Assembly: GCF_030068475.1 (NCBI RefSeq)
Contig: NZ_JAQOSP010000006.1
Span: 1 to 64,000 of the forward strand
Reading direction: 5' to 3'
Source of the DNA: Roseofilum acuticapitatum BLCC-M154
GTDB taxonomy: Bacteria; Cyanobacteriota; Cyanobacteriia; Cyanobacteriales; Desertifilaceae
Length of the DNA stretch: 64,000 bases
Below, piece by piece: positions 1-64,000 of the stretch; position 1 is the first letter of the stretch; every line of letters starts with the position of its first letter. A program made the translations under genes and the position numbers. Below the pieces are notes generated by a model. It was given only the letters and a program-made list of their open reading frames with translations, made no database searches and was not told the DNA's origin.

Positions 1-140
1 GTCCGGTTTCCGCAAGCGGACATGAAAATTTGTTAAGAAGCGGGCAAGATGCCCGCACTCCTCGAATTCTTTGATATGACTGGAGTGGGAGCATCTTGCT
101 CCCTGGATTTTTAATTAGGGTACTTAAGCGGACTTGATAT
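1..140. repeat. Composite palindromic repeat, left end cut by window
   Basis: This copy carries three modules. At the left is an arm containing TCCGC-AA-GCGGA. Next is a 17-nt hairpin GCGGGCA-AGA-TGCCCGC at 40-56. Then comes a 17-nt hairpin GGGAGCA-TCT-TGCTCCC at 87-103. It ends with the arm GCGGACTTGATAT at 128-140. The same modules, in varying order and orientation, recur at about 5.9, 9.0, 14.9, 31.4, 33.1, 39.1 and 51.3 kb. The left ATATCAA arm probably lies just outside the window. Confidence 0.9.
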
Positions 141-160
141 AAGAATAAGGAGATAAGACT

Positions 161-937
161 ATGGTAGCGATTATTGCCGCAGATAACCAAGATACCATTC
201 TCATTGGAACGGTAGACCATGATGAAATTTTAGGTAAAGAGGGGAATGATTACCTGTTTGGGTTAGAGGGTAATGATTGTTTAATGGGTGCAGGGGGACG
301 AGATTTACTGAGTGGCAATACAGGCAATGATTCGATTATTGGTGGAGAGGGTAATGATCTTTGCTATGGGGGACAAAATGATGATTGGATTAATGGTAAT
401 GATGGGGATGATTTTCTTTATGGAGATTTAGGCAATGATATTCTCTATGGAGAGTTAGGGAATGATTACTTTTTTGGGGGAGTGGGGAACGATACTATTG
501 AGGGTAGAGTGGGAGATGATTTGATTTTAGGTGGAATGGGAGATGATTCGCTCATTGGCGGTGCGGGGAATGATTTTATCTGGGGCGGACAAGGCCGTGA
601 TATGATTTCTGGGGGGGATGGAAATGATACCCTCAGTGGCGATATTGGTGGCGGGATTTTGTCTGGAGATGCAGGTGCTGATGTTTATATTTTACGCGCT
701 TCTCTAGCAACTGATTCTAGAAGTATTCCTTTGATTGTTGGCTATCAAGAAATGGATAGGATTGGTTTAGCTGGAATTGCTGTGAATGATGTTAGGGTGG
801 TCAGAACGGGTCATTTTGAAGGCAGAATCGATCAAATCAGTACCGGTATAGCAATCGCTGGTATATACGGTATAGACTTCCGTTTAGTCTTAAATAACCA
901 AATAGTATTTGTAGAAGTGGATGTGGGATTGGCTTGA
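161..937 (+). CDS. Small RTX (haemolysin-type calcium-binding) protein
   Basis: A 258-residue protein made mostly of glycine/aspartate nonapeptide repeats of the GGxGxDxUx type (about residues 25-175), which in this family form Ca2+-binding parallel beta rolls. A C-terminal domain (about 175-258) without repeats resembles the C-terminus of the larger RTX protein at 2975-5662: both have a 'DVxxLR ... DxIGL' stretch. RTX proteins are usually exported in one step by type I secretion using an uncleaved C-terminal signal, and no N-terminal signal peptide is visible here. A good AAGGAG Shine-Dalgarno at 147-152 fixes the start. Two cysteines occur inside repeats (NDCLMG and NDLCYG), which is uncommon for RTX proteins. 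No type I transporter gene is nearby. The exact role (surface, adhesion or regulation) cannot be read from sequence. Confidence 0.88.
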   Translation: MVAIIAADNQDTILIGTVDHDEILGKEGNDYLFGLEGNDCLMGAGGRDLLSGNTGNDSIIGGEGNDLCYGGQNDDWINGNDGDDFLYGDLGNDILYGELGNDYFFGGVGNDTIEGRVGDDLILGGMGDDSLIGGAGNDFIWGGQGRDMISGGDGNDTLSGDIGGGILSGDAGADVYILRASLATDSRSIPLIVGYQEMDRIGLAGIAVNDVRVVRTGHFEGRIDQISTGIAIAGIYGIDFRLVLNNQIVFVEVDVGLA

Positions 938-1613
938 GTGTGCTAAAAGTTTTAGATTTATCATGAATCTCTTTAAGAAAAGAATATTAATTTAGATCAA
1001 TTCCTACAAGCTGACGATCCGCAGGACAAAAATGGGCGACTTGGGAAGAATTCTGCTGAAATTTTTTTTTGAGTTGAAAATCCGTAATCGGGAAAAGGGA
1101 AGATGTAGAAATGGGTGGATAGCAGTTAAAGTGCTGTCCAGTAGAACACGACAAGCTAGGTAGAATTCTATGGATAGGATTATAAATTCTGAAGAGGAAG
1201 CTTCGCCCAAAGTTTTGATAGTTTGAGGGAGTGGGATTCTGCATTGCTGTAGGATCGCCTAAAATTCCCTAACCCTCGAAATTCTTTCTAGCAGATGCGA
1301 TCTATTGCAGATTTCATCTGATTTGGCTTGCATACAGCGCAAAGCGCTGTATCGGTGGACAGTAGGAAAAGATCCCCCCCTTGCCCCCCTTAAAAAGGGG
1401 GGAATAGGAAAACCCCCTGCTTTTTAAGGGGGATTTTCCGCAAGCGGACATGAAAGGGGGATCAAGATGTCCCACATAAAGCGCGAAAACTGCTGTATTA
1501 ACTTGCGATCGGTGTAATTTATGCTCTTGTTACCCACTCCAGATGACCGGGGTCAATGGACTAAAATAAACCCAAAATTAAACCTCTGTGTTGGTCTGGA
1601 AGAACAAAATAAT
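938..1613. other. 676-bp non-coding stretch between RTX gene and kinase gene
   Basis: I see no convincing gene here. The minus-strand frames of 68-85 codons around 987-1244 show no recognisable domain. From 1334 onward the DNA is a repeat element (listed separately). The remainder to 1613 is probably the leader and promoter of the kinase gene, but no promoter boxes are clear. Confidence 0.6.
1334..1463. repeat. GATCCCCC/GGGGGATC palindromic element with flanking 17-nt hairpin
   Basis: It begins with hairpin ACAGCGC-AAA-GCGCTGT (1334-1350), then runs through alternating C-rich and G-rich tracts to GGGGGATC at 1456-1463. The first 75 bp (1334-1408) match the reverse complement of 51435-51508 almost exactly: one substitution, one extra C, and a hairpin loop of AAA here against TTT in the reverse complement there. 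A TCCGC-AA-GCGGA arm module is embedded near 1438-1450. Confidence 0.85.
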
Positions 1614-2927
1614 ATGGTGTGGCAACCGGGACATGAACTCCAAGACAGTCACTATACGATCGCCGGAAAACTGGGCGAAGGTGGATTTGGGATCACCTAT
1701 CTGGCTCAAACTGAAACGGGCGAGAAGGTGGTGATCAAAACGCTCAATGAGAAGATCCGCAATAAAAAAGACTTCGAGAAATGCCAACAAGACTTTCTCA
1801 ATGAAGCTCTGTGGATCGCCAAATGCTCCCATCCCCATATTGTTCGGGTGGAAGAGTTGATCCAAGAAGACCACCTTTGGTGCATTGTTCTGGAGTATAT
1901 CGAAGGAACCAATCTTGGGACTCTAGTGGATACGGAAGGAGCTTTACCGGAAGGGGAAGCGCTCCACTATATCCAACAAATTGGAGATGCTCTGAATACG
2001 GTTCATCATCAAGGGTTCTTGCATCGGGATATTAAGCCACTCAATATCCTGCGGCGTAAGGGTGAAGCCTCCACCACACTGATTGATTTTGGCATGGCTC
2101 GTAAATTTATGCCGAATTTAGTCCAAGGTCATACGGCTTATGTGAGTCGAGGTTTTGCCCCCATAGAACAGTATGATTGGCGATCGTTTAGGGGCCCTTA
2201 CACCGATGTTTATGGGTTAGCGGCTACCCTCTATGCGCTGTTAACGGAAGAAGTGCCAGAGTCGGCAACAAATCGCGATCGCCGAGTGGCTCGCAACCAA
2301 CCCGATCCACTGATTCCACCAAAGCAACTGAATCCTCTGATTAGCGATCGCACCAACACCGCCATTTTAGCAGGCATGGCCCTGGAACCCGAAGACCGGC
2401 CCCAGTCCATTCAGCACTGGTTCGATCTGCTGGGAATTGCCCTCATTTCCCCCCCTTGGCAAGCGCCCCCGGCCATCAACGATACCGAGCGTAAATGGAG
2501 TTCGGCTGTAGGCATGGACTACAGCACCTTAGAGCAACTCCTAGCTGCCGGAAATTGGCAAGAAGCCGATCGCCAAACTGAGCAGATTTTACTCGAAATT
2601 AGCGATCGCACCGCCCAAGGTAGCCTCACCGAAGAGGAAGTCAAATACCTGCCCGGTCGAGACTTGCGAACCCTAGACCGGTTATGGGTACAATACAGCA
2701 ATGGTCACTTTGGGTTTAGCGTACAAAACCGGATATGGCGCTCTTTAGACAAAAACTATCAAGAATTCGGCGATCGGGTCGGTTGGCGATCTCCCGACCA
2801 GTCATGGTTAGCCTACGCTGACCTCACCTTTAATCTGGGCGCTCCCCAGGGCCATCTTCCCACATGGGGAAGGCGGGGGCGCTTATGGCCCTACCTCGGA
2901 TCGCGACTTAAACGCTGTGGACTCTAA
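1614..2927 (+). CDS. Ser/Thr protein kinase with C-terminal GUN4 domain
   Basis: Predicted 437-residue cytoplasmic protein. The N-terminal two thirds are an Hanks-type kinase: glycine loop GEGGFG (residues 21-26), lysine K42 in VVIK, alpha-C glutamate near E64, catalytic loop HRDIKPLN (137-144), DFG (158-160) and an APIEQY activation-segment motif (182-187). The catalytic residues look intact. From about residue 303 a complete GUN4-type domain follows (LLAAGNWQEAD, RDLRTLDRLW, YSNGHFGFSVQ, FGDRVGWR). GUN4 binds porphyrins and stimulates Mg-chelatase in chlorophyll synthesis, so the fusion suggests a kinase responding to tetrapyrroles; that is inference. I chose the ATG at 1614 because homology to kinases starts there with MVWQPG; an in-frame ATG at 1521 would add 31 unconserved-looking residues. 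It lies between two RTX genes, 47 bp upstream of the larger one, and may be co-transcribed with it. Confidence 0.9.
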   Translation: MVWQPGHELQDSHYTIAGKLGEGGFGITYLAQTETGEKVVIKTLNEKIRNKKDFEKCQQDFLNEALWIAKCSHPHIVRVEELIQEDHLWCIVLEYIEGTNLGTLVDTEGALPEGEALHYIQQIGDALNTVHHQGFLHRDIKPLNILRRKGEASTTLIDFGMARKFMPNLVQGHTAYVSRGFAPIEQYDWRSFRGPYTDVYGLAATLYALLTEEVPESATNRDRRVARNQPDPLIPPKQLNPLISDRTNTAILAGMALEPEDRPQSIQHWFDLLGIALISPPWQAPPAINDTERKWSSAVGMDYSTLEQLLAAGNWQEADRQTEQILLEISDRTAQGSLTEEEVKYLPGRDLRTLDRLWVQYSNGHFGFSVQNRIWRSLDKNYQEFGDRVGWRSPDQSWLAYADLTFNLGAPQGHLPTWGRRGRLWPYLGSRLKRCGL

Positions 2928-2974
2928 AACGCCCAGCTTAACTAAACATCATCAAGAATCAGGAGAATCATAAC

Positions 2975-5662
2975 ATGGCATTTATTACGGCTGAATCCAC
3001 CCTATCCGTTGAAGCTCTGACCTTCGTCAAAGTCAACTACGAAGCCGAACTCAAGACCCACTTTGGTCTAGAAATCTCAGAACTCAGCGATGCTCAAATC
3101 TCTGAATTTGCCCTCGACATTTCCGCCACCGTTCTCGGCAAAGCCATTATTTCCGTCGATAGCAAAGGAGAAGGCAGCGTATCCGGCGGTTTGGACAAAG
3201 GTCAAATCCTCATTGGAGGCGGAGGCAGCGATAAACTCAGTGGCGGTAAAGGTAGCGATATCCTCATTGGTGGATCGGGAAAATCCAAAAAATCTACCGG
3301 TAAAGCTAGTGGCGGTACAGCTAAAGACACCGGTAAAGATACTGGCGGTACAGCCAAAGATACGGGTAAACTCTCCAAAATTTCCGGACTATCCGGTGCT
3401 GACGGTGACGACGAAATGGACGGCGGAGATGGCGATGATACCTGTCTCGGTGGAGATGGTAAAGATACCCTCATTGGTGGCAATGGAGATGATTCCTTAG
3501 TCGGTGGAGACGGAGATGACTCCTGTATGGGCGACGATGGCAACGACACCCTAGAGGGCGGTAATGGCAAAAATACCCTCGAAGGCGGTGAAGGGGATGA
3601 CTCCCTCATCGGAGGAAATCAGGATGACACCCTAGTGGGCGATGCCGGTAATGACACCTGTGTGGGTGACAACGGTGAAGACTCCTTAGTGGGTGGCGAT
3701 GGCGATGATTCTCTAGTCGGTGATAACGGTAAAGATACCCTGCTCGGTGGAGATGGCAACGATACCCTAGTTGGCGGCAATGGGAATGATTGCCTCGTGG
3801 GTGGCGAAGGGCCAGATAGTCTGGTGGGTGGTAATGGTAAAGATACCCTCATTGGCGGTGATGTGCTAGATGGTGGAGCAGATGATGATGTCTTAATCTG
3901 CGGCAAAGGCACATCTAAGATTAATGGGGGTGATGGATTTGATATGGTCAGCTTTATCAATGTAGAGCTGGATATTTCCATCAATGTGGGATTAGAAATT
4001 AACCTCTCTGCTACTGGTTCCACCACCGTTACCGGAACCCTAGCCGGAGGAGCGCAACTGAATAATCAGCTTGAAGGCATTGAAGGCTTTACCGGGTCTA
4101 AGGGTAATGACAAGATGACCGGTAGCGAAAATGGCGATGAACTCAATGGGGGAGCGGGTGACGATACCCTGGATGGGGGAGATGGGAATGATACCCTCAC
4201 TTGTGGAGAAGGTAATGATAGTTTGGTTGGCGGCAATGGCTTTGACTTCGTGTCCTATGTGGAAGCCTCGGTTGGTGTAGAGATTAACCTGCAAACGGGT
4301 ATCACGGTTGTTGGCCAATTCGAGAATCAGATTAGCGGATTTGAAGGCGCTATTGGTTCTCAGTTCGATGATGTGATTACCGGTGGTGCAGTTGCGGGCT
4401 TAAATCTGCAAGCAGGCGGCGGTAGCGATACTTATAAGTTGACGGCTGCCAATGCTGTGGGAACCACGATTAAAGATAGTGGCGGTAGTGGTGATGTGAT
4501 TGAAGTGGAAGGGGTTACCCTGTCCTTACCTCCCCAAGGTGAAAATGCACCACCGGCAACGGGAACGAAGGTCTTACGCGATGGCACAAATTTAGTTGTT
4601 GATCTCGATAATGATGGCCAGGTTGATGCAACCAAAGATTTGGTGGTTGAAGACTTCTTCTCCTTTGAAAGCAATTCTGGAGGAGCCGGGGTTGTTGAAA
4701 AAGTCGCTAATTTAACCAGTGCGGAAATTTTGGCGGCCTTCCCCAATCCCCTACCCCCAGCTTCGGGTTCGGGTACGTTTACTGACCCCGTTGCGCCTCC
4801 GAGTCCTTCTTCAACGACAACTACAACCGGAACGAATGTTTCTGTTGAATTCACCACTGAGTTTAATGTCAGTATCGGTAATGATGTGGTGATGGGTACA
4901 GCCGCAGCTAATCTTATCTTTGGTTTGGCGGGTAACGATCAAATTGATGCGGGTGCAGGTGATGACACTGCCAATGGTAACCAAGGCGATGATGTGGTTA
5001 ACGGTGGCGAAGGGAATGATATCTGTTACGGTGGCCAAGGGAATGATGCTGTCAGTGGTGGCGATGGTAATGATATGGCTTCCGGCGATCGCGGCGATGA
5101 TATCGTAAATGGTGATGCTGGCCAAGACCAACTCACCGGCGGCGAAAACAATGACTCCATCGACGGTGGTGCAGATAACGATAACATCTTTGGCGGTCAA
5201 GGCAATGACCTGATCAACGGTGGTGCTGGCGATGATGTCATCAGTGGTGATGCGGGTACAGACACCCTTATCGGTGGTGCAGGCAATGATGTCTTCGTTC
5301 TCCGCACCGGAACCGCAGCCGCAACCGCAGCCGAAGCCGACCTGATTTTAGACTACCGCGAAGGCGACACCATCGGCTTAACCGGTGGCATCACTCCCGA
5401 TAATCTCACGTTCACCGTAGAAAACGGCAATACCATTATCGAAGTCAACAATAATGGCGTAACCTCTGTTCTCGGTATCGTCAGTGGTGTAGCGCCTGAG
5501 CAACTCACCTTTACCACTGCCGATATTCAGGTAAATCTAACCGGTAATGTCTCCGTCATGAGCAGCCTCTTTGTCGGTGGCACTCTTGGTGGTCAAGAAT
5601 TTGCCGTCGGTGCAACCGCGTTTGCCAGTGTTGACTTTACTCAGTCCTTTGCTCTGGTATAG
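2975..5662 (+). CDS. Large RTX calcium-binding repeat protein
   Basis: An 895-residue acidic protein. Residues 1-75 form a unique N-terminal region without a signal peptide. A short Lys/Gly/Thr-rich tract with a repeated GGTAKDTGK unit follows (about 105-130). A long block of GGxGxDxUx nonapeptides fills about 140-320, with shorter blocks near 375-420 and 630-770. Between blocks are non-repeat beta-rich domains (about 325-375, 425-620), and a Pro/Ser/Thr linker lies near 590-620. A C-terminal domain resembles that of the 161-937 protein. The family is typically exported by type I secretion and folds on Ca2+ binding. AGGAGA at 2961-2966 is well placed before the ATG. Unusually, about seven repeats carry cysteine at or near the hydrophobic position (for example DDTCLG, DDSCMG, NDTCVG). 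A strong terminator follows the stop. Confidence 0.9.
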   Translation: MAFITAESTLSVEALTFVKVNYEAELKTHFGLEISELSDAQISEFALDISATVLGKAIISVDSKGEGSVSGGLDKGQILIGGGGSDKLSGGKGSDILIGGSGKSKKSTGKASGGTAKDTGKDTGGTAKDTGKLSKISGLSGADGDDEMDGGDGDDTCLGGDGKDTLIGGNGDDSLVGGDGDDSCMGDDGNDTLEGGNGKNTLEGGEGDDSLIGGNQDDTLVGDAGNDTCVGDNGEDSLVGGDGDDSLVGDNGKDTLLGGDGNDTLVGGNGNDCLVGGEGPDSLVGGNGKDTLIGGDVLDGGADDDVLICGKGTSKINGGDGFDMVSFINVELDISINVGLEINLSATGSTTVTGTLAGGAQLNNQLEGIEGFTGSKGNDKMTGSENGDELNGGAGDDTLDGGDGNDTLTCGEGNDSLVGGNGFDFVSYVEASVGVEINLQTGITVVGQFENQISGFEGAIGSQFDDVITGGAVAGLNLQAGGGSDTYKLTAANAVGTTIKDSGGSGDVIEVEGVTLSLPPQGENAPPATGTKVLRDGTNLVVDLDNDGQVDATKDLVVEDFFSFESNSGGAGVVEKVANLTSAEILAAFPNPLPPASGSGTFTDPVAPPSPSSTTTTTGTNVSVEFTTEFNVSIGNDVVMGTAAANLIFGLAGNDQIDAGAGDDTANGNQGDDVVNGGEGNDICYGGQGNDAVSGGDGNDMASGDRGDDIVNGDAGQDQLTGGENNDSIDGGADNDNIFGGQGNDLINGGAGDDVISGDAGTDTLIGGAGNDVFVLRTGTAAATAAEADLILDYREGDTIGLTGGITPDNLTFTVENGNTIIEVNNNGVTSVLGIVSGVAPEQLTFTTADIQVNLTGNVSVMSSLFVGGTLGGQEFAVGATAFASVDFTQSFALV

Positions 5663-5705
5663 GTTCTCTATCCTGGTTGTTTAAGTTCGGTTAAAACCTA
5701 ATTTT

Positions 5706-5740
5706 GTAGGGGGAATTCATGAATTCCCCCTACTTTTTTT
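5706..5740 (+). terminator. Rho-independent terminator after the large RTX gene
   Basis: A perfect 28-nt palindrome at 5706-5733 (arms of 14 nt, GTAGGGGGAATTCA and its complement) is followed directly by seven T residues. It lies 44 nt after the stop codon of the RTX gene and is the clearest intrinsic terminator in the window. Confidence 0.9.
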
Positions 5741-5768
5741 ATCGAGCTACCACAGCCAATCACCGTAG

Positions 5769-5885
5769 TGCCGTGACACAGCTAAAATAGTGCATTAGCG
5801 TAGGGTGGGTTAGGCGGCTAAAACCTAGACTCTGAGAGCAATCTATCAATCCGCCGTAACCCACCATTTTAGGGTTGTCACGGCA
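5769..5885. repeat. 117-bp nested inverted-repeat element (MITE-like)
   Basis: The outer arms TGCCGTGACA (5769-5778) and TGTCACGGCA (5876-5885) are perfect complements. Inside them CTAAAAT pairs with ATTTTAG, and GGTGGGTTAGGCGG (5804-5817) pairs with CCGCCGTAACCCACC (5851-5865) except for one extra base. The left side carries about 14 extra bases between arms. No open frame lies inside. The structure fits a small non-autonomous mobile element or a structured RNA; no target-site duplication was established. Confidence 0.7.
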
Positions 5886-5893
5886 GGAGAATA

Positions 5894-6083
5894 ATATCAA
5901 GTCCGGTTATTCATGTCCGCGAAGCGCTGTAATTAAAACTCTAGGGAGCGAGACGCTCGCTCTCACCTCTAGGGAGCGAGACGCTCCCACTCCAGTAATA
6001 TCAAGGGATTGGAGGAGTGCGGGCATCTTGCCCGCTTCTCTTTTCCCATTTTCATGTCCGCTTGCGGAAACCTGACTTGATAT
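5894..6083. repeat. Composite palindromic repeat copy
   Basis: It is bounded by ATATCAAGTCCGG on the left and CTGACTTGATAT on the right, an inverted terminal pair. Inside are two GGGAGCG-AGA-CGCTC hairpins (about 5945 and 5975), a GAGTGCGGGCATCTTGCCCG hairpin near 6020, and a TCCGC-TT-GCGGA arm near 6058. The left arm is a hybrid in which the usual GCGGAAA end is replaced by GCGCTGT, the end of the ACAGCGC hairpin class. Confidence 0.85.
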
Positions 6084-6274
6084 GACAGACAGGGTGTAGT
6101 GCGAGCATCTTGCTCGCTAGAGGTGAGACAGCGCTTTGCGCTGTTATGAGGTACAGCATTAATCTATGAGTTGTCATTGCGAACGGAACGCAGTGGAGTG
6201 AAGCAATCTCAGCAATCCCGGTAAACTCGGCGATTGATTTTCTTTGATCGCAATAACAACTGTTTAACCCGACT
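6084..6274. repeat. Degenerate repeat material with ACAGCGC hairpin
   Basis: It contains a GAGCATCTTGCTC hairpin near 6103 and hairpin ACAGCGC-TTT-GCGCTGT at 6128-6144. A unique-looking stretch reaches to a second CGACTTGATATGACAGACAGG sequence start at about 6271, which repeats the sequence around 6074-6092. No gene is supported. Confidence 0.65.
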
Positions 6275-6520
6275 TGATATGACAGACAGGATGTAATGCG
6301 AGCATCTTGCTCGCTGTTACCTCTAGGGAGCATCTTGCTCGCTGTTACCTTCTAGGGAGCATCTTGCTCGCAGTTACCTCTAGGGAGCATCTTGCTCGCA
6401 GTTACCTCTAGGGAGCAAGATGCTCGCAGTTACCTCTAGGGAGCAAGATGCTCGCAGTTACCTCTAGGGAGCGAGACGCTCGCTCTCACCTCTAGGGAGC
6501 GAGACGCTCCCACTCCTTGC
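6275..6520. repeat. Tandem array of eight hairpin units, 28-29 bp period
   Basis: Eight hairpins start at 6299, 6328, 6357, 6385, 6413, 6441, 6469 and 6497, most of them separated by ACCTCTAGG-type spacers. The first four have stem-loop GAGCA-TCT-TGCTC. The fifth and sixth have GAGCA-AGA-TGCTC, the exact reverse complement. The last two have GAGCG-AGA-CGCTC, in which the closing A-T pair has become G-C. The array ends in the usual CCCACTCC tail. It is non-coding on both strands. Confidence 0.9.
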
Positions 6521-6707
6521 TTTACCCTATTTACTGAGTGTATTTTAGAGGTTATAGCACTACGCACTTAGATTTTAAACAAAAAGTTACAGCCGGAAAG
6601 CTCTTACCAACCTCAAGTTGTCCTAACTTTAATGCGTAGCGCTATAACCAAAACTGACGTTACACTACTAAAAGTCCTACCTTCAGAATCATCACAGACT
6701 AACCAAA

Positions 6708-7250
6708 ATGGTTACTTCCACAGACTTTAGCGGTTTATTCAATCAACGCTTTGCCAACAACTTCTTCCCCATCCCCGCAACCAGTCACTGGAATGTGGGA
6801 GTAAAAACCCCTGATTTTCAACTCCCCAATATTACCCAGGGGGGAACAGTGCGCCTATCGGAATATCGCGAGCAAAAACCAGTTGTTCTCGCTTTTACCC
6901 GCATTTTCACCGAAAAACAATACTGTCCCCTGTGTTTCCCCCACATTAAAGAACTCAATGCACAGTATGAAGCGTTCACAGAGCGGGGTGCAGAAGTGCT
7001 ATTAATCACTAGCACCGATGCCAAACAGAGCGAAATCGTAGTGCGAGATTTAGCCTTGAAAATGCCCCTACTCTCCGATCCCGACTGTAGCAGTTTCCGT
7101 GCCTATGCTGTCGGTCAAGCCTTGGGCGCACCTCTCCCCGCCCAATTTGTCCTCGATAAGCGGGGAATTTTGCGCTACAAGCACCTCTTTTCCTTCCTTC
7201 ACCCCAACGCAGACCTTCAAACCCTATTGGCGGCATTAGATTGTCTATAA
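6708..7250 (+). CDS. Peroxiredoxin-like AhpC/TSA family protein
   Basis: A 180-residue thioredoxin-fold protein. The redoxin domain spans about residues 30-175 (VGVKTPDFQLP, then VVLAFTRIF). The putative redox centre is C73-P-L-C76 followed by FPHI, in the position of the peroxidatic cysteine of AhpC/TSA proteins; this CPxC form resembles peroxiredoxin-like proteins more than the classic TPVCT motif. It would reduce peroxides or act as a thiol oxidoreductase in the cytosol. No signal peptide is seen. It stands alone, 141 bp before the RND adaptor gene, behind the hairpin-array region. Substrate and electron donor are unknown. Confidence 0.85.
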   Translation: MVTSTDFSGLFNQRFANNFFPIPATSHWNVGVKTPDFQLPNITQGGTVRLSEYREQKPVVLAFTRIFTEKQYCPLCFPHIKELNAQYEAFTERGAEVLLITSTDAKQSEIVVRDLALKMPLLSDPDCSSFRAYAVGQALGAPLPAQFVLDKRGILRYKHLFSFLHPNADLQTLLAALDCL

Positions 7251-7391
7251 TTGAGGGCATTCTGGAAAAAGAGTAGAGAACACCTTTTCTCTGCTACTAA
7301 TTACCAAATTATGCTTAAGTCATTGGGAGTCTTGGCTAGGCAGAGGATAGAATAAGTGCCGTTATCAAGAATGATCTAGCATAAACCTGTC

Positions 7392-8828
7392 ATGAATTAT
7401 CATCCTATTCATAATACTCTTAAACTTCTGCCCCTAATTGCCAGTGCTATAGTGTTAGCCTCTTGTGGCAAAGAGCAGATACAGGCAACAGCAACCGGTC
7501 GTCCGGCGGTTCCCGTGGCTTTTGGAGCGGTGGAATTGGGGCGAGTTAGTGATGGCACAGAATATAATGTGGCTTTAGTGTCTAGGGAAATAGCCAACGT
7601 GCGCCCTAGGGTGAGTGGAAATATTTTAGAGCGCTATGTGGAGTTAGGCGATCGCGTCACCGCAGGGCAGCGAATGTTTATCATCGATCCCATTGAACAA
7701 CAGGCAGCCGTGAATTCCCAACTGGCGCAAGTCGGATCGGCTACAGCCGCCGTAGAAACCGCCAAAAGTAACCTGCAATCGGCGATCGCCGAACGGGCCC
7801 GCATTGCCGCCGAAAAAGACCTCAACTCCGCCCGTGCCAACTGGGAAAACGCCAAATCCACCCTCCTCTCCCAAGAAGCCGAACTCACTCGCAGGCAAGC
7901 CCAACTCGACTATCAAACCCTAGAAAATGAGCGCTATCAATCCCTAGCTGCCAATGGAGCCGTTTCCCAAGAAACCGCAGATCAAACCAAACGCTCCTAT
8001 CTGCAAGCCCAAGCCGATGTCAAAAACCAAGAAAAAGTGATCGAAGCCGCTCAATCTCAAGTCGAGAGTACCCGCCGAGCCTACGATCGCCTGATTGCCT
8101 CCGTCGATGCCCAACTGGCCGCCCAAGATCAAGTCATCGCCGGAGCTAGGGCCGAAATTGCCCGTGCCGAACAAGACCTGCAACGCACCCGGCAACAAGC
8201 CGCCGAAGCAGAAGCCCGGTTAGGATTCTATGAAATTAACGCGCCCTTTTCCGGAACCGTGGGCAATGTCCCCATCAAAGTCGGCGATTTTGTCGATAGC
8301 CAAACCCTTCTAGCCACCGTCAGCCAATCCCAACCCTTAGAAGTCCTGATCCAAATTCCCATTGACCGGTTGGCCCAAGTCCGTATTGGCACGAAAATCG
8401 AACTCAAAACCCAAGATAATCAACCGATTACCACCATTCCCGTCTCCTTCATTTCCCCCCAAACCGATCCCAATACCCAAACCATTACCATTAAAGGCAT
8501 CTATGCCAACGCCCAAAACCAACTCCGCACCGATCAATTGGTCAAAGCCAAAGTCGTTTGGGAAGATCGACCCAGCTTAACCATTCCCACCACTGCTATC
8601 AAGCGCATTGGGGGCCAAGCCTTTGTATTTGTGGTCAATGAATCAGAAGGGCAACAAGTCGCGACCCAAACCCCCGTCACCCTAGGCAGTATCACCGGGC
8701 AAAACTTTGTCGTGCAAGACGGTTTACAGGGAGGAGAAACCATCGTCACTGAAGGCGTGGTTAAACTCGTCGATGGAGCGCCTGTAGTCGATGCCACCAC
8801 CTTGCCCAATTCTGCGGAACAATCTTAA
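7392..8828 (+). CDS. RND efflux periplasmic adaptor (membrane-fusion protein), lipoprotein
   Basis: A 478-residue HlyD/AcrA-family adaptor. The N-terminal signal ends in lipobox LASC with C25 as the lipidated residue, so it should be anchored to the inner membrane facing the periplasm. A lipoyl/barrel-sandwich half (NVRPRVSGNILERYVELGDRV, about 65-90) is followed by a long alpha-hairpin (about 105-275, rich in Ala/Gln/Glu heptads). The second lipoyl half (INAPFSGTVGNVPIKVGDFV, about 285) and beta-barrel and membrane-proximal domains complete it. It works with the RND pump at 9213-12575 to couple it to an outer-membrane channel, which is not encoded here. A 384-bp repeat region unusually separates adaptor and pump. 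Confidence 0.93.
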   Translation: MNYHPIHNTLKLLPLIASAIVLASCGKEQIQATATGRPAVPVAFGAVELGRVSDGTEYNVALVSREIANVRPRVSGNILERYVELGDRVTAGQRMFIIDPIEQQAAVNSQLAQVGSATAAVETAKSNLQSAIAERARIAAEKDLNSARANWENAKSTLLSQEAELTRRQAQLDYQTLENERYQSLAANGAVSQETADQTKRSYLQAQADVKNQEKVIEAAQSQVESTRRAYDRLIASVDAQLAAQDQVIAGARAEIARAEQDLQRTRQQAAEAEARLGFYEINAPFSGTVGNVPIKVGDFVDSQTLLATVSQSQPLEVLIQIPIDRLAQVRIGTKIELKTQDNQPITTIPVSFISPQTDPNTQTITIKGIYANAQNQLRTDQLVKAKVVWEDRPSLTIPTTAIKRIGGQAFVFVVNESEGQQVATQTPVTLGSITGQNFVVQDGLQGGETIVTEGVVKLVDGAPVVDATTLPNSAEQS

Positions 8829-9212
8829 GCCAGAAATCTTAAGCAATGTAACAGGCTTCTCTTGTGAAAATCCAGCCTTAAGATAAACTGGAGGCATTTA
8901 CGAGCGATTTTTTAATGAAGTCGGGTTACCCTAAACCTGTTATATCAAGTCCGATTAAACCGCTATGATTACAAATCATATCAAGTCCGGTGAATGGTAA
9001 AAAACAAGCGGGCAAGATGCCCGCACTCCTGGAATCCCTTGAATGGTAAAAAACAAGCGGGCAAGATGCCCGCACTCCTGGAATCCCTTGATATTACTGG
9101 AGTGGGAGCGTCTCGCTCCCTAGACTTTGAATTGTGGGGTTTCCGCCTCGTGGACATGAATAACCGGACTTGATATGCAACATTCCCCATTCCCCATTCC
9201 CCAAAATGACCC
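8829..9212. repeat. Composite palindromic repeat between adaptor and RND pump, with 49-bp tandem duplication and STRR
   Basis: From about 8942 the ATATCAAGTCCG arm occurs twice (8942 and 8979). The 49-bp unit 8992-9040, which contains hairpin GCGGGCA-AGA-TGCCCGC, is exactly duplicated as 9041-9089. A GGGAGCG-TCT-CGCTCCC hairpin follows near 9106, then a TCCGC-CTC-GTGGA arm and the closing CCGGACTTGATAT at about 9164-9176. The last 30 bp before the pump start are a heptanucleotide (CCCCATT) run, an STRR-type repeat known in filamentous cyanobacteria. No gene is seen. Confidence 0.88.
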
Positions 9213-12200
9213 ATGCTCCTAAGTATTGCTGACAACTTCATCAAGCGACCGGTCTTAACCACCGTTTGCTCCATCCTCATCGTCCTGGTGGGGGGCATAT
9301 CTTTACCTTTGCTCCCGATTTCCCAATTGCCTCAGTTGGCGAATACGGAAGTACAGGTGACTGCCAGCTATATTGGCGCAGATGTGCAAACGGCGGAAAC
9401 GACCACCACCACGATTATCGAGCGAGAAATTAATGGGGTGGAGAACATGAAATATATGTACTCCAACACCAATAATGGGGGGTTGACCTCTATTCGGGTG
9501 GCCTTTCCCCAGGAAGTAGACCGGGATATTGCTCAAGTGAATGTACAAAACCGGGTGTCGATTGCCGAGCCTCAACTGCCAGCAGAAGTGAAGCAAACGG
9601 GGGTGAAAACGGATAAAGCTTCACCGAATATTCTTTTGGTGCTGGGATTTTCATCGGAGCGCGATGAGTCGGGAAATTATTTTTACGATGAGATCTTTAT
9701 GAGTAACTATATCGATCTCAATATTCTTGACCAGCTTAAACGACTGCCAGGGGTAGGACAAGCGACTTTACTCGGCGATCGCAAATATGCCATGCGAATT
9801 TGGCTTGACCCGAATAAAATGGCAGCACGGGGACTGGCAGCTTCCGATGTGGTGAATGCTCTGAGAGAACAAAACCTGCAAGTGGGAGCCGGGAAAATTG
9901 GCCAAGCCCCATCTCCAGATGGACAACTGTTTGAAATTCCCCTGCAAGCCACTGGTCGATTTGCTGATGTTAGCGAATTTGAGGAGCTGGTGGTCAAGGT
10001 TGGCTCTGGGGGAACTTTAGTCAAGCTTAAAGATGTGGCGCAAGTGGAATTAGGGGCACAGGATTATACGGTAAATGTACTCTTAAATACTAATCCAGGG
10101 GTGGGGATTGCTATCTATCAGTTGCCGGGATCAAACGCTTTGGAAACTGCTCAAGCGGTGAAATCAGAGATGGAACGGTTATCGGTTAATTTCCCACCAG
10201 GCATGAATATGGTCGTTGCTTATGATACAACGACATTTATTAACAAGTCTTTGGAAGAAGTGGTGATTACCCTGTTCCAGGCGATCGGTTTGGTAATCCT
10301 GATTTTGTTTGTGTTTCTCCAGGACTGGCGCTCGACTCTGGTTCCGGCGATCGCCATTCCCGTCGCTCTGATTGGGGCGGCGGCCGGCTTGAAAATTGTG
10401 GGCTTTGAAATCAATACCCTCACCCTATTCGCCTTCACCCTGGCTTCCGGTTTAGTGGTGGATGATGCGATCGTGATTGTAGAAGCGGTATCGAGCAAAA
10501 TAGAAGAGGGAATGCAAGCCAGACAAGCCGCCCTCGATGCCATGGAAGAACTCACCGGCGCAACGATCGCCACCTCAGCCGTACTCATGGCTGTATTTAT
10601 CCCCGTCTCCTTCTTCCCCGGAACCACCGGCATTATCTACAAACAATTCGCCCTCACCATTGCCTTTGCCGTCGCCTGCTCCACCTTCAACGCCCTCACC
10701 TTCTCCCCCACCATGTCCGCCTTGCTCTTGCGGCGCAAAGAAGAACCCCATGGCCCCCTAGCTTGGCTATTCAACCAATTTAACCGAGGGTTTGGTTGGG
10801 TGCAGGCTCGCTATGGGAATTTGATCCAATTTCTCACCCGCATCAATGCCCTAGTCATCGGCGTATTCATCATCGGTTTAGTGGCCACCGTTTGGATGTA
10901 TAACACCGTTCCCAGTGGCTTTGTGCCAGAAGAAGACCAAGGCTATTTTCTGGTCATTTATCAAGCTCCCGATGGTGTATCCCTAGACTATACTGCCCAA
11001 GTCGCCAAAAAAGTCGAGGAAAAAATCCGTGCTGTCCCGGAAGTCGCCCATACCTTTGGCGCAACCGGTTATAGCTTTGATGGTCAAGACCCCAGTAAGG
11101 GTATCTTCTTTGTCAACTTAAAATCTTGGGATGAGCGACCCACGGCAGAACAGTCCATTTATGGCATTCTGCGAAAGGTTAATCGCTCTTTAGGCACAAT
11201 TCCAGAAGTGTTTTCTTTGGCAGTGAATGCCCCTCCAGTCCAAGGGATGGGGAATACCGGGGGCTTTGAATTCCAACTGCAAGACCGCACGGGTAATGCC
11301 ACAATCCAAGACCTGCTCGATAATGCCAACCGCTTAATTGGGGCAGTTAACTCAGATAAGTATCCGGCGGTTGCTGGTGCATATACCCAGTTTACGGCCA
11401 ATAAAGCCCAGAAAAAAGTAGAGGTATTGCGCGATCGCGCTAAAGCCCTAAATGTAGATGTCAATGAAGTCTTTGCTACCCTCGCCACCTATCTTGGCTC
11501 CAGCTACGTTAATGATTTTGTCCTCGGACAACGGCAATATCGGGTTTATGTGCAAGCGGATGCCGAATATCGCTCCGATCCTGAAGATATTAATCAACTC
11601 TATGTGCGCTCAAGAGAGGGGACAATGGTTCCCTTGGGCAGTTTAATTAAGCTGACTGAGTTCACCGGCCCAGAGATTATCCAACACTTTAATGTCTTCC
11701 GCTCCATTAAAATTCAAGGGGGGCCGGCTCCAGGCTATAGTTCTGGACAGGCGATCGCCGCAATGGAACAAGCCGCCAGCGAAGTCCTAGACCCCGGTTT
11801 TGGCTACTCCTGGCAAGGAACCGCCCTAGAAGAAAAAGCCTCTGGAGGCAGCGCCCCCATCATCTTCGGTCTCGGCTTTATCATGGTGTTCCTAGTCTTA
11901 GCTGCCCAGTATGAGAGCTACATTGACCCCACCATTATCATGCTGTCCGTTCCCCTCTCCGTACTAGGGGCCCTCTCCGCCATTTGGTTCCGAGCCAATA
12001 TGGTACAAGCGGGAGGCATTTGGCCGGTAGTCAACAATGATGTGTACTGCCAAGTTGCCCTCGTCATGCTCATCGGGTTAGCCTCCAAAAACTCCATTCT
12101 GATCGTCGAGTTTGCCAACCAACTCCATGAAAAAGGTCTAGACTTCACCAGAGCAGCCACCCAAGCCGCCGAGCAGCGCTTCCGACCCATTCAAATGACT

Positions 12201-12575
12201 GCCTTTTCTACTTTGGTGGGCTTTTGGCCCCTGGTCACGGCCTCTGGTGCAGGATCGAGCAGTCGGTGGTCTTTGGGAACGGCGATCTTTGGAGGAATGC
12301 TGGTGGGAACCGTCCTCAGTTTGTTGATTACGCCGAACCTTTATATTGCGGTCAAAAACTTGGAAGCCTTCCTGCTTAAAGGAGAAAGACCGCAAAAACC
12401 CCCTAAATCTAACGGCGGTTCTGGCCGTTTAGGCCGTCTAGGGAATTTGTCGGGTTTGTTGAAGAAACCTTTGGCTAAGAATGGCCATAGTAACGACATT
12501 GAGGAGGAACGACCGGATACGGGGACGCAACCAGAGAGTCAACCGGAAGAGTCGGATACGGGTAAATGGTCGTAA
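9213..12575 (+). CDS. RND multidrug efflux pump (AcrB/HAE1-type permease)
   Basis: An 1120-residue inner-membrane proton-driven exporter. It has the typical start (IADNFIKRPVLTTVCSILIVLVGG), two large periplasmic loops and two groups of six membrane helices. The fourth helix carries GLVVDDAIVIVEAV, including the paired aspartates needed for proton relay in this family. Late motifs GLASKNSILIVEFANQL and RFRPIQMTAFSTLVGFWPLV are intact. The C-terminal tail (about 1060-1120) is polar and rich in Gly, Pro and Glu, longer than in E. coli AcrB. It would export hydrophobic compounds together with the adaptor upstream. The start ATG lies directly behind an STRR run, and no Shine-Dalgarno is obvious. 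Confidence 0.95.
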   Translation: MLLSIADNFIKRPVLTTVCSILIVLVGGISLPLLPISQLPQLANTEVQVTASYIGADVQTAETTTTTIIEREINGVENMKYMYSNTNNGGLTSIRVAFPQEVDRDIAQVNVQNRVSIAEPQLPAEVKQTGVKTDKASPNILLVLGFSSERDESGNYFYDEIFMSNYIDLNILDQLKRLPGVGQATLLGDRKYAMRIWLDPNKMAARGLAASDVVNALREQNLQVGAGKIGQAPSPDGQLFEIPLQATGRFADVSEFEELVVKVGSGGTLVKLKDVAQVELGAQDYTVNVLLNTNPGVGIAIYQLPGSNALETAQAVKSEMERLSVNFPPGMNMVVAYDTTTFINKSLEEVVITLFQAIGLVILILFVFLQDWRSTLVPAIAIPVALIGAAAGLKIVGFEINTLTLFAFTLASGLVVDDAIVIVEAVSSKIEEGMQARQAALDAMEELTGATIATSAVLMAVFIPVSFFPGTTGIIYKQFALTIAFAVACSTFNALTFSPTMSALLLRRKEEPHGPLAWLFNQFNRGFGWVQARYGNLIQFLTRINALVIGVFIIGLVATVWMYNTVPSGFVPEEDQGYFLVIYQAPDGVSLDYTAQVAKKVEEKIRAVPEVAHTFGATGYSFDGQDPSKGIFFVNLKSWDERPTAEQSIYGILRKVNRSLGTIPEVFSLAVNAPPVQGMGNTGGFEFQLQDRTGNATIQDLLDNANRLIGAVNSDKYPAVAGAYTQFTANKAQKKVEVLRDRAKALNVDVNEVFATLATYLGSSYVNDFVLGQRQYRVYVQADAEYRSDPEDINQLYVRSREGTMVPLGSLIKLTEFTGPEIIQHFNVFRSIKIQGGPAPGYSSGQAIAAMEQAASEVLDPGFGYSWQGTALEEKASGGSAPIIFGLGFIMVFLVLAAQYESYIDPTIIMLSVPLSVLGALSAIWFRANMVQAGGIWPVVNNDVYCQVALVMLIGLASKNSILIVEFANQLHEKGLDFTRAATQAAEQRFRPIQMTAFSTLVGFWPLVTASGAGSSSRWSLGTAIFGGMLVGTVLSLLITPNLYIAVKNLEAFLLKGERPQKPPKSNGGSGRLGRLGNLSGLLKKPLAKNGHSNDIEEERPDTGTQPESQPEESDTGKWS

Positions 12576-12599
12576 AATCAATTAACACTTGCAACTAGC

Positions 12600-13331
12600 A
12601 TGAAACAGACCCTTTCTCCCCAAGATGCTCGTCAGTTAGCCCTTTCTTTTTTAGCCCAAGTAGGACTCAATCGGGAGTTTGTAGAAAATGCTTCCTTAAA
12701 ACCGGAGGATGCCGACATCTTAGTGAACTTTTGCCCCAACTCCGATCGGGGCAAAATCTTAGAAGTGGGTACGTTTGTGGGGGTGTCTTCTGTCGTGTTA
12801 GGCCTTTGTTTTCCCGACTCTGAGGTGATTTGTGTCGATCCTGGCTTACCGACTGGTTTAATGAATGGGTTGTGTGTTCGCAAGTTTGAGATCCCCGATT
12901 ACCCAGAAACAATGCTATCGTTTGTGGAAGCAGCACTGATGCATGTGGGAGTTCGCGATCGCTTTCAGATTTATCAGGGATTTTTCTCTTGCTGTTTTCC
13001 TGATGCTGGCGATCGCCAAACGGTGATAGATTATGGCATTAATTTAAACCACTACCCCACGATTGGCCCACAAGTGTGTCAAGCCCATGGGCCCTTTAAA
13101 ACCATTTTTCTAGATGCAGATCACCGCACTCAAGCGGTACTGAGCGATCTACTCCTCTTATCATCCCATGTTGCTGCCGATGGGGTGATTATTCTCCATG
13201 ATATGGGAGAAGATTTTTGGGGGCAACAAGTTAGGGAAGGGGTTGATCAATTCTTAAGATTGCATCCTGAGTTTTACCTAGAGCAACAGGGAGATTTAGG
13301 CAGACTTCAGCGTATTAAAAAAGTACACTGA
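12600..13331 (+). CDS. Class I SAM-dependent methyltransferase
   Basis: A 243-residue protein with a Rossmann-fold methyltransferase core: motif I ILEVGTFVGVSSVVLG (about residues 54-69), an acidic end of strand 2 (VICVDPG), FKTIFLDADH (about 163) and IILHDMGEDFWG near 198. This pattern is like the Methyltransf_24 / CmcI-type group often placed near secondary-metabolite or glycan genes. It starts 24 bp after the RND pump stop, so it is probably in the same transcript. The substrate cannot be predicted. An unusual run of cysteines (CVDPG, LCVRK, SCCFP) lies in the middle. Confidence 0.8.
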   Translation: MKQTLSPQDARQLALSFLAQVGLNREFVENASLKPEDADILVNFCPNSDRGKILEVGTFVGVSSVVLGLCFPDSEVICVDPGLPTGLMNGLCVRKFEIPDYPETMLSFVEAALMHVGVRDRFQIYQGFFSCCFPDAGDRQTVIDYGINLNHYPTIGPQVCQAHGPFKTIFLDADHRTQAVLSDLLLLSSHVAADGVIILHDMGEDFWGQQVREGVDQFLRLHPEFYLEQQGDLGRLQRIKKVH

Positions 13332-13490
13332 AGGACTTTTAATGCATAAAGCGCAAACTGCTGTAAAATATACTCAAAGTTTAACACCCAAACTCAACGG
13401 TTATTTTGTAGATAGCTCCAGACTTTGATCTCCCTTTACACAAGGGAAATTTAGGCGGCTCAAACACTCCTGTAATTACCCATAACTCTC

Positions 13491-14783
13491 ATGACGGCTA
13501 GTCTTCTCTCCTCATTAGAATCCAATCAGACCCATCGCTTACAACTCACCAATGGTATCGTCTTGTTAGTTGTGGAAAATCCCATCGCTGATATCATTTC
13601 CAGTCGTTGGTTTTTGCGCTCTGGCAGTAGTTGCGACCCCCCGGAAAAAGCGGGTATGGCTAATTTAGTCGCTTCCTTGCTCACCAAAGGAACCCCCAAT
13701 TTCTCTTGGTCAGATATTGCCGAACAAATTGAGTCTGTAGGAGCCAGTTGTGGTGCAGATGCAGCCGCCGATTATTTTCTCATGAGCCTGAAAACGGTTT
13801 CTGCCGATTTTGTGCCCTTGTTTAAATTAGTGGCTGAATTGATGCGATCGCCCACTTTTCCCCTAGAGCAAATACAATTAGAAAAACGTCTGGTTTTACA
13901 AAGCATTCGCCAAGCCCAAGAACAGCCCTTTTCCTTAGCCTTCAAAGGTTTACGGGAAGCCATGTATGGGGATCATCCCTATGGCAAATCCAGCCTCGGA
14001 ACCCAAGAAAGTGTAGAAAGCATTACCCAGAATGATTTGCAAGCCTTCCATCAAGCCTATTTTCGTCCCGATAATTTAGTCATTAGTATCTGTGGACGCA
14101 TTACCTTATCAGAAGTCATTTCCTTAGTACAGGATATTTTAGGCGATTGGGAAGCACCCGAAAAACCCATCCCTAAAGCCCCTTTTCCCCAGTACAACCT
14201 AGATCGGATGTTTGGCATCCCTCCTGTCATTCAACCCCAAGAAACCCAACAATCAATCGTCATGGTCGGTTATCCAGGAGCTAATGTCAAGAGTCCTGAC
14301 TATCCCGTATTAAAATTACTCAATACTTACTTAGGCAATGGTTTATCCAGTCGTTTGTTCGTAGAATTGCGGGAAAAACGGGGATTAGCCTATGATGTTT
14401 CTGCTTTTTATCCCACTCGTCAAGATTTGTCCCAGTTTGTTGTGTATATGGGGACTGCTCCCAAAAATACGGAAATTGCAATTACTTCTTTACAAGAAGA
14501 AGTCGAGCGCCTCACTCAAATCCCCCTAACCCTAGAAGAATTGAGTACCAGTAAAAATAAACTATTGGGGCAATATGCATTAGGAAAACAAACCAATTCC
14601 CAAATTGCCCAAATTCTGGGATGGTATGAAACCATTGGTTTAGGAATTGAATTCGATACCGAATTTCAAGCCGCCATTGCTCAAGTGAGTATAGAACAAG
14701 CTCAAGAGATTTCCCGAACCTATCTTAATGCAGGTTGTTTATCTATTGTTGGCCCCCAAGAAATCTTGGGGGAAATCAACTGA
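13491..14783 (+). CDS. M16-family (insulinase/pitrilysin-like) peptidase homologue lacking the zinc motif
   Basis: A 430-residue two-domain M16 protein (half-domains about 15-190 and 195-415). The inverted zinc motif HxxEH expected near residue 60 is absent: the equivalent stretch reads AGMANLVASLLTKGT. The C-terminal-half hallmark FVELREKRGLAYDVSAFY (about 285-302) is present, as in the non-catalytic partner of heterodimeric bacterial M16 proteases. It probably pairs with a catalytic subunit, but none is encoded in this window, although such subunits are commonly adjacent. No signal peptide is visible. The gene is flanked by 160 bp upstream and by a repeat element downstream. Confidence 0.88.
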   Translation: MTASLLSSLESNQTHRLQLTNGIVLLVVENPIADIISSRWFLRSGSSCDPPEKAGMANLVASLLTKGTPNFSWSDIAEQIESVGASCGADAAADYFLMSLKTVSADFVPLFKLVAELMRSPTFPLEQIQLEKRLVLQSIRQAQEQPFSLAFKGLREAMYGDHPYGKSSLGTQESVESITQNDLQAFHQAYFRPDNLVISICGRITLSEVISLVQDILGDWEAPEKPIPKAPFPQYNLDRMFGIPPVIQPQETQQSIVMVGYPGANVKSPDYPVLKLLNTYLGNGLSSRLFVELREKRGLAYDVSAFYPTRQDLSQFVVYMGTAPKNTEIAITSLQEEVERLTQIPLTLEELSTSKNKLLGQYALGKQTNSQIAQILGWYETIGLGIEFDTEFQAAIAQVSIEQAQEISRTYLNAGCLSIVGPQEILGEIN

Positions 14784-14829
14784 ATTTGTCCAATTATAGT
14801 TGATTCAATTAAGGTTGAGACACTCACAA

Positions 14830-14857
14830 GTAGGGTAGGCACTGCCCACCTTACACA
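14830..14857. repeat. GGTAGGC-ACT-GCCCACC hairpin
   Basis: An imperfect palindrome in the 46-113 bp after the M16 gene, with core at 14834-14850 in the 7-3-7 arrangement and one mismatch. A closely similar perfect version lies at 43947-43971 after the ParB-like gene. It may act in transcript ends, but there is no T tract. Confidence 0.6.
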
Positions 14858-14899
14858 TTGAGTTATTCAAATTGACTGTAGAACGATGAAAAGCGGGTT

Positions 14900-15047
14900 A
14901 TATCAAGTCCGTTTGTTCATGTCCGCGAAGCGGAAATACCCTAATTAAAAACTTAGGGAGCAAGATGCTCCCACTCCAGCAATATCAAAGGATTAGAGGA
15001 GTGCGGGCATCTTGCCCGCTTCTTCACCCTTTATCCGGACTTGATAT
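14900..15047. repeat. Composite palindromic repeat abutting the ubiB-like stop codon
   Basis: A full copy. The left arm ATATCAAGTCCG is followed by TCCGC-GAA-GCGGA, then hairpin GGGAGCA-AGA-TGCTCCC near 14956, hairpin GCGGGCA-TCT-TGCCCGC near 15004, and the right arm CCGGACTTGATAT. The right end overlaps the TAA stop codon (15047-15049) of the minus-strand UbiB-type gene. The right half is nearly identical to 33062-33122. Confidence 0.9.
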
Positions 15048-16696
15048 TATGACCGCAATCTTCCTGACCTTAATATACTAATTACTAGCCATAATCCAAT
15101 CAAACTGGCGGCTCCGAATAGCACGGCACTGAGTAAAGAGAGTTGGGGACTTTGGGCGTTGCTGGAAATCAGGGCTGCTCCCATAATCAGGGAACCCACG
15201 AGAATGCTAAAGGAAAGACGATTCGCAGAGTCATCAATACTGCGCCTCAGTCGTTCTAGGTCTTTAACCTGGATATTCCAATTGAGGGTTTCTGAGGTTA
15301 AACGATCGAGGAATAATTCGATCAGGCGAGGAGATTGTAAGGAGAGACTTTTGACATCTAGGGCAGTTCTGAGTAGGGTTTGAATGGGCTTATCTCCGAG
15401 CAGTTGACGCTGGAAAATATCGGTGATTAGGGGTTTGATTTGGTCGAGTAAATTGACTTGGGGATTAAAGCCTCTGGCGACTCCTTCTAAGTTGGCTAAG
15501 GATTTGGCATAGAGTCCCATATTACCAGGGAGGCGGATTTTGTTGCTGCGAGCAATTTCGAGAATTTCATAGAAGACTTCGCTAAAGTTAATTTCGCTCA
15601 GATTAATGTTATAGTATTTGCGAAGCATCCGCGTATAGTCGGCTTCTAAACGACTAAGATTAACCGGTTGATTGGATTCGGCTAAATCGAGGGTGAGTTG
15701 GGCGCAGCGTTGGGCATCAATATCAACGATCGCCAGCAACATTTCGGTTAAAATTTGTTGAGTACGGGGATCGATTCGTCCAACCATGCCACAGTCTAGT
15801 AGGGCAACGCGACCATCGTTGAGTAAGAAAATGTTGCCCGGATGGGGGTCGGCATGGAAGAAGCCGTTAATATAAATTTGTTGAAAGAAGGCGCGGAATA
15901 AGATGCTGGTTACTTCGTCTCGTTTTTGCTCTACGGATAGGGTGGGGGTGACAAACTGGGTGAGGTCAGCAGAAAGTAGGGGTTTGCCTTCTAACCATTC
16001 TAAAACCAGTAATTTTTCGCTGGTATAGTCCCAGTAGACTTGGGGAATGACGAGCTGTTTGGGGTCAAACCAGCGACTGGTGGATAAGTTTTCTTGCATT
16101 TGAGTGGTGAAATGACCTTCTTTGGTGAAGTCCAATTCATCGCGCAAGGCTTTGGTAAATTCTTCTGCGAGGGCGACTAAATCATAGTCTTGACCAAAGT
16201 CACTTAATGAGGCTAGTTCGGCTAATCCTTTAATCAGGGTAATGTCTTGCTCGACGATGCGACCAATACCGGGACGTTGGATTTTTAGGGCGACTTCTTG
16301 TCCTGTGTTGAGGGTAGCACGATGGACTTGGCCGAGGGAACCTGCGGCGATCGCCTCTGGGTCAATTTTGGGAAAGGCTTCTTCTAAGGGAATCGGTAAA
16401 CTTTGCCGCAGTTGCGTCTCAACTTGTGACCAAGGAACAGCAGGAACATTAGCTTGCAAAGCAGAAAGAGCCGTGATATAACGACCCGGTAGTAAGTCCG
16501 GTCGGGTACTGAGCAGTTGTCCTAATTTGACAAATACGGGCCCTAAATCAATCAGAATATTGCGTAAAACAGTGGGAGAAGGTAACTTAGGTTCGCCGGG
16601 TTGATCCCCTTTGAGTAAGCCTTCGATATAATCCCAACCGTTGCGGAAGACGACTTCCAAAATTTCCCGTTGACGCGAGCTAATTATGCTATACAT
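15047..16696 (-). CDS. ABC1/UbiB-family atypical kinase (AarF-like)
   Basis: A 549-residue protein of the UbiB/COQ8/ABC1K family. Visible motifs are AAGSLGQVHRA (Ala-rich nucleotide loop and QVH of the inhibitory region, about 123), VALKIQRPG, HADPHPGNIFLL (about 277-288, catalytic loop) and LDCGMVG (metal-binding Asp). Two hydrophobic stretches near the C-terminus (FSILVGSLIMGAALI, LLSAVLFGAASLIGLWLVISIL) suggest membrane anchoring. Family members act in prenylquinone metabolism; in cyanobacteria and plastids the ABC1K proteins affect plastoquinone and tocopherol. Several paralogues exist per cyanobacterial genome, so no symbol is assigned. Its stop codon coincides with the edge of a dispersed repeat. 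Confidence 0.92.
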   Translation of the reverse strand: MYSIISSRQREILEVVFRNGWDYIEGLLKGDQPGEPKLPSPTVLRNILIDLGPVFVKLGQLLSTRPDLLPGRYITALSALQANVPAVPWSQVETQLRQSLPIPLEEAFPKIDPEAIAAGSLGQVHRATLNTGQEVALKIQRPGIGRIVEQDITLIKGLAELASLSDFGQDYDLVALAEEFTKALRDELDFTKEGHFTTQMQENLSTSRWFDPKQLVIPQVYWDYTSEKLLVLEWLEGKPLLSADLTQFVTPTLSVEQKRDEVTSILFRAFFQQIYINGFFHADPHPGNIFLLNDGRVALLDCGMVGRIDPRTQQILTEMLLAIVDIDAQRCAQLTLDLAESNQPVNLSRLEADYTRMLRKYYNINLSEINFSEVFYEILEIARSNKIRLPGNMGLYAKSLANLEGVARGFNPQVNLLDQIKPLITDIFQRQLLGDKPIQTLLRTALDVKSLSLQSPRLIELFLDRLTSETLNWNIQVKDLERLRRSIDDSANRLSFSILVGSLIMGAALISSNAQSPQLSLLSAVLFGAASLIGLWLVISILRSGRLRS

Positions 16697-16738
16697 TAGA
16701 CCAAATTATTGTGAAAATCGTTGCTAGTTTTATCCCAA

Positions 16739-17083
16739 CTAGGGAATCAGCTCACATTCAAACATCCGATTAGCAATTTGTGGAGCAACACGATTAATAA
16801 ATTCTTCGCGTACCTGGGGATTTTCCCTCAGCATTTCTATTGCTTTCTTTTGCAATGCGGCTTCCGGGCCTTTTGCCTGACTCGGATCGGTAGACTGGAT
16901 TTGTGCTAAGTCTTCACAAGAGGAATTGACGAATTTTTGGGTAACTAGATTGGTGGCCACATCCATTAACATTTCTGGGGAGGGTTGAGGTTGGGATAAG
17001 GAGGCGCAACCATAGAGTAGAGCAAAGCTAGAGGACAAACCAAAGATGAGCCAAGATAAATGCTGTTTCAATTGGACTTTCAT
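16739..17083 (-). CDS. Small hypothetical lipoprotein
   Basis: A predicted 114-residue protein starting at MKVQLKQHLSW (an ATG at 17098 would add five residues). A hydrophobic signal ends in LYGC, a lipobox, giving C26 of this start as the anchoring residue. The mature part (about 88 residues) is mostly helical and polar with a further pair of cysteines (SSCEDL and MFECEL). No domain is recognised. It lies 42 bp upstream of the ubiB-like gene on the same strand, so the two may share a transcript. Confidence 0.7.
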   Translation of the reverse strand: MKVQLKQHLSWLIFGLSSSFALLYGCASLSQPQPSPEMLMDVATNLVTQKFVNSSCEDLAQIQSTDPSQAKGPEAALQKKAIEMLRENPQVREEFINRVAPQIANRMFECELIP

Positions 17084-17257
17084 GGCGATCGCCTGCATAC
17101 ATATATCGAAAATACTATCATAGACTCAATTTTCTCGCTTGTCCTCAGCTCTAGTGGCAGGGAGGACGATGGCCATCCTCACTTATTCTCAACATACTGT
17201 TATTATAATTGAGTGGGCAATACCCACGACCTGTTACTGACTGAGAGCCAGAAAATT

Positions 17258-17713
17258 ATGTGGGCAAGTTCAATTACTGCTTATTTCCATTACTTAGGCT
17301 TCATGTTAGCTTTTGCGGCTTTGACCGTAGAATTGTTTAACTTAAAACCAGAAATGACCCTTGATGAAGCCAAACGAGTCGCCTTTGCTGATGCCGCTTA
17401 TGGTCTGGGGGCGACAGCAGTTTTAATTACAGGTGTTTTGCGCGTTCTCTATTTTGGTAAAGGAACAGATTACTATTTAGATAATCCGTTTTTCTATGCC
17501 AAAATGGGAGTATTTGTGCTAGTAAGTCTGTTTTCTCTCTATCCGACGTTTACTTTTCTGACCTGGATTAAAATGTTGCAAGTGGGTGAAATTCCCCAGG
17601 TAGAAATTCCAAAAGTTAACCGGATTTCTTGGCTCATCAAAGGGGAGTTGGCCTGTTTTACTGTCTTGCCCCTGTTAGCAGCAGTGATGGCCAGAATGAG
17701 CGGTTGGAGTTAA
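17258..17713 (+). CDS. DUF2214-family membrane protein
   Basis: A 151-residue protein with four hydrophobic segments (about residues 7-25, 47-65, 80-103, 128-146), matching the DUF2214 family of predicted inner-membrane proteins. A conserved-looking GLGATAVLITGVLRVLYFGKG and YFHYLGF occur in helices 1-2. I start it at the ATG at 17258 (MWASSITAYFHYLGF). A GTG at 17213 would add 15 polar residues and cannot be excluded. Function is unknown. The methyltransferase gene follows after 9 bp, so the two are probably co-transcribed. Confidence 0.8.
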   Translation: MWASSITAYFHYLGFMLAFAALTVELFNLKPEMTLDEAKRVAFADAAYGLGATAVLITGVLRVLYFGKGTDYYLDNPFFYAKMGVFVLVSLFSLYPTFTFLTWIKMLQVGEIPQVEIPKVNRISWLIKGELACFTVLPLLAAVMARMSGWS

Positions 17714-17722
17714 AGGGGAGTA

Positions 17723-18397
17723 ATGATGCAAATTTCAAGTTTATCTCAAGTACAAAAGCGTCTGTTTGCGTGGGGAATGTCGAAAGCTAATTCGGTGGAT
17801 AATAAGACGATCGCTCTGATTGATAATCCGAATTATTCGACCCTGGCAGAACTGAAACAAGCCTTGTTGGGATCGCTGCAAGGAAAGGTGTTAGAAATTG
17901 GCCCAGGTGCTGGCGCGAATCTTTGTTATTATCCTAAAGAGATTGAGTGGATAGGGGTTGAACCGAATCCCTTTATGCACCCGTATCTCGAACAGGAAGC
18001 GGGCGATCGGGGTATTAAAACTATTGAATTGTGTCAAGGAATGGCGGAAAAATTGCCGTTCAAAGACCATACTATTGATAGCGTTGTTAGCACTCATGTA
18101 CTGTGTTCTGTTGATAGTCTCGATCGCAGTTTACAAGAAATTCAGCGCATTCTTAAACCCGGTGGAAGTTTCATCTTTTTAGAGCATGTTGCTGCTGATT
18201 GTTGTACTTGGAATCGCCGCATTCAAGATAGTATTGCACCAGTCTGGAAGGCAATGTTTGATAATTGCCATCCTAACCGCAGCACTTGGACTGCTTTGGA
18301 AAATGCTGGATTCGAGTCCGTCGATTATCAGCACTTTCGCCTGTCATTGCCTATTGTGAGTCCTCATATTTCTGGAGTAGCAAAGAAAGCGAAATAA
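17723..18397 (+). CDS. Class I SAM-dependent methyltransferase (Methyltransf_11 type)
   Basis: A 224-residue protein. The methyltransferase core has motif I VLEIGPGAGANLCYY (about residues 56-70), the acidic strand-2 end IGVEPNP, and MAEKLPFKDHTIDSVVSTHVLC (about 109-130). It also has ILKPGGSFIFLEHV, the post-III motif of the UbiE/METTL7-like group. The small thiol- or lipid-methylating METTL7-like enzymes share the GPGxGAN and LEHV forms; assignment to that group is tentative. GGGGAG precedes the start. It overlaps nothing and sits 9 bp after the DUF2214 gene. Confidence 0.85.
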   Translation: MMQISSLSQVQKRLFAWGMSKANSVDNKTIALIDNPNYSTLAELKQALLGSLQGKVLEIGPGAGANLCYYPKEIEWIGVEPNPFMHPYLEQEAGDRGIKTIELCQGMAEKLPFKDHTIDSVVSTHVLCSVDSLDRSLQEIQRILKPGGSFIFLEHVAADCCTWNRRIQDSIAPVWKAMFDNCHPNRSTWTALENAGFESVDYQHFRLSLPIVSPHISGVAKKAK

Positions 18398-18399
18398 GG

Positions 18400-18482
18400 G
18401 GTAAGGAGTGCGAGCATCTTGCTCGCTGCCTTTCTCTAGGGAGCGAGATATTTGTCTTTTCCGCAAGGGTTCTCCCTCTAGT
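18400..18482. repeat. Degraded hairpin repeat between convergent genes
   Basis: It contains GAGTGCGAGCATCTTGCTCG, a hairpin with TCT loop, and then a broken GGGAGCGAGA half hairpin followed by TTTTCCGCAAG, a partial arm. It separates the convergent methyltransferase and mannose-1-phosphate guanylyltransferase genes. Confidence 0.7.
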
Positions 18483-18483
18483 T

Positions 18484-19545
18484 TTAAAGCAAGTTCTGAT
18501 ATTTGGGATTCTCTTTCAGCAGTCCCAGCACTTTCTTAATGTCTTGGGTGCGCTCTTTCTTAACAATCAAGGTGGCATTTCCATCCCGCACAATCACGAT
18601 ATCTTCTAAGCCAATGGTGACGACTAAACCCTCTGGATCTTGATCGTAAACGATCGCCCCTTCAGTATCCAGGCTAACATGGTTCCCTAGCTCTAAATTC
18701 GGCTGCTCTCCTTGCAACAGACGGGCCATGGCGTTCCAGTCTCCCAGGTCATCCCAGCCAAAATCAGCCGGTAAAATGTAGGCCAGTTGGGTTTTCTCCA
18801 TTAAGGCATAATCGATGGAAATTTTCGGTAATTCTCCATAGGCGGCTTTACCCTGGTTTTGCAGAGGGGTTAAAATCTCTGGCGCATGGGTGGCGAGTTC
18901 CCGCAATACGACACCCGCACGGAAGATGAACATGCCACTATTCCAGCTAAAGTTACCCTGAGCGATGAACTGTTCGGCGGTAGTGAGGTCGGGTTTTTCG
19001 GTGAAGCGTTGCACCCGATACACCGGTAAGTCTAGATAGCTGCCTTTGGTTTCTCCCTGTTCGATATAGCCGTAGCCGGTGGAGGGGTAAGCGGGTTTGA
19101 TGCCTAGGGTAACAATTGCTTCTTCTGTGGCGGCGAGTTCCACGGCTGCTTGAATGGTTTTCTCAAAGGCCGGATAATCCCCAATCCAATGATCTGCGGG
19201 GAAAAAGCCAATCACCGCATCTTCACCATAGCGCTTGGCAATTTCCAGGGTTGTCCAAGCCACTGCTGGCGCGGTATCCCGACCTTCCGGTTCTGCGAGG
19301 AGGTTCTCTGGAGGCAGTTGGGGTAACTGTTCTTGCACGCCTTCTGCGAGTTGGCTAGAGGTGCAGATCCACAGTTTATCCCAACCGGGGGCTAGTTGAA
19401 CCAGGCGATCGGCGGTAGTCTGCAATAGACTCGAACCCGTGCCATCTAAGCTGAGAAACTGCTTAGGCCGATGTTTGCGACTCAGGGGCCAAAAGCGCTC
19501 GCCTTTTCCCCCAGCTAAAATCACAGGCACAAGGGTATGAGACAT
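18484..19545 (-). CDS. manC: Mannose-1-phosphate guanylyltransferase (GDP-mannose pyrophosphorylase)
   Basis: A 353-residue enzyme that makes GDP-mannose from mannose-1-phosphate and GTP, a precursor for polysaccharides and GDP-fucose. The nucleotide-binding signature ILAGGKGERFWPLSRKHRPK (residues 9-28) is intact, and FTEKPD (about 182) and WNSGMFIF (about 200-207) match the sugar-phosphate site of the family. It has only the pyrophosphorylase domain and no C-terminal isomerase fusion, the short form usual in cyanobacteria. TAGGAG lies 10 nt before the ATG. No other GDP-sugar genes lie alongside. Confidence 0.93.
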   Translation of the reverse strand: MSHTLVPVILAGGKGERFWPLSRKHRPKQFLSLDGTGSSLLQTTADRLVQLAPGWDKLWICTSSQLAEGVQEQLPQLPPENLLAEPEGRDTAPAVAWTTLEIAKRYGEDAVIGFFPADHWIGDYPAFEKTIQAAVELAATEEAIVTLGIKPAYPSTGYGYIEQGETKGSYLDLPVYRVQRFTEKPDLTTAEQFIAQGNFSWNSGMFIFRAGVVLRELATHAPEILTPLQNQGKAAYGELPKISIDYALMEKTQLAYILPADFGWDDLGDWNAMARLLQGEQPNLELGNHVSLDTEGAIVYDQDPEGLVVTIGLEDIVIVRDGNATLIVKKERTQDIKKVLGLLKENPKYQNLL

Positions 19546-19662
19546 GGTGCAGAACTCCTAAATGAACAATGAACAGGGCACAAACCCGGTTTCTAACCGC
19601 CGCCAGAAGCACAGAGAAACCGATCTTACGTTAAACTGACGATATCAACCCAGTTAACACTA

Positions 19663-20004
19663 ATGACGATCCCATCAGAACTCAGTGTTCTCATCAATCA
19701 GTTAAATGTGGAACTCGATCGTATCGAGGCTAAAGGGACGGAAGGACTCAGGTTACTTAGACCGATTATGTCTAGCTTTCCCGATAATACCATCCTGATT
19801 CAGCAATTTGCTTACCTAAACACCATCTTATTCTTTGTGCAATCATCCAGAAAGCAAATCAATGATGGTATTGAGCTTGCCTCCGATAGTGCCGTATCCG
19901 AAGAAATGATTCAAGAATTGGGTGAGACTTTCGGTAATCTGTTGGGTAAAGTTATAGAAGTTAAACTAAAAATTGAGACTCTTGTCAATCGTTGGAGACG
20001 CTAA
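19663..20004 (+). CDS. Small helical hypothetical protein
   Basis: A 113-residue acidic, mainly helical protein with no recognised domain (for example LSVLINQLNVELDRIEAKG, then a second helical half near 65-105). No signal or membrane segment. The next small gene begins 1 bp after its stop (TAAAATG), and both precede the J-domain/WD40 gene, so the three probably form one operon. It may be a partner of that chaperone-like protein; this is inference from position only. Confidence 0.7.
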   Translation: MTIPSELSVLINQLNVELDRIEAKGTEGLRLLRPIMSSFPDNTILIQQFAYLNTILFFVQSSRKQINDGIELASDSAVSEEMIQELGETFGNLLGKVIEVKLKIETLVNRWRR

Positions 20005-20005
20005 A

Positions 20006-20191
20006 ATGAAATCTGTGATTAATGAAACACAACTGCTCGAAGATCTGGAACTTTTGAAAGAATGCGAACAATCGGCCAGAGAACTCTATGAACTTTCCAT
20101 CGCCTTCGCCAACCAATGCCAAGAAATAGTGAAAGAAGCTTCTGCTATTGAGCCAAGGGAAAAAACCGTTTCCGATCTCCACGATAATTGA
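20006..20191 (+). CDS. Very small helical hypothetical protein
   Basis: A 61-residue acidic protein (MKSVINETQLLEDLELLKEC...) predicted to be a helical hairpin. It begins directly behind the stop of the 113-residue gene and ends 40 bp before the J-domain/WD40 gene. No family is recognised. Translational coupling with the preceding gene is likely because the start follows the stop by one base. Confidence 0.65.
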   Translation: MKSVINETQLLEDLELLKECEQSARELYELSIAFANQCQEIVKEASAIEPREKTVSDLHDN

Positions 20192-20231
20192 AAATCTATC
20201 TTATGTATCACTATAGAAGGATCTGGACAAG

Positions 20232-21803
20232 ATGATTACGATAGAAGAGGCCTGGCAACTTTTCGGACTCAAGCGGGGTGCAGACCTAAAGACGATTAAG
20301 CAAGCGTATCGCCAATTAGCGAAACAGTGGCATCCGGATCAGTTTGTGGGAGATGAGAGCGCCATAAAACAGGCGGAAGCCAAAATTAAGGAAATTAATG
20401 AAGCTTATGAGTTAATCAAACAGCAACTATCGGAATCTTCCTCTGGAAAAGTACAATTGAGGACTGAAAAAACGAATCCTGATTTTTATTATCAGCGAGG
20501 GGTAATCAATGCCGAATTGGAGGATTATCAGGAGGCAATTGAAGATTTTAGCCATGCGATTAAACTGGATGAGAGTTATCTGAAAGCTTATCAATATCGA
20601 GCATTTCTTTATGAAAAATTAGGGTATACTTATAGAGCAGAAGCGGATTTTCTTAAAGTCAGGCAGATCAAGCTACAACAAACAACTGCTTCAGCGAGTT
20701 GTGCTGCTCAACCCCCTACCACAGAAGAGTCGGTTAAAGAACCGGAAACGCCTTCTTCAGGGAGTTCTCCTGCTGAATCTCCAGAAGAGGAAGAGCCAAT
20801 TTCAGAACCGGAAACTCCTCCTTCAGAGAGCGCTCCGGCTGAACCTCCAGAGGAAGAAGAACCGATTTCAGAACCGGAAACCACGCCAAATCAAGACAGT
20901 ATTCGCTCTTCAAATTGGCGGTGTATTCACATCCTTTCCGGCCATAAAGATGCCGTTAGCACTTGTGCCGTGAGTGCCCAAGGGTTAGTGATTAGTGGTA
21001 GTTATGACTGCACAGTGAAACTCTGGAATTTGAAAACGGGAGATCTTTTAAAAACAATTGAAGCTCATAGCGATCGCGTCAATGCTGTGGCTCTATCTGC
21101 CGATGGTCAATCCTTCGCGAGTGCTTGCGAAAATGGCAGCATCAAAGTGTGGAAACTGGGCAAAGGCAAGGTGAAAGAATCGCTTAGACTCAATGCCCAT
21201 AACGCTGCCGTTACTTGTCTTCAGTTTAGCCTTAATGGTCAGCTATTAATCACGGGATCTGAGGATAAAACAGTGAAACTTTGGAATCTTGAAACCGGTG
21301 AACTGGTCAAAACCTTGATCGGATATTCCGCCCATTTAATGGATCTGGCATTGTCTGCGGATGGTGATTATTTTGCCAGTAGTGCTTTAGAACCGTTGGT
21401 GCGAATTCGACAGATAGCAGATGGAAAATTAGTGCGATCGCTGAAAAGTCCATCGGCTATTTCATCCCTGGCATTTAGTCCCGATGGGTTAAGTTTAGCC
21501 GCAGCAGGATATAATCACCAGATCGATTTCTGGCAAGTTCCTGATTATACAAAACTTTGGTCAGCTAATCATGGTTCTCCCATTTCATCCCTGGCCTTTA
21601 GTCCCCATCACTCCTTAATAGCCAGTGGGAGTGAAGATAGAGCAATTAAATTATGGCATACTCAAACAGGGGAACTGTTAGAGACGATTAAAGAACATAA
21701 TGGAGCAGTTACTAGCCTGCAATTTTTAGCCCATCCTAAACTGCATGTTCTCTTGAGTGGTAGTGAAGATGGAACGCTCAAAGTTTGGAAAAGTGACCTT
21801 TGA
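20232..21803 (+). CDS. J-domain / TPR / seven-bladed WD40 protein
   Basis: A 523-residue cytoplasmic protein with an unusual domain chain. Residues 1-65 are a DnaJ J-domain with the essential HPD (34-36), which stimulates Hsp70 ATPase activity. Residues 84-150 contain TPR-like helices (YYQRGVINAELEDYQEAIEDFSHAIKL). Residues 150-230 are a Glu/Pro/Ser-rich linker in which a PEEEEPISEPET segment is repeated. Residues 232-523 hold seven WD40 blades, enough for one closed propeller; blade 4 (RQI) is the most degenerate. There is no DnaJ zinc finger or substrate domain, so the propeller probably recruits clients or partners to DnaK; that is inference. AAGGA precedes the start. Two small genes lie immediately upstream. 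Confidence 0.92.
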   Translation: MITIEEAWQLFGLKRGADLKTIKQAYRQLAKQWHPDQFVGDESAIKQAEAKIKEINEAYELIKQQLSESSSGKVQLRTEKTNPDFYYQRGVINAELEDYQEAIEDFSHAIKLDESYLKAYQYRAFLYEKLGYTYRAEADFLKVRQIKLQQTTASASCAAQPPTTEESVKEPETPSSGSSPAESPEEEEPISEPETPPSESAPAEPPEEEEPISEPETTPNQDSIRSSNWRCIHILSGHKDAVSTCAVSAQGLVISGSYDCTVKLWNLKTGDLLKTIEAHSDRVNAVALSADGQSFASACENGSIKVWKLGKGKVKESLRLNAHNAAVTCLQFSLNGQLLITGSEDKTVKLWNLETGELVKTLIGYSAHLMDLALSADGDYFASSALEPLVRIRQIADGKLVRSLKSPSAISSLAFSPDGLSLAAAGYNHQIDFWQVPDYTKLWSANHGSPISSLAFSPHHSLIASGSEDRAIKLWHTQTGELLETIKEHNGAVTSLQFLAHPKLHVLLSGSEDGTLKVWKSDL

Positions 21804-21896
21804 TCCATAACTTGCATCTAGATTCACTTTTGAGAGAATTTATAACAATATTCTGCTTCGGTGTAGCTCTGTGTCACAATAGCCTTTGATCGTTGA

Positions 21897-23255
21897 GTGT
21901 ATAGGTTCACGGACTTGTCTGGACTGATTGACTATTCTTCTCGCAAAAGTTCATGGAATGGCTCTAGGGTAATCCAAGCCAATCAGGTGTTATTCTGGTG
22001 CTATGTGATTATTATCACTACATTGATTTCCGCTACATTGGGGGCGATCGCCGCCTTGTTAGTGCCGAAACAACTGATTACCATGGTGCAGGAAGAACCG
22101 CAGGAACCAGCACCTCTGGTGAACTTGGGGTATCCTTTTCAATATCGTCTGCGGCGATCGATGAATCTGTTAATCATGGGAGTGGATCAAGGATCGAGTC
22201 CGGGTTTTAGCGGTCGCAGTGATACCCTCTTGCTCTTGCGGATTGACCCCAAAACCCAAACCATTAACCTGCTCTCCATTCCCAGGGATACCCAAGTTCA
22301 AGTCCCCCAATTCGGAACAAGCAAAATTAATGAAGTCAACTTTTTAGGGGGCCCAGAAGTCACCATTAACGCCATTGAAGACCTGCTCAGGGGAATTGAG
22401 ATCGATCGCTATATTCGCATTCAAAGAGGAGCCTTAACCGAATTAGTCGATCGCCTCGGAGGACTAGAAGTTTATGTCCCCAAACCCATGTCCTACATCG
22501 ATTATACCCAAAATTTAACCATTGAATTGCTTCCCGGATGGCAAACCCTAAACGGTCAACAAGCGGAAGATTTTGTTCGCTTTCGGGGGGATGCTCTCGG
22601 TGATATTGGAAGGGTGCAGCGTCAACAATTACTCCTGAAAGCCATCGAGCAACGACTCAAAAATCCTGTGGTCATTCCCCGACTTCCGCAAGTGCTGAGA
22701 ATTATGGAACCCTATATCGATACCAATTTGAGTCCAGAAGAGAGGATTGCCCTCATGCAGTTTACCCTGAAAATGGACAAAGATGCCCTAAAAATGGTCA
22801 TGCTCCCCGGTTCTTCCCAATTCTCTTCCTTCGAGAATACCAGTTATTGGATTATGGATGATGATGGCCGCGATCGCATCCTCCGAGAATATTTTAATCA
22901 GTTTTGGATGGGAAACGTTTGGGATACCCCCGATTATAGTGTCTCCACCGGTCGAGATCCCAAAACCCTCAAAATTGCCATTCAAAACGCCACCACCCAA
23001 CCCCAATTAGCCAATCAAGTCGCCGATTATTTAGAATCTAAAGGCTATTATGACCTCTACTTTATCCCCGATTGGCCCCATCCCCTCAGAACCACTCAAG
23101 TCGTTGTCCAAAAAGGCGATCTCAAAGGAGGCAGAATCCTCTTAGAAGAGTTAGGAGTAGGGAGTTTAGAAGCTGCATCTACGGGAGATCTTAGATCCGA
23201 TTTAACCTTAAGAATTGGAGAAGATTGGTTATCCCAGTTTCCCCCCAATCCTTAG
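21897..23255 (+). CDS. LytR-CpsA-Psr (LCP) family protein with C-terminal LytR_C domain
   Basis: A protein of about 452 residues. A short cytoplasmic N-terminus and one membrane helix (about 33-62) are followed by an extracytoplasmic LCP domain (about 90-270). That domain shows the family pattern LLIMGVDQ, RSDTLLLLRID, LSIPRDTQV, KINEVNFLGG and RFRGDALGDIGRVQRQQ, including the arginines and aspartates that bind pyrophosphate. A LytR_C domain follows (about 352-450). LCP enzymes transfer lipid-linked glycans to peptidoglycan or other acceptors; in cyanobacteria this concerns surface polysaccharides. The start used is GTG at 21897, which is uncertain. Confidence 0.9.
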   Translation: MYRFTDLSGLIDYSSRKSSWNGSRVIQANQVLFWCYVIIITTLISATLGAIAALLVPKQLITMVQEEPQEPAPLVNLGYPFQYRLRRSMNLLIMGVDQGSSPGFSGRSDTLLLLRIDPKTQTINLLSIPRDTQVQVPQFGTSKINEVNFLGGPEVTINAIEDLLRGIEIDRYIRIQRGALTELVDRLGGLEVYVPKPMSYIDYTQNLTIELLPGWQTLNGQQAEDFVRFRGDALGDIGRVQRQQLLLKAIEQRLKNPVVIPRLPQVLRIMEPYIDTNLSPEERIALMQFTLKMDKDALKMVMLPGSSQFSSFENTSYWIMDDDGRDRILREYFNQFWMGNVWDTPDYSVSTGRDPKTLKIAIQNATTQPQLANQVADYLESKGYYDLYFIPDWPHPLRTTQVVVQKGDLKGGRILLEELGVGSLEAASTGDLRSDLTLRIGEDWLSQFPPNP

Positions 23256-23321
23256 ATTATTCTGCTATAATCTACAAATTATCTCAAGATAACCAACCTA
23301 AATCTCAAAGGTTAAATCACA

Positions 23322-23927
23322 ATGGTGATGCAAGCAGAAAAAATCAAAACCTATACTCCCGAAGAGTATCTAGAGCAAGAAGTAAACAGTGATGAACGCC
23401 ATGAATATATTGATGGGGAGATTATTCTTATGACCGGTGCAATGCCAAATCATAACTTAATCGCGGGTAATTTATTGGCAACGTTAAACTTTTGTCTCAA
23501 ACGTCAACCCTACTTTGTCTTTAGTTGCGATCAGCGCTTGTGGATTCCAGAAAAACGAATTTATACTTACCCTGATGTGATGGTTGTTCGGGGAGAATTA
23601 GAACTACAAGAAGGGCGCAAAGATACCCTCACTAATCCCATCTTCATTGCTGAAGTTTTATCCAAGTCTACCCAAGGATACGATCGCGGTCAAAAATTCC
23701 AAGCCTATCGTACCATCGGCAGCTTACAAGAATATCTGTTAATCGATCAATATACGATGCATGTGGAACGATATTATCGAGCTGAACCCAATCAATGGGT
23801 ATTATCAGAATACAATCAGCCCGAATCCATGATTCAGCTTAATAGCATTCCCTGTGAAATTTCTCTAGCTGATTTGTATGATAAGGTTGATTTTCAAAGA
23901 GAGTCAGATGGGAATCTCAATAATTAA
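23322..23927 (+). CDS. Uma2-family (DUF820) restriction-endonuclease-fold protein
   Basis: A 201-residue protein of a family hugely expanded in cyanobacteria. The PD-(D/E)xK core is visible: TYPDVMVVRGE (Asp), IFIAEVLSKST (Glu...Lys) and YDRGQKFQAYR. The N-terminal TPEEYLEQEVNSDERHEYIDGEII is characteristic. Uma2 proteins are predicted nucleases; their biological role is not established. Start at 23322 follows AAAGG. It is a monocistronic gene 66 bp after the LCP gene. An STRR run follows downstream. Confidence 0.92.
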   Translation: MVMQAEKIKTYTPEEYLEQEVNSDERHEYIDGEIILMTGAMPNHNLIAGNLLATLNFCLKRQPYFVFSCDQRLWIPEKRIYTYPDVMVVRGELELQEGRKDTLTNPIFIAEVLSKSTQGYDRGQKFQAYRTIGSLQEYLLIDQYTMHVERYYRAEPNQWVLSEYNQPESMIQLNSIPCEISLADLYDKVDFQRESDGNLNN

Positions 23928-23966
23928 CGGAGAAGAGTAGGGTGCGTTAGCGACAGCGCAGGGCCC

Positions 23967-24005
23967 CCTATTCCCTATTCCCTATTCCCTATTCCCCATT
24001 CCCTG
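23967..24005. repeat. Heptanucleotide STRR run (CCCTATT/CCCCATT)
   Basis: About five units of CCCTATT ending in CCCCATT. The last codons and TAG stop (23989-23991) of the minus-strand GH-like gene are read from within this run. Similar runs lie at 9183-9204, 31630-31650 and 39400-39590. Confidence 0.88.
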
Positions 24006-25200
24006 TGATTAACTCGTGATAAGTAGCCGCCATTTTATCCGGTTTTTCCAAGGGAAACAATAAAATACTATCGATATCTGGATTATTTAGCAATTGGGGT
24101 AAATAGTCAAATTGTCGCTCTGTAATTGCGATGCCATCATTAGCCGTTACATATTGCATCTCATCTTGGAAGTTATCCATATTGTACACTTGGATAAATA
24201 CCCGATCCACATCCCAATTTTCCCAATCTGCATCAAAATAGGTTTTCGCCCAATAGGGATTATGATGACAAATATCAAAGCTTACGTTAGGATTAGCCTC
24301 TTTCATTTGGGCGATCATATTTTGGACAAAATCAGTTAGTTTTTGTGTGCGATCGCTCTTTCCAGGCAGTTCGGCATGATAGCCTAGATAATCATCCCAT
24401 TGCACGGCATCCACTTCTGGGTATTTCTGCACAAACTCCACTAAAACCTCAGTTAACAGAGAAGCGACTTCAGGAACTGCCACATCTAGCACATAATGAT
24501 CGATTCCCTGATGGGTTTTATCCACTCCTGCCACAATCCAACGCCGATCTATGGCTAAATCAAAAATGGGGCTATCTTCATCAATTTTAATCCCTTTCTC
24601 GAAATAAGCATGGACTTCCATTCCTTGTTTATGGGCTTCATCAATCATCCAATCCAGCCATTGATCTTGAAATTGGTTAGGACAACTTTCATATCCTAAT
24701 TTTTGCTTCATGACTTCACTTTTGTACATGGTGCAACCATTGCCCCAAACCCCATGAATAATGGTATTAATGCCTTGGCTTTTATAGTAGCGCACGCGAT
24801 CGCGGATGGTTTGCTCACTCGCGTTTGCCGTAGCCAGATATCGACTCAGGTAAATGCCCCGAATAGCAGTAGTTTGCTCGGACTTCTGAATTAGGGCAGG
24901 GGAGGGAGATGCAGCCACCAATTCTGGAGTCGGAGAGGGACTAAGCGATGGCTCTGGGGAGGGAGTCGTGGAGGGAGGAGAAGGGGGTGTAGAAGGGCTG
25001 ATAGAGGGTTCTGGATGGGTTTCTGGGATAGGTATATTGAGGGCGACCAGGGCAGTTTTGATGTGGGGTAAAACTTGGTCGATAGGTAAACGGTGACGTT
25101 GCGTAAATAACCCATAGCCTAGTCCCAAACAGAGGATAATTACGGAAATAGGAATGCTGGAGCATCCGCATCCCTTGGGCTTTTCTGGGGATTTTGACAT
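23989..25200 (-). CDS. Membrane-anchored putative glycoside hydrolase (GHL10/DUF187-like)
   Basis: A 403-residue protein. A single membrane helix (about 15-35) is preceded by a Cys-containing basic N-terminus, and a Pro/Ser/Thr linker occupies about 60-110. The rest is a TIM-barrel-like domain: RGIYLSRYLATANA, then GINTIIHGVWGNGC, then GMEVHAYFEKG, then VDAVQWDDYLGYH (about 264-276), the last resembling the acidic strand of glycosyl-hydrolase-like family 10. Catalytic acids are not assigned. It would act outside the plasma membrane on cell wall or exopolysaccharide. The last three residues (NGE) and the stop lie in an STRR repeat, so the natural C-terminus may have been altered. Confidence 0.8.
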   Translation of the reverse strand: MSKSPEKPKGCGCSSIPISVIILCLGLGYGLFTQRHRLPIDQVLPHIKTALVALNIPIPETHPEPSISPSTPPSPPSTTPSPEPSLSPSPTPELVAASPSPALIQKSEQTTAIRGIYLSRYLATANASEQTIRDRVRYYKSQGINTIIHGVWGNGCTMYKSEVMKQKLGYESCPNQFQDQWLDWMIDEAHKQGMEVHAYFEKGIKIDEDSPIFDLAIDRRWIVAGVDKTHQGIDHYVLDVAVPEVASLLTEVLVEFVQKYPEVDAVQWDDYLGYHAELPGKSDRTQKLTDFVQNMIAQMKEANPNVSFDICHHNPYWAKTYFDADWENWDVDRVFIQVYNMDNFQDEMQYVTANDGIAITERQFDYLPQLLNNPDIDSILLFPLEKPDKMAATYHELITGNGE

Positions 25201-25338
25201 GGGATTAAGGTGAGAGTCCTGATGGTTTCATTATAGACAATCAACTTAGGGATGGGTCAAATTGGAGTCTAAGGAAAAGGCGATCGCCTATCAACCATGG
25301 TAAACTTGCTCTAGAATGAGTTAAAATTGCGATCTTTC

Positions 25339-25788
25339 ATGGCTTATTGGTTGTTAAAATCAGAACCCACAGATTACAGTATTACGGATTTAGAGCGCGA
25401 TCGCACCACCCTTTGGGATGGAGTACGCAACTATCAAGCCAGAAACTTCCTGCGAGAGATGAAAATCGGTGATTACGCCTTTATTTATCACTCCAACGCC
25501 AAACCTCCAGGAATTGTTGGACTAGCCAAAGTGATTCGGGAAAATGTCGTCGATCCCACCCAATTCGATCCCCAGGATAAGCATTACGATCCCAAAGCGA
25601 CATCAGAACATCCCCGTTGGCAAACCGTAGAAATTGAATTTATTCAACACTTTCACCGCCTCATCTCCATTACAGACTTAAAACAGCAATTTTCGCCAGA
25701 AGAGCTGTTAGTGGTTAAACGAGGAAACCGGTTATCCGTGATGCCGATTATAGATGGAGTAGCTCAACGAATTTTAGCATCGATTTAG
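25339..25788 (+). CDS. EVE domain protein
   Basis: A 149-residue protein that is essentially one EVE domain (PUA-like fold): MAYWLLKSEPTDYSITDLERD, then TLWDGVRNYQARNFLREMKIGDYAFIYHSN, then VGLAKV. EVE proteins bind modified bases in DNA or RNA (human THYN1 binds 5-hydroxymethylcytosine) and are found with restriction or RNA-processing genes; here the neighbours do not show which. I chose the ATG at 25339 rather than TTG at 25327 because homologues begin MxYWLxKSEP. It converges on the large histidine kinase, 3 bp apart at the stops. Confidence 0.92.
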   Translation: MAYWLLKSEPTDYSITDLERDRTTLWDGVRNYQARNFLREMKIGDYAFIYHSNAKPPGIVGLAKVIRENVVDPTQFDPQDKHYDPKATSEHPRWQTVEIEFIQHFHRLISITDLKQQFSPEELLVVKRGNRLSVMPIIDGVAQRILASI

Positions 25789-25791
25789 ACC

Positions 25792-28700
25792 TTATTTCTG
25801 ATGCTCAATCGGAATTTCAATCCTAAATGTTGTTTTGCCTGGAACTGAGAAACAAGAGAGAGAACCCCCATGTTTTTCCGTAATAATTTGATAGCTTACT
25901 GATAACCCCAAACCCGTTCCTTTTCCCACTGGTTTAGTGGTGTAAAACGGATCAAACAATCTTCTTTGAGTTTCCTCACTCATTCCTAGTCCATTATCTA
26001 TAATCCGAATCACTACATTTTCCCCAACGGCTCTAGTTTCAATCCAAATCGTACTACTCGAATGTTCCTCTGATTGTAGACTAGACTCTTTTTCCTCCAA
26101 CGCATCGATTGCATTGGTCAAAATATTCATAAATACCTGATTGAGTTGTCTCCCATAACATTCCACCAAAGGCAATTGACCATAATCTTTAATCACCTCA
26201 ATTTCCGATCGCCAACTCATAGCCCGCAGACGAGCATTTAAGATACTGATGGTACTATCAATTCCTTCATGTACATCTACCGCTTTCAGTTCCGATTCAT
26301 CCAGACGAGAAAAGGTGCGTAATGATTGGACAATATCCCGAATGCGCTTCGTTCCCACTTGCATTGAATGGAAAATTTTCTGAGAATCCTCTTGAATAAA
26401 CTCTAAATCAATCGCCTCTATTTCTGCTTGAATTTCTGGATGAGGCTGGGGATAGCAAGCTTGATAAAGTCGGACTAAATCCATTAAATCTCGGCTATAG
26501 TTTTGAGCATGAATAATATTACCATGAATAAAATTAACCGGATTATTAATTTCATGGGCAACGCCCGCCACCATCTGCCCTAAACCTGACATTTTTTCAC
26601 TTTGAATTAACTGGGTTTGTGTCCATTTCAGTTGTTCTAAAAGTCTTTCTAACTCTTCGGCACGGCTTTGACTTTGGGAAAGTAGATCGGCTTGCTGAAG
26701 GGCGATCGCCACTTGAGCGACTACAGCTTGCAGAAACTCTACTTCATCATCCTGCCATGGGCGCACTCGTTGACTCTGCATACAGGAAATAACCCCCAAC
26801 CGATCGAGTTCTCTACCAATAGGTAAAACCAGTATCGACTCACAACCTAAAGCCCTTAAAATCTCTCGGACTACTCGATCTTCAACTGTCCCTACATCAT
26901 CAATTTTTACAATTTCTTGACTGACTAAAAGTTCTGAGATCCACCCAAAGTTAGCCACCGGATGTTTACCCACCAAATTGGCTAAACCCTCGATCGCCAC
27001 TTCTGCTGTTATATCCCAATACGCTCGATCCTCTTCTTCCACATACCAAGCAAAATGAGTGCGATCGACTTCTAAAAAACGCTGAATTTCATACACAGTT
27101 GTATGTAAAATCTGATGGAGATCCAGAGATCTACGAATTTGATTGGCAATTTGATTGAGTAATTCTGCTCGCTGGGCCTGTTTTTCAATCCGTTGAGCGG
27201 ATTTCGTCAGGGCAATTTCAGCCAGTTTACGGCGGGTATCATTGAGTACCGATCCCATTAATCCGATCGCCTCCCCGCGATCGTTGCGCCAAATTTCACC
27301 AATTGACCGTAACCATTGAATTTCCCCATTGGGCAATAAAATTCTATGTTCAATATTACATTCTTCTTCGCGATCTAAAGTCTGTTGAATGATAGACAAT
27401 ACCTGATCTCGATCTTCTGGGTGAATCAAAGCAACATAATCTTCAAATCGACCCTGAAACGATCCAGGCGGTAACCCTAGAATTCCTTCTACACCATCAG
27501 ACCACATGACATCATTGGTGTAACGATTCCAGCTCCAGCAGCCCATTTTTCCGGCTTCTAGGGTCATTTGTAATAAGCTATCTTTCTGACGTAGCGCTTT
27601 TTCCGCTCTCATTCTTTCTATTTCTGCTCCCGCTCGTGCGGCAAAAATCTCTAAAATGGAAGCCTGCAAGTCTAGATCTTCTTCCATAGGTTTAGTATCT
27701 AAAACGGCAATAAATCCTAATAATTCTTCTTGGGGATTTAAGATGGGTATCCCCACATAACTTTCTGCTTCAATCTCTATCAAGTAGCGATCGCCAGGAA
27801 ATCGGGACTGGAGATCCTGGGTATAACGACACATGGTTTTATTTTGCACCACATTAATACAGGGAGTCCCCTGAAGCTCATATGCAAAGGTTTCTCCAAA
27901 ATCTGATTGCTCCCAAGCCGCTAGGACATTGCCTGAGAGTTGATTCTCTTCATCGGTTACTTCAACAATAAAAGCATAAGCCACCTGTAGAGATAGGGCA
28001 ATAAATTTAACGCAAGACCGGAAAAATTCTTCTCCCGTTTGTGAAGCCGTTCCTTCCACAATCGATTGCAGAGCGCGTTCTTGACGCTTGCGATCGCTCA
28101 CATCTCGCAGGATAGCTAAAGCATGGGTTTTGTCTTGGTAAGGATAGGGAATCCCTTTAACTTCGACTTCAATCAGATGACCTTGGCGATCGACATTCAT
28201 TCCCAGACAAGTAAAAGAGCGCCCAGCTTTAATTTCCGAGAGAAAATTGGCAAATAAAGGCAAAGCCTGGGGGTGAATAAAGTCAGCCATGGATAATTGC
28301 ATAAATTCTTCATACTCATAATCATGCATCTGGTGAAATGCCCGATTAATTTGCACGAGCTTTCCAGCCTCTAGATCGACAATGGCTAATCCATCAGTGA
28401 CCGTTTCAAAAATTTGTCGATATTGGGCTTCCTGTTGACGTAAGCGCTCTTCAGTTTGCTTGCGATCCGTAATTTCAATAATTATCCCATCCCAGACTAC
28501 TGCACCATCTGCTTGTTGTTCCGGTCGCGAAATCACTTGTACCCATTTGACTTCACCATCGGTTGTGATAATCCGATGTTCATGCTGAAATCCTATTAAT
28601 GATCCTCTCGATATTTCGATCGTTTCTTGTAAGCCTGGTAAATCTGTGGGATGAACTAAATAAAAGGATTGGATAAAGTTTTCTGGATCGAGTCCATACA

Positions 28701-29424
28701 AATCTCGACACCCTTCAGAAACATAGGGAAAGGAGGGAGTCCCATCAGCTTCCATCCGAAATTGGAAAATCAATCCGGGGAGATTATCCGCTAACCTCTG
28801 TAATCGGGCTTGGGTGGCTTGTAATTTTTGCGTCCGATCCCTAACTTCTTGCTCTAGATCTTGATTAAGCTTTTGAAGTTTTTGCTCGGCTACTACTCGC
28901 TCGGTAACATCCAGAAATGTGCATAAAATTCCCACAACTTTTCCGGTTTGATCGTGCAACGGGATTTTATTGGTTTCGACCCAATGATTTTTTCCATCCT
29001 GTTGTTCAATTGTTTCAATAAATTTTAGTTCTGGGGTATCGGCTTCCATGATCCGACGATCGTCGGCTCGATATTTTTCCGTTTGTTCTCGTTGCCAAGG
29101 TAAATCATAATCTGTTTTACCAATGACTTCTGAAGGAGAGTTTAAACCAGCAAATTGGGCAAAATATTGATTACATCCGAGAAATACAGAATTTCGGTCT
29201 TTCCACAAGATGGGTTCGGGAATATGGTTAATCGCTAAATGTAAAAACTTTTCGGACTCAGATTGATATCTGTGTAGACGCTCTAAATCGGCTTTAACCG
29301 TTTGTAGTTCCTCAACGGTGTCTTGCCAACATTGAGTCACTTGAGCAAGAGCAGCTTGTAGCTCTTGGTTTTGAGACTCAAGGGCAGCTATTCGTTCTTG
29401 CTCCTGATTAAATTCTGATGACAT
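25792..29424 (-). CDS. Multi-PAS/GAF sensor histidine kinase
   Basis: A 1210-residue, apparently soluble sensor kinase. A coiled coil (1-60) is followed by PAS domains at about 60-180, 205-325 and 330-445, a GAF domain (about 455-610), a fourth PAS (about 620-735) and a second GAF (about 755-910). A DHp/HATPase module ends it: H-box GVAHEINNPVNFIHGN, N-box NILTNAIDALEE, G-boxes DNGLGMS and GTGLGLSVSYQI. No membrane helix is seen and neither GAF shows an obvious bilin-binding cysteine motif that I can assign. It is an orphan kinase here, with no response regulator beside it. The ligand is unknown. Confidence 0.93.
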   Translation of the reverse strand: MSSEFNQEQERIAALESQNQELQAALAQVTQCWQDTVEELQTVKADLERLHRYQSESEKFLHLAINHIPEPILWKDRNSVFLGCNQYFAQFAGLNSPSEVIGKTDYDLPWQREQTEKYRADDRRIMEADTPELKFIETIEQQDGKNHWVETNKIPLHDQTGKVVGILCTFLDVTERVVAEQKLQKLNQDLEQEVRDRTQKLQATQARLQRLADNLPGLIFQFRMEADGTPSFPYVSEGCRDLYGLDPENFIQSFYLVHPTDLPGLQETIEISRGSLIGFQHEHRIITTDGEVKWVQVISRPEQQADGAVVWDGIIIEITDRKQTEERLRQQEAQYRQIFETVTDGLAIVDLEAGKLVQINRAFHQMHDYEYEEFMQLSMADFIHPQALPLFANFLSEIKAGRSFTCLGMNVDRQGHLIEVEVKGIPYPYQDKTHALAILRDVSDRKRQERALQSIVEGTASQTGEEFFRSCVKFIALSLQVAYAFIVEVTDEENQLSGNVLAAWEQSDFGETFAYELQGTPCINVVQNKTMCRYTQDLQSRFPGDRYLIEIEAESYVGIPILNPQEELLGFIAVLDTKPMEEDLDLQASILEIFAARAGAEIERMRAEKALRQKDSLLQMTLEAGKMGCWSWNRYTNDVMWSDGVEGILGLPPGSFQGRFEDYVALIHPEDRDQVLSIIQQTLDREEECNIEHRILLPNGEIQWLRSIGEIWRNDRGEAIGLMGSVLNDTRRKLAEIALTKSAQRIEKQAQRAELLNQIANQIRRSLDLHQILHTTVYEIQRFLEVDRTHFAWYVEEEDRAYWDITAEVAIEGLANLVGKHPVANFGWISELLVSQEIVKIDDVGTVEDRVVREILRALGCESILVLPIGRELDRLGVISCMQSQRVRPWQDDEVEFLQAVVAQVAIALQQADLLSQSQSRAEELERLLEQLKWTQTQLIQSEKMSGLGQMVAGVAHEINNPVNFIHGNIIHAQNYSRDLMDLVRLYQACYPQPHPEIQAEIEAIDLEFIQEDSQKIFHSMQVGTKRIRDIVQSLRTFSRLDESELKAVDVHEGIDSTISILNARLRAMSWRSEIEVIKDYGQLPLVECYGRQLNQVFMNILTNAIDALEEKESSLQSEEHSSSTIWIETRAVGENVVIRIIDNGLGMSEETQRRLFDPFYTTKPVGKGTGLGLSVSYQIITEKHGGSLSCFSVPGKTTFRIEIPIEHQK

Positions 29425-29600
29425 AATAGCTCAAAGTAATTGCAGTTAACCCTCAATCAATCCATGAGCGCTTTAATTTGAGTTTGGCCCTTAGAGACTC
29501 AGCCGAATTGGGGGTAACAATCATGAATTAACGCTTAAATTATACTCGTAAAATCGGGTAAGAGCCAAATACGGGATAAATGTCCTGCCCTCTCCTCGGT

Positions 29601-30143
29601 TCAAATCAACCCCAGCTCTTGGGATAACTTGTGTAAGAGATCCTCTGCCGAGTTATCGACCAGTTCCGCATCTAAAATATCAAAACCTTCATCTTCCGGT
29701 TCAGTAGTCTTTGGGTCATCAGAGGGCGCTGTCCCCTGGGTTTGAACCGTTTCCAGGGTTTGGGATAACTGCTGACAAAACTGACGCTCTCGATGTTGAG
29801 CGTTCAAGAGGGCTTGTTTTTGCTGGTTATTGATGGCGATCAGGCGATCGCATCGTTGAGTTAATTGGGCAACCTGCGATCGCAACTTCTCAATCTCCTT
29901 CCTCTCATCTGGAGAACGCCTTAATTGCGTTAACTCCTCCTCCAACTCACCCAAACGCTCCTCCACCTCAGACAAGCGCTCGTCTACCTCCTCCTCATCC
30001 TGCTGCTCAAAAAACTGGCTCAAAATCTCATTGACCGCCCGACTATACTGGATCTTGCCCTCACTTTGGCGATACTCATCCAGCAACTGTTCATTCTCGG
30101 TCGTCAAATAAACCGTAATCTTCTTCTTTCGCGACTTCATCAT
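29601..30143 (-). CDS. Coiled-coil protein with basic ribbon-helix-helix-like N-terminus
   Basis: A predicted 180-residue protein starting [24 protein letters not shown], a pattern like the beta-strand and first helix of ribbon-helix-helix DNA-binding proteins. A long acidic coiled coil (about 50-135) and an acidic C-terminus follow. It would be a DNA- or chromosome-associated protein if the N-terminal resemblance is right. I reject the longer frame up to 30233 because it would overlap ndhH on the other strand and adds a hydrophobic stretch unlike the rest. It is divergent from ndhH with 46 bp between starts. Confidence 0.65.
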
Positions 30144-30189
30144 AGAATTAAAAAGACGTAACCAAACCATACCTCTAATACCAAGGCCT

Positions 30190-31374
30190 ATGACCAGGAT
30201 TGAGACCAAAACCGACCCAATGGTTATCAACATGGGGCCGCATCATCCCTCCATGCATGGAGTTTTGCGGTTAATCGTCACCCTCGACGGAGAAGACGTA
30301 ATTGACTGCGAACCAGTCATTGGTTATCTCCATCGGGGTATGGAGAAAATCGCCGAAAACCGCACGAACATCATGTTTGTCCCCTATGTTAGCCGTTGGG
30401 ATTATGCAGCAGGGATGTTTAATGAAGCCATCACCGTTAACGCTCCCGAACAATTAGCCGGGATCGAAGTCCCCAAGCGTGCGAGCTATATTCGGGTGAT
30501 TATGCTCGAACTTAACCGCATTGCCAACCATCTGCTATGGTTAGGGCCATTCCTCGCTGATGTGGGCGCTCAAACCCCCTTTTTCTACATCTTTCGCGAG
30601 CGAGAACTGATTTATGACCTCTGGGAAGCAGCCACCGGACAACGGCTCATTAACAATAACTATTTTCGCATGGGTGGCGTAGCCGCCGACCTCCCCTATG
30701 GTTGGGTCGATAAATGCATCGACTTCTGCGACTACTTTGACCCCAAAGTAGATGAATATGAAAAGCTGATTACCAATAACCCCATTTTCCGCCGTCGGAT
30801 TGAAGGAATTGGCACGATTTCCCGCGAAGAAGCCATTAACTGGGGACTCTCTGGCCCCATGTTACGAGGTTCGGGCGTGAAGTGGGATTTACGCAAAGTA
30901 GACCACTATGAATGCTACGATGACTTCGATTGGGAAGTCCAATGGGAAACGGCTGGCGACTGCTTTGCTCGTTATCTGGTGCGGATTCGGGAAATGCGAG
31001 AATCGATCAAGATTATTCGCCAAGCCTTGAAAGGATTACCGGGCGGCCCCTATGAGAACCTAGAGGCTAAACGGATGGCAGGGGGGCCAAAATCAGAGTG
31101 GAATGGCTTTGATTATCAATTTTTGGGTAAAAAATTAGCGCCGACGTTCAAACTTCCTGCTGGAGAACATTATGTTCGTCTAGAGTCTGGAAAAGGAGAA
31201 CTGGGCGTATTTATTCAGGGATGTGATGATGTTTTCCCCTGGCGCTTTAAGATTCGGGCGGCTGATTTTAATAATCTGCAAATTCTGCCTCACTTGTTGC
31301 GCGGCATGAAAGTTGCCGATATTATGGCGATTCTCGGTAGTATCGATATCATTATGGGATCGGTCGATCGCTAA
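30190..31374 (+). CDS. ndhH: NAD(P)H-quinone oxidoreductase subunit H
   Basis: A 394-residue, full-length NdhH, the 49-kDa-type subunit of cyanobacterial NDH-1, which sits in the peripheral arm at the quinone site on the cytoplasmic side of the thylakoid membrane. Near-invariant stretches include [59 protein letters not shown] and [17 protein letters not shown]-1 works in respiration, cyclic electron flow and CO2 uptake. No other ndh gene lies adjacent, which is usual for cyanobacteria. A repeat element begins about 5 bp after the stop. Confidence 0.97.
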
Positions 31375-31851
31375 ATGAGATTAAGTCCGGTTATTCATGT
31401 CCGCGAAGCGGAAACACCATCATTAGAAATCTAGGGAGCGAGACGCTCCCACTCCAGGAATCCAGCAGTTTTCCCTGCTATAAGGCACATTTTGATCCCC
31501 CTTTATCCCCCTAAAAAAGCGGGATAAAGGGGGATCTTGGCGATCGCCCAGTAAGATTAATTCTAATCCTAGGGGTAAGGTGGGTTCTTCTGGACTGGGA
31601 TAGAGTTGGAGACCAATATAGCGCTTCGCACTAGGGAATAGGGAATAGGGTTGTGGTACATGGCTTTGAGCCTTTAATGCTGTACACCACAACAGCGCGA
31701 AGCGCTGTATCCATGGAGCCATGCCCTCTATTTTGTTACAAATCTTCATCCTAAATCAGCTTTAACCCTGGTCAGCTCGTGAAAGCACTCGATACACTAG
31801 GATAAGATCAAAATGATTGACTGTACACTTTAACATTTGATTTAGACAGTA
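31375..31851. repeat. 477-bp repeat-filled region between ndhH and terD
   Basis: It opens with a half composite element (TTAAGTCCGG arm at 31383, TCCGC-GAA-GCGGA, hairpin GGGAGCG-AGA-CGCTCCC near 31435; the right arm is missing). A GATCCCCC...GGGGGATC element lies at 31494-31536, an AGGGAATA STRR near 31630-31650, and hairpin ACAGCGC-GAA-GCGCTGT at 31692-31708. A minus-strand frame of 108 codons crosses this material but is read from repeats. The last 100 bp precede terD and may hold its promoter. Confidence 0.8.
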
Positions 31852-32430
31852 ATGAGTAGCATTAGTCTGCAAAAAGGACAACGGATTTCTTTAGATAAAG
31901 TTGCCCCCAACTTACAAGCGGTATTTGTCGGTTTAGGATGGGATGTAAAAGCCACCGACACCGGTTATGATTTCGACTTAGATGCTAGTGTATTTTTGTT
32001 GGGAGAAAATGAAAAGCTCATTTCCGATAAGCACTTTATTTTCTATAATAATAAAGTCAGTCCAGACCCCAACAAATCCATTGAGCATATGGGGGACAAC
32101 TTGACCGGAGAAGGGGAAGGAGATGATGAAGTCGTTATTGTCAACTTGCAAAAAGTTCCCCCTGATGTTCAGAAAATTGTGTTTACAGTAACCATTCATG
32201 AAGCCGAGAAGCGCAAACAGAATTTTGGCCAAGTCGAAAATGCCTATGTGCGCTTAGTCGATGTCTCCACCAAAAATGAATTACTCCGCTATCCTTTAGC
32301 GGAAGATTATTCCATTGAAACCGCCCTAATTATGGCAGAACTCTATCGCCGGGATGGTCAGTGGCGCATGAATGCAGTCGGTTCTGGATATCAAGGAGGT
32401 TTGCAAGCCCTGTTAGATCGGTATCTATAA
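31852..32430 (+). CDS. TerD-family protein (first of two)
   Basis: A 192-residue TerD-domain protein. The family motif GYDFDLDASVFLL (about residues 40-52) and the NLTGEGEGDDE loop (about 84-94) supply the acidic residues that bind Ca2+ in TerD structures. TerD proteins belong to tellurite/stress-response gene clusters and are thought to act at the membrane surface in stress signalling; no terC, terB or other ter partner is visible here. The second copy follows 15 bp later in the same direction, so they form an operon. Confidence 0.92.
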   Translation: MSSISLQKGQRISLDKVAPNLQAVFVGLGWDVKATDTGYDFDLDASVFLLGENEKLISDKHFIFYNNKVSPDPNKSIEHMGDNLTGEGEGDDEVVIVNLQKVPPDVQKIVFTVTIHEAEKRKQNFGQVENAYVRLVDVSTKNELLRYPLAEDYSIETALIMAELYRRDGQWRMNAVGSGYQGGLQALLDRYL

Positions 32431-32445
32431 CTGAGGATAAAAATC

Positions 32446-33042
32446 ATGGGAATTAACCTAGAAAAAGGACAGCGCATTTCCCTAGAAAAAGCTGCTCCAG
32501 GTCTAAAAAATCTGCTCTGTGGATTAGGTTGGGATGTCGCCCAATCTGACGGATTATTAGGGTTTTTGAAACTGGGGCCAAATCTGGATCTAGATGCGTC
32601 TATCATCTGCTTAGATAGTCAGGACAAGCTCAAGGGAATTACGGATTTGGTCTATTTTGGCAATTTGCGCCATTCTTCCGGAGCAGTGACCCATCTGGGG
32701 GATAATTTGACCGGAGAAGGGGAAGGAGATGATGAACAAATTTTAGTCGCTTTAGATCAACTACCCCCAGCCATTCAAAAATTGGTTTTTGTGGTCAATA
32801 TTTATGAGTGTTTATCCCGCAAGCAGGATTTTTCGCAAGTCAAAAATGCTTTTGTGCGCTTAATTGACCGGTCGAATAACCAAGAAATTGCCCGTTATAA
32901 TCTTTCTGGCTCCAATTATGCAGGAATGACAGGAATGATTATGGCCGAAGTCTATTTGCAAGATGGACAATGGCAAATGGCAGCCAAGGGAGAAGGATTT
33001 AGGGCGAAAAATTTACAGGAAATTACTCAGCGTTATCGGTAG
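32446..33042 (+). CDS. TerD-family protein (second of two)
   Basis: A 198-residue paralogue of the preceding protein: MGINLEKGQRISLEKAAPGL matches its neighbour, and the Ca2+-binding pattern is NLDLDASIICLD (about 45-56) with NLTGEGEGDDEQ (about 85-96). An insertion LLGFLKLGPNLD distinguishes it. The two probably arose by tandem duplication and may form a heteromer (inference). A truncated composite repeat begins about 15 bp after the stop. Confidence 0.92.
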   Translation: MGINLEKGQRISLEKAAPGLKNLLCGLGWDVAQSDGLLGFLKLGPNLDLDASIICLDSQDKLKGITDLVYFGNLRHSSGAVTHLGDNLTGEGEGDDEQILVALDQLPPAIQKLVFVVNIYECLSRKQDFSQVKNAFVRLIDRSNNQEIARYNLSGSNYAGMTGMIMAEVYLQDGQWQMAAKGEGFRAKNLQEITQRYR

Positions 33043-33054
33043 TTTCTGGTAATT

Positions 33055-33124
33055 CTCTTGCGGATTAGAGGAGTGCGGGCATCTTGCCCGCTTCTTCACC
33101 CTTTATCCGGACTTGATATTATAA
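33055..33124. repeat. Truncated composite repeat (right half)
   Basis: It contains GGATTAGAGGAGTGCGGGCA onward, hairpin GCGGGCA-TCT-TGCCCGC near 33076 and the arm CCGGACTTGATATTATAACC. From 33062 it is nearly identical to 14993-15052, so this is the right half of the same element without its left part. Confidence 0.85.
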
Positions 33125-33211
33125 CCGTTCTCACGGCTAACAACTCACTGCTATAACATATAGGGTGCAACAGTTCAACATCACTTCGGATTGCGGAGAA
33201 TTTTCAGTTGC

Positions 33212-33307
33212 ATGATGAGTATATTATTATCGATTACGTTGGGTTTAGTATTGATTGGGATTATTGTTTACGCTCTGATTGCGGAAGAGTCAAAAGGGGG
33301 TAAGTAA
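33212..33307 (+). CDS. 31-residue single-pass membrane peptide (putative)
   Basis: A small open frame MMSILLSITLGLVLIGIIVY followed by ALIAEESKGGK. It is one hydrophobic helix of about 22 residues with a short charged C-terminus, the shape of small photosynthetic or NDH-1 subunits. A GCGGAG sequence lies about 13 nt before the ATG. It ends 3 bp before the GTG of the TolB-like gene. I do not recognise it as any of the named psb, psa, pet or ndh small subunits that I can recall. An overlooked gene is plausible but not proven. Confidence 0.5.
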   Translation: MMSILLSITLGLVLIGIIVYALIAEESKGGK

Positions 33308-33310
33308 GCG

Positions 33311-34234
33311 GTGAGCAGGAGATTAAAGTTAGGGGCGATCGCCATTCGCTTAGGTTTATTTGTCTTTTTGTTCGTCATTCTTTGCCAAACCACCACCCAT
33401 GGGTTCATGGTGGATAAACCGAAAATTGTTTTTCAGTCCCTGCGGGAAAACAATATGGGTATTTATGTCATGAATGACGATGGTTCCTATCCGAAGCGTC
33501 TTACCCATATTTTACGGGATGATGGCCTACCCGCTTGGTCACCCGATCGCCGTAAAATTGCCTTTGTCTCCAACCGAGATTTGAATCGGGAAATCTATGT
33601 CATGAATGCCGATGGAGGCGATCAAAAAAGGTTAACCGTCAATCCCGCTTGGGAATTTTACCCCACTTGGTCGCCCGATGGAAAACAGATCGCCTTTAGT
33701 TCCGATCGCAACGGAAATCAGGATATTTATGTCATGAATGCCGATGGAACAGCGCAAACCAATATTACCTATCATCCAGCCATAGAGCGATCGCCAGATT
33801 GGTCACCCGATGGCCAACATATCCTTTTTACCTCAAACCGCGCTGATGGTAAAAGTTTCCAGATTTATATCATGAATGCCGATGGCTCAAATCCGATTCA
33901 ATTAAGCGATCGTGAAGGCATTCACCATAGCCCCATTTGGTCTCCCAACGGTCGCCAAATCGCCTTTAGTTTTGAACCCTTTCAACTCAAACCCGGTTAC
34001 CTTACCCGCGATGCCGACATTTATATCATGAATGCCGACGGGACCAACATCATTAACTTAACCCGTAACCCCGGACGAGACCTCGAACCCACTTGGTCAC
34101 CCGATGGCTTCCAATTAGCCTTTCGTTCCACCCGTAATGGTTCCGATCTGATCTTTAGCATGAATAGAGACGGATCAAATGTAAAACCGATTACCCAATT
34201 ACCCCAAACCGGTGCAGCACCAGATTGGTATTAA
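33311..34234 (+). CDS. Exported TolB-like beta-propeller (PD40 repeats)
   Basis: A 307-residue protein with an N-terminal signal or anchor (GLFVFLFVILCQTTTHG, about 15-32) and about six WD40-like/PD40 repeats with the signature SPDGxxIAF ... IYVMNADG. The propeller resembles the C-terminal domain of periplasmic TolB, but it lacks TolB's N-terminal domain, so it is not TolB itself. Asp/Asn/Gly loops suggest Ca2+ or ligand binding. The start is GTG at 33311, right behind the 31-residue membrane peptide. Confidence 0.87.
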   Translation: MSRRLKLGAIAIRLGLFVFLFVILCQTTTHGFMVDKPKIVFQSLRENNMGIYVMNDDGSYPKRLTHILRDDGLPAWSPDRRKIAFVSNRDLNREIYVMNADGGDQKRLTVNPAWEFYPTWSPDGKQIAFSSDRNGNQDIYVMNADGTAQTNITYHPAIERSPDWSPDGQHILFTSNRADGKSFQIYIMNADGSNPIQLSDREGIHHSPIWSPNGRQIAFSFEPFQLKPGYLTRDADIYIMNADGTNIINLTRNPGRDLEPTWSPDGFQLAFRSTRNGSDLIFSMNRDGSNVKPITQLPQTGAAPDWY

Positions 34235-34453
34235 TGCTTTGATAGCTTTGTTCAACGAGAATTCTCATCCGGATAAAAAAATTTACATTTTGATCCCTAT
34301 TTTTGATTTATACTCAGAAATGGAAATTAGAAACTAAGGTTATGCGATCGGCTCACCCATAGCTAATCCTCATCTACATCACTTAGTCGTTATTTTCACT
34401 GCTATAAGGGGCAAAAATTGGTAATATTGTTTGACGATCTGGCGGAGAAAAGC

Positions 34454-36121
34454 ATGATTAGTTTTTACAACCTTGCAGTGGTTGCTACTGAGTTACTCAT
34501 TGTTTTAGTAACTTTCATAGTCTTTCAACGGATCTTAAATTGGCTATTTACAAAATCATCCCAATTATCATGGTTTCAAGATAAAAAAAGCCCAATTAAT
34601 AGGATTCGTAAAATCTCGAAAAGACTTCTAGCTTTCGCTTGGCTTTTACTTAGCCTTGCGATTATTTTATTCAATGCTATTTTAATGTACCGAGGAGAAC
34701 AAAACTTACCTCGCTACACCTTAGAGTTAATTCAAAACATTCCCAAACAGCTTTGGCAAACTCTTCTCTATGGACTCTTGATAACAGGCGGTCTAATTAT
34801 CGCGACTTCAACAATCGTTCGTTATCTCGATCCTCTCCTCAACCAAGCCGGAAAACGAATTAAAGAATTTGCCGTTTTTGCTCATCTAACTTCCGTTTAC
34901 GATCAAACCGAAGCTTTTTTAGCCAATATCAAATTCCATCTCACCAATACCCTATGGCTACTCACCCTATATCTGAGTGCTTACTTTTTTAAAGTCCCAG
35001 CCAAACCCTTAAGCTATCTACAAACCCTATTAATTGGCTATCTGATTGTCGCCTTAAGCATCCTGATCTTGCAAGCCGCATCCGCGATTATTGACAGCCT
35101 CGATAATTTAATTGAATCATTCTTTAAACCTGGCACTTTAGTCTATCGCTACTATAGCAACTTAAAACATCTTGTTCCCTTTAGCAAGCGATGTTTAGAA
35201 GCAGTGATTTATGTCAATATGGTCACCCGTATTATCGGATTAATTCAGACTATTACTGGGTTAGCTAATATTGGCGAAAAACTGCTCAGTTTAATTGTTG
35301 TCATCCTCCTCGGTCGGGTCTTTATTGAGCTATCTCAACTTCTCCTCGAAGAAATCATGCTCACCGATCAAGGCTTATCAGAAACTCAGAAACAGAGGAG
35401 AATGACCATTACTCCCCTGCTGCAAAGCTTATCTAAATACTTAGTCTACTTTGGCTCTGGGATTTGGATCTTAGATATCTTTGAAATTGACCCCACCCCC
35501 ATCTTAGCCGCAGCCGGTTTATTGGGTTTAGCTGTCGGCTTAGGAGCGCAAAATTTGATCAATGATATGGTCAGTGGCTTCTTTATCTTATTTGAAAATT
35601 ACTATTTAGTAGGGGATTTTATTGAGACAGGTGATGCTTCCGGAGTCGTAGAAGCCATTGAACTCAGAACCACCCGCATTCGCCATCCCAATGGTCAAGT
35701 TTATATTGTCCGCAATGGAAATATCGAGGAAGTTGTAAACTATTCTAGAGATTACATCTACGCTGTAGTTGATATTCCCATTTCCTATGAAGCAAATGTT
35801 AAAGAAATCTATGGGGTTTTACAACAAGTTAGTGAAGAGTTACAGGCTAATTACCCCGAAGTTTTAGAACCGATTGACTTCAATGGGATTGAGGAATTCA
35901 CCCCTTCCCATATGGTTATTCGCACTATGACTAAGCTCAAACCCACCAGCAACCCTAGAGGTATCCATGACGAAATTCAAGGGGTTATCCGAGACATGAT
36001 TAAAGAAGCTTTCGATCGAGCGGGTATTCCTCCACTTTTACCTCAAAGAATTATCCGATTTAAGCCCTCAGAAAATGGTAATATTGATTTACTCAAACCC
36101 GATAGTCACTCTGTGAGTTAA
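34454..36121 (+). CDS. MscS-family mechanosensitive ion channel
   Basis: A 555-residue inner-membrane protein. Several hydrophobic helices lie in residues 1-340. The MscS core follows, with the pore helix GLLGLAVGLGAQNLINDMVSGFFILFENYY (about 350-380) and the beta-domain VGDFIETGDASGVVEAIELRTTRIRHPNG. The cytoplasmic cage ends near 535. MscS channels release solutes under hypo-osmotic shock; extra N-terminal helices, as here, are common in larger paralogues. I place the start at ATG 34454, because GGAG at 34444-34447 is six bases upstream, rather than at TTG 34418. Its stop overlaps the stop of miaA on the other strand by three bases. Confidence 0.92.
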   Translation: MISFYNLAVVATELLIVLVTFIVFQRILNWLFTKSSQLSWFQDKKSPINRIRKISKRLLAFAWLLLSLAIILFNAILMYRGEQNLPRYTLELIQNIPKQLWQTLLYGLLITGGLIIATSTIVRYLDPLLNQAGKRIKEFAVFAHLTSVYDQTEAFLANIKFHLTNTLWLLTLYLSAYFFKVPAKPLSYLQTLLIGYLIVALSILILQAASAIIDSLDNLIESFFKPGTLVYRYYSNLKHLVPFSKRCLEAVIYVNMVTRIIGLIQTITGLANIGEKLLSLIVVILLGRVFIELSQLLLEEIMLTDQGLSETQKQRRMTITPLLQSLSKYLVYFGSGIWILDIFEIDPTPILAAAGLLGLAVGLGAQNLINDMVSGFFILFENYYLVGDFIETGDASGVVEAIELRTTRIRHPNGQVYIVRNGNIEEVVNYSRDYIYAVVDIPISYEANVKEIYGVLQQVSEELQANYPEVLEPIDFNGIEEFTPSHMVIRTMTKLKPTSNPRGIHDEIQGVIRDMIKEAFDRAGIPPLLPQRIIRFKPSENGNIDLLKPDSHSVS

Positions 36122-37068
36122 ATCATTAACTCTATCCCTTGTGTCTCCCTGTTATTTGCATCAACTATAGCAATGAATTCTATCGCTTTTTCGACTAACT
36201 GTGGGTCTTCGGAATCGAACCATTGAATCCGATTGTTAGCGCGAAACCAAGTGCGCTGGCGTTTGGCAAATTGTCGGGTATGGAGAATGGTTAATTCTTC
36301 AGCCTTTTCTAAGTTGATTTCTCCGGCTAAATATTGCTTGATTTCTCGATAGCCTAATGTGTCGAGTAAGGGTAAGTCTGTGCCATATTTTTCACAGAGG
36401 GTTTTGACTTCTTCGACTAAGCCCTCTTGAATCATTTTTGCGGTGCGTTGGGCAATTCTAGCTTGCAAATGTTCAGATTGAAAACAGTCTAAACCAATTT
36501 GCACGATGGGATAAGTGGGTGGGTTTTCTCCTTGTTGCTCGGAAATGGGACTGCCGGTGACATAGTAAACTTCTAATGCTCTTAGGGTACGCACTTGGTC
36601 GTTGGGATGGATTTTTTGGGTGGCTTGGGGATCGACTTGTTGCAGCATGGCGTAGCATTGGCTTTGGGAGAGTGCTTGAAGTTGCGATCGCAACTCAAGC
36701 TGAGGCGCAACCCTCGGAATCTTCATTCCCGCAATAATCGAGCGAAGATATAACCCTGTTCCCCCCACCAACAGGGGAATTTTGCCTTGCTGCTGAAATT
36801 GCTCAATCAGTCTCTGTGCCTGCTCTTGATACTCAGCCACCGTAAATAGGTCTTGTGGATTGCAGATATTAATTAGATAATGGGGAACCTGCTCCAGTTC
36901 CCTCGGTGACGGTTTGGCTGTACCGATATCAAACTCCCGGTAAATTTGCCGCGAGTCAGCCCCCAAAATAACTGTCTGTAAATGCTGCGCTAGGGCGATC
37001 GCCAAACCCGATTTTCCCGTAGCCGTCGGCCCGCAAATCACAATCAGTGCTGGTTTCACTGGGTGCAT
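36118..37068 (-). CDS. miaA: tRNA dimethylallyltransferase
   Basis: A 316-residue MiaA, which adds the dimethylallyl group to N6 of A37 in tRNAs reading UNN codons. The P-loop ICGPTATGKSGLAIALAQHL is at about residues 9-28, DSRQIYREFDIGTAKPS near 43-59, and LVGGTGLYLRSI near 107; the C-terminal HTRQFAKRQRTWFR is also typical. I start it at the ATG at 37068. A longer frame to 37287 would run through the divergent gyrB start and has no homology there. Confidence 0.95.
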   Translation of the reverse strand: MHPVKPALIVICGPTATGKSGLAIALAQHLQTVILGADSRQIYREFDIGTAKPSPRELEQVPHYLINICNPQDLFTVAEYQEQAQRLIEQFQQQGKIPLLVGGTGLYLRSIIAGMKIPRVAPQLELRSQLQALSQSQCYAMLQQVDPQATQKIHPNDQVRTLRALEVYYVTGSPISEQQGENPPTYPIVQIGLDCFQSEHLQARIAQRTAKMIQEGLVEEVKTLCEKYGTDLPLLDTLGYREIKQYLAGEINLEKAEELTILHTRQFAKRQRTWFRANNRIQWFDSEDPQLVEKAIEFIAIVDANNRETQGIELMI

Positions 37069-37193
37069 CCCCCTCAGAAATTTCTTACAAAACTGCCTTA
37101 TTCCCGTCTCTAACCCTTTTGTGCTAGAATTTTGGAATATTTTGTCGTTTACTAGCTCATCGGGTCGTTTATAGCCCGTACACCAGGAGATAG

Positions 37194-39122
<1,929 letters not shown>

Positions 39123-39130
39123 AATCCAGT

Positions 39131-39400
39131 AACATCAAGTCCGGTTTCCGCAAGCGGACATGAAAATGAGTTAAACTAGCTCCCTCAATCCTTTGGTTAA
39201 ACTAGCGGGCAAGATGCCCGCACTTCCTCAATCCTTTGGTTAAACTAGCGGGCAAGATGCCCGCACTCCCTCAATCCTTTGGTTAAACTAGCGGGCAAGA
39301 TGCCCGCACTCCTTCAATCCTTTGGTTAAACTAGCGGGCAAGATGCCCGCACTCCTTCAATCCTTTGGTGTTACTGGAGTGGGAGCATCTTGCTCCCTAC
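39131..39400. repeat. Composite repeat with four 43-bp tandem hairpin units
   Basis: After the arm ACATCAAGTCCGG and TCCGC-AA-GCGGA, a 43-bp unit starting GGTTAAACTAG and containing hairpin GCGGGCA-AGA-TGCCCGC is repeated at 39195, 39238, 39281 and 39324. A copy lacking the hairpin precedes it near 39171. A single GGGAGCA-TCT-TGCTCCC hairpin closes the block near 39382. The right ATATCAA arm is missing; simple repeats follow instead. Confidence 0.9.
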
Positions 39401-39592
39401 ATTCCCCCATTCCCTACATTCCCCCATTCCCTACAGTCCCCCAGTCCCTACATTGCCCCATTCCCTACATTCCCTACATTCCCTACATTCCCCCATTCCC
39501 TACATTCCCCCATTCCCTACATTCCCTACATTCCCCCATTCCCTACATTCCCCCATTCCCTACATTCCCCCATTCCCCCATTCCCCCACAGA
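39401..39592. repeat. CATTCCC/TACATTCCCC simple-repeat tract
   Basis: About 190 bp of alternating CCCTACATT and CCCCCATT units, all C/T plus A, with no T-free strand. Three overlapping forward frames of 75-99 codons cross it and encode only Pro/Phe/Ile/His/Thr repeats, so they are not real genes. It belongs to the STRR type of repeat and is likely length-variable. Confidence 0.85.
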
Positions 39593-39679
39593 GGGCGCGA
39601 AACGCTGTAAGTCATGAGTAATGAGTAAGAAAGTCCCTCTGAGCATTGTTAATTGTTAATTGTTCATTGTTCATTCTTC

Positions 39680-40561
39680 TTACATCTGACCGCGTAACTT
39701 CGGGTTCACCCACTCATTCAACCCTTCACCGACTAAGGATAAACCCACCACCATCAATGTCATCGCCATGCCAGGGAAAAAGGCAGTCCACCAAATGCCT
39801 GTAGGCAAAACTTCTAGGGCTAATCTCAGATCGTGTCCCCATTCCGGAACATCTTCCGGTAACCCTAAACCGAGAAAGCCTAAACCCCCTAGAGTCATGA
39901 TCGCATCGGCTCCATTGAGGGTAAATAAAACCGGCACACTTTGAATCACATTCAGAAATAAATAGCGGGTCAAAATCCGCCAAGTTGAGGCTCCCATGGC
40001 TTGTGCTGCTTCCACATAGAGTTCCGTTTTAACGCTGATGGTATGGTTGCGAACAACACGATAATATTGGGGCACATAGACAATACTGATGGCGATCGCC
40101 GCATTGAAGATCCCTCGACCTACCACAAACGCCAACGTAATCGACAGCAGCAAGCCCGGCAGCGTATAAAGGGTATCCATAGCAAACAAGACCAGGCGAT
40201 CGAATTTCCCCCCCTTATAGCCACTCACCAACCCCAGAGGAACGCCTACCAGAATACTCAGGAACGTGGCCAAAATTACCACTTGCCCCGCCACTTGCGC
40301 CCCAAACAAGGTACGAGAAAAGACATCATAACCCAACCGGGTTGTGCCAAACCAATATTGGGCAGATGGGGGCGCTTGTGGGGGGTTCATCAGCGCTTCT
40401 CTGGGGTCTTGCAACCATCCCCAAGCCTGGAAAACCGGGGCAAATAAAGCGACAATCACGAAAAACAGGGTAATGGCAATCCCGATCGCCATTAACCGCA
40501 TAGACAGATTCGGCGATCGCCCCACCAACCGAGCTAACCATCCCGACTTAAGAGAAGCCAT
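39680..40561 (-). CDS. ABC transporter permease, DppC/OppC/NikC type
   Basis: A 293-residue inner-membrane protein of the binding-protein-dependent transport family. Six hydrophobic helices are visible, with the N-terminal OppC-like region (PPSAQYWFGTTRLGYDVFSRTLFGAQV, about 63-89) and the EAA loop YVEAAQAMGASTWRILTRYLFLNV (about 181-204) that contacts the ATPase. The family imports di- and oligopeptides or Ni2+. No DppB partner, ATPase or binding protein lies nearby, so the rest of the transporter must be elsewhere. The gene starts 3 bp after the HMA gene stop, on the same strand, and is very probably co-transcribed with it. Confidence 0.92.
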   Translation of the reverse strand: MASLKSGWLARLVGRSPNLSMRLMAIGIAITLFFVIVALFAPVFQAWGWLQDPREALMNPPQAPPSAQYWFGTTRLGYDVFSRTLFGAQVAGQVVILATFLSILVGVPLGLVSGYKGGKFDRLVLFAMDTLYTLPGLLLSITLAFVVGRGIFNAAIAISIVYVPQYYRVVRNHTISVKTELYVEAAQAMGASTWRILTRYLFLNVIQSVPVLFTLNGADAIMTLGGLGFLGLGLPEDVPEWGHDLRLALEVLPTGIWWTAFFPGMAMTLMVVGLSLVGEGLNEWVNPKLRGQM

Positions 40562-40564
40562 AAT

Positions 40565-40759
40565 TTACGCTACCGTATGACCTGCACCGGCGATCGCCTG
40601 CTGGATGGACTCCGCAGAAGACTCGGTTTCCACCGTCACTGCTTTGGTTTCCAGGACAACATCAACTTGGGCGGTGCTATCGACTTTGGCGATCGCCTTC
40701 TTCACCGTATCCACACAACCCTCACACACCATCGACGGAACCTTAAACTCCAACTTCAT
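40565..40759 (-). CDS. Heavy-metal-associated (HMA) domain protein, copper-chaperone-like
   Basis: A 64-residue protein that is a single HMA ferredoxin-like fold. The metal motif is MVCEGC (residues 10-15; the two cysteines are spaced CxxC), followed by VDTVKKAIAKVDSTAQVDVVL. Such proteins ferry Cu+ or other soft metals to P-type ATPases; the cyanobacterial chaperone Atx1 is of this type. The residue before the first Cys is Val rather than Thr or His, which differs from Atx1. It is placed directly before a DppC/NikC-type permease, unusual for a copper chaperone. Confidence 0.87.
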   Translation of the reverse strand: MKLEFKVPSMVCEGCVDTVKKAIAKVDSTAQVDVVLETKAVTVETESSAESIQQAIAGAGHTVA

Positions 40760-40898
40760 AACGCAACCCTAACAACATCACTAAACATTATCCCCATATT
40801 CTGTCATTCCCCGTGCCAGATCAATTAAAAATTCAGAATTATCGCGCCAAGTTTTGTATCGCTTGTATAAACCGAAGCAGTACCACAGGAAATTTTAT

Positions 40899-41225
40899 CT
40901 AGTAATCTAACAGGAAAGTCTCATAATTCGTCGATCGCCCTGATGATTTTTTAGTCGGATTCAGTCCCGGTAAGGACGGATTAGAGGCGCTGGTAGCACC
41001 GGGTGATGGGGTGTTTTTTTTTAGTTGATTCATCTGACGATTAATCACCGCCAAGCGTCTCTCAATTTGCTGACCCCGTTGCTCAATCGTTTGCAACTCG
41101 TTGCTCAGTCTTTGTTTTTCTACCGCCAGTTGATAGAGATTGAGGTAATCCGATGATTCCGACTGTTGACGGGGAATGGTACTAATTTTCGGGGGAATGC
41201 TACGCCGAGAAATGGGGCGTTTCAT
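40899..41225 (-). CDS. Basic coiled-coil hypothetical protein
   Basis: A 108-residue basic protein. Residues 1-25 are Arg/Pro/Ile-rich (RRSIPPKISTIPRQ), 28-70 form a coiled coil (YLNLYQLAVEKQRLSNELQT...), and the tail is Pro/Ser/Lys-rich. I do not recognise it with certainty. The N-terminal pattern recalls small gas-vesicle-cluster proteins of cyanobacteria (GvpV-like) that I remember, but no gvp gene lies near, so this is a weak suggestion. It stands alone on the minus strand. Confidence 0.6.
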   Translation of the reverse strand: MKRPISRRSIPPKISTIPRQQSESSDYLNLYQLAVEKQRLSNELQTIEQRGQQIERRLAVINRQMNQLKKNTPSPGATSASNPSLPGLNPTKKSSGRSTNYETFLLDY

Positions 41226-41319
41226 AAGCGGGTAATGGGTAAGTGGTAATGCATTGATTCTAGTTTACCGGATAAAATAGAAGTGAGACTCATCCTCAAT
41301 GATTTGTAAACTAACGATT

Positions 41320-41778
41320 ATGACGATTTATTTTTATTCCACTCGTGAAAAGCCTTATGGCTGTTTCTCCAATTTTTCGGCCCATGGGTTTACTCTAGAT
41401 GAGTTATGGTGGCCCACTAGCGAGCATTATTTCCAAGCACAGAAGTTTATAACCACTGATCTAGCGTGGTTTGAGCAGATTCAAAGGGCGAAAACGCCGA
41501 AAGATGCGGCAAAAATGGGACGCGATCGCACCCATCCCCTACGAGAAGATTGGGAACAGGTGAAAGAGGAGATCATGTTTCAGGGAGTGTTGCAAAAGTT
41601 CACAACCCATGACGAGCTACAGCAAATTTTATTACAAACGGGAGAAGAGGAAATTGTTGAAAACTCTCCCATTGACTATTATTGGGGATGCGGGAAAGAC
41701 GGAAGCGGCAAAAATCGGTTAGGGGTCATTTTGATGCAAGTGCGCGAGCAACTCCATGAAAACCACTCAATACTTTGA
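41320..41778 (+). CDS. NADAR-family (YbiA-like) protein
   Basis: A 152-residue NADAR-domain protein: FYSTREKPYGCFSNFSAHGF, WPTSEHYFQAQKF and YYWGCGKDGSGKNRLGVILM are family hallmarks, including the YWGxGxDGxGxNxLG signature. E. coli YbiA hydrolyses N-glycosidic bonds of reactive riboflavin intermediates, while other NADAR proteins reverse ADP-ribosylation of guanine and act as antitoxins. Which applies here is unknown. ATG 41320 is chosen from the usual family start; ATG 41299 would add seven residues. The 3' end overlaps the next small gene by 23 bp, and a diverged copy of its 3' end lies at 42197-42253. Confidence 0.92.
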   Translation: MTIYFYSTREKPYGCFSNFSAHGFTLDELWWPTSEHYFQAQKFITTDLAWFEQIQRAKTPKDAAKMGRDRTHPLREDWEQVKEEIMFQGVLQKFTTHDELQQILLQTGEEEIVENSPIDYYWGCGKDGSGKNRLGVILMQVREQLHENHSIL

Positions 41779-41992
41779 CTCAGTGAGGAATCGTCCCGAC
41801 CGTTCATTCATTAAGGATGAGTGGATTCTCTATGTTATGGAAAACCCTGAACGGACTCAGGTTCAATCAGATGGTAGAGTTAGGCGATGGGCAAAAATTA
41901 CAGAAGCAGAAGAAAGATATCTGCGTGTCGTTTTATTACCTGATGAAGAAACAGTTCATAATGCATTTTTTGATCGGAGGTTCAAGCCATGA
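41756..41992 (+). CDS. Small conserved-looking protein, possible toxin-like partner
   Basis: A 78-residue protein (RNRPDRSFIKDEWILYVMENPERTQ ... RRWAKITEAEERYLRVVLLPDE). The composition and order (basic start, central strand pairs, VVLLPDE near the end) are like small DUF4258/RelE-superfamily proteins found beside DUF2283 genes in cyanobacteria. I do not claim a confirmed family. The ATG lies inside the end of the NADAR gene, and its stop overlaps the start of the DUF2283 gene by four bases (ATGA), so the two small genes are translationally coupled. Confidence 0.75.
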   Translation: MKTTQYFDSVRNRPDRSFIKDEWILYVMENPERTQVQSDGRVRRWAKITEAEERYLRVVLLPDEETVHNAFFDRRFKP

Positions 41993-42186
41993 AAATTCAA
42001 TACTTCCAAGACACCGATACCCTATATTTAGAATTCAAAAACTCTAATATTGTTGATACTCAAGAGCTTGACGAGTCAACATTGTTGGAATTTGACGATC
42101 GCGGGAATATTTGCGCGATTACCTTAGAACATGCTAGTGAGAGAACAGATATTACTGAGCTGATCGCGGAAGGAATTGCAGCTTAA
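41989..42186 (+). CDS. DUF2283-family protein, possible antitoxin
   Basis: A 65-residue protein with the DUF2283 pattern MKIQYFQDTDTLYLEFKNSN ... DDRGNICAITLEHASERTD. DUF2283 proteins are often encoded right after a small RelE/DUF4258-like gene and are suspected antitoxins. Here the gene overlaps the preceding gene by four bases. The function is not demonstrated for this family, to my knowledge. Confidence 0.85.
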   Translation: MKIQYFQDTDTLYLEFKNSNIVDTQELDESTLLEFDDRGNICAITLEHASERTDITELIAEGIAA

Positions 42187-42196
42187 TTGATCTTGA

Positions 42197-42253
42197 GGCA
42201 AAGACGGAAGCGCCCAAAACCGCTTAGGGGTGATTTTGATGCAGGTGCGCGAC
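42197..42253 (+). pseudogene. 3'-end remnant of a second NADAR gene
   Basis: This 57-bp segment encodes GKDGSAQNRLGVILMQVRD, matching GKDGSGKNRLGVILMQVRE of the intact NADAR gene at 41692-41748. 49 of the 57 bases match by my hand alignment, and five of the eight differences are silent. The frame continues to a stop at about 42320 but has no start or upstream NADAR sequence. It is therefore a fragment of a related but not identical copy. Confidence 0.8.
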
Positions 42254-42334
42254 TCCGTAAAATTTCTTAAAGTTTCTCCACATCTTATGACCCATGAGTG
42301 TAAAATCGAAAACGGACTATAGCTCCTACACCTG

Positions 42335-43192
42335 ATGAAAACCATTGCCATTTATCACAACAAAGGCGGAGTTGGCAAAACCACTACGGCTGTTAACCTT
42401 GCTGCTGCCTTTAGCAACAAAAATAAGCGCGTCCTGCTCGTCGATATTGATGCTCAGGCCAACTCAACGTTTGCCACGGGGTTAATTAAGTTTCAATTTG
42501 AAGAAGATGATAACCTGAAAGACCGGAATATTTTACAAATTTTGAGTTCGGCAGAGTTGGATTTTATTCCGGAAATTGCCCGTAAATCTAAGGGCTTTAA
42601 TACTCCAGAAATTGATGTGATTCCTTCCCATATTACCCTGATTGATGAACAAGATAGGCTCAATCGTATTAGCGCTGTTCCATTTCGTCTGAATACTAAG
42701 CTACAACAAGTCGAAGATCGCTATGATATTGTGATTATTGACGCGCCACCGTCTAGAGACCTTTATGCTCAAATTGCTCTGATTTCAGCCGACTATGCGA
42801 TCATCCCTTCTGATATGAAGCCTTTTTCTAATCAGGGACTGACGAATGTGAAAAAATTTATTCGTGAAATTAATGAAACTCGATCGACGATTGGTAAAGA
42901 ACCTTTACAAGTATTAGGGGTTTTGGCTTCTAAGATTTTAACGAATAGTAAATACTTAGAATTTGTGTTTCCGAAGCAGAAAGATGCGGTTTTGCAACGG
43001 TATCAACTGCCGATGTTGAAGACAGTAATCTATGAGAGGGTGGCGCTCTCTCATTGTGTGAATCAAACGGTGAGTCGAGGTGATATGGAAATTCCCGATC
43101 CTAAATCGGTGTTTGAGTTTGAACGGGATGGGGATTCTGTGAAAGAATTTAGAAATCTGTCGTCTGAAGTGATGCAAAAAATCGGTCTGTAA
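42335..43192 (+). CDS. ParA-family partition ATPase
   Basis: A 285-residue ParA/Soj-type protein. The deviant Walker A KGGVGKTTTAVNLA is at residues 10-23, followed by LLVDIDAQANST (Walker A', about 35-46) and VIIDAPPS (about 131-138). It lacks an N-terminal HTH, so it is of the short ParA kind. It should bind DNA non-specifically and drive positioning of a plasmid, chromosome origin or protein cargo. The next gene, 2 bp after the stop, encodes a ParB-like protein. Such a pair on an otherwise chromosomal segment suggests an acquired or cargo-positioning system. Confidence 0.92.
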   Translation: MKTIAIYHNKGGVGKTTTAVNLAAAFSNKNKRVLLVDIDAQANSTFATGLIKFQFEEDDNLKDRNILQILSSAELDFIPEIARKSKGFNTPEIDVIPSHITLIDEQDRLNRISAVPFRLNTKLQQVEDRYDIVIIDAPPSRDLYAQIALISADYAIIPSDMKPFSNQGLTNVKKFIREINETRSTIGKEPLQVLGVLASKILTNSKYLEFVFPKQKDAVLQRYQLPMLKTVIYERVALSHCVNQTVSRGDMEIPDPKSVFEFERDGDSVKEFRNLSSEVMQKIGL

Positions 43193-43194
43193 TC

Positions 43195-43902
43195 ATGAGC
43201 AAGTATTATTTAGTGGATGTTAAAAGTATTCAGTCCAAGGTTTCTCGCTCAGAGTTTGCGGTAGAGGAGTTGGAACATTTGGCTCAAAGTATTCTGAAGT
43301 CAGATGGGTTGTTAATGCCCCTGATTTTAAAGCAAACGGGGCCGGAATCTTATGAGGTGTTGGCGGGCGATCGCGAATATTATGCAGCCGTCAGAGCGAA
43401 GGAAATCAATCTGCGTGCTGGGGAAATGGTGAATGCGTTTGTGGTTCCGCCGAAGTTGCAAGAGGCAGCTCTAGAGCAGGTTTCGGCGCTCTATCCGACC
43501 CCGATGCAGGGGGGAAATAGGGCGACTGATGCTGGATCGACGGGAGCGGTAGAGCAACGTTTAAATAACCTCGAATCTCGCTTTGATCGGGCACTGCAAG
43601 ACATGAAACAGACTCACCAGCAAGCAATCAAGGCACTACAAGAGCAGATTAATGGCTTACAGGAACAAATTCCGGCGAAAATCGAACCACTGGAGCTACT
43701 GAACCAGGGGAGTTCTGTGGAATTGCTGGAAAAACTGGCGATCGCCAATATACGCGGTAAAACGGCTGATAAAATTATTAGTGGCATCGAGAAAGCCCGC
43801 AAAAAAGCGCCATTTAAGTCCTTCAGTGATGCGATCGACCGGATTCCAGGACTCGGAGACAAGCGCATGATTACCCTCTTAGATGCTTGGGGAAATCGGT
43901 AA
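43195..43902 (+). CDS. ParB N-terminal-domain protein with C-terminal helix-hairpin-helix-like region
   Basis: A 235-residue protein. Residues 1-90 form a ParB/Srx-like nuclease-fold domain (VDVKSIQSKVSRSEFAVEELEHLAQSILKSDGLLMPLILK ... EVLAGDREYYAAVRA). The usual ParB box GERRYRAA is represented by AGDREYYAAV. A short coiled coil (about 125-160) follows. The C-terminus (about 165-235) resembles a helix-hairpin-helix domain (IANIRGKTADKIISGIEKARKKAPFKSFSDAIDRIPGLGDKRMITLL) in place of ParB's HTH. It probably works with the ParA just upstream; no parS-like site was recognised. Confidence 0.85.
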   Translation: MSKYYLVDVKSIQSKVSRSEFAVEELEHLAQSILKSDGLLMPLILKQTGPESYEVLAGDREYYAAVRAKEINLRAGEMVNAFVVPPKLQEAALEQVSALYPTPMQGGNRATDAGSTGAVEQRLNNLESRFDRALQDMKQTHQQAIKALQEQINGLQEQIPAKIEPLELLNQGSSVELLEKLAIANIRGKTADKIISGIEKARKKAPFKSFSDAIDRIPGLGDKRMITLLDAWGNR

Positions 43903-43946
43903 TATAGTCATTTCAAATAGTAATGAGACATTATGTAAATCAATGT

Positions 43947-43971
43947 GTAAGGTGGGCACTGCCCACCCTAC
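43947..43971. repeat. GGTGGGC-ACT-GCCCACC hairpin
   Basis: A perfect 7-bp stem with a 3-nt loop at 43951-43967 (also readable as 8-1-8), extended by partly complementary flanks. It lies 45 bp after the ParB-like gene. A degenerate relative is at 14830-14857. Confidence 0.75.
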
Positions 43972-43980
43972 TGGACTGGC

Positions 43981-44036
43981 TTAAGGGGGGGCAGTAGAGA
44001 AAGTCCCCCTTTTCAAGGGGGATTTAGGGAGATCGA
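43981..44036. repeat. Partial GATCCCCC-type element
   Basis: It runs from AAGGGGGGGCAGTAG to GGAGATC, with C-rich and G-rich tracts that can pair (AGTCCCCCTTTTCAAGGGGGA). It belongs to the same class as 44583-44654 and 51400-51508 and lies in the 186 bp between the ParB-like gene and cyanase. Confidence 0.7.
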
Positions 44037-44088
44037 TATGTATCTCATCAACTTTAATCGGGTCACCCCACTACCAGATTGGAACCAG

Positions 44089-44532
44089 CTACCACTTCTT
44101 ATAGGGTAAAAACTTACCGCACATAATGATTTTGACGCGATCGCCCTTCGGATCGGGTTCCCGCTCCACATCCACCGAAAAATCAATGGCGCTCATAATC
44201 CCATCCCCAAATTTTTCATGAACCACCGCCTTAATCGGCATCCCATAAACCTGCATGATTTCATAAAAACGATAAATCAGAGGGTCAGTAGGAATCACCG
44301 GCTCTAGAGAACCTTTCACCGGGCACTCCGTCAACGGTTCAATCAGAGATGCATCCGCGCCAATGGCTTCCACAATTTTAGTCGCTTCTTCTACAGAAGC
44401 ACTAGCCTGACGATAGATCACCGAAGCAATCCAAACTTCATCGCAACCCACCTTAGCTTCTAAATCAGCAAAGGTGACACCAGAAGCTTTTTTAGCTGCT
44501 AATAGTTTTTGAGTCACTTCAGAAATAGCCAT
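44089..44532 (-). CDS. cynS: Cyanase (cyanate lyase)
   Basis: A 147-residue cyanase, which converts cyanate and bicarbonate to ammonia and CO2. The catalytic triad of the family (Arg, Glu, Ser) corresponds to R88, E91 and S114 in [11 protein letters not shown] and DGIMSAIDF. Length is close to that of E. coli CynS (156). The gene is the last of a minus-strand cluster with an ABC transporter for cyanate/nitrate-like anions, the usual cyanobacterial cynABDS arrangement. It is separated from the ATPase gene by 146 bp containing a palindromic repeat, which may reduce readthrough. Confidence 0.97.
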
Positions 44533-44582
44533 TGTTAAATTCCTCGTTGTTAAGTGTACAAATTACAGATGTGAGAGATTTT

Positions 44583-44654
44583 GATCCCCCTAAATCCCCC
44601 TTAAAAAGGGGGACTTTGAAAACCCCCTGCTTAAAAAGGGGGGTTGGGGGGATC
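44583..44654. repeat. GATCCCCC...GGGGGGATC element inside the cyn operon
   Basis: Terminal GATCCCCC and GGGGGGATC bound two internal C-tract/G-tract pairs (AATCCCCCTTAAAAAGGGGG and ACCCCCTGCTTAAAAAGGGG). It can fold as one long or two short hairpins and sits between the ATPase and cyanase genes. Confidence 0.85.
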
Positions 44655-44678
44655 TTAAAGCGCAGGATCTCAACTTAA

Positions 44679-45566
44679 TTACCCTCTCACCCGCGCTTCT
44701 TCAACAGCGCGAGTTTCTCGGAAAAGATGACTTTCCATCTCCGCTTTCAAGTCATGATAAGCGGGATGGCGATCGATATTTTCCCGATTCCGAGGTCGTG
44801 GGAAAGGCACATCCAGAATCTCATCGATGTGAGCGGCCGGCCCCCGTGTCATCATGACAATGCGATCGGAAAGTAACAGCGCTTCCTCGATGCTATGGGT
44901 AATCATAATTACCGTCTTGCGCTCCTGTTCCCAGATGCGCTCGATCTCATCTTGCAGAAACCCCCGCGTTAGAGCATCAAGAGCGCCAAAGGGTTCATCC
45001 ATCAGCAGAATTTGGGGATTAATAGCCAAAGCGCGAGCAATTCCCACGCGCTGACGCATCCCTCCAGAAATTTGATGGGGATGTTTCTTTTCTGCACCCA
45101 CCAAACCCACTAATTGAATGTGTTCTTTGACAATGCGTCCGATCTCCCGTTTCGGGAGCTGAGGATAAACCGTTTCTACAGCAAAGTAGATATTTTCCTC
45201 CACACTCATCCAGGGCATGAGAGCATAGTTTTGGAAGACCATACCGCGATCGGGCCCGGGCCCTTGAATGGGCAAACCATTGAGTAAAATCTCACCACTG
45301 GTAAGGGGAGAAAGACCCGCGATCAGGTTCAGTAGGGTAGACTTACCGCAACCCGACGGCCCGATAATACTCACGAAAGTATTCGGTTCAATATCGAGGT
45401 TAATATTTTCGATCGCCACAAAGTCTCTAGAGGTTTTCCGCAAAATCTTACTAAAGATATCTTGCTTACCCTCAAAGACCTTGGTCACCTGCCGAATGGA
45501 CAGTTGAGCAGAAGGCAAAGTATCCGTGGGAGTCACCGAGTTAGAATTCAAAGGACTAATACTCAT
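44679..45566 (-). CDS. cynD: Cyanate/nitrate-type ABC transporter ATP-binding protein
   Basis: A 295-residue ABC ATPase of the NrtD/CmpD/TauB group. The Walker A is GPSGCGKST (about 69-77), the signature is [15 protein letters not shown] (about 166), and Walker B is [12 protein letters not shown] (about 186). The C-terminal part ([21 protein letters not shown]) is typical for NrtD-like proteins. It powers uptake of the anion bound by the lipoprotein encoded first in the operon. Its ATG overlaps the permease stop by one base (ATGA). The assignment to cyanate rests on the neighbouring cyanase. Confidence 0.93.
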
Positions 45567-46402
45567 CAGTTGCGACCAAATGTGACTAATTTCTCAGCAG
45601 TAGCAAAGAGACTATCTAGAATCAGGCCGACTAAACCGATAATGAAAATCGCGACCAAGATATTGGGAATATAGAGATTATTCCACTCATTCCAGATAAA
45701 ATATCCTAGACCAGTTCCCAACAACATTTCTGCGGCAACAATCACCAACCACGCAATACCCATACTGATTCGCAAACCAGAGATAATATTGGGCAGGGCG
45801 GCGGGAATAATCACCTTAAAAATCGTGCGGAGCCGAGAAGCGCCTAGGGTTTTAGAGACATCTAAATAATCCGGGTTGACATTGGCTACCCCAAACGAAG
45901 TATTGATCAGGGTGGGCCAAATGCTAGAGATGAAAATAATAAAAATACCCGTATTCTCAGAATCTCGGAGCAGATAAAGTCCTAGGGGCAACCAAGCCAG
46001 GGGAGAAACGGGTTTGAGCAGTTGAATGTAGGCATTAAAGCCTTTTCTGGCTACGGGAGAAATGCCGATTAAAATGCCTAACGGAACGGCAACGACGGAA
46101 GCCAAAAGATAACCGATCGCCACTCGGCGCAAACTAATCAGCAAATTCCAGCCAATCCCCAAATCATTGGGGCCATTGTTGAAAAAGGGATGGGTGATCC
46201 ACCACCACAATTCAGCTAGGGTTTTAGAGGCTGTGGGCACTCCTTTGGCAAAGAGTTCTGCACGAGCGCCCAGTTCCCACAACAGGAGAAAGATCGCTAA
46301 GGAGCCGATAAACAGGGCAAATGCCTGCACATTCTCGTTTAAGAGGGGGTTTTTTCGTTTTCTTCGTTTGGTCAGGTTTGGGGTAGATTGACTAACGGTC
46401 AT
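45566..46402 (-). CDS. cynB: Cyanate/nitrate-type ABC transporter permease
   Basis: A 278-residue inner-membrane permease (about six helices) of the NrtB/CmpB/SsuC family. The EAA-type loop [37 protein letters not shown] lies at about 177-213. The N-terminus is cytoplasmic and Arg/Lys-rich ([13 protein letters not shown]). It forms the channel with the ATPase gene that follows, overlapping it by a base, and the binding-protein gene is 18 bp upstream. Confidence 0.93.
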
Positions 46403-46420
46403 GGGTGAATCTCTGTTTAA

Positions 46421-48058
46421 CTAAACACCATATTCATCGATTTGTGCTTGCACATAGCTGGCCGGATCGGCGGGGTCGAAGGTATCAAACTTTAAGGTTT
46501 CCGTGCGATAGATTTCTGAGGGGGGAGATTGGCCGAGTTCTTGGGCCAGTTCGCGAGCCAGATCGGTTAAAAAGATGTCTTTGCCTACGCTGTCGTAGCC
46601 TTTGTCGGGAATGGCTTTGGGGGCTAAACCATCCCCTTGCAGATCCCAGCGCACCAGTTGGGAGGAAATCCAGTTGGCGAAGCTTTGCCAGGGATAGGGG
46701 TCGAAGTCGATGCGATCGGGGATACTTAAGGTATTGCCATTGCCATCTTCAAAGTTGCCGGTGAGGACGGCTTCGACTACTTCTACCGGTTGGTTGAGGA
46801 AAGCTCGTTCGGAAATGGCGGCGGCAATTTCTGGACGGTTGGCGGGGTTGCTGGCATAACCAGCCGCTTCAATAATGGATTTATTGAGGGCGCGGAAGGT
46901 TTTGGGATGGGCTTCGATCCATTGGTCGCTGGCGGCAAAGGCGCAACAGGGATGTCCCGGCCATAGCTCTTTGGTGAGCATGTGGATAAAGCCCGCTTCT
47001 TCGTAAACAGCCCGTTGGTTGAAGGGGTCGGGCATCAGGTAGGCATCAATATCTCCCGCGACGAGTTGGGCAATGCTATCGGGAGGGGGAACGGGGCGAA
47101 TCTGCACATCTACATCCGGGTCTATTCCTCCTGTGGCGAGGTAGTAGCGCAGGAGCAGGTTATGCATGGAGTAGGGGAAGGGCACGCCGATGGTGAAGCC
47201 TTTGAAGTCTGCGGGGCCGTTGACTTTGCCTTTGTGCCGTTCGGCGATGGTGATGGCTTGGCCGTTGATGTTCTCGATGCTGGCGAGTTTGACTCCGAAG
47301 GCGGCCGAGCCTAAGCCGAGGGTCATGGCGATGGGCATGGGGGCGAGCATGTGGTAAGCGTCCAGTTCTCCGGCGATCGCCGAATCCCGAACTGCACCCC
47401 AACTGGGCATTTTCACCACTTTGGCATTAAACCCATATTTTTTGTAGAAGCCCAAGGGTTCCGACATGATAATCGGGGTGGCACAGGTGATGGGAATAAA
47501 ACCAATTTGCAAATCGGTTTTTTCCACATCTGCCGCAGAGACCGGTTCGCCCTCTTCTTCGGACTCTCCAGAACCGGCATCAGCACAACTGGCTAAACTA
47601 ACCAGGGCTGCCCCTACCGCCATATTGCGTAGAAATTCCCGCCGGGTAGATTTGCCATTACGAATGGCATCCCCAAAAAATTGTCCCGCTTGGGGGCCAA
47701 AGGCAGCAGCAAAGGCATTTTCTAAACCCCCCGCTTGTTGACAAAGGGCTAAAATCAGCTTTTCCCGTTTGGGGTCACCCCGACCCACCCGTTTCAGAAA
47801 TAGGGTTTTGCGAAGTTCATAGGCATTCACTGCATCTGCCGCCCGCAGTTGATTTTCTTTGTAGACTCCCATTTTTACCAGGTCATCGACAAACTCAACC
47901 GGGTCTTGGGGCAAGGTCTGCATAAAGTCCCAATGGTCAAAGCTGGAGTGTTGTCTTCCGCAGACTTGACACAAGGGCTGTAAATTAGACCATTTGCGAT
48001 TACCGGGTTGGGCAGATTGCCAACTTTTTAATGTCTCCTGTGCCGAAATCAAAGTCAT
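46421..48058 (-). CDS. cynA: CmpA/NrtA-type ABC substrate-binding protein with N-terminal extension
   Basis: A predicted 545-residue protein. Residues 160-545 are the two-lobed NrtA/CmpA-family binding domain (LQIGFIPITCATPIIMSEPLGFYKKYGF...). Just before it is a twin-arginine lipoprotein signal STRREFLRNMAVGAALVSLASC, with RR at 139-140 and Cys 158 in the lipobox. Strangely, about 137 residues precede this signal, including C30-xx-C33 and several helices. I use ATG 48058; the longer frame to 48103 adds 15 more. No start codon lies just before the signal in frame. It probably binds cyanate, given the cynS gene downstream. Confidence 0.88.
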   Translation of the reverse strand: MTLISAQETLKSWQSAQPGNRKWSNLQPLCQVCGRQHSSFDHWDFMQTLPQDPVEFVDDLVKMGVYKENQLRAADAVNAYELRKTLFLKRVGRGDPKREKLILALCQQAGGLENAFAAAFGPQAGQFFGDAIRNGKSTRREFLRNMAVGAALVSLASCADAGSGESEEEGEPVSAADVEKTDLQIGFIPITCATPIIMSEPLGFYKKYGFNAKVVKMPSWGAVRDSAIAGELDAYHMLAPMPIAMTLGLGSAAFGVKLASIENINGQAITIAERHKGKVNGPADFKGFTIGVPFPYSMHNLLLRYYLATGGIDPDVDVQIRPVPPPDSIAQLVAGDIDAYLMPDPFNQRAVYEEAGFIHMLTKELWPGHPCCAFAASDQWIEAHPKTFRALNKSIIEAAGYASNPANRPEIAAAISERAFLNQPVEVVEAVLTGNFEDGNGNTLSIPDRIDFDPYPWQSFANWISSQLVRWDLQGDGLAPKAIPDKGYDSVGKDIFLTDLARELAQELGQSPPSEIYRTETLKFDTFDPADPASYVQAQIDEYGV

Positions 48059-48248
48059 AGATCCATGTCCATCTCTAGGGAACAAAATGCTAAACCTGCC
48101 CAATACCGATGGGCAATTTTATCAAGATTTGTGGTAAGATTTTTCAGTAATTTATCAGGTGTTCCCTAGAAAGGCATTGGATTTTATTTGGCAAAAATTG
48201 GGATTTTTTTTAGCCATTTTTCTGGGGGTGGAAATTTCTTTAAATTCT

Positions 48249-48262
48249 GTTAATTTAGATAC
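48249..48262. promoter_or_regulatory. Weak NtcA-like box upstream of cynA
   Basis: The plus strand reads GTTAATTTAGATAC, i.e. GTT-N8-TAC, one base off the NtcA consensus GTA-N8-TAC. On the minus strand it lies about 190 bp upstream of cynA. NtcA is the nitrogen regulator expected to act on cyn genes. I could not find a clear TAN3T box at the expected distance downstream, so this is only a candidate. Confidence 0.25.
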
Positions 48263-48310
48263 AGATCATTCTTATGGGGTTTGCTAATTAATAGCACTTG
48301 GCAATAATGG

Positions 48311-48326
48311 GTACACACCTATGTAC
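48311..48326. promoter_or_regulatory. GTACA-N6-TGTAC dyad
   Basis: A perfect 5-bp inverted repeat with a 6-nt spacer, shaped like an operator, in the 362 bp between divergent cynA and the nucleotidyltransferase-like gene. GTA and TAC are 10 nt apart, not the 8 of an NtcA site. It lies about 95 bp before the plus-strand gene. A short dyad may occur by chance. Confidence 0.35.
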
Positions 48327-48420
48327 TTTAATCAGATGCTTGAACGGACGGGACATTAGATCCTGAACTCAAAATGCAATATAATAACTGGAGTTGCATC
48401 GTGAATCAGCTAAATAGATT

Positions 48421-49074
48421 ATGGTCGCCATTGGTGAGATCGTTAAGAATGGAATTGTCTTCGATGTCAAAAACTGGCAAAAAGAAATGTCTAACACTGA
48501 GAGTCTTATTGAATTTATCGAAACCATATTTGATACTTTGAATGAGCGAAAGATTGATTATTTGTTAGTAGGGGGAGTGGCTTTATTAAGTTATGTGGAA
48601 GGAAGAAACACTCAAGATATTAATTTGATTTTGGCCAAGCCCGATTTATTGTCTTTGCCAGAAATTGAAATTATCAATGAAAACAATGATTTTATCCGAG
48701 GAGAATATGGAGATTTAACTGTTGATATCTTATTGACACAAAACCAATTGTTTAATAAAGTTAAGCAACAATTTGCCACAATTCGTCAGTTTGGAGAAAA
48801 GAAGATTCGTTGCGTTACCATTGAGGGTTTAGTTGTTCTCAAGTTTTATGCCCTACCTTCTCTGTATCGGCAAGGAAACTTTGAACGAGTCAGTATTTAT
48901 GAAAATGATATTCTGCTGTTATTACTCAACTACTCAATTGATTTGAAAGCGGTTTTCCAACTCTTGTCAGAACATTTACTACCGACTGATTTAGAGGAAA
49001 TTCGGAGCATTAGCAGTGAGATAGAGTCAAGAATTCAAAGGTTTTCTAAACAAAAGGAAAAGCTAGATTCTTAA
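48421..49074 (+). CDS. Nucleotidyltransferase-fold protein (AbiEii/MNT-like), altered active site
   Basis: A 217-residue protein. The nucleotidyltransferase core is recognisable: IDYLLVGGVALLSYVEGRNTQDINLIL (about 46-72) and TVDILLT (about 99). The expected D-x-D pair after the GG motif reads D-I-N, so one metal ligand may be missing. The C-terminal half is helical. AbiEii/MNT proteins are toxins or antitoxins in two-gene systems, but no partner gene is visible beside it. Start is uncertain: ATG 48421 gives an N-terminal segment IGEIVKNGIVFDVKNWQKE; ATG 48487 would begin at MSNTESLIEF. Confidence 0.7.
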   Translation: MVAIGEIVKNGIVFDVKNWQKEMSNTESLIEFIETIFDTLNERKIDYLLVGGVALLSYVEGRNTQDINLILAKPDLLSLPEIEIINENNDFIRGEYGDLTVDILLTQNQLFNKVKQQFATIRQFGEKKIRCVTIEGLVVLKFYALPSLYRQGNFERVSIYENDILLLLLNYSIDLKAVFQLLSEHLLPTDLEEIRSISSEIESRIQRFSKQKEKLDS

Positions 49075-49107
49075 GCAAAGTACCCACTCCCGTGGCAGTT
49101 ATTGGTT

Positions 49108-49911
49108 TTAGCTATGGTTAATACCTGATGGATCGGTCAATTTTTTTCTCCAACGTAGAGGGGAAATGCCATGAATCTGGCGAAACTGGCGGGTAAAATA
49201 TCCAGGATCGGGATAACCTGAGAGTTCGGCAACTTGTTTTATGCTCTTTTGGGTGGTTCGCAAGAGTTGACAGGCTTTGGCCATTCGCTGTTTAATAATC
49301 CACTGTTTGATCGTGTGTCCAGTGTACTTTTGCACCAGGTGGGTTAAATAGGCCGGAGAATATCCAGCCGCGTTGGCTACATCATTGAGATTGATGGGTT
49401 GGTGATAAGAGGTTTCAATGAAGCGGAAGACTTGGGTTAATTGGGGACAATGGGGGAAAATGCTTGATGGAGTCTCTGGGACTTGTGGGTGAGATTCCTG
49501 AAGAGGGCGCTGGGGAAATTGCCCATATAATTTTAGCAGGTCATCTTGGCGCTTTAGGCGCGTGGCGATCGCCGTCAAAAATTGCTCTACAGTACAAGGT
49601 TTCGTCAAATAATCATCGGCTCCCAACTCCATCCCTTGACGTAAATCAGCCATCTTCACTTTAGCCGTCAGAAAAATAAGCGGAATTCCTGCCGTTTCTG
49701 GAGAACTGCGAAGTTGAGATAGAACCGCATAACCATCCATATCGGGCATCATGATGTCACAAACGACCAAGTTTGGCCGATAATGGCGAGCTAATTGCAG
49801 GCCTTCAGAACCATTCCTTGCACCATAGGCACAAAATCCTTCAAATTCTAGCGATTTCAAAAAAATATTGCGAGTTTGACATTCATCTTCAATAATGAGG
49901 ATCGTTTTCAT
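49108..49911 (-). CDS. Response regulator with AraC-type DNA-binding domain
   Basis: A 267-residue two-domain regulator. The receiver domain (1-120) has the acidic pair E9/D10 region, phosphoacceptor D52 (VVCDIMMPDMDG), T82 and K104 (YLTKP). The C-terminal AraC/XylS double HTH (about 165-260) includes LNDVANAAGYSPAYLTHLVQKYTG and SIKQVAELSGYPDPGYFTRQFR. It activates or represses unknown target promoters. It is divergent from the PAS histidine kinase at 50016, and the two very probably form a two-component system sharing the 104-bp intergenic region. Confidence 0.95.
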   Translation of the reverse strand: MKTILIIEDECQTRNIFLKSLEFEGFCAYGARNGSEGLQLARHYRPNLVVCDIMMPDMDGYAVLSQLRSSPETAGIPLIFLTAKVKMADLRQGMELGADDYLTKPCTVEQFLTAIATRLKRQDDLLKLYGQFPQRPLQESHPQVPETPSSIFPHCPQLTQVFRFIETSYHQPINLNDVANAAGYSPAYLTHLVQKYTGHTIKQWIIKQRMAKACQLLRTTQKSIKQVAELSGYPDPGYFTRQFRQIHGISPLRWRKKLTDPSGINHS

Positions 49912-50015
49912 TACATCCCTAGGTCATAGCGATAGAATTCTTTTTCTTGAGTTTATTTAAGATAAAATCTGCACTTATATAGTGTAGTAGCTCACACTTT
50001 TTAGAACAAATTCAA

Positions 50016-51287
50016 ATGACTCAATATGCTTGGTTTCCCCCTTCTATGACTGCGCCATCAACTGCTCTCAATGAATCGGTAGCCCAAGACTTTAGCCAAT
50101 TACTGCGTCAGCATCAGTTGATTCTCAATGCTGTGGGAGAAGGGGTTTATGGCCTCGATCTTGAGGGTAAAGTTACCTTCGTTAATCCGGCTGCTGCTGC
50201 TATGATTGATTGGCCGATTGATGAGTTGATTGGCATGTCCATGCACGCTGTCTTGCATCATTCCCATGCGGATGGAACGCCCTATTGTCGGCAAGATTGC
50301 CCGATTTATGCTGCTCTACGAGATGGCAGTACCCATCGGGTGACCACTGAGGTCTTTTGGCGCAAAGATGGTACGAGTTTTCCCGTAGAGTATATTAGTA
50401 CCCCCATGCGCGAGGACAATGGCCGGCTGATTGGTGCGGTGGTAACGTTTCGGGATATTTCCCAGCGTCGTTGGGCGGAGCAAGTCCTACAGCGCAGCCA
50501 TGAGGAGCTAGAGATTAAGGTGCAAGAGCGCACGGCCAAATTGCGACAAGTGAATCAACAATTGCAAGAGTTGAGCGAAATGCGATCGCGGTTTATTGCC
50601 ATGCTCTGTCATGAATTTCGCAATCCACTCAATAATATCACCTTGTCGATTTCTTCCCTCAAACGCTATGATTCCCAACTCACCGTTGCCGAAAAAGCCG
50701 ATTATCTCCTCGCGATTAACAGTAATGTAGAACGCATGACTCAGATGATTGATGATATCCTTGTCATCGGCAAAATTGAGGCAAAAGTGCTAGAAATCAA
50801 CCCCCAACGCCTGGATTTAGTCCAATTTTGCCGCCAGTTGTTAGCCGAGCGGGAGTATACTCGGCCCCAGTCTCCCATTCAGTTTATCAGCCGCTCTCGT
50901 CAGGCGATCGCCTATTGCGATGAACGACTCCTGCGCTCTATTCTCAATAATCTCCTCTCCAATGCCCTCCGCTACACCCCAGAACATAAACCCATTCGTC
51001 TCAAATTAACCAAGCGTCAAAACCAGATCATCCTCACCATTGAAGATGAAGGAATTGGCATTCCCCCAGAAGACAAACCCCATTTATTCGAGTTATTTCA
51101 TCGAGGACGAAATGTCAGCAACATTCCCGGTACAGGCTTAGGTTTGAGCATTGTTAAACAATTTGTTGAACTGCAACAAGGAACCATTCAAGTTAAAAGT
51201 CAGGTGAATCAAGGGACAACCTTTATTGTTCGTCTGCCGATGATATCAAGTCCGATTGTTCATGTCCGCGAAGCGGAAATATCATGA
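50016..51287 (+). CDS. PAS-domain sensor histidine kinase
   Basis: A 423-residue soluble kinase. The PAS domain (about 25-150; LILNAVGEGVYGLDLEGKVTFVN) has a Cys-containing insertion HHSHADGTPYCRQDCPIY. A coiled coil (about 155-190) leads to H-box LCHEFRNPLNNITLS (about 203), N-box NNLLSNALRYTPEH, G1 DEGIGIPPED and G2 GTGLGLSIVKQF. The family domain ends at about residue 408 (TTFIVRLPM). Residues 410-423 and the stop are read from a dispersed repeat that begins at 51243, so the C-terminus has been changed by repeat insertion. It is the likely partner of the divergent AraC-type regulator. Confidence 0.95.
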   Translation: MTQYAWFPPSMTAPSTALNESVAQDFSQLLRQHQLILNAVGEGVYGLDLEGKVTFVNPAAAAMIDWPIDELIGMSMHAVLHHSHADGTPYCRQDCPIYAALRDGSTHRVTTEVFWRKDGTSFPVEYISTPMREDNGRLIGAVVTFRDISQRRWAEQVLQRSHEELEIKVQERTAKLRQVNQQLQELSEMRSRFIAMLCHEFRNPLNNITLSISSLKRYDSQLTVAEKADYLLAINSNVERMTQMIDDILVIGKIEAKVLEINPQRLDLVQFCRQLLAEREYTRPQSPIQFISRSRQAIAYCDERLLRSILNNLLSNALRYTPEHKPIRLKLTKRQNQIILTIEDEGIGIPPEDKPHLFELFHRGRNVSNIPGTGLGLSIVKQFVELQQGTIQVKSQVNQGTTFIVRLPMISSPIVHVREAEIS

Positions 51288-51549
51288 TTAAAAATTTAGG
51301 GAGCGAGACGCTCCCACTCCAGTAATATCAAGGGATTAGAGGAGTGCGGGCATCTTGCCCGCTTCTTACAGCAGTTTTCGCTGTTATGTGGGACATCTTG
51401 ATCCCCCTAAATCCCCCTTAAAAAGGGGGATTTTCCTATTCCCCCCTTTTTAAGGGGGGCAAGGGGGGATCTTTTCCTACTGTCCACCAATACAGCGCAA
51501 AGCGCTGTAACAAATTTTCAAGTCCGCTTGCGGAAACCGGACTTGATAT
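51243..51549. repeat. Full composite repeat with nested GATCCCCC element
   Basis: The left arm ATATCAAGTCCG starts at 51243 inside the histidine kinase frame. It is followed by TCCGC-GAA-GCGGA, hairpin GGGAGCG-AGA-CGCTCCC near 51299 and hairpin GCGGGCA-TCT-TGCCCGC near 51347. The GATCCCCC element 51400-51508 with hairpin ACAGCGC-AAA-GCGCTGT (51492-51508) lies inside. The right arm TCCGC-TT-GCGGA and CCGGACTTGATAT close it near 51549. The nested part is shared, inverted, with 1334-1408. This 289-bp gene-free interval holds nothing else. Confidence 0.9.
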
Positions 51550-51576
51550 GAAATTCGAGTAGATTTTTCCCTTTTC

Positions 51577-52377
51577 CTATTTTGTCGCCACCACTGCCAA
51601 ATTCCACGCCATGCGCCTCATTCCCGGAATCTGTTTCAGCCACCCATCTATCTGTTCCAGTCGCTTATATTCCGGTTCCAATCGCTCCTTTTCTAAGATA
51701 ATCTTTTTCCAATAGCGCTCTTCATTGGGGTTCACCCGTTCAATCAGATAAAAGCGTAGGAAAATCCACAAGGTAGCAATCCAAAATGTATCCCATTGAG
51801 TCTGAGAAAATAAAGACTCTACAAACGGCACGATATTAATATCCAAAGGATGCTCATCTTCCGTGCGTACCTCAGTCGCCATCTGTCGATAAACATTAAT
51901 CACTGGATTATGCTTTAACGGTTCCCAAAAACAGACCTTTCCCCCTGGTTTCACCACCCGATGACATTCTTTGAGCGCCCCTTGTACATCGGGAAGATGA
52001 TGCAAAAGATTGGCTACATAAATAATATCAAAACTATCGTCGGGAAAATCAAACGCCATGGCATTGCCCACATGACCTTCAATGTTTACCCCATTTTTTG
52101 CCGCTAATTTTAACGCCACCTCCACCATCCCCGGAGAATAATCAGAAGCTACACAACGAGCGCCTTTTTGGGCAAAATAAACGCTATTTTCTCCTGCTCC
52201 ACAGCCCACATCTAATAGGGTTTTGCCTTTCACCTCTCCCAAATGATTTAAAATAAACCGATTTTCCGGCGCTGTGCAAGCTTCAAAATAATCAGCTACC
52301 TGAATTTGGTCAATATCAATGGTGGCTGCCCATTGATCGTGAAATTCTCGTTCTTTTTTTAAGGTTTCTTCTGACAT
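51577..52377 (-). CDS. Class I SAM-dependent methyltransferase
   Basis: A 266-residue protein starting at MSEETLKKEREFHDQWA (ATG 52377). The longer frame to 52437 would overlap the preceding gene. The core has motif I LLDVGCGAGENSVYFA (about 55-70), the strand-2 end CVASDYSPGM, DSFDIIYVANLLHHL and VVKPGGKVCFWEPL. The C-terminal third, with a Trp/Phe-rich helix (FWIATLWIFLRFYL), may bind membranes or hydrophobic substrate. It follows the multi-helix glycosyltransferase-like gene by 23 bp and may modify a lipid-linked sugar; that is inference from position. Confidence 0.85.
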   Translation of the reverse strand: MSEETLKKEREFHDQWAATIDIDQIQVADYFEACTAPENRFILNHLGEVKGKTLLDVGCGAGENSVYFAQKGARCVASDYSPGMVEVALKLAAKNGVNIEGHVGNAMAFDFPDDSFDIIYVANLLHHLPDVQGALKECHRVVKPGGKVCFWEPLKHNPVINVYRQMATEVRTEDEHPLDINIVPFVESLFSQTQWDTFWIATLWIFLRFYLIERVNPNEERYWKKIILEKERLEPEYKRLEQIDGWLKQIPGMRRMAWNLAVVATK

Positions 52378-52400
52378 AATTGGCTCAGGTTTTAGGAGAT

Positions 52401-54494
52401 CTATTCTAAGTTTAGTTGATCGATTCTTAGATGACAAGTCGTGGTAAAGTCCTGCGGATCAGTTACCCTTAAGCTGAGATTGAGATAGCCTTCTGAAGAT
52501 TGCTGTAAGGGCAGTTCAAACACCGATGTATCCTCAAAATGCAAGCTAGTTTCGGTGAGGATTTTTGATTCACCTTGTGGATTAATCCAAGACAAGCGTA
52601 AGTTAAACTCTGGACAAACGTTACTCGAAAATACAGGCTTTCCAGTTAAGATGAAGGGAGCAGGGAGAGGATTAATCCAGAGCATATCTAAAATTTGATC
52701 ATAATTTTGCTCATTAAAAGAGGTGGCTAGGGTATAGGTATCGGATTGGGGTAAAATGACAGTTTCAAAGTTAGGATTTAAGATAACCCATGGCGGTTGA
52801 TTTCCGGGGCGATCGCCTATAACTTCTTGCATTTGTATAAAAGTTTTCCATGCAATTTCTGCCGAGGTATTTTGTAGTCGTTGATAAATAACCAGTTTAG
52901 TGTTATTTTCCAGTTCAAATTCTAAGGGCAATTGCTCAAAGTCTTCTGCTATTTGCCAATTTTGATCAAAAATATCATAAATGACTTTCTCCACATCAGT
53001 TTCTTCAAGGGTAAGATGATGTTGAAACGGTTTCGCAATAATTACATATTTTGCCTGTAAAAACTGTTCTAGAGGATACCAGTCGCGAGAATCTACAATT
53101 GGGGTTTGCCGGATATAGAGTTTAGAGCGATCTTGACCATATAATTCTTGTTCTGCTGAGACAATTAAGGAGTAATTGAAACTCGAAGATGAGCCAACAA
53201 GATACAAAGGTTCTTGATTCGGTGCAAGACGACGTAAAGCTTGCACCAGTCGCAATAATTCAGGGTAATCCGATCGGTAGGGAGGAGGTGAATAAAAAGA
53301 AAATAGGATGTTCCGAGGAGGGCGGCTAAAGGGTTGTCCTAGGGGAGTAAATGATAGGGTTAAGTTGAGGATTAAATAACCAATAATTACCCAAAACAAA
53401 CTAGTTTTGATGGGTATACTGGTGGCTCTGATGATGACCCAAACTAAGGAAATTAAACCTAAAATGACTAAGGGGGTTAAATGCAGGGTATGGTGAAGAC
53501 CCCCATAGCGGAGAATACCCATCCATTCTATGGCACAGATAGCATAAAAAATCAATACGATACGATAAGGTTGGCGCGATAACTTCCCCCAAGCTATGAC
53601 CAAGCCCAGGATACTTAAAGCAAGTAAACTGAGTCCATAAAAATGAAGATATTGGTACAACAGTTCGTCATAGGGTCTAACGTAGGATTGATAAAGGGTC
53701 GTGTGATTTCTTTGGAGTGCTAGCAGTAAATAGGGTCGTGCAATAAGCACTAACGTGAAAAAACTGGTTATGCCAATTAAGGCAATTTTAATTTGATATT
53801 CAATCAGATTATTGATGGCTTTAGGGGACTGGGAATTCTTTTCTTTAAGATAAGTAAGTATGCCTTGAATGATGAAGGTTAAAATGAGGGCAATTCCTGA
53901 ATAGGCAAAATGCCTGCGCCATACAAAAGCTAAGGTTAATAAAATCCCAATTAAGGGAATTTGCCACCAGTATTTTAAGCGTGTATTTTTTAAGTAAATC
54001 CAAAGTGCTAGAGCAATAAATACAGCAGCTCCAGTATCTGGATACCCTCTTAATGTGGGTAACCAAGTTGCGGGAATACAGAGAGTAAAAAATACCGTTG
54101 ACCAGAAAACGAGGGGCGGATAAATACGGATAAGTTGAGTAGCGATCGCGCCCATGGCTAAGGTGAAGGGGATTAAATAGGCGATCGCCAAACTCAGGAT
54201 ATACCCTAGCCGAGTTTCTCCAAATAGCCAAAATCCGGGAATTAAGGGTAATGTATACAGCTTATTATAGGACTGGGAAAATGAGCTTTGTAATTCCTGC
54301 CAACCCATTGACCCAGATTGACTAAATGCGGTAAAACTTTCTTGGGCCCACATTTGATAAGCGGCAAAATCCCAGAAGTGAAAATATTGCTCGCTCGACA
54401 CATAAAGAATTGTGCCACTGCAAACAGTAATGACTAGAAGTGCGAAACAAATGAAGTGCCACAACCATGGTTTAATAAAATCAGATTTAATCAT
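52401..54494 (-). CDS. Multi-pass membrane glycosyltransferase-like protein (GT39/ArnT-like)
   Basis: A 697-residue protein. About ten or more hydrophobic helices lie in residues 1-400, and about 290 extracytoplasmic residues follow with beta-rich character near the C-terminus. The first loop after helix 1 has an acidic FHFWDFAAYQMWAQ, in the place where GT-C enzymes carry catalytic Asp or Glu. The fold pattern suggests a polyprenol-phosphate-sugar-dependent transferase. A divergent GT2 gene, of the kind that makes polyprenyl-phosphate sugars, begins 52 bp away, which supports this. The acceptor is not known. Confidence 0.75.
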   Translation of the reverse strand: MIKSDFIKPWLWHFICFALLVITVCSGTILYVSSEQYFHFWDFAAYQMWAQESFTAFSQSGSMGWQELQSSFSQSYNKLYTLPLIPGFWLFGETRLGYILSLAIAYLIPFTLAMGAIATQLIRIYPPLVFWSTVFFTLCIPATWLPTLRGYPDTGAAVFIALALWIYLKNTRLKYWWQIPLIGILLTLAFVWRRHFAYSGIALILTFIIQGILTYLKEKNSQSPKAINNLIEYQIKIALIGITSFFTLVLIARPYLLLALQRNHTTLYQSYVRPYDELLYQYLHFYGLSLLALSILGLVIAWGKLSRQPYRIVLIFYAICAIEWMGILRYGGLHHTLHLTPLVILGLISLVWVIIRATSIPIKTSLFWVIIGYLILNLTLSFTPLGQPFSRPPRNILFSFYSPPPYRSDYPELLRLVQALRRLAPNQEPLYLVGSSSSFNYSLIVSAEQELYGQDRSKLYIRQTPIVDSRDWYPLEQFLQAKYVIIAKPFQHHLTLEETDVEKVIYDIFDQNWQIAEDFEQLPLEFELENNTKLVIYQRLQNTSAEIAWKTFIQMQEVIGDRPGNQPPWVILNPNFETVILPQSDTYTLATSFNEQNYDQILDMLWINPLPAPFILTGKPVFSSNVCPEFNLRLSWINPQGESKILTETSLHFEDTSVFELPLQQSSEGYLNLSLRVTDPQDFTTTCHLRIDQLNLE

Positions 54495-54546
54495 GCCCCG
54501 AATTTACATTCTATACTGCATCGGAGAAAATGCATCATAAACAAAG

Positions 54547-55518
54547 ATGGAACCATTTGTCAAGCCTGTTTATTCCTTCATTGTTCCGATCTATAATGAA
54601 GAAAACACTATTTCTGAACTCTATAACCGTCTCTATTCAGTGATGGAAAAGTTAGAGGGAGAAACAGAATTGATTTTAGTTAATGATGGGAGTACAGATG
54701 CTTCCTTACGTCTATTGCGGGAACTGTATCAGAGAGATAAGCGGGTTTGCTATCTGAGTTTAGCACGGAATTTTGGTCATCAAATTGCGGTGACTGCGGG
54801 ATTGAATTATGCGCGAGGTGAAGCGGTAGTTGTCTTGGATGCAGATTTGCAAGATCCGCCGGAGTTAATTCCGGAAATGGTGCAAAAATGGAGAGAAGGG
54901 TATCAGGTGGTTTATGCCCAAAGAACGCGCCGACATCAGGAAAAAAGGCGCAAACGATGGATGGCTTATTTATTTTATCGGATGCTGAGATATTTGGCGG
55001 ATGTGGAGATTCCGACGGATACGGGGGATTTTTGTTTGATGGATCGGTGTGTGGTGGATCTATTAAATCAGATGCCAGAGCGCGATCGCTACATTCGAGG
55101 TTTGCGAGCTTGGGTTGGCTTCCAGCAAACAGCTATTTTATACGAGCGCAGCCCCCGGTTTTCCGGTGAAGTGAAATATACCTTTACTAAGTCCCTCTCT
55201 CTGGCCATTAACGGTCTAGTCTCCTTCTCCAAAGTGCCCCTGCGTCTCTCGACTTATCTCGGTTTAGGGGCTGCGGCGATCGCCCTTTTCATGGCTCTAC
55301 TCGTCCTCTATTGGCGCATTATCGCCCCCACTGCCCCCCTCACCGGGTTTGCCACTATCCTGATCGCCATCTTCTTTCTCGGAGCCGTACAACTTGTCAG
55401 CATCGGCATTCTAGGCGAATATATCGGCCGTATCTACGAACAAGTCAAAGGCCGTCCCCTCTATACCCTAGCCGAAATTCGAGGCTGGGAAAAGAGCGAT
55501 CGCCCCTTTAGAAAATAG
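54547..55518 (+). CDS. GT2-family glycosyltransferase, dolichyl-phosphate-mannose-synthase/GtrB-like
   Basis: A 323-residue inner-membrane enzyme. The GT-A catalytic domain (about 8-225) starts [21 protein letters not shown], with [11 protein letters not shown] and the metal-binding [12 protein letters not shown] (D-x-D). Two C-terminal helices (about 237-258 and 268-293) fit the GtrB/DPM1-like form, which transfers a sugar from a nucleotide sugar to polyprenyl phosphate. It is divergent from the GT39-like membrane protein and probably provides its lipid-linked donor. Confidence 0.92.
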
Positions 55519-55536
55519 GAAACCAGCAACACCATC

Positions 55537-58500
55537 CTAGCCCTCACCCGGCGGTTGATAAATCACCGTTTCACTTCCCTCCTCTTCTCCATCTGCATCT
55601 TCCCCAGGAGGTGAAGTATAGAGAACCGTCTCACTCTCCTCCTCCTCCTCATAGGGATCTCCATCATCATCCGGCATTTGATCGGGCATATAGGCAGCCG
55701 TCAGCATATCATTACCCGATTCCGACATCTCCATATCATCAATCGTGGATTGGTCTAATCGATTGAAATGAGTCCCCGGTTCAAAAGCAACCGTTTCATC
55801 TTCAGCAATTTCAATCAGAGGAAAGAAGTCAGCATCGGGGGCAGATTGAGCGCGATTAGACTCACTAGCATTTTCCGTCCAACTCGCTTCTTGATAGGCA
55901 CAATACTGTTCCCAAGTCGAAAAAACCCCTTGAGATTGGATGAAATTTTGGTGTTCGGGATCGATCAGCGCTTGGTAAAGACAGGCATTACTAAAGTTAG
56001 CTGAGTTTAAACTTGCACCTTGTAATTTAGCTCCGGTGAGATTCGCCAAACTGAGATTAGCCCCGGAGAGGTTAGCATTCGATAAGTCAGCACCAGACAA
56101 ATCAGCCCCCGATAGGTTGATCTCTTGAAGTTGGGCCCCACTGAGGGTTGCGCCACTGAGGTTAGCCCCTTGGAGGTTTGTCTTTTGCAGATGGCTTTTC
56201 GGTAAGATGGCATGTTGTAAGTTGACCCAGGGAAGTTCCAGGTGATGGAAGTCTCGCCCCAGACGTTGCCAAAAGGTGAGGGGGGCAAGGATAGATGCTC
56301 GGCCGGCTAAGGCGATCAGTTGATTGGGGTTGTAAGGAAGCCAACGGCCGAGGGGTTTGAGATCCATTTGCCAATTGAGATCGAGGGCGGTAGAAGCTTC
56401 AGAGGGGATGAGATGATCGGGAATGCCACAGGGGTAGAAGGGGGTGGAGGTGGCGCGGGCTAGGACGGTCAGCAACAGCAGAAGGTTGATTCCGAGGACA
56501 GCATCGACTTGCAGCAGGTTGATGGGATTGCCCAGGGATTGGAAGCGCTCGTAAGCTTGTTTAGGAATGGGGGTATCGATCCATTGGCCTTGGCAGTAAC
56601 TAGCCCAGAACCGATCCAGGCGATCGCATAGGATCGTTAAATTGAAGGAATGGGGATAGTTTTTTTGATCCCGTTGCAGTCGCTCTAGAAGCATATCTTC
56701 GCTGTTGTAAGGCAGCAGACCAAATCCCAGCAGAGGATAGAGGATTTGGGCGATCGTTTGCAGGTCAATTTCTTGACTGGGATCGAGCAGGGGTTGCAGT
56801 TGTTTGGCGATCGCCTCCGTTGCTAAGTATTCACCGAAGCTACGATGGGTAAATTGATATTGAATGGTTTGCCGATCGGGTTTTGCCGTTGCCTGAAATA
56901 AAAATGAGGGTAAATCTAAGGGTTCAGATTCGGGTATATTCAGCTTGGCTCTCAGGTGGGCACTGCTAAGGCTCTGTTGTCCACTTTGGAGTAAAGTAAG
57001 GGCAGCATTTTGGCACAAGATACGCAAATTTAAGGGAGAGCGCCCTTTCAGGAAGCGGGAGATAGTCTCCTGGGATCTGCCCGCATGGCCCAAACCGATG
57101 CGAATCAGTTTTTGCGTTTGTCTACCCCGCAAGCGTCCAGAGGTAATCTCGCCGAACAGCCAGGTCATCAGGCGATCGTAGAGTTCTAATTTTACCCCTG
57201 GAAAGGGAATTTCAATTAAATCTTGCTCAAAAAAGCCATCCCGGTGCAAAACACCTAATAAATACAGCATTAACGGTTGCCGTACCATAGCCGCTAATTC
57301 CTTAGCCGTTGTCTTACTACTAAATAATCCCGCTTGCTTGAGAAAATCAAAATAGGATTTAGCAATTTCTCGACTTTGTAATTTTGACCAATTTTTAAAC
57401 CATTCTTGCACCGCGTCCAAATCCATTGACTCAAGCTTGAACCTCGATATTTTTAATGGAAATCTTGTTTTCAAGACTCCATTGAGTAATCCCACATCTG
57501 CTTCTGGTTTCTGACTTCCCGGATTTTGAATTTTTTGTTCTAAAGCTAGACGAGAGCGAAAATCAGAACGACTGGTCAAAACAATTTTATGACGAGGCCA
57601 TCCCCTAGGGTCGCGATGTTGTTGTTGAAATTGGGCAATTTGTTCGAGTAACTTCTGATAAGGATCGTCTCCCACACAAGCATAGGGCATGGAATCCAAA
57701 CTATCTAAAATTAATAAACAAGGGGGTAATCCCGGTTTTAACCAGCCATCATTGCGGGTGAATTCAGCTCTTTTAAATGCTGAATCGAGGGTTTCTTCTA
57801 AAGAGTTTCCTAACCGGATTGAACCCAGAGAAATGACAATAGGCATCCATTCAGGATAAAGAGTTTGGGCGATTTCTGCCGCCCACCATTGACAAAAGCG
57901 GGTTTTTCCTAAACCCGATGGCCCTTCAATTAAAGCTAAACTATAGGTATCGGCAAGTTGTTGATTGGCCCAATCGAGCAAGGACATACTTTTTTCCGAC
58001 GCTACGCTATTGGCCAGTAATCCTTTAGGAATGATATACAATTTAGACCAAGCAAAAGATTCTTCAAAACAAGGAGTCGCCAGATTGATTTGCAAATCTG
58101 CTCGATAAAATTCCCTGGGTAAATCAATAATCGCTCGTGCCCCTGGTGAGGCGGGTTCTAAGAGTTCATAATCTCCCGATCCGACCCCATAAAATCCCTG
58201 ACTCGAATCACCAATGCGAACAAATTTTTGCAGTTGAGGTAAATAAATATGATATTGGGCAACGGTTTTCAGCAATTGTCCAAATAAGCCTTGATGTAGC
58301 CGTTGCACTAATAATTGGCTTTCCCGCTCTTCTGCACCATTAGCGACGAACCAAGCTTGGATGGCTTGATGAATTTGGCCAATAATGGGAGCATGGGCTA
58401 AATTAGAAAGAATTTTTTCTGTCTCTAAATCGGTTAGTCGTTTCCGGTGAATGATTTCCAGTTGGGAAACCCAAGGGGTATTGCCCTGTTCGGTTGAGGG

Positions 58501-58971
58501 AGAAGCGGTAAATTGGGTAATCCAACTGCGATTTAACCAGGGTTTACAAAGGGTTTCTTCTTGAATTAAGAGATTCTCTAAGCCATCGAGATAGGCAATT
58601 TCTAAGGCTAACCAGGTGCTATGGTTGCGGGGCATGGGTTTATACTGACTTTCGACCTGGATCATCGCCCCAGTGAGTTGACTTAAGGGACGAAGATGCG
58701 ATCGCCCAATAGAAAGGGGTCTTTCCAGAAATTCCGCCAGAATATTGGTGTGGAAACTGGTTAATTGTTGCTGATGTAGACTTTGCACCAATCGAAACGC
58801 TACACCCGCTAAATCAGCTTGGCTCAAATCATGGAGGTTAATAGGCGCAGGATAAGAAGAGTCCCTTACTCGATCGGGTATGGAACTAGAATTGACCAGG
58901 GAACGACTTGGCTGGGAAGAGCCAAGACCAATATTAGACGTTTGAAGCCAATCATAAATCTTAAAGTTCAT
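55537..58971 (-). CDS. NACHT-like NTPase with pentapeptide repeats and acidic ETV tail
   Basis: A predicted 1144-residue protein starting MNFKIYDWLQT (ATG 58971). An unassigned helical N-terminal region (about 1-320) precedes a P-loop module: Walker A EGPSGLGKTRFCQWW (about 349) and Walker B PPCLLILDSLDSM (about 417-429), the NACHT pattern, followed by a long helical region to about 920. About 70 residues of pentapeptide repeats then follow (A(N/D)LSGA... type, about 945-1015), forming a right-handed quadrilateral helix. The last 120 residues are highly acidic with three ETVxY/F motifs (DETVAF, SETVLY, SETVIY). The architecture resembles STAND/NACHT proteins, some of which defend against phage. 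Role here unknown. Confidence 0.82.
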   Translation of the reverse strand: MNFKIYDWLQTSNIGLGSSQPSRSLVNSSSIPDRVRDSSYPAPINLHDLSQADLAGVAFRLVQSLHQQQLTSFHTNILAEFLERPLSIGRSHLRPLSQLTGAMIQVESQYKPMPRNHSTWLALEIAYLDGLENLLIQEETLCKPWLNRSWITQFTASPSTEQGNTPWVSQLEIIHRKRLTDLETEKILSNLAHAPIIGQIHQAIQAWFVANGAEERESQLLVQRLHQGLFGQLLKTVAQYHIYLPQLQKFVRIGDSSQGFYGVGSGDYELLEPASPGARAIIDLPREFYRADLQINLATPCFEESFAWSKLYIIPKGLLANSVASEKSMSLLDWANQQLADTYSLALIEGPSGLGKTRFCQWWAAEIAQTLYPEWMPIVISLGSIRLGNSLEETLDSAFKRAEFTRNDGWLKPGLPPCLLILDSLDSMPYACVGDDPYQKLLEQIAQFQQQHRDPRGWPRHKIVLTSRSDFRSRLALEQKIQNPGSQKPEADVGLLNGVLKTRFPLKISRFKLESMDLDAVQEWFKNWSKLQSREIAKSYFDFLKQAGLFSSKTTAKELAAMVRQPLMLYLLGVLHRDGFFEQDLIEIPFPGVKLELYDRLMTWLFGEITSGRLRGRQTQKLIRIGLGHAGRSQETISRFLKGRSPLNLRILCQNAALTLLQSGQQSLSSAHLRAKLNIPESEPLDLPSFLFQATAKPDRQTIQYQFTHRSFGEYLATEAIAKQLQPLLDPSQEIDLQTIAQILYPLLGFGLLPYNSEDMLLERLQRDQKNYPHSFNLTILCDRLDRFWASYCQGQWIDTPIPKQAYERFQSLGNPINLLQVDAVLGINLLLLLTVLARATSTPFYPCGIPDHLIPSEASTALDLNWQMDLKPLGRWLPYNPNQLIALAGRASILAPLTFWQRLGRDFHHLELPWVNLQHAILPKSHLQKTNLQGANLSGATLSGAQLQEINLSGADLSGADLSNANLSGANLSLANLTGAKLQGASLNSANFSNACLYQALIDPEHQNFIQSQGVFSTWEQYCAYQEASWTENASESNRAQSAPDADFFPLIEIAEDETVAFEPGTHFNRLDQSTIDDMEMSESGNDMLTAAYMPDQMPDDDGDPYEEEEESETVLYTSPPGEDADGEEEGSETVIYQPPGEG

Positions 58972-59513
58972 TCTACAGGTTCCGGATCGCAAATAGTCTG
59001 AGGGCTAATTGGGGAGAGAGTAAGGGACAAGAGCATTCATTAACCTTTATCATTCCCAAGTTAACAATCGGAAGATAGGGGTGACATCTAGGTGAGGCTG
59101 CCTGAATTGCCCCAAAACCCCCTGAATAGGGGAAGAGGATAAGGGTTAAGATAACCTGTCTCGATAGGGGCACTGCCACATCGCTTTCTTTATGCCTCAA
59201 ACTATACAGAACTAAGCCTAGAGGCCACAAGGGTAAGTTAAGGATAGAGGAGTAAGATAGGTTTTACGGACTAAAACCCATTACACTAAACAACGGTTAA
59301 ACTTTAGAACAAGGCCAGAGATTCTAGAGCTTCCGGTTAGTTTATAACGGGGCTATAACTCTAATACCGGCCATATCCCTTAACTCGATCCGGATTTCCA
59401 GCTCTGGGTTAGGATTTACCTCTTTTCTAAACGATTGAAACACAGTTTAATAACTTGAATTACATCTCGATCTTTAATCCCGTACATCCATTACCCCATT
59501 TCTCCCAAAGTCT
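58972..59513. other. 542-bp divergent intergenic region
   Basis: No gene, RNA or repeat was recognised. It separates the minus-strand NACHT-like gene from the plus-strand YQEPV-repeat gene and must include both promoters. A minus-strand frame of 85 codons (58973-59230) has no recognisable family and no conserved-looking start. Confidence 0.5.
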
Positions 59514-61472
59514 ATGAAAGAAGTCCCAACTGCCATTAACCCCCCCCAAGAGACTCCATCGAGTCCATCAAGCCAAAATACGACCCTCAATGCCATGGGC
59601 TTATCCCTGTTGTGGTTGATGATTATCGTTATTTTTGGTAGTGCTGGGTTTGTTGCTACTTGGCTGTTAACTCGTGTTCCTCCCACCCCCAATTGTCAAG
59701 AGTTGTCCCCCTTAGCGGCTGATGGCGAACAACTCTATTGTGTGGAACAGCAAGCCCTTTCGGGTCAGTTGGAGGATCTAGAATCGGCGATCGCTTTTGT
59801 GGATCAATGGGATTCTAGCCATTCCCTCTATGCCGAAAGTCAGAGGTTGATGGCCAATTGGTCAAAAGCTATTTTAGAGTTTGCCCGTCGGGAAATGCAG
59901 GCGGGGAATCTGGAAAAGGCGATCGAGATGGCTGGTAAAGTCCCTGAGACTAGCCCCTTATATTCTGAGGCTCAGACCAAAATTGAATTATGGCAAGCGG
60001 ACTGGGCAACGGGTCAAGATATCTATGAGAAGGCGCTCAAGGCAATAGAAAGTCAAAATTGGACTCTGGCCTATCAACAGGTGGCTCTTTTGGGTAAACT
60101 GGATGACCCCTTCTGGAGTCAAGAACGATTTTTAGAGGTGTCCCAGTTAATTGCCTCGGAAAAACAACACCTCAAACAGTTGCAGGATGCCCGCAGTTAT
60201 GCCAGTTATGGCACAGTGGCGGATTTGCTCGAAGCTATGGAGCGGGTGAATAAGATTCCGGCTGATAGTTTGACTCGGAAAACGGCGAATGAGGAAATTG
60301 CGACTTGGAGTCGTGAGCTTCTGGCTAAGGCAGAAGAGCGGTTAGAAGAAGAGGATCTGGAAGGGGCGATCGCCATTGCCCAGAAAATTCCGACCTATTC
60401 CCCTCGCTATGCAGAGGCTCAAGATTTTGTCCGTCTCGGAGAGGCCATTAATACGGTTCAACAGGATAATTTAGGAGCCTTTTTAGTTGCCCAAACCCAA
60501 GCGGCTCGCATTAAACCCGATCGCCCCCTCTATGAAGAAGCTCAAGCCAAAATTAAGGATTGGCAACAGGAAGTGCAAGATGAGGTGCAAATTCAATTTG
60601 CTAATCTGATTGCCAGCATTGGGCAACCAATGGCGCTCAAACAGGCAGAAAATTTTGCCCAGATGGTCTCTGTTGACCGCCCTCGGCGCATTCAAGCTCA
60701 GACGAAAGTTGCCCATTGGCGCAAAGAAGTTGAACGCCTAGAAGCTCGCCCCATTTTGGCTATGGCTCGTCAGGTGGCCTCTGGGGAAACCTTGGATGAT
60801 TTTGAAAAAGCGAGAACCTTAGCAGCCGAGATTGAGCGGGGCCATCCCCTACGGTTGGAGGCTCAAACCTTAATCGCTGAGTGGAATAAGCGGATTGAGA
60901 TTATTGAGGATGGGCCGATTCTGGAGCGGGCGAAATCGTTGGCGAAGGCTGGAGATTTGTGGGAAGCCATTGAAATGGCGGAAAAAATTACTTCCGATCG
61001 CGCTTTGTATGGTCAAGCCCAAGATATTATTTATAAGTGGGAGGTGGAAATTCAAACGGCTGAGGATGAGTTCAATCTCAAGGATGCTGAATATTTAGCG
61101 TCTTTGGGCCGTTACAATGAAGCCATTCGCACAGCGTCTCGTGTAGGTTGGGGTAGACCGCTCTATTATGAGGCTCAAGATGCGATCGCCCGTTGGCAGG
61201 CTAAACTGGATGCGTTATACACTCCTCCTGCACCGGTTTATCGAGAACCGGAACCCGTATATCAAGAGCCGGTTTATCAAGAGCCGGTTTATCAAGAGCC
61301 GGTTTATCAAGAGCCGGTTTATCAAGAGCCGGTTTATCAAGAGCCGGTTTATCAGGAGCCGGTTTATCAGGAGCCGGTTTATCAAGAGCCAGAGCCAGCT
61401 TATCAGGAACCAGAGCCGGTTTATGAAGCTGCACCTGAACCTTTAGATTACAGTCCAGAGCCGCAGTTCTAA
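59514..61472 (+). CDS. Membrane-anchored helical-repeat protein with YQEPV tandem tail
   Basis: A 652-residue protein. A Ser/Thr/Pro-rich N-terminus and one membrane helix (about 28-55) precede about ten helical-hairpin repeats (about 70-570). These carry a recurring signature AIxxAxKIPxxSPLYxEAQxxIxxW, seen at about 140, 285, 490 and 540. The tail (about 575-652) is a run of eight exact YQEPV units (61260-61379), then YQEPEP and a Pro/Glu-rich end. The helical part resembles cyanobacterial proteins often labelled as chromosome-segregation-like; I do not accept that label as function. The tail is flexible and probably extracytoplasmic or a binding surface. Confidence 0.8.
   Translation: MKEVPTAINPPQETPSSPSSQNTTLNAMGLSLLWLMIIVIFGSAGFVATWLLTRVPPTPNCQELSPLAADGEQLYCVEQQALSGQLEDLESAIAFVDQWDSSHSLYAESQRLMANWSKAILEFARREMQAGNLEKAIEMAGKVPETSPLYSEAQTKIELWQADWATGQDIYEKALKAIESQNWTLAYQQVALLGKLDDPFWSQERFLEVSQLIASEKQHLKQLQDARSYASYGTVADLLEAMERVNKIPADSLTRKTANEEIATWSRELLAKAEERLEEEDLEGAIAIAQKIPTYSPRYAEAQDFVRLGEAINTVQQDNLGAFLVAQTQAARIKPDRPLYEEAQAKIKDWQQEVQDEVQIQFANLIASIGQPMALKQAENFAQMVSVDRPRRIQAQTKVAHWRKEVERLEARPILAMARQVASGETLDDFEKARTLAAEIERGHPLRLEAQTLIAEWNKRIEIIEDGPILERAKSLAKAGDLWEAIEMAEKITSDRALYGQAQDIIYKWEVEIQTAEDEFNLKDAEYLASLGRYNEAIRTASRVGWGRPLYYEAQDAIARWQAKLDALYTPPAPVYREPEPVYQEPVYQEPVYQEPVYQEPVYQEPVYQEPVYQEPVYQEPVYQEPEPAYQEPEPVYEAAPEPLDYSPEPQF
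61260..61379 (+). repeat. Eight 15-bp tandem units encoding YQEPV
   Basis: Each unit reads TATCAAGAGCCGGTT, in frame, with CAA replaced by CAG in units seven and eight. The DNA identity between units is nearly complete, so the run is young and likely length-variable by slippage. Confidence 0.93.
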
Positions 61473-61545
61473 GGAGGGGTTGAGTAAAGTGTTGGTTTTG
61501 CCCTGAACGGGTAAACCTCCCCTGAGTTTCTTCATCAATTTTGCT

Positions 61546-63300
61546 ATGATCAATTCTCAACCCTCTTCTATTTCCCTAGTGCTAATTGTTCCCAGTCGGA
61601 TTTTCCGCCTGGGACTTCAGGCTGCTTTGGGATCGTATCCTGAGATTCAGGCGATCGCTGAACTGGAAACCCCCAGCGCTGCCCTAAATTATTTGCAGGC
61701 TCAACGGTTATCCGTTAGCGATCGCCCCGGAGTCCGCATCATTGTCATCGATTCTGCCCTAGCATCCGCATTAACCCAAGATGCTCTACTGAGGTTTTGT
61801 CAAAATCTTAAACGTTGGTATCCCCAATATCGGTTAGTGTTGTTAACCGATCCTGGATCAGTCAGTTGGCAAGCCGCTCAAGAGGTGGGTATAGACGGTT
61901 ATTGTCCCAAAACGGCCGATCGGAGCCAATTGGTGGCGACCCTTAAACAAGTGGCCATGGGAGAATCCTATCAGGTGAGGGTGGATTCTTCCTTATCAGA
62001 GGGCGAATTTGAGGGCGATCGCTCTTCCTGGTGGACAACCGTTAAACATCGCTGGTATCTTTGGGGACTCAAAACCATCTCGGAAGTCGAGTCTAAGTTA
62101 AAAAGACAACTTAAGCAACCGAATTTATCCGTACTCGAACAAGCGATAATTCGCGGACGACTGCGAGAGCTATCAACCGCCCGATGGTGTATTCAGTGGT
62201 TGTTAGCCCCCCGCTTAAAAAGCGTAGAATTTCAGAACCTTAGAGAAAATTATCCCCCTGCCAATCCATCCCTAGTTCCTTCTCAGAACCCCATCTTAGA
62301 TTTAGATACCCATGAATCTTTAATCCCCATTTCCCCCCGTCAACAGGTTCTCGAAACTACGGCAGCTCATTTACAATTTCAACTCAACAATTTAACCCAC
62401 ACTCCCCTAGAACTAGATATCTTAAAAGCCGAAAAACGGCAAGAACTCTTGCAAGTGATTTTAGAAGAAATTGAAGTTCTCCTGCAAGATTTGCAATTTT
62501 CCCAGATTAAAGATGCTCAATTAGTCAGCAAAAAAGTAGATTTACTGCAAGATTTGTGGTCAGGGGCGATCGCTCAATTTTTCGGAAAATATTCACGGAT
62601 TATGGTCAAAGGGCAAGAAGTGGAAATTGTCCCCATTTTATTACAAGATATAGACCGTATTCAGGCAGAATATTTAGAGAAGATTCCCCTATTCCTAGAG
62701 TTAATTAATTATCTGGTCTATGAACTACCCTTAATGATTGATAACCGCTTATATGCAGCCGGAACTCCAGAAGCCCAAAAGCGAGCCGAAATGTTAACCC
62801 AAAACTTAATCATTCAGCTCGGAAATGCCGTAGTTAATCCTCTGTTAAATCATTTTGCCGATGTTATAGCCGTTAAACAAATCTTTTACGATCAGCAACT
62901 AATTACCAGTCGTAAAATTGAGCGTTTTCGTAATGATTTATCCTGGAGATCTCGACAACAACAGTGGTTAGGGGAACCCAAGGATATTTTTGAAAGCCAA
63001 TATTCCTTACTGGTTTTAGAGGGGCGAGGGATTCAAAAAGTCTCCATTTATGCCCCCAGACGTGAAGAATTAGATCGACTAAAAGGTTGGTCTTTAGGGG
63101 TAACATTAGTCCTTGAAGGTCGAGATGCGATCGCTCCCCGATTGCAAGCCTTAGTGGGTTCAGTCGGTCAAGTTTTAATCTATGTTTTAACCCATATTAT
63201 TGGCAGAGGAATCGGTCTAGTTGCACGGGGAGTGCTGCAAGGAATTGGTAATTCTTGGTCAGACAGTCGCTTAAGTGGCAATGGCGATCGTTCCAAATAG
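61546..63300 (+). CDS. DUF3685 protein with receiver-like N-terminal domain
   Basis: A 584-residue protein. Residues 8-140 look like a response-regulator receiver (LVLIVPSRIFRLGLQAALGSYPEIQAIAELE, then VIDSAL, YRLVLLTDPG and GYCPKTADRSQLVATLKQVAMGE), similar to NarL-type receivers, with an Asp (VIDSAL) and a Lys (GYCPK) in fitting places. The remainder (about 150-584) matches the cyanobacterial/plastid DUF3685 family, helical and with a hydrophobic glycine-rich C-terminus (VLIYVLTHIIGRGIGLVARGVLQGIG) that may insert in membranes. No DNA-binding domain is present. Function is unknown. Confidence 0.88.
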   Translation: MINSQPSSISLVLIVPSRIFRLGLQAALGSYPEIQAIAELETPSAALNYLQAQRLSVSDRPGVRIIVIDSALASALTQDALLRFCQNLKRWYPQYRLVLLTDPGSVSWQAAQEVGIDGYCPKTADRSQLVATLKQVAMGESYQVRVDSSLSEGEFEGDRSSWWTTVKHRWYLWGLKTISEVESKLKRQLKQPNLSVLEQAIIRGRLRELSTARWCIQWLLAPRLKSVEFQNLRENYPPANPSLVPSQNPILDLDTHESLIPISPRQQVLETTAAHLQFQLNNLTHTPLELDILKAEKRQELLQVILEEIEVLLQDLQFSQIKDAQLVSKKVDLLQDLWSGAIAQFFGKYSRIMVKGQEVEIVPILLQDIDRIQAEYLEKIPLFLELINYLVYELPLMIDNRLYAAGTPEAQKRAEMLTQNLIIQLGNAVVNPLLNHFADVIAVKQIFYDQQLITSRKIERFRNDLSWRSRQQQWLGEPKDIFESQYSLLVLEGRGIQKVSIYAPRREELDRLKGWSLGVTLVLEGRDAIAPRLQALVGSVGQVLIYVLTHIIGRGIGLVARGVLQGIGNSWSDSRLSGNGDRSK

Positions 63301-63373
63301 TTAATATAGCGCTTTGCACTGGCCTAGTTACAAGTTAGAATAGAGAATGTACAACATTTTGAGAGTTTTATAA

Positions 63374-63778
63374 TCACCAAATTGTCTGAATATTAGTTAA
63401 AGCTTGAATTTGCGCGTCGCGGGTGACTAAGGGAAGATTCAAACATAACGCAGTAGCGGCAATAATCCTATCAGGCATATCTGGCACTAAATTGCGAGGA
63501 ATCTGACGCAGAGTTTGTGCTGTTATTAAATTTAGAGGAGCTATTTCTAATCCAGTTCCCGAATCGGATAGAGCATTAATTAGTTGCCCAAATGCTTCTT
63601 CTGGCAATCGATATCTTTCCACTAGATAGCCTACTTCTACCACAGAAATTGCGGACACATAAATCAGATCGCCTCCTGTAGATACAGTATCCAAAGCATT
63701 CATTGCTGCTGGCGATAATCGAGTATGATCGCGCAAATACCAGATAATTGTATGAGTGTCAGCTACAACGGCTGTCAT
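63374..63778 (-). CDS. PIN-domain toxin (VapC-type)
   Basis: A 134-residue PIN-domain protein. The acidic residues expected for the metal site are D7 (VVADTHTIIWYL), a Glu in SVVEVGYLVERYRL, and D101/D104-region aspartates in DMPDRIIAATAL and TRDAQI. VapC toxins cleave RNA, commonly the anticodon loop of initiator tRNA. ATG 63778 is chosen because it gives MTAVVADTHT and shares one base with the antitoxin stop (TAATG). The antitoxin gene lies just upstream. Confidence 0.92.
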   Translation of the reverse strand: MTAVVADTHTIIWYLRDHTRLSPAAMNALDTVSTGGDLIYVSAISVVEVGYLVERYRLPEEAFGQLINALSDSGTGLEIAPLNLITAQTLRQIPRNLVPDMPDRIIAATALCLNLPLVTRDAQIQALTNIQTIW

Positions 63779-64000
63779 TAAAAATCCTCTCTCGGAAAAT
63801 TTCCCCACATTTCCTTTCTAGCTTGGGCGATATCTTCTTCCGTAATATTGATATCTAAATTATCCCACATCCCTTTAACACTTTTTATCGGTTTTTTAGG
63901 AAGAATTTTTTGTTGAAGAAACTCAGCAAAATCTAAAACTTCTTGTTGCTTATCTGGGGGCAATGTCCGCAACTTATCTAAAACTGCTTGCTCTAAATTC
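63778..64000 (-). CDS. DUF2281-type antitoxin, 5' end outside window
   Basis: The reading frame is open to the window edge, so at least 73 residues are encoded: (I)LEQAVLDKLRTLPPDKQQ and then EVLDFAEFLQQKILPKK. This is the DUF2281 pattern, common as the antitoxin gene before a PIN toxin. A TTG at 63972 is sometimes read as the start, but the conserved LxxLPPDKQQEVLDFAEFL segment and the open frame upstream show that the real start is to the right. The acidic C-terminal half would wrap the toxin. Confidence 0.85.
   Translation of the reverse strand, partial: NLEQAVLDKLRTLPPDKQQEVLDFAEFLQQKILPKKPIKSVKGMWDNLDINITEEDIAQARKEMWGNFPREDF

Follow-up and report, generated by a model that had tools for sequence, protein, structure and literature searches.

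Across the cyanobacteria there is a widespread two-gene family in which a ParA-type ATPase is paired with a partner protein, here called B, that begins with the N-terminal fold of ParB and ends in a tail of the general nucleic-acid-binding kind. The breadth of this family was missed by the preliminary description of the locus studied here, which lies in Roseofilum acuticapitatum BLCC-M154, within positions 1 to 64,000 of contig NZ_JAQOSP010000006.1 (called C6), the whole stretch that was analysed and that is termed the window in what follows. In the reading we favour, held at about even confidence, the pair would be a ParA-driven device that grips DNA without sequence preference and serves DNA handling, not parS partition. 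Its purpose may lie in defence, repair or nucleoid maintenance, and we lean to DNA handling. As first described, a ParA and a ParB-like partner occupy 42335-43902; both reading frames are present on the + strand, 2 bp apart, and the conservation of the pair across the class speaks against a chance neighbourhood. The features are as follows.

42335..43192, + strand: ParA-family ATPase in its short form (285 aa), lacking the nuclease-like domain that most relatives have at the N-terminus (Pfam; orthologues directly upstream of B; tree)
43195..43902, + strand: partner protein B, 235 aa, ParB-fold / coiled-coil / helix-hairpin-helix (HhH) (Pfam, family profile, alignment)
43237..43401, + strand: ParB_N domain of B, residues 15-69, without canonical CTP-contact residues (Pfam E 5.5e-9; family profile)
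43363..43392, + strand: AGDREYYAAV of B (residues 57-66), where the GERRxRA box would stand (motif comparison, 42 relatives)
43537..43704, + strand: predicted coiled coil of B, about residues 115-170 (Pfam overlaps; low-confidence model)
43690..43893, + strand: C-terminal double HhH of B, about residues 166-233 (DUF655, HHH_6, 2i5h profile match)

The window ParA matches the Pfam families AAA_31 (E 1.3e-51) and CbiA (E 2.6e-18), and its Walker A motif reads KGGVGKTT. The first part of B is a ParB_N domain, which scores 36.4 bits in Pfam against a cut-off of 26.3 and is found at E <= 0.1 in all 27 aligned members of the family. Searched against solved structures, a profile built from these 27 rows finds the ParB domains of Noc (E 1.8e-8) and Spo0J (E 1.6e-6). 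It also matches residues 1335-1405 of a 1717-residue “Tail protein” (PDB 9k3a chain B, E 2.4e-7), in a segment that includes a motif like AREADPRKFENVNVIVI. That this ParB fold comes without a helix-turn-helix (HTH) had been proposed from the start and is borne out: neither an HTH nor a ParB C-terminal dimerisation family is detected in B by Pfam at E <= 1, and none figures among the 25 commonest Pfam families of the 27 members. Beyond the fold, several coiled-coil families overlap residues 118-166, a region drawn as one long helix by a low-confidence structure prediction (pLDDT 50, pTM 0.27), which was made from a two-row alignment (window and L039) and discarded as too poor. The basic HhH-like domain said to stand in place of the HTH includes IRGKTADKIISGIEKARKKAPF (residues 186-207). 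It is weak on the single window protein (HHH_6 E 0.028, DUF655 E 0.017) but becomes firm on the family, where at E <= 0.1 HHH_6 is found in 16 of 27 relatives (best E 4.7e-5) and DUF655 in 19 of 27 (best E 6.1e-5), and where the C-terminal region of the profile matches the solved DUF655 protein 2i5h (E 7.4e-7) as well as 27ae, a “DNA-binding protein” (E 7.3e-5).

The boxes that characterise canonical ParB were looked for in 42 family members (the window, L039 and 40 regions picked from class-wide matches to B). The altered box noticed earlier is a family trait, AGDREYYAAV standing where the G.RR.R pattern of the GERRxRA box is expected, a pattern kept by 0 of 42; the EN.QR pattern of the ENxQR box is likewise kept by none, so that the check for CTPase motifs proposed at the outset comes out negative for both. 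The ParA-binding motif (L/F/I)G(K/R)G(L/F/I), taken from excerpts of PMC12704722, is also found in 0 of 42, which counts against the contact with ParA that the favoured reading supposes. In C. crescentus ParB, changes at R60, S74, G79, R103, R104, N136 and R139 abolish or weaken CTP binding (excerpts of PMC8367383). The place of Arg104 is taken in the B family by Glu (36 by script and L049 by eye), Gln (2) or Val, Thr and Gly (1 each; n=42). The invariant columns of the 27-row alignment include G58, Y62, A65, A68, E77 and Q95, and for this reason the ParB domain of B is constrained and not decaying. Since ParB folds devoid of canonical boxes can still bind ATP or GTP, the sequence not predicting which (excerpts of PMC12704722), B may be nucleotide-regulated despite its missing CTP boxes.

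How does such a pair relate to ParABS? As in that system (e.g., Spo0J, C. crescentus ParB), an ATPase with KGGVGKTT is followed by a downstream partner that begins with a ParB_N fold; unlike in that system, the partner has no HTH, GERRxRA, ENxQR or LG[KR]GL ParA-binding motif, and its tail is either HhH or Rho_N/SAP. Because the HTH, the CTP boxes and the ParA-binding motif were all looked for and not found, the pair should not be filed as ParABS, although its mode of action may be that of a ParA gradient system. The absence of a nearby parS was anticipated correctly, with no parS-like site in the 64-kb window at <=2 mismatches; this is weak evidence, because the pattern is also missing genome-wide at <=1 mismatch despite a canonical-looking ParB, so that it may be the wrong pattern for this host. 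A partition locus of the ordinary kind, chromosomal or belonging to an integrated replicon, might use a centromere other than known parS, as the tight parA-parB-like gene pair and the CTP-independent ParABS-like plasmid system reported in excerpts of PMC12260392 would allow. We consider this improbable: the HTH is missing and its place is taken by tails of two unrelated types, both of the general nucleic-acid-binding sort, the host already has a canonical-looking ParAB on contig C39, the pair is absent from two of six genomes of the genus, and B has no match among the 72,556 plasmids of PLSDB.

Other reuses of the ParB fold are known. The fusions of Kaljevic et al. (2025; PMC12704722, excerpts) also join a divergent ParB fold to a lineage-specific domain; there, only the ParB-DUF3850 fusion is consistently found beside parA and HhH is unnamed in the main text, unlike B, which carries HhH and adjoins parA. 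Similarly to PadC and Noc, B would reuse the ParB fold as an adaptor outside segregation; it differs in that PadC and Noc bind CTP (excerpts of PMC12704722), the CTP-contact residues not being kept in B.

The neighbourhood survey in other cyanobacteria suggested by the preliminary description revealed a pair conserved across the class amid flanking genes that vary. Matches to B at E <= 1e-3 are found in 122 of 388 sampled class genomes, 91 of which (about a quarter of the 388), with a best E no worse than 1.3e-7, hold clear relatives. The remaining 31 appear to be mainly N domains of ordinary ParB, most being open frames of about 300-370 aa whose match is limited to the N domain; some may be real B. 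A ParA lies beside B in 28 of 30 loci, none having been found in L021 and L036; of 42 larger contexts, 41 have it, and the exception (L082) is a B without ParA. The ParA-B pair is the only constant unit of these 42 contexts, whose other genes are mostly housekeeping or of no known role and point to no single function. Wherever assemblies have long contigs, the pair sits on multi-megabase ones, i.e., main chromosomes. B has no match among 50,697 phage records of INPHARED either, and its origin from a plasmid or phage was rejected on the strength of both searches; no plasmid matches the fused L024 ParA at 1e-20, and phage ParAs match the window ParA only below 60% identity. No description of the pair was found in searches of open-access PMC.

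Several loci depart from the simple arrangement. Two ParA-B pairs lie in tandem in L027 (G014), and in L078:9772-10863 and L079:10078-11163 B is followed by another ParB_N-like protein, which is longer and, judged by eye, SAP-like at its end. An extra ParA gene, often divergent, about 294-323 aa long and bearing NMKGGVGKTT, is found near the pair in 7 of 42 loci (L053, L056, L057 with two copies, L061, L063, L076 and L080); these were considered as McdA, and neither PDB nor NCBIfam named them so. A viral contig (IMGVR_UViG_3300042471_001765; L084:3983-4288) codes for a free-standing protein of 101 aa whose match to B is confined to the N domain.

The second point missed at first concerns ParA itself: in this family, its association with a nuclease-like domain appears to be ancestral. 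Of 41 parsed loci, 30 have a ParA frame that stays open upstream for a further 158-243 codons from the first start, and in 29 of these 30 fusions (29 of 42 loci) the extension carries an intact E...D...ExK of the PD-(D/E)xK type. HSDR_N is over its cut-off in the extension of L023, below it in that of L024, and absent from the window ParA in a Pfam search. The thirtieth extension (L030/L059) is the C-terminal half of an AAA_12 helicase. Most related ParAs hence resemble at their N-terminus the R subunit of type I restriction enzymes and keep its E-D-ExK, with the difference that HSDR_N is here fused to ParA and not to a translocase. Stand-alone genomic copies were rejected as a source of the domain, since 8 genomes hold no HSDR_N outside the ParA gene except for one weak match; the strain's own genome has no match to the HSDR_N query of the HhH-type family.

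Exactly where the short ParAs begin, a start codon (29 ATG, 1 GTG) is present in each of the 30 extended genes. The linker before this internal start is the least conserved part, with a mean identity of 32% as against 69% for HSDR_N, 58% for ParA and 42% for the N domain of B, as measured on 21 loci; another 6 were left uncut by the script, and 3 had been excluded beforehand. A Shine-Dalgarno-like energy of <= -4 kcal/mol is reached at 13 of the 30 internal starts, compared with 9% of in-frame control codons, while 17 fall short of this threshold; the observed mean energy was attained in 0 of 20,000 random draws, a figure that includes close relatives and so overstates independence. The upstream start of the extended gene is only TTG and/or GTG in 18 of 29. 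Because every one of the 30 keeps a start codon at the junction, in many cases preceded by a Shine-Dalgarno-like sequence, the extended gene probably makes two products, a nuclease-ParA and a bare ParA, and we infer that the latter would be in excess.

Is a methionine at the junction simply a structural need of such fusions? A sister family argues that it is not. On contig C21 of the same genome, a 465-aa HSDR_N_2-ParA (25.3 bits against a cut-off of 25.0) is followed by a 235-aa partner with a weak ParB_N (E 2e-4), a Rho_N (33.4 against 24.9) and a SAP below cut-off. With this partner as query, 115 of 388 class genomes match at E <= 1e-3, the weak end including tail-only matches. ParA could be parsed in 24 of 25 fetched sister loci, and all 24 have an open N-terminal extension, with a recognisable D...ExK in 22. 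None of the 24 has a start codon at the ParA junction, where Ala stands each time, so Met is not required there by the fusion itself. Tails are exchanged within the HhH family as well: ParB_N and Rho_N are both over cut-off in L080, and L076 is just under on both. As judged from these domain matches, then, partners with the ParB fold swap HhH for Rho_N/SAP tails. Both families lie side by side in L059:8582-14652 (G327), where a split HSDR_N-ParA and a ParB_N/Rho_N protein are accompanied by an in-frame fusion of ParA with the end of a DNA2/NAM7-like helicase, which B follows.

In a ParA tree of 67 rows, both the sister clade (97/94) and the HhH clade (96/96) have good support. Since short forms are nested among fused ones, at least three state changes being needed, the window copy has most likely lost the nuclease-like part of its ParA gene.

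An intact PD-(D/E)xK in nearly every fusion invites a defence reading, in which the adaptor captures invading phage or plasmid DNA, ParA serves as an ATP timer or positioner, and cutting falls to the fused nuclease, a task that the window copy would have lost or delegated. Presence in only four of six genus genomes is suitably patchy. In three loci of a single GTDB family (L045, L047 and L048), the pair is surrounded by genes that match defence families: DrmMI/type IIG (1.9e-85), DpdE/DrmD (2.6e-94), GmrSD HEC-05 (4.8e-225), Gabija-type UvrD (8e-30) and Druantia DruE (7e-99), the models having been run on L047 and L048 proteins, mostly L047, and the others deduced from shared clusters. A C5 methyltransferase follows the pair in L039 (E 1.7e-99), and the viral 101-aa protein could be a decoy or inhibitor. 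Against this, such a setting is found in few of the 42 loci, the window copy has no nuclease domain, and PADLOC-DB offers no convincing family match for A (the ParA) or B (best for B E 0.0019). All in all, a dedicated defence system seems a serious possibility that is nevertheless rather unlikely.

The positioning of protein cargo is another known use of ParA/MinD ATPases, and McdAB, which serves carboxysomes, likewise associates a ParA-type ATPase with a small coiled-coil partner in cyanobacteria. McdB is a coiled coil with an invariant C-terminal Trp and is not known to have a ParB_N. Set beside McdB by description only, B has a coiled coil and, in many members, a C-terminal Trp, but it has ParB_N and a DNA-binding-type tail too. 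The extra ParA genes of 7 loci would fit cargo positioning; the genes for the carboxysome shell (BMC), for their part, are on contigs C1 and C154, away from the locus on C6, and no solved chain named McdA is among the matches of the window ParA at E <= 1e-10. This makes a McdAB-like role very improbable.

As for the history of the window copy, its B is 56-62% identical to copies in other orders and at most about 42% identical, over comparable lengths, to same-order copies outside the genus, for which reason it probably came by transfer between cyanobacterial orders. The acquired island initially suspected stands as regards acquisition, which is also indicated by a congener (G389) that lacks A and B in this region and has a Uma2-like and an NTF2-like gene (identified by eye) in the interval from NADAR to cyanase; on the criterion of base composition an island was rejected, since 44.1% is not deviant beside the window's 45.7%. 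The two-gene locus is thus probably a horizontally acquired chromosomal cassette. A NADAR gene adjoins the pair in all four genus genomes that carry it, and G388 has NADAR, ParA, B and cyanase in the same order as the window. The small-gene module is a separate insertion, absent here in three of the four genus genomes; that it is unrelated to the pair was missed at first. About 438 bp long (41756-42193, with flanks reaching about 42253), this insertion carries DUF4258-like and DUF2283 genes and sits at the 3′ terminus of NADAR, which is repeated after it in a copy of about 60-67 bp. G388, G390 and G392 lack the insert at the homologous place, and related copies are found elsewhere in G390 and G391. 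Downstream of B (about 43901-44050) and beside the cyanase gene (44570-44656) there are short, MITE-like repeat sequences with dozens of copies, in both orientations, in congener genomes.

Could the window copy be a decaying remnant without current function in this strain? Its loss of the nuclease-like part and the broken copies found elsewhere (ParA with a frameshift in L044, B interrupted by stop codons in G216 and G129) would agree with it. Yet both window frames are intact, and so is the pair in three congeners (83-91% identity for B, 88-96% for A), which leaves decay scarcely credible.

The device for DNA handling that we favour would operate as follows. The ATPase would bind the nucleoid in its ATP state, and B would dimerise through its coiled coil and hold DNA via a non-sequence-specific HhH tail that replaces the parS-reading HTH. 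By recruiting and resetting ParA, B would then allow the DNA it holds to be moved, spread or kept on the nucleoid. Dimerisation, DNA binding, ParA activation, movement and cargo are what we infer here; HhH and Rho_N/SAP domains can bind RNA or proteins too, which counts against a grip on DNA. In relatives, the choice of start codon would let the same gene also yield a longer ParA with a PD-(D/E)xK domain. Because most relatives' genes would make this form, the ancestral device probably coupled the capture of DNA to its cutting or processing, be it foreign, broken or surplus DNA, and the window copy would retain capture and positioning only. A more ambitious proposal, which we regard as speculative and put forward as an unlikely one, is a new class of ParA-driven DNA surveillance. 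Its two-start gene would give little nuclease-ParA and an excess of bare ParA, its CTP-box-less adaptor would carry interchangeable tails (HhH or Rho_N/SAP), and ParA gradients would sweep the nucleoid and deliver foreign or damaged DNA to the nuclease.

If the favoured reading is true, ParA motors can act on DNA without a centromere or a CTP-gated ParB, and the ParB fold would serve ParA as an all-purpose adaptor to which different DNA grips can be attached. From the conserved internal start, two proteins per ParA gene are predicted, one of them with a nuclease-like domain. Relatives being present in about a quarter of the sampled class genomes, the question reaches well beyond one strain.
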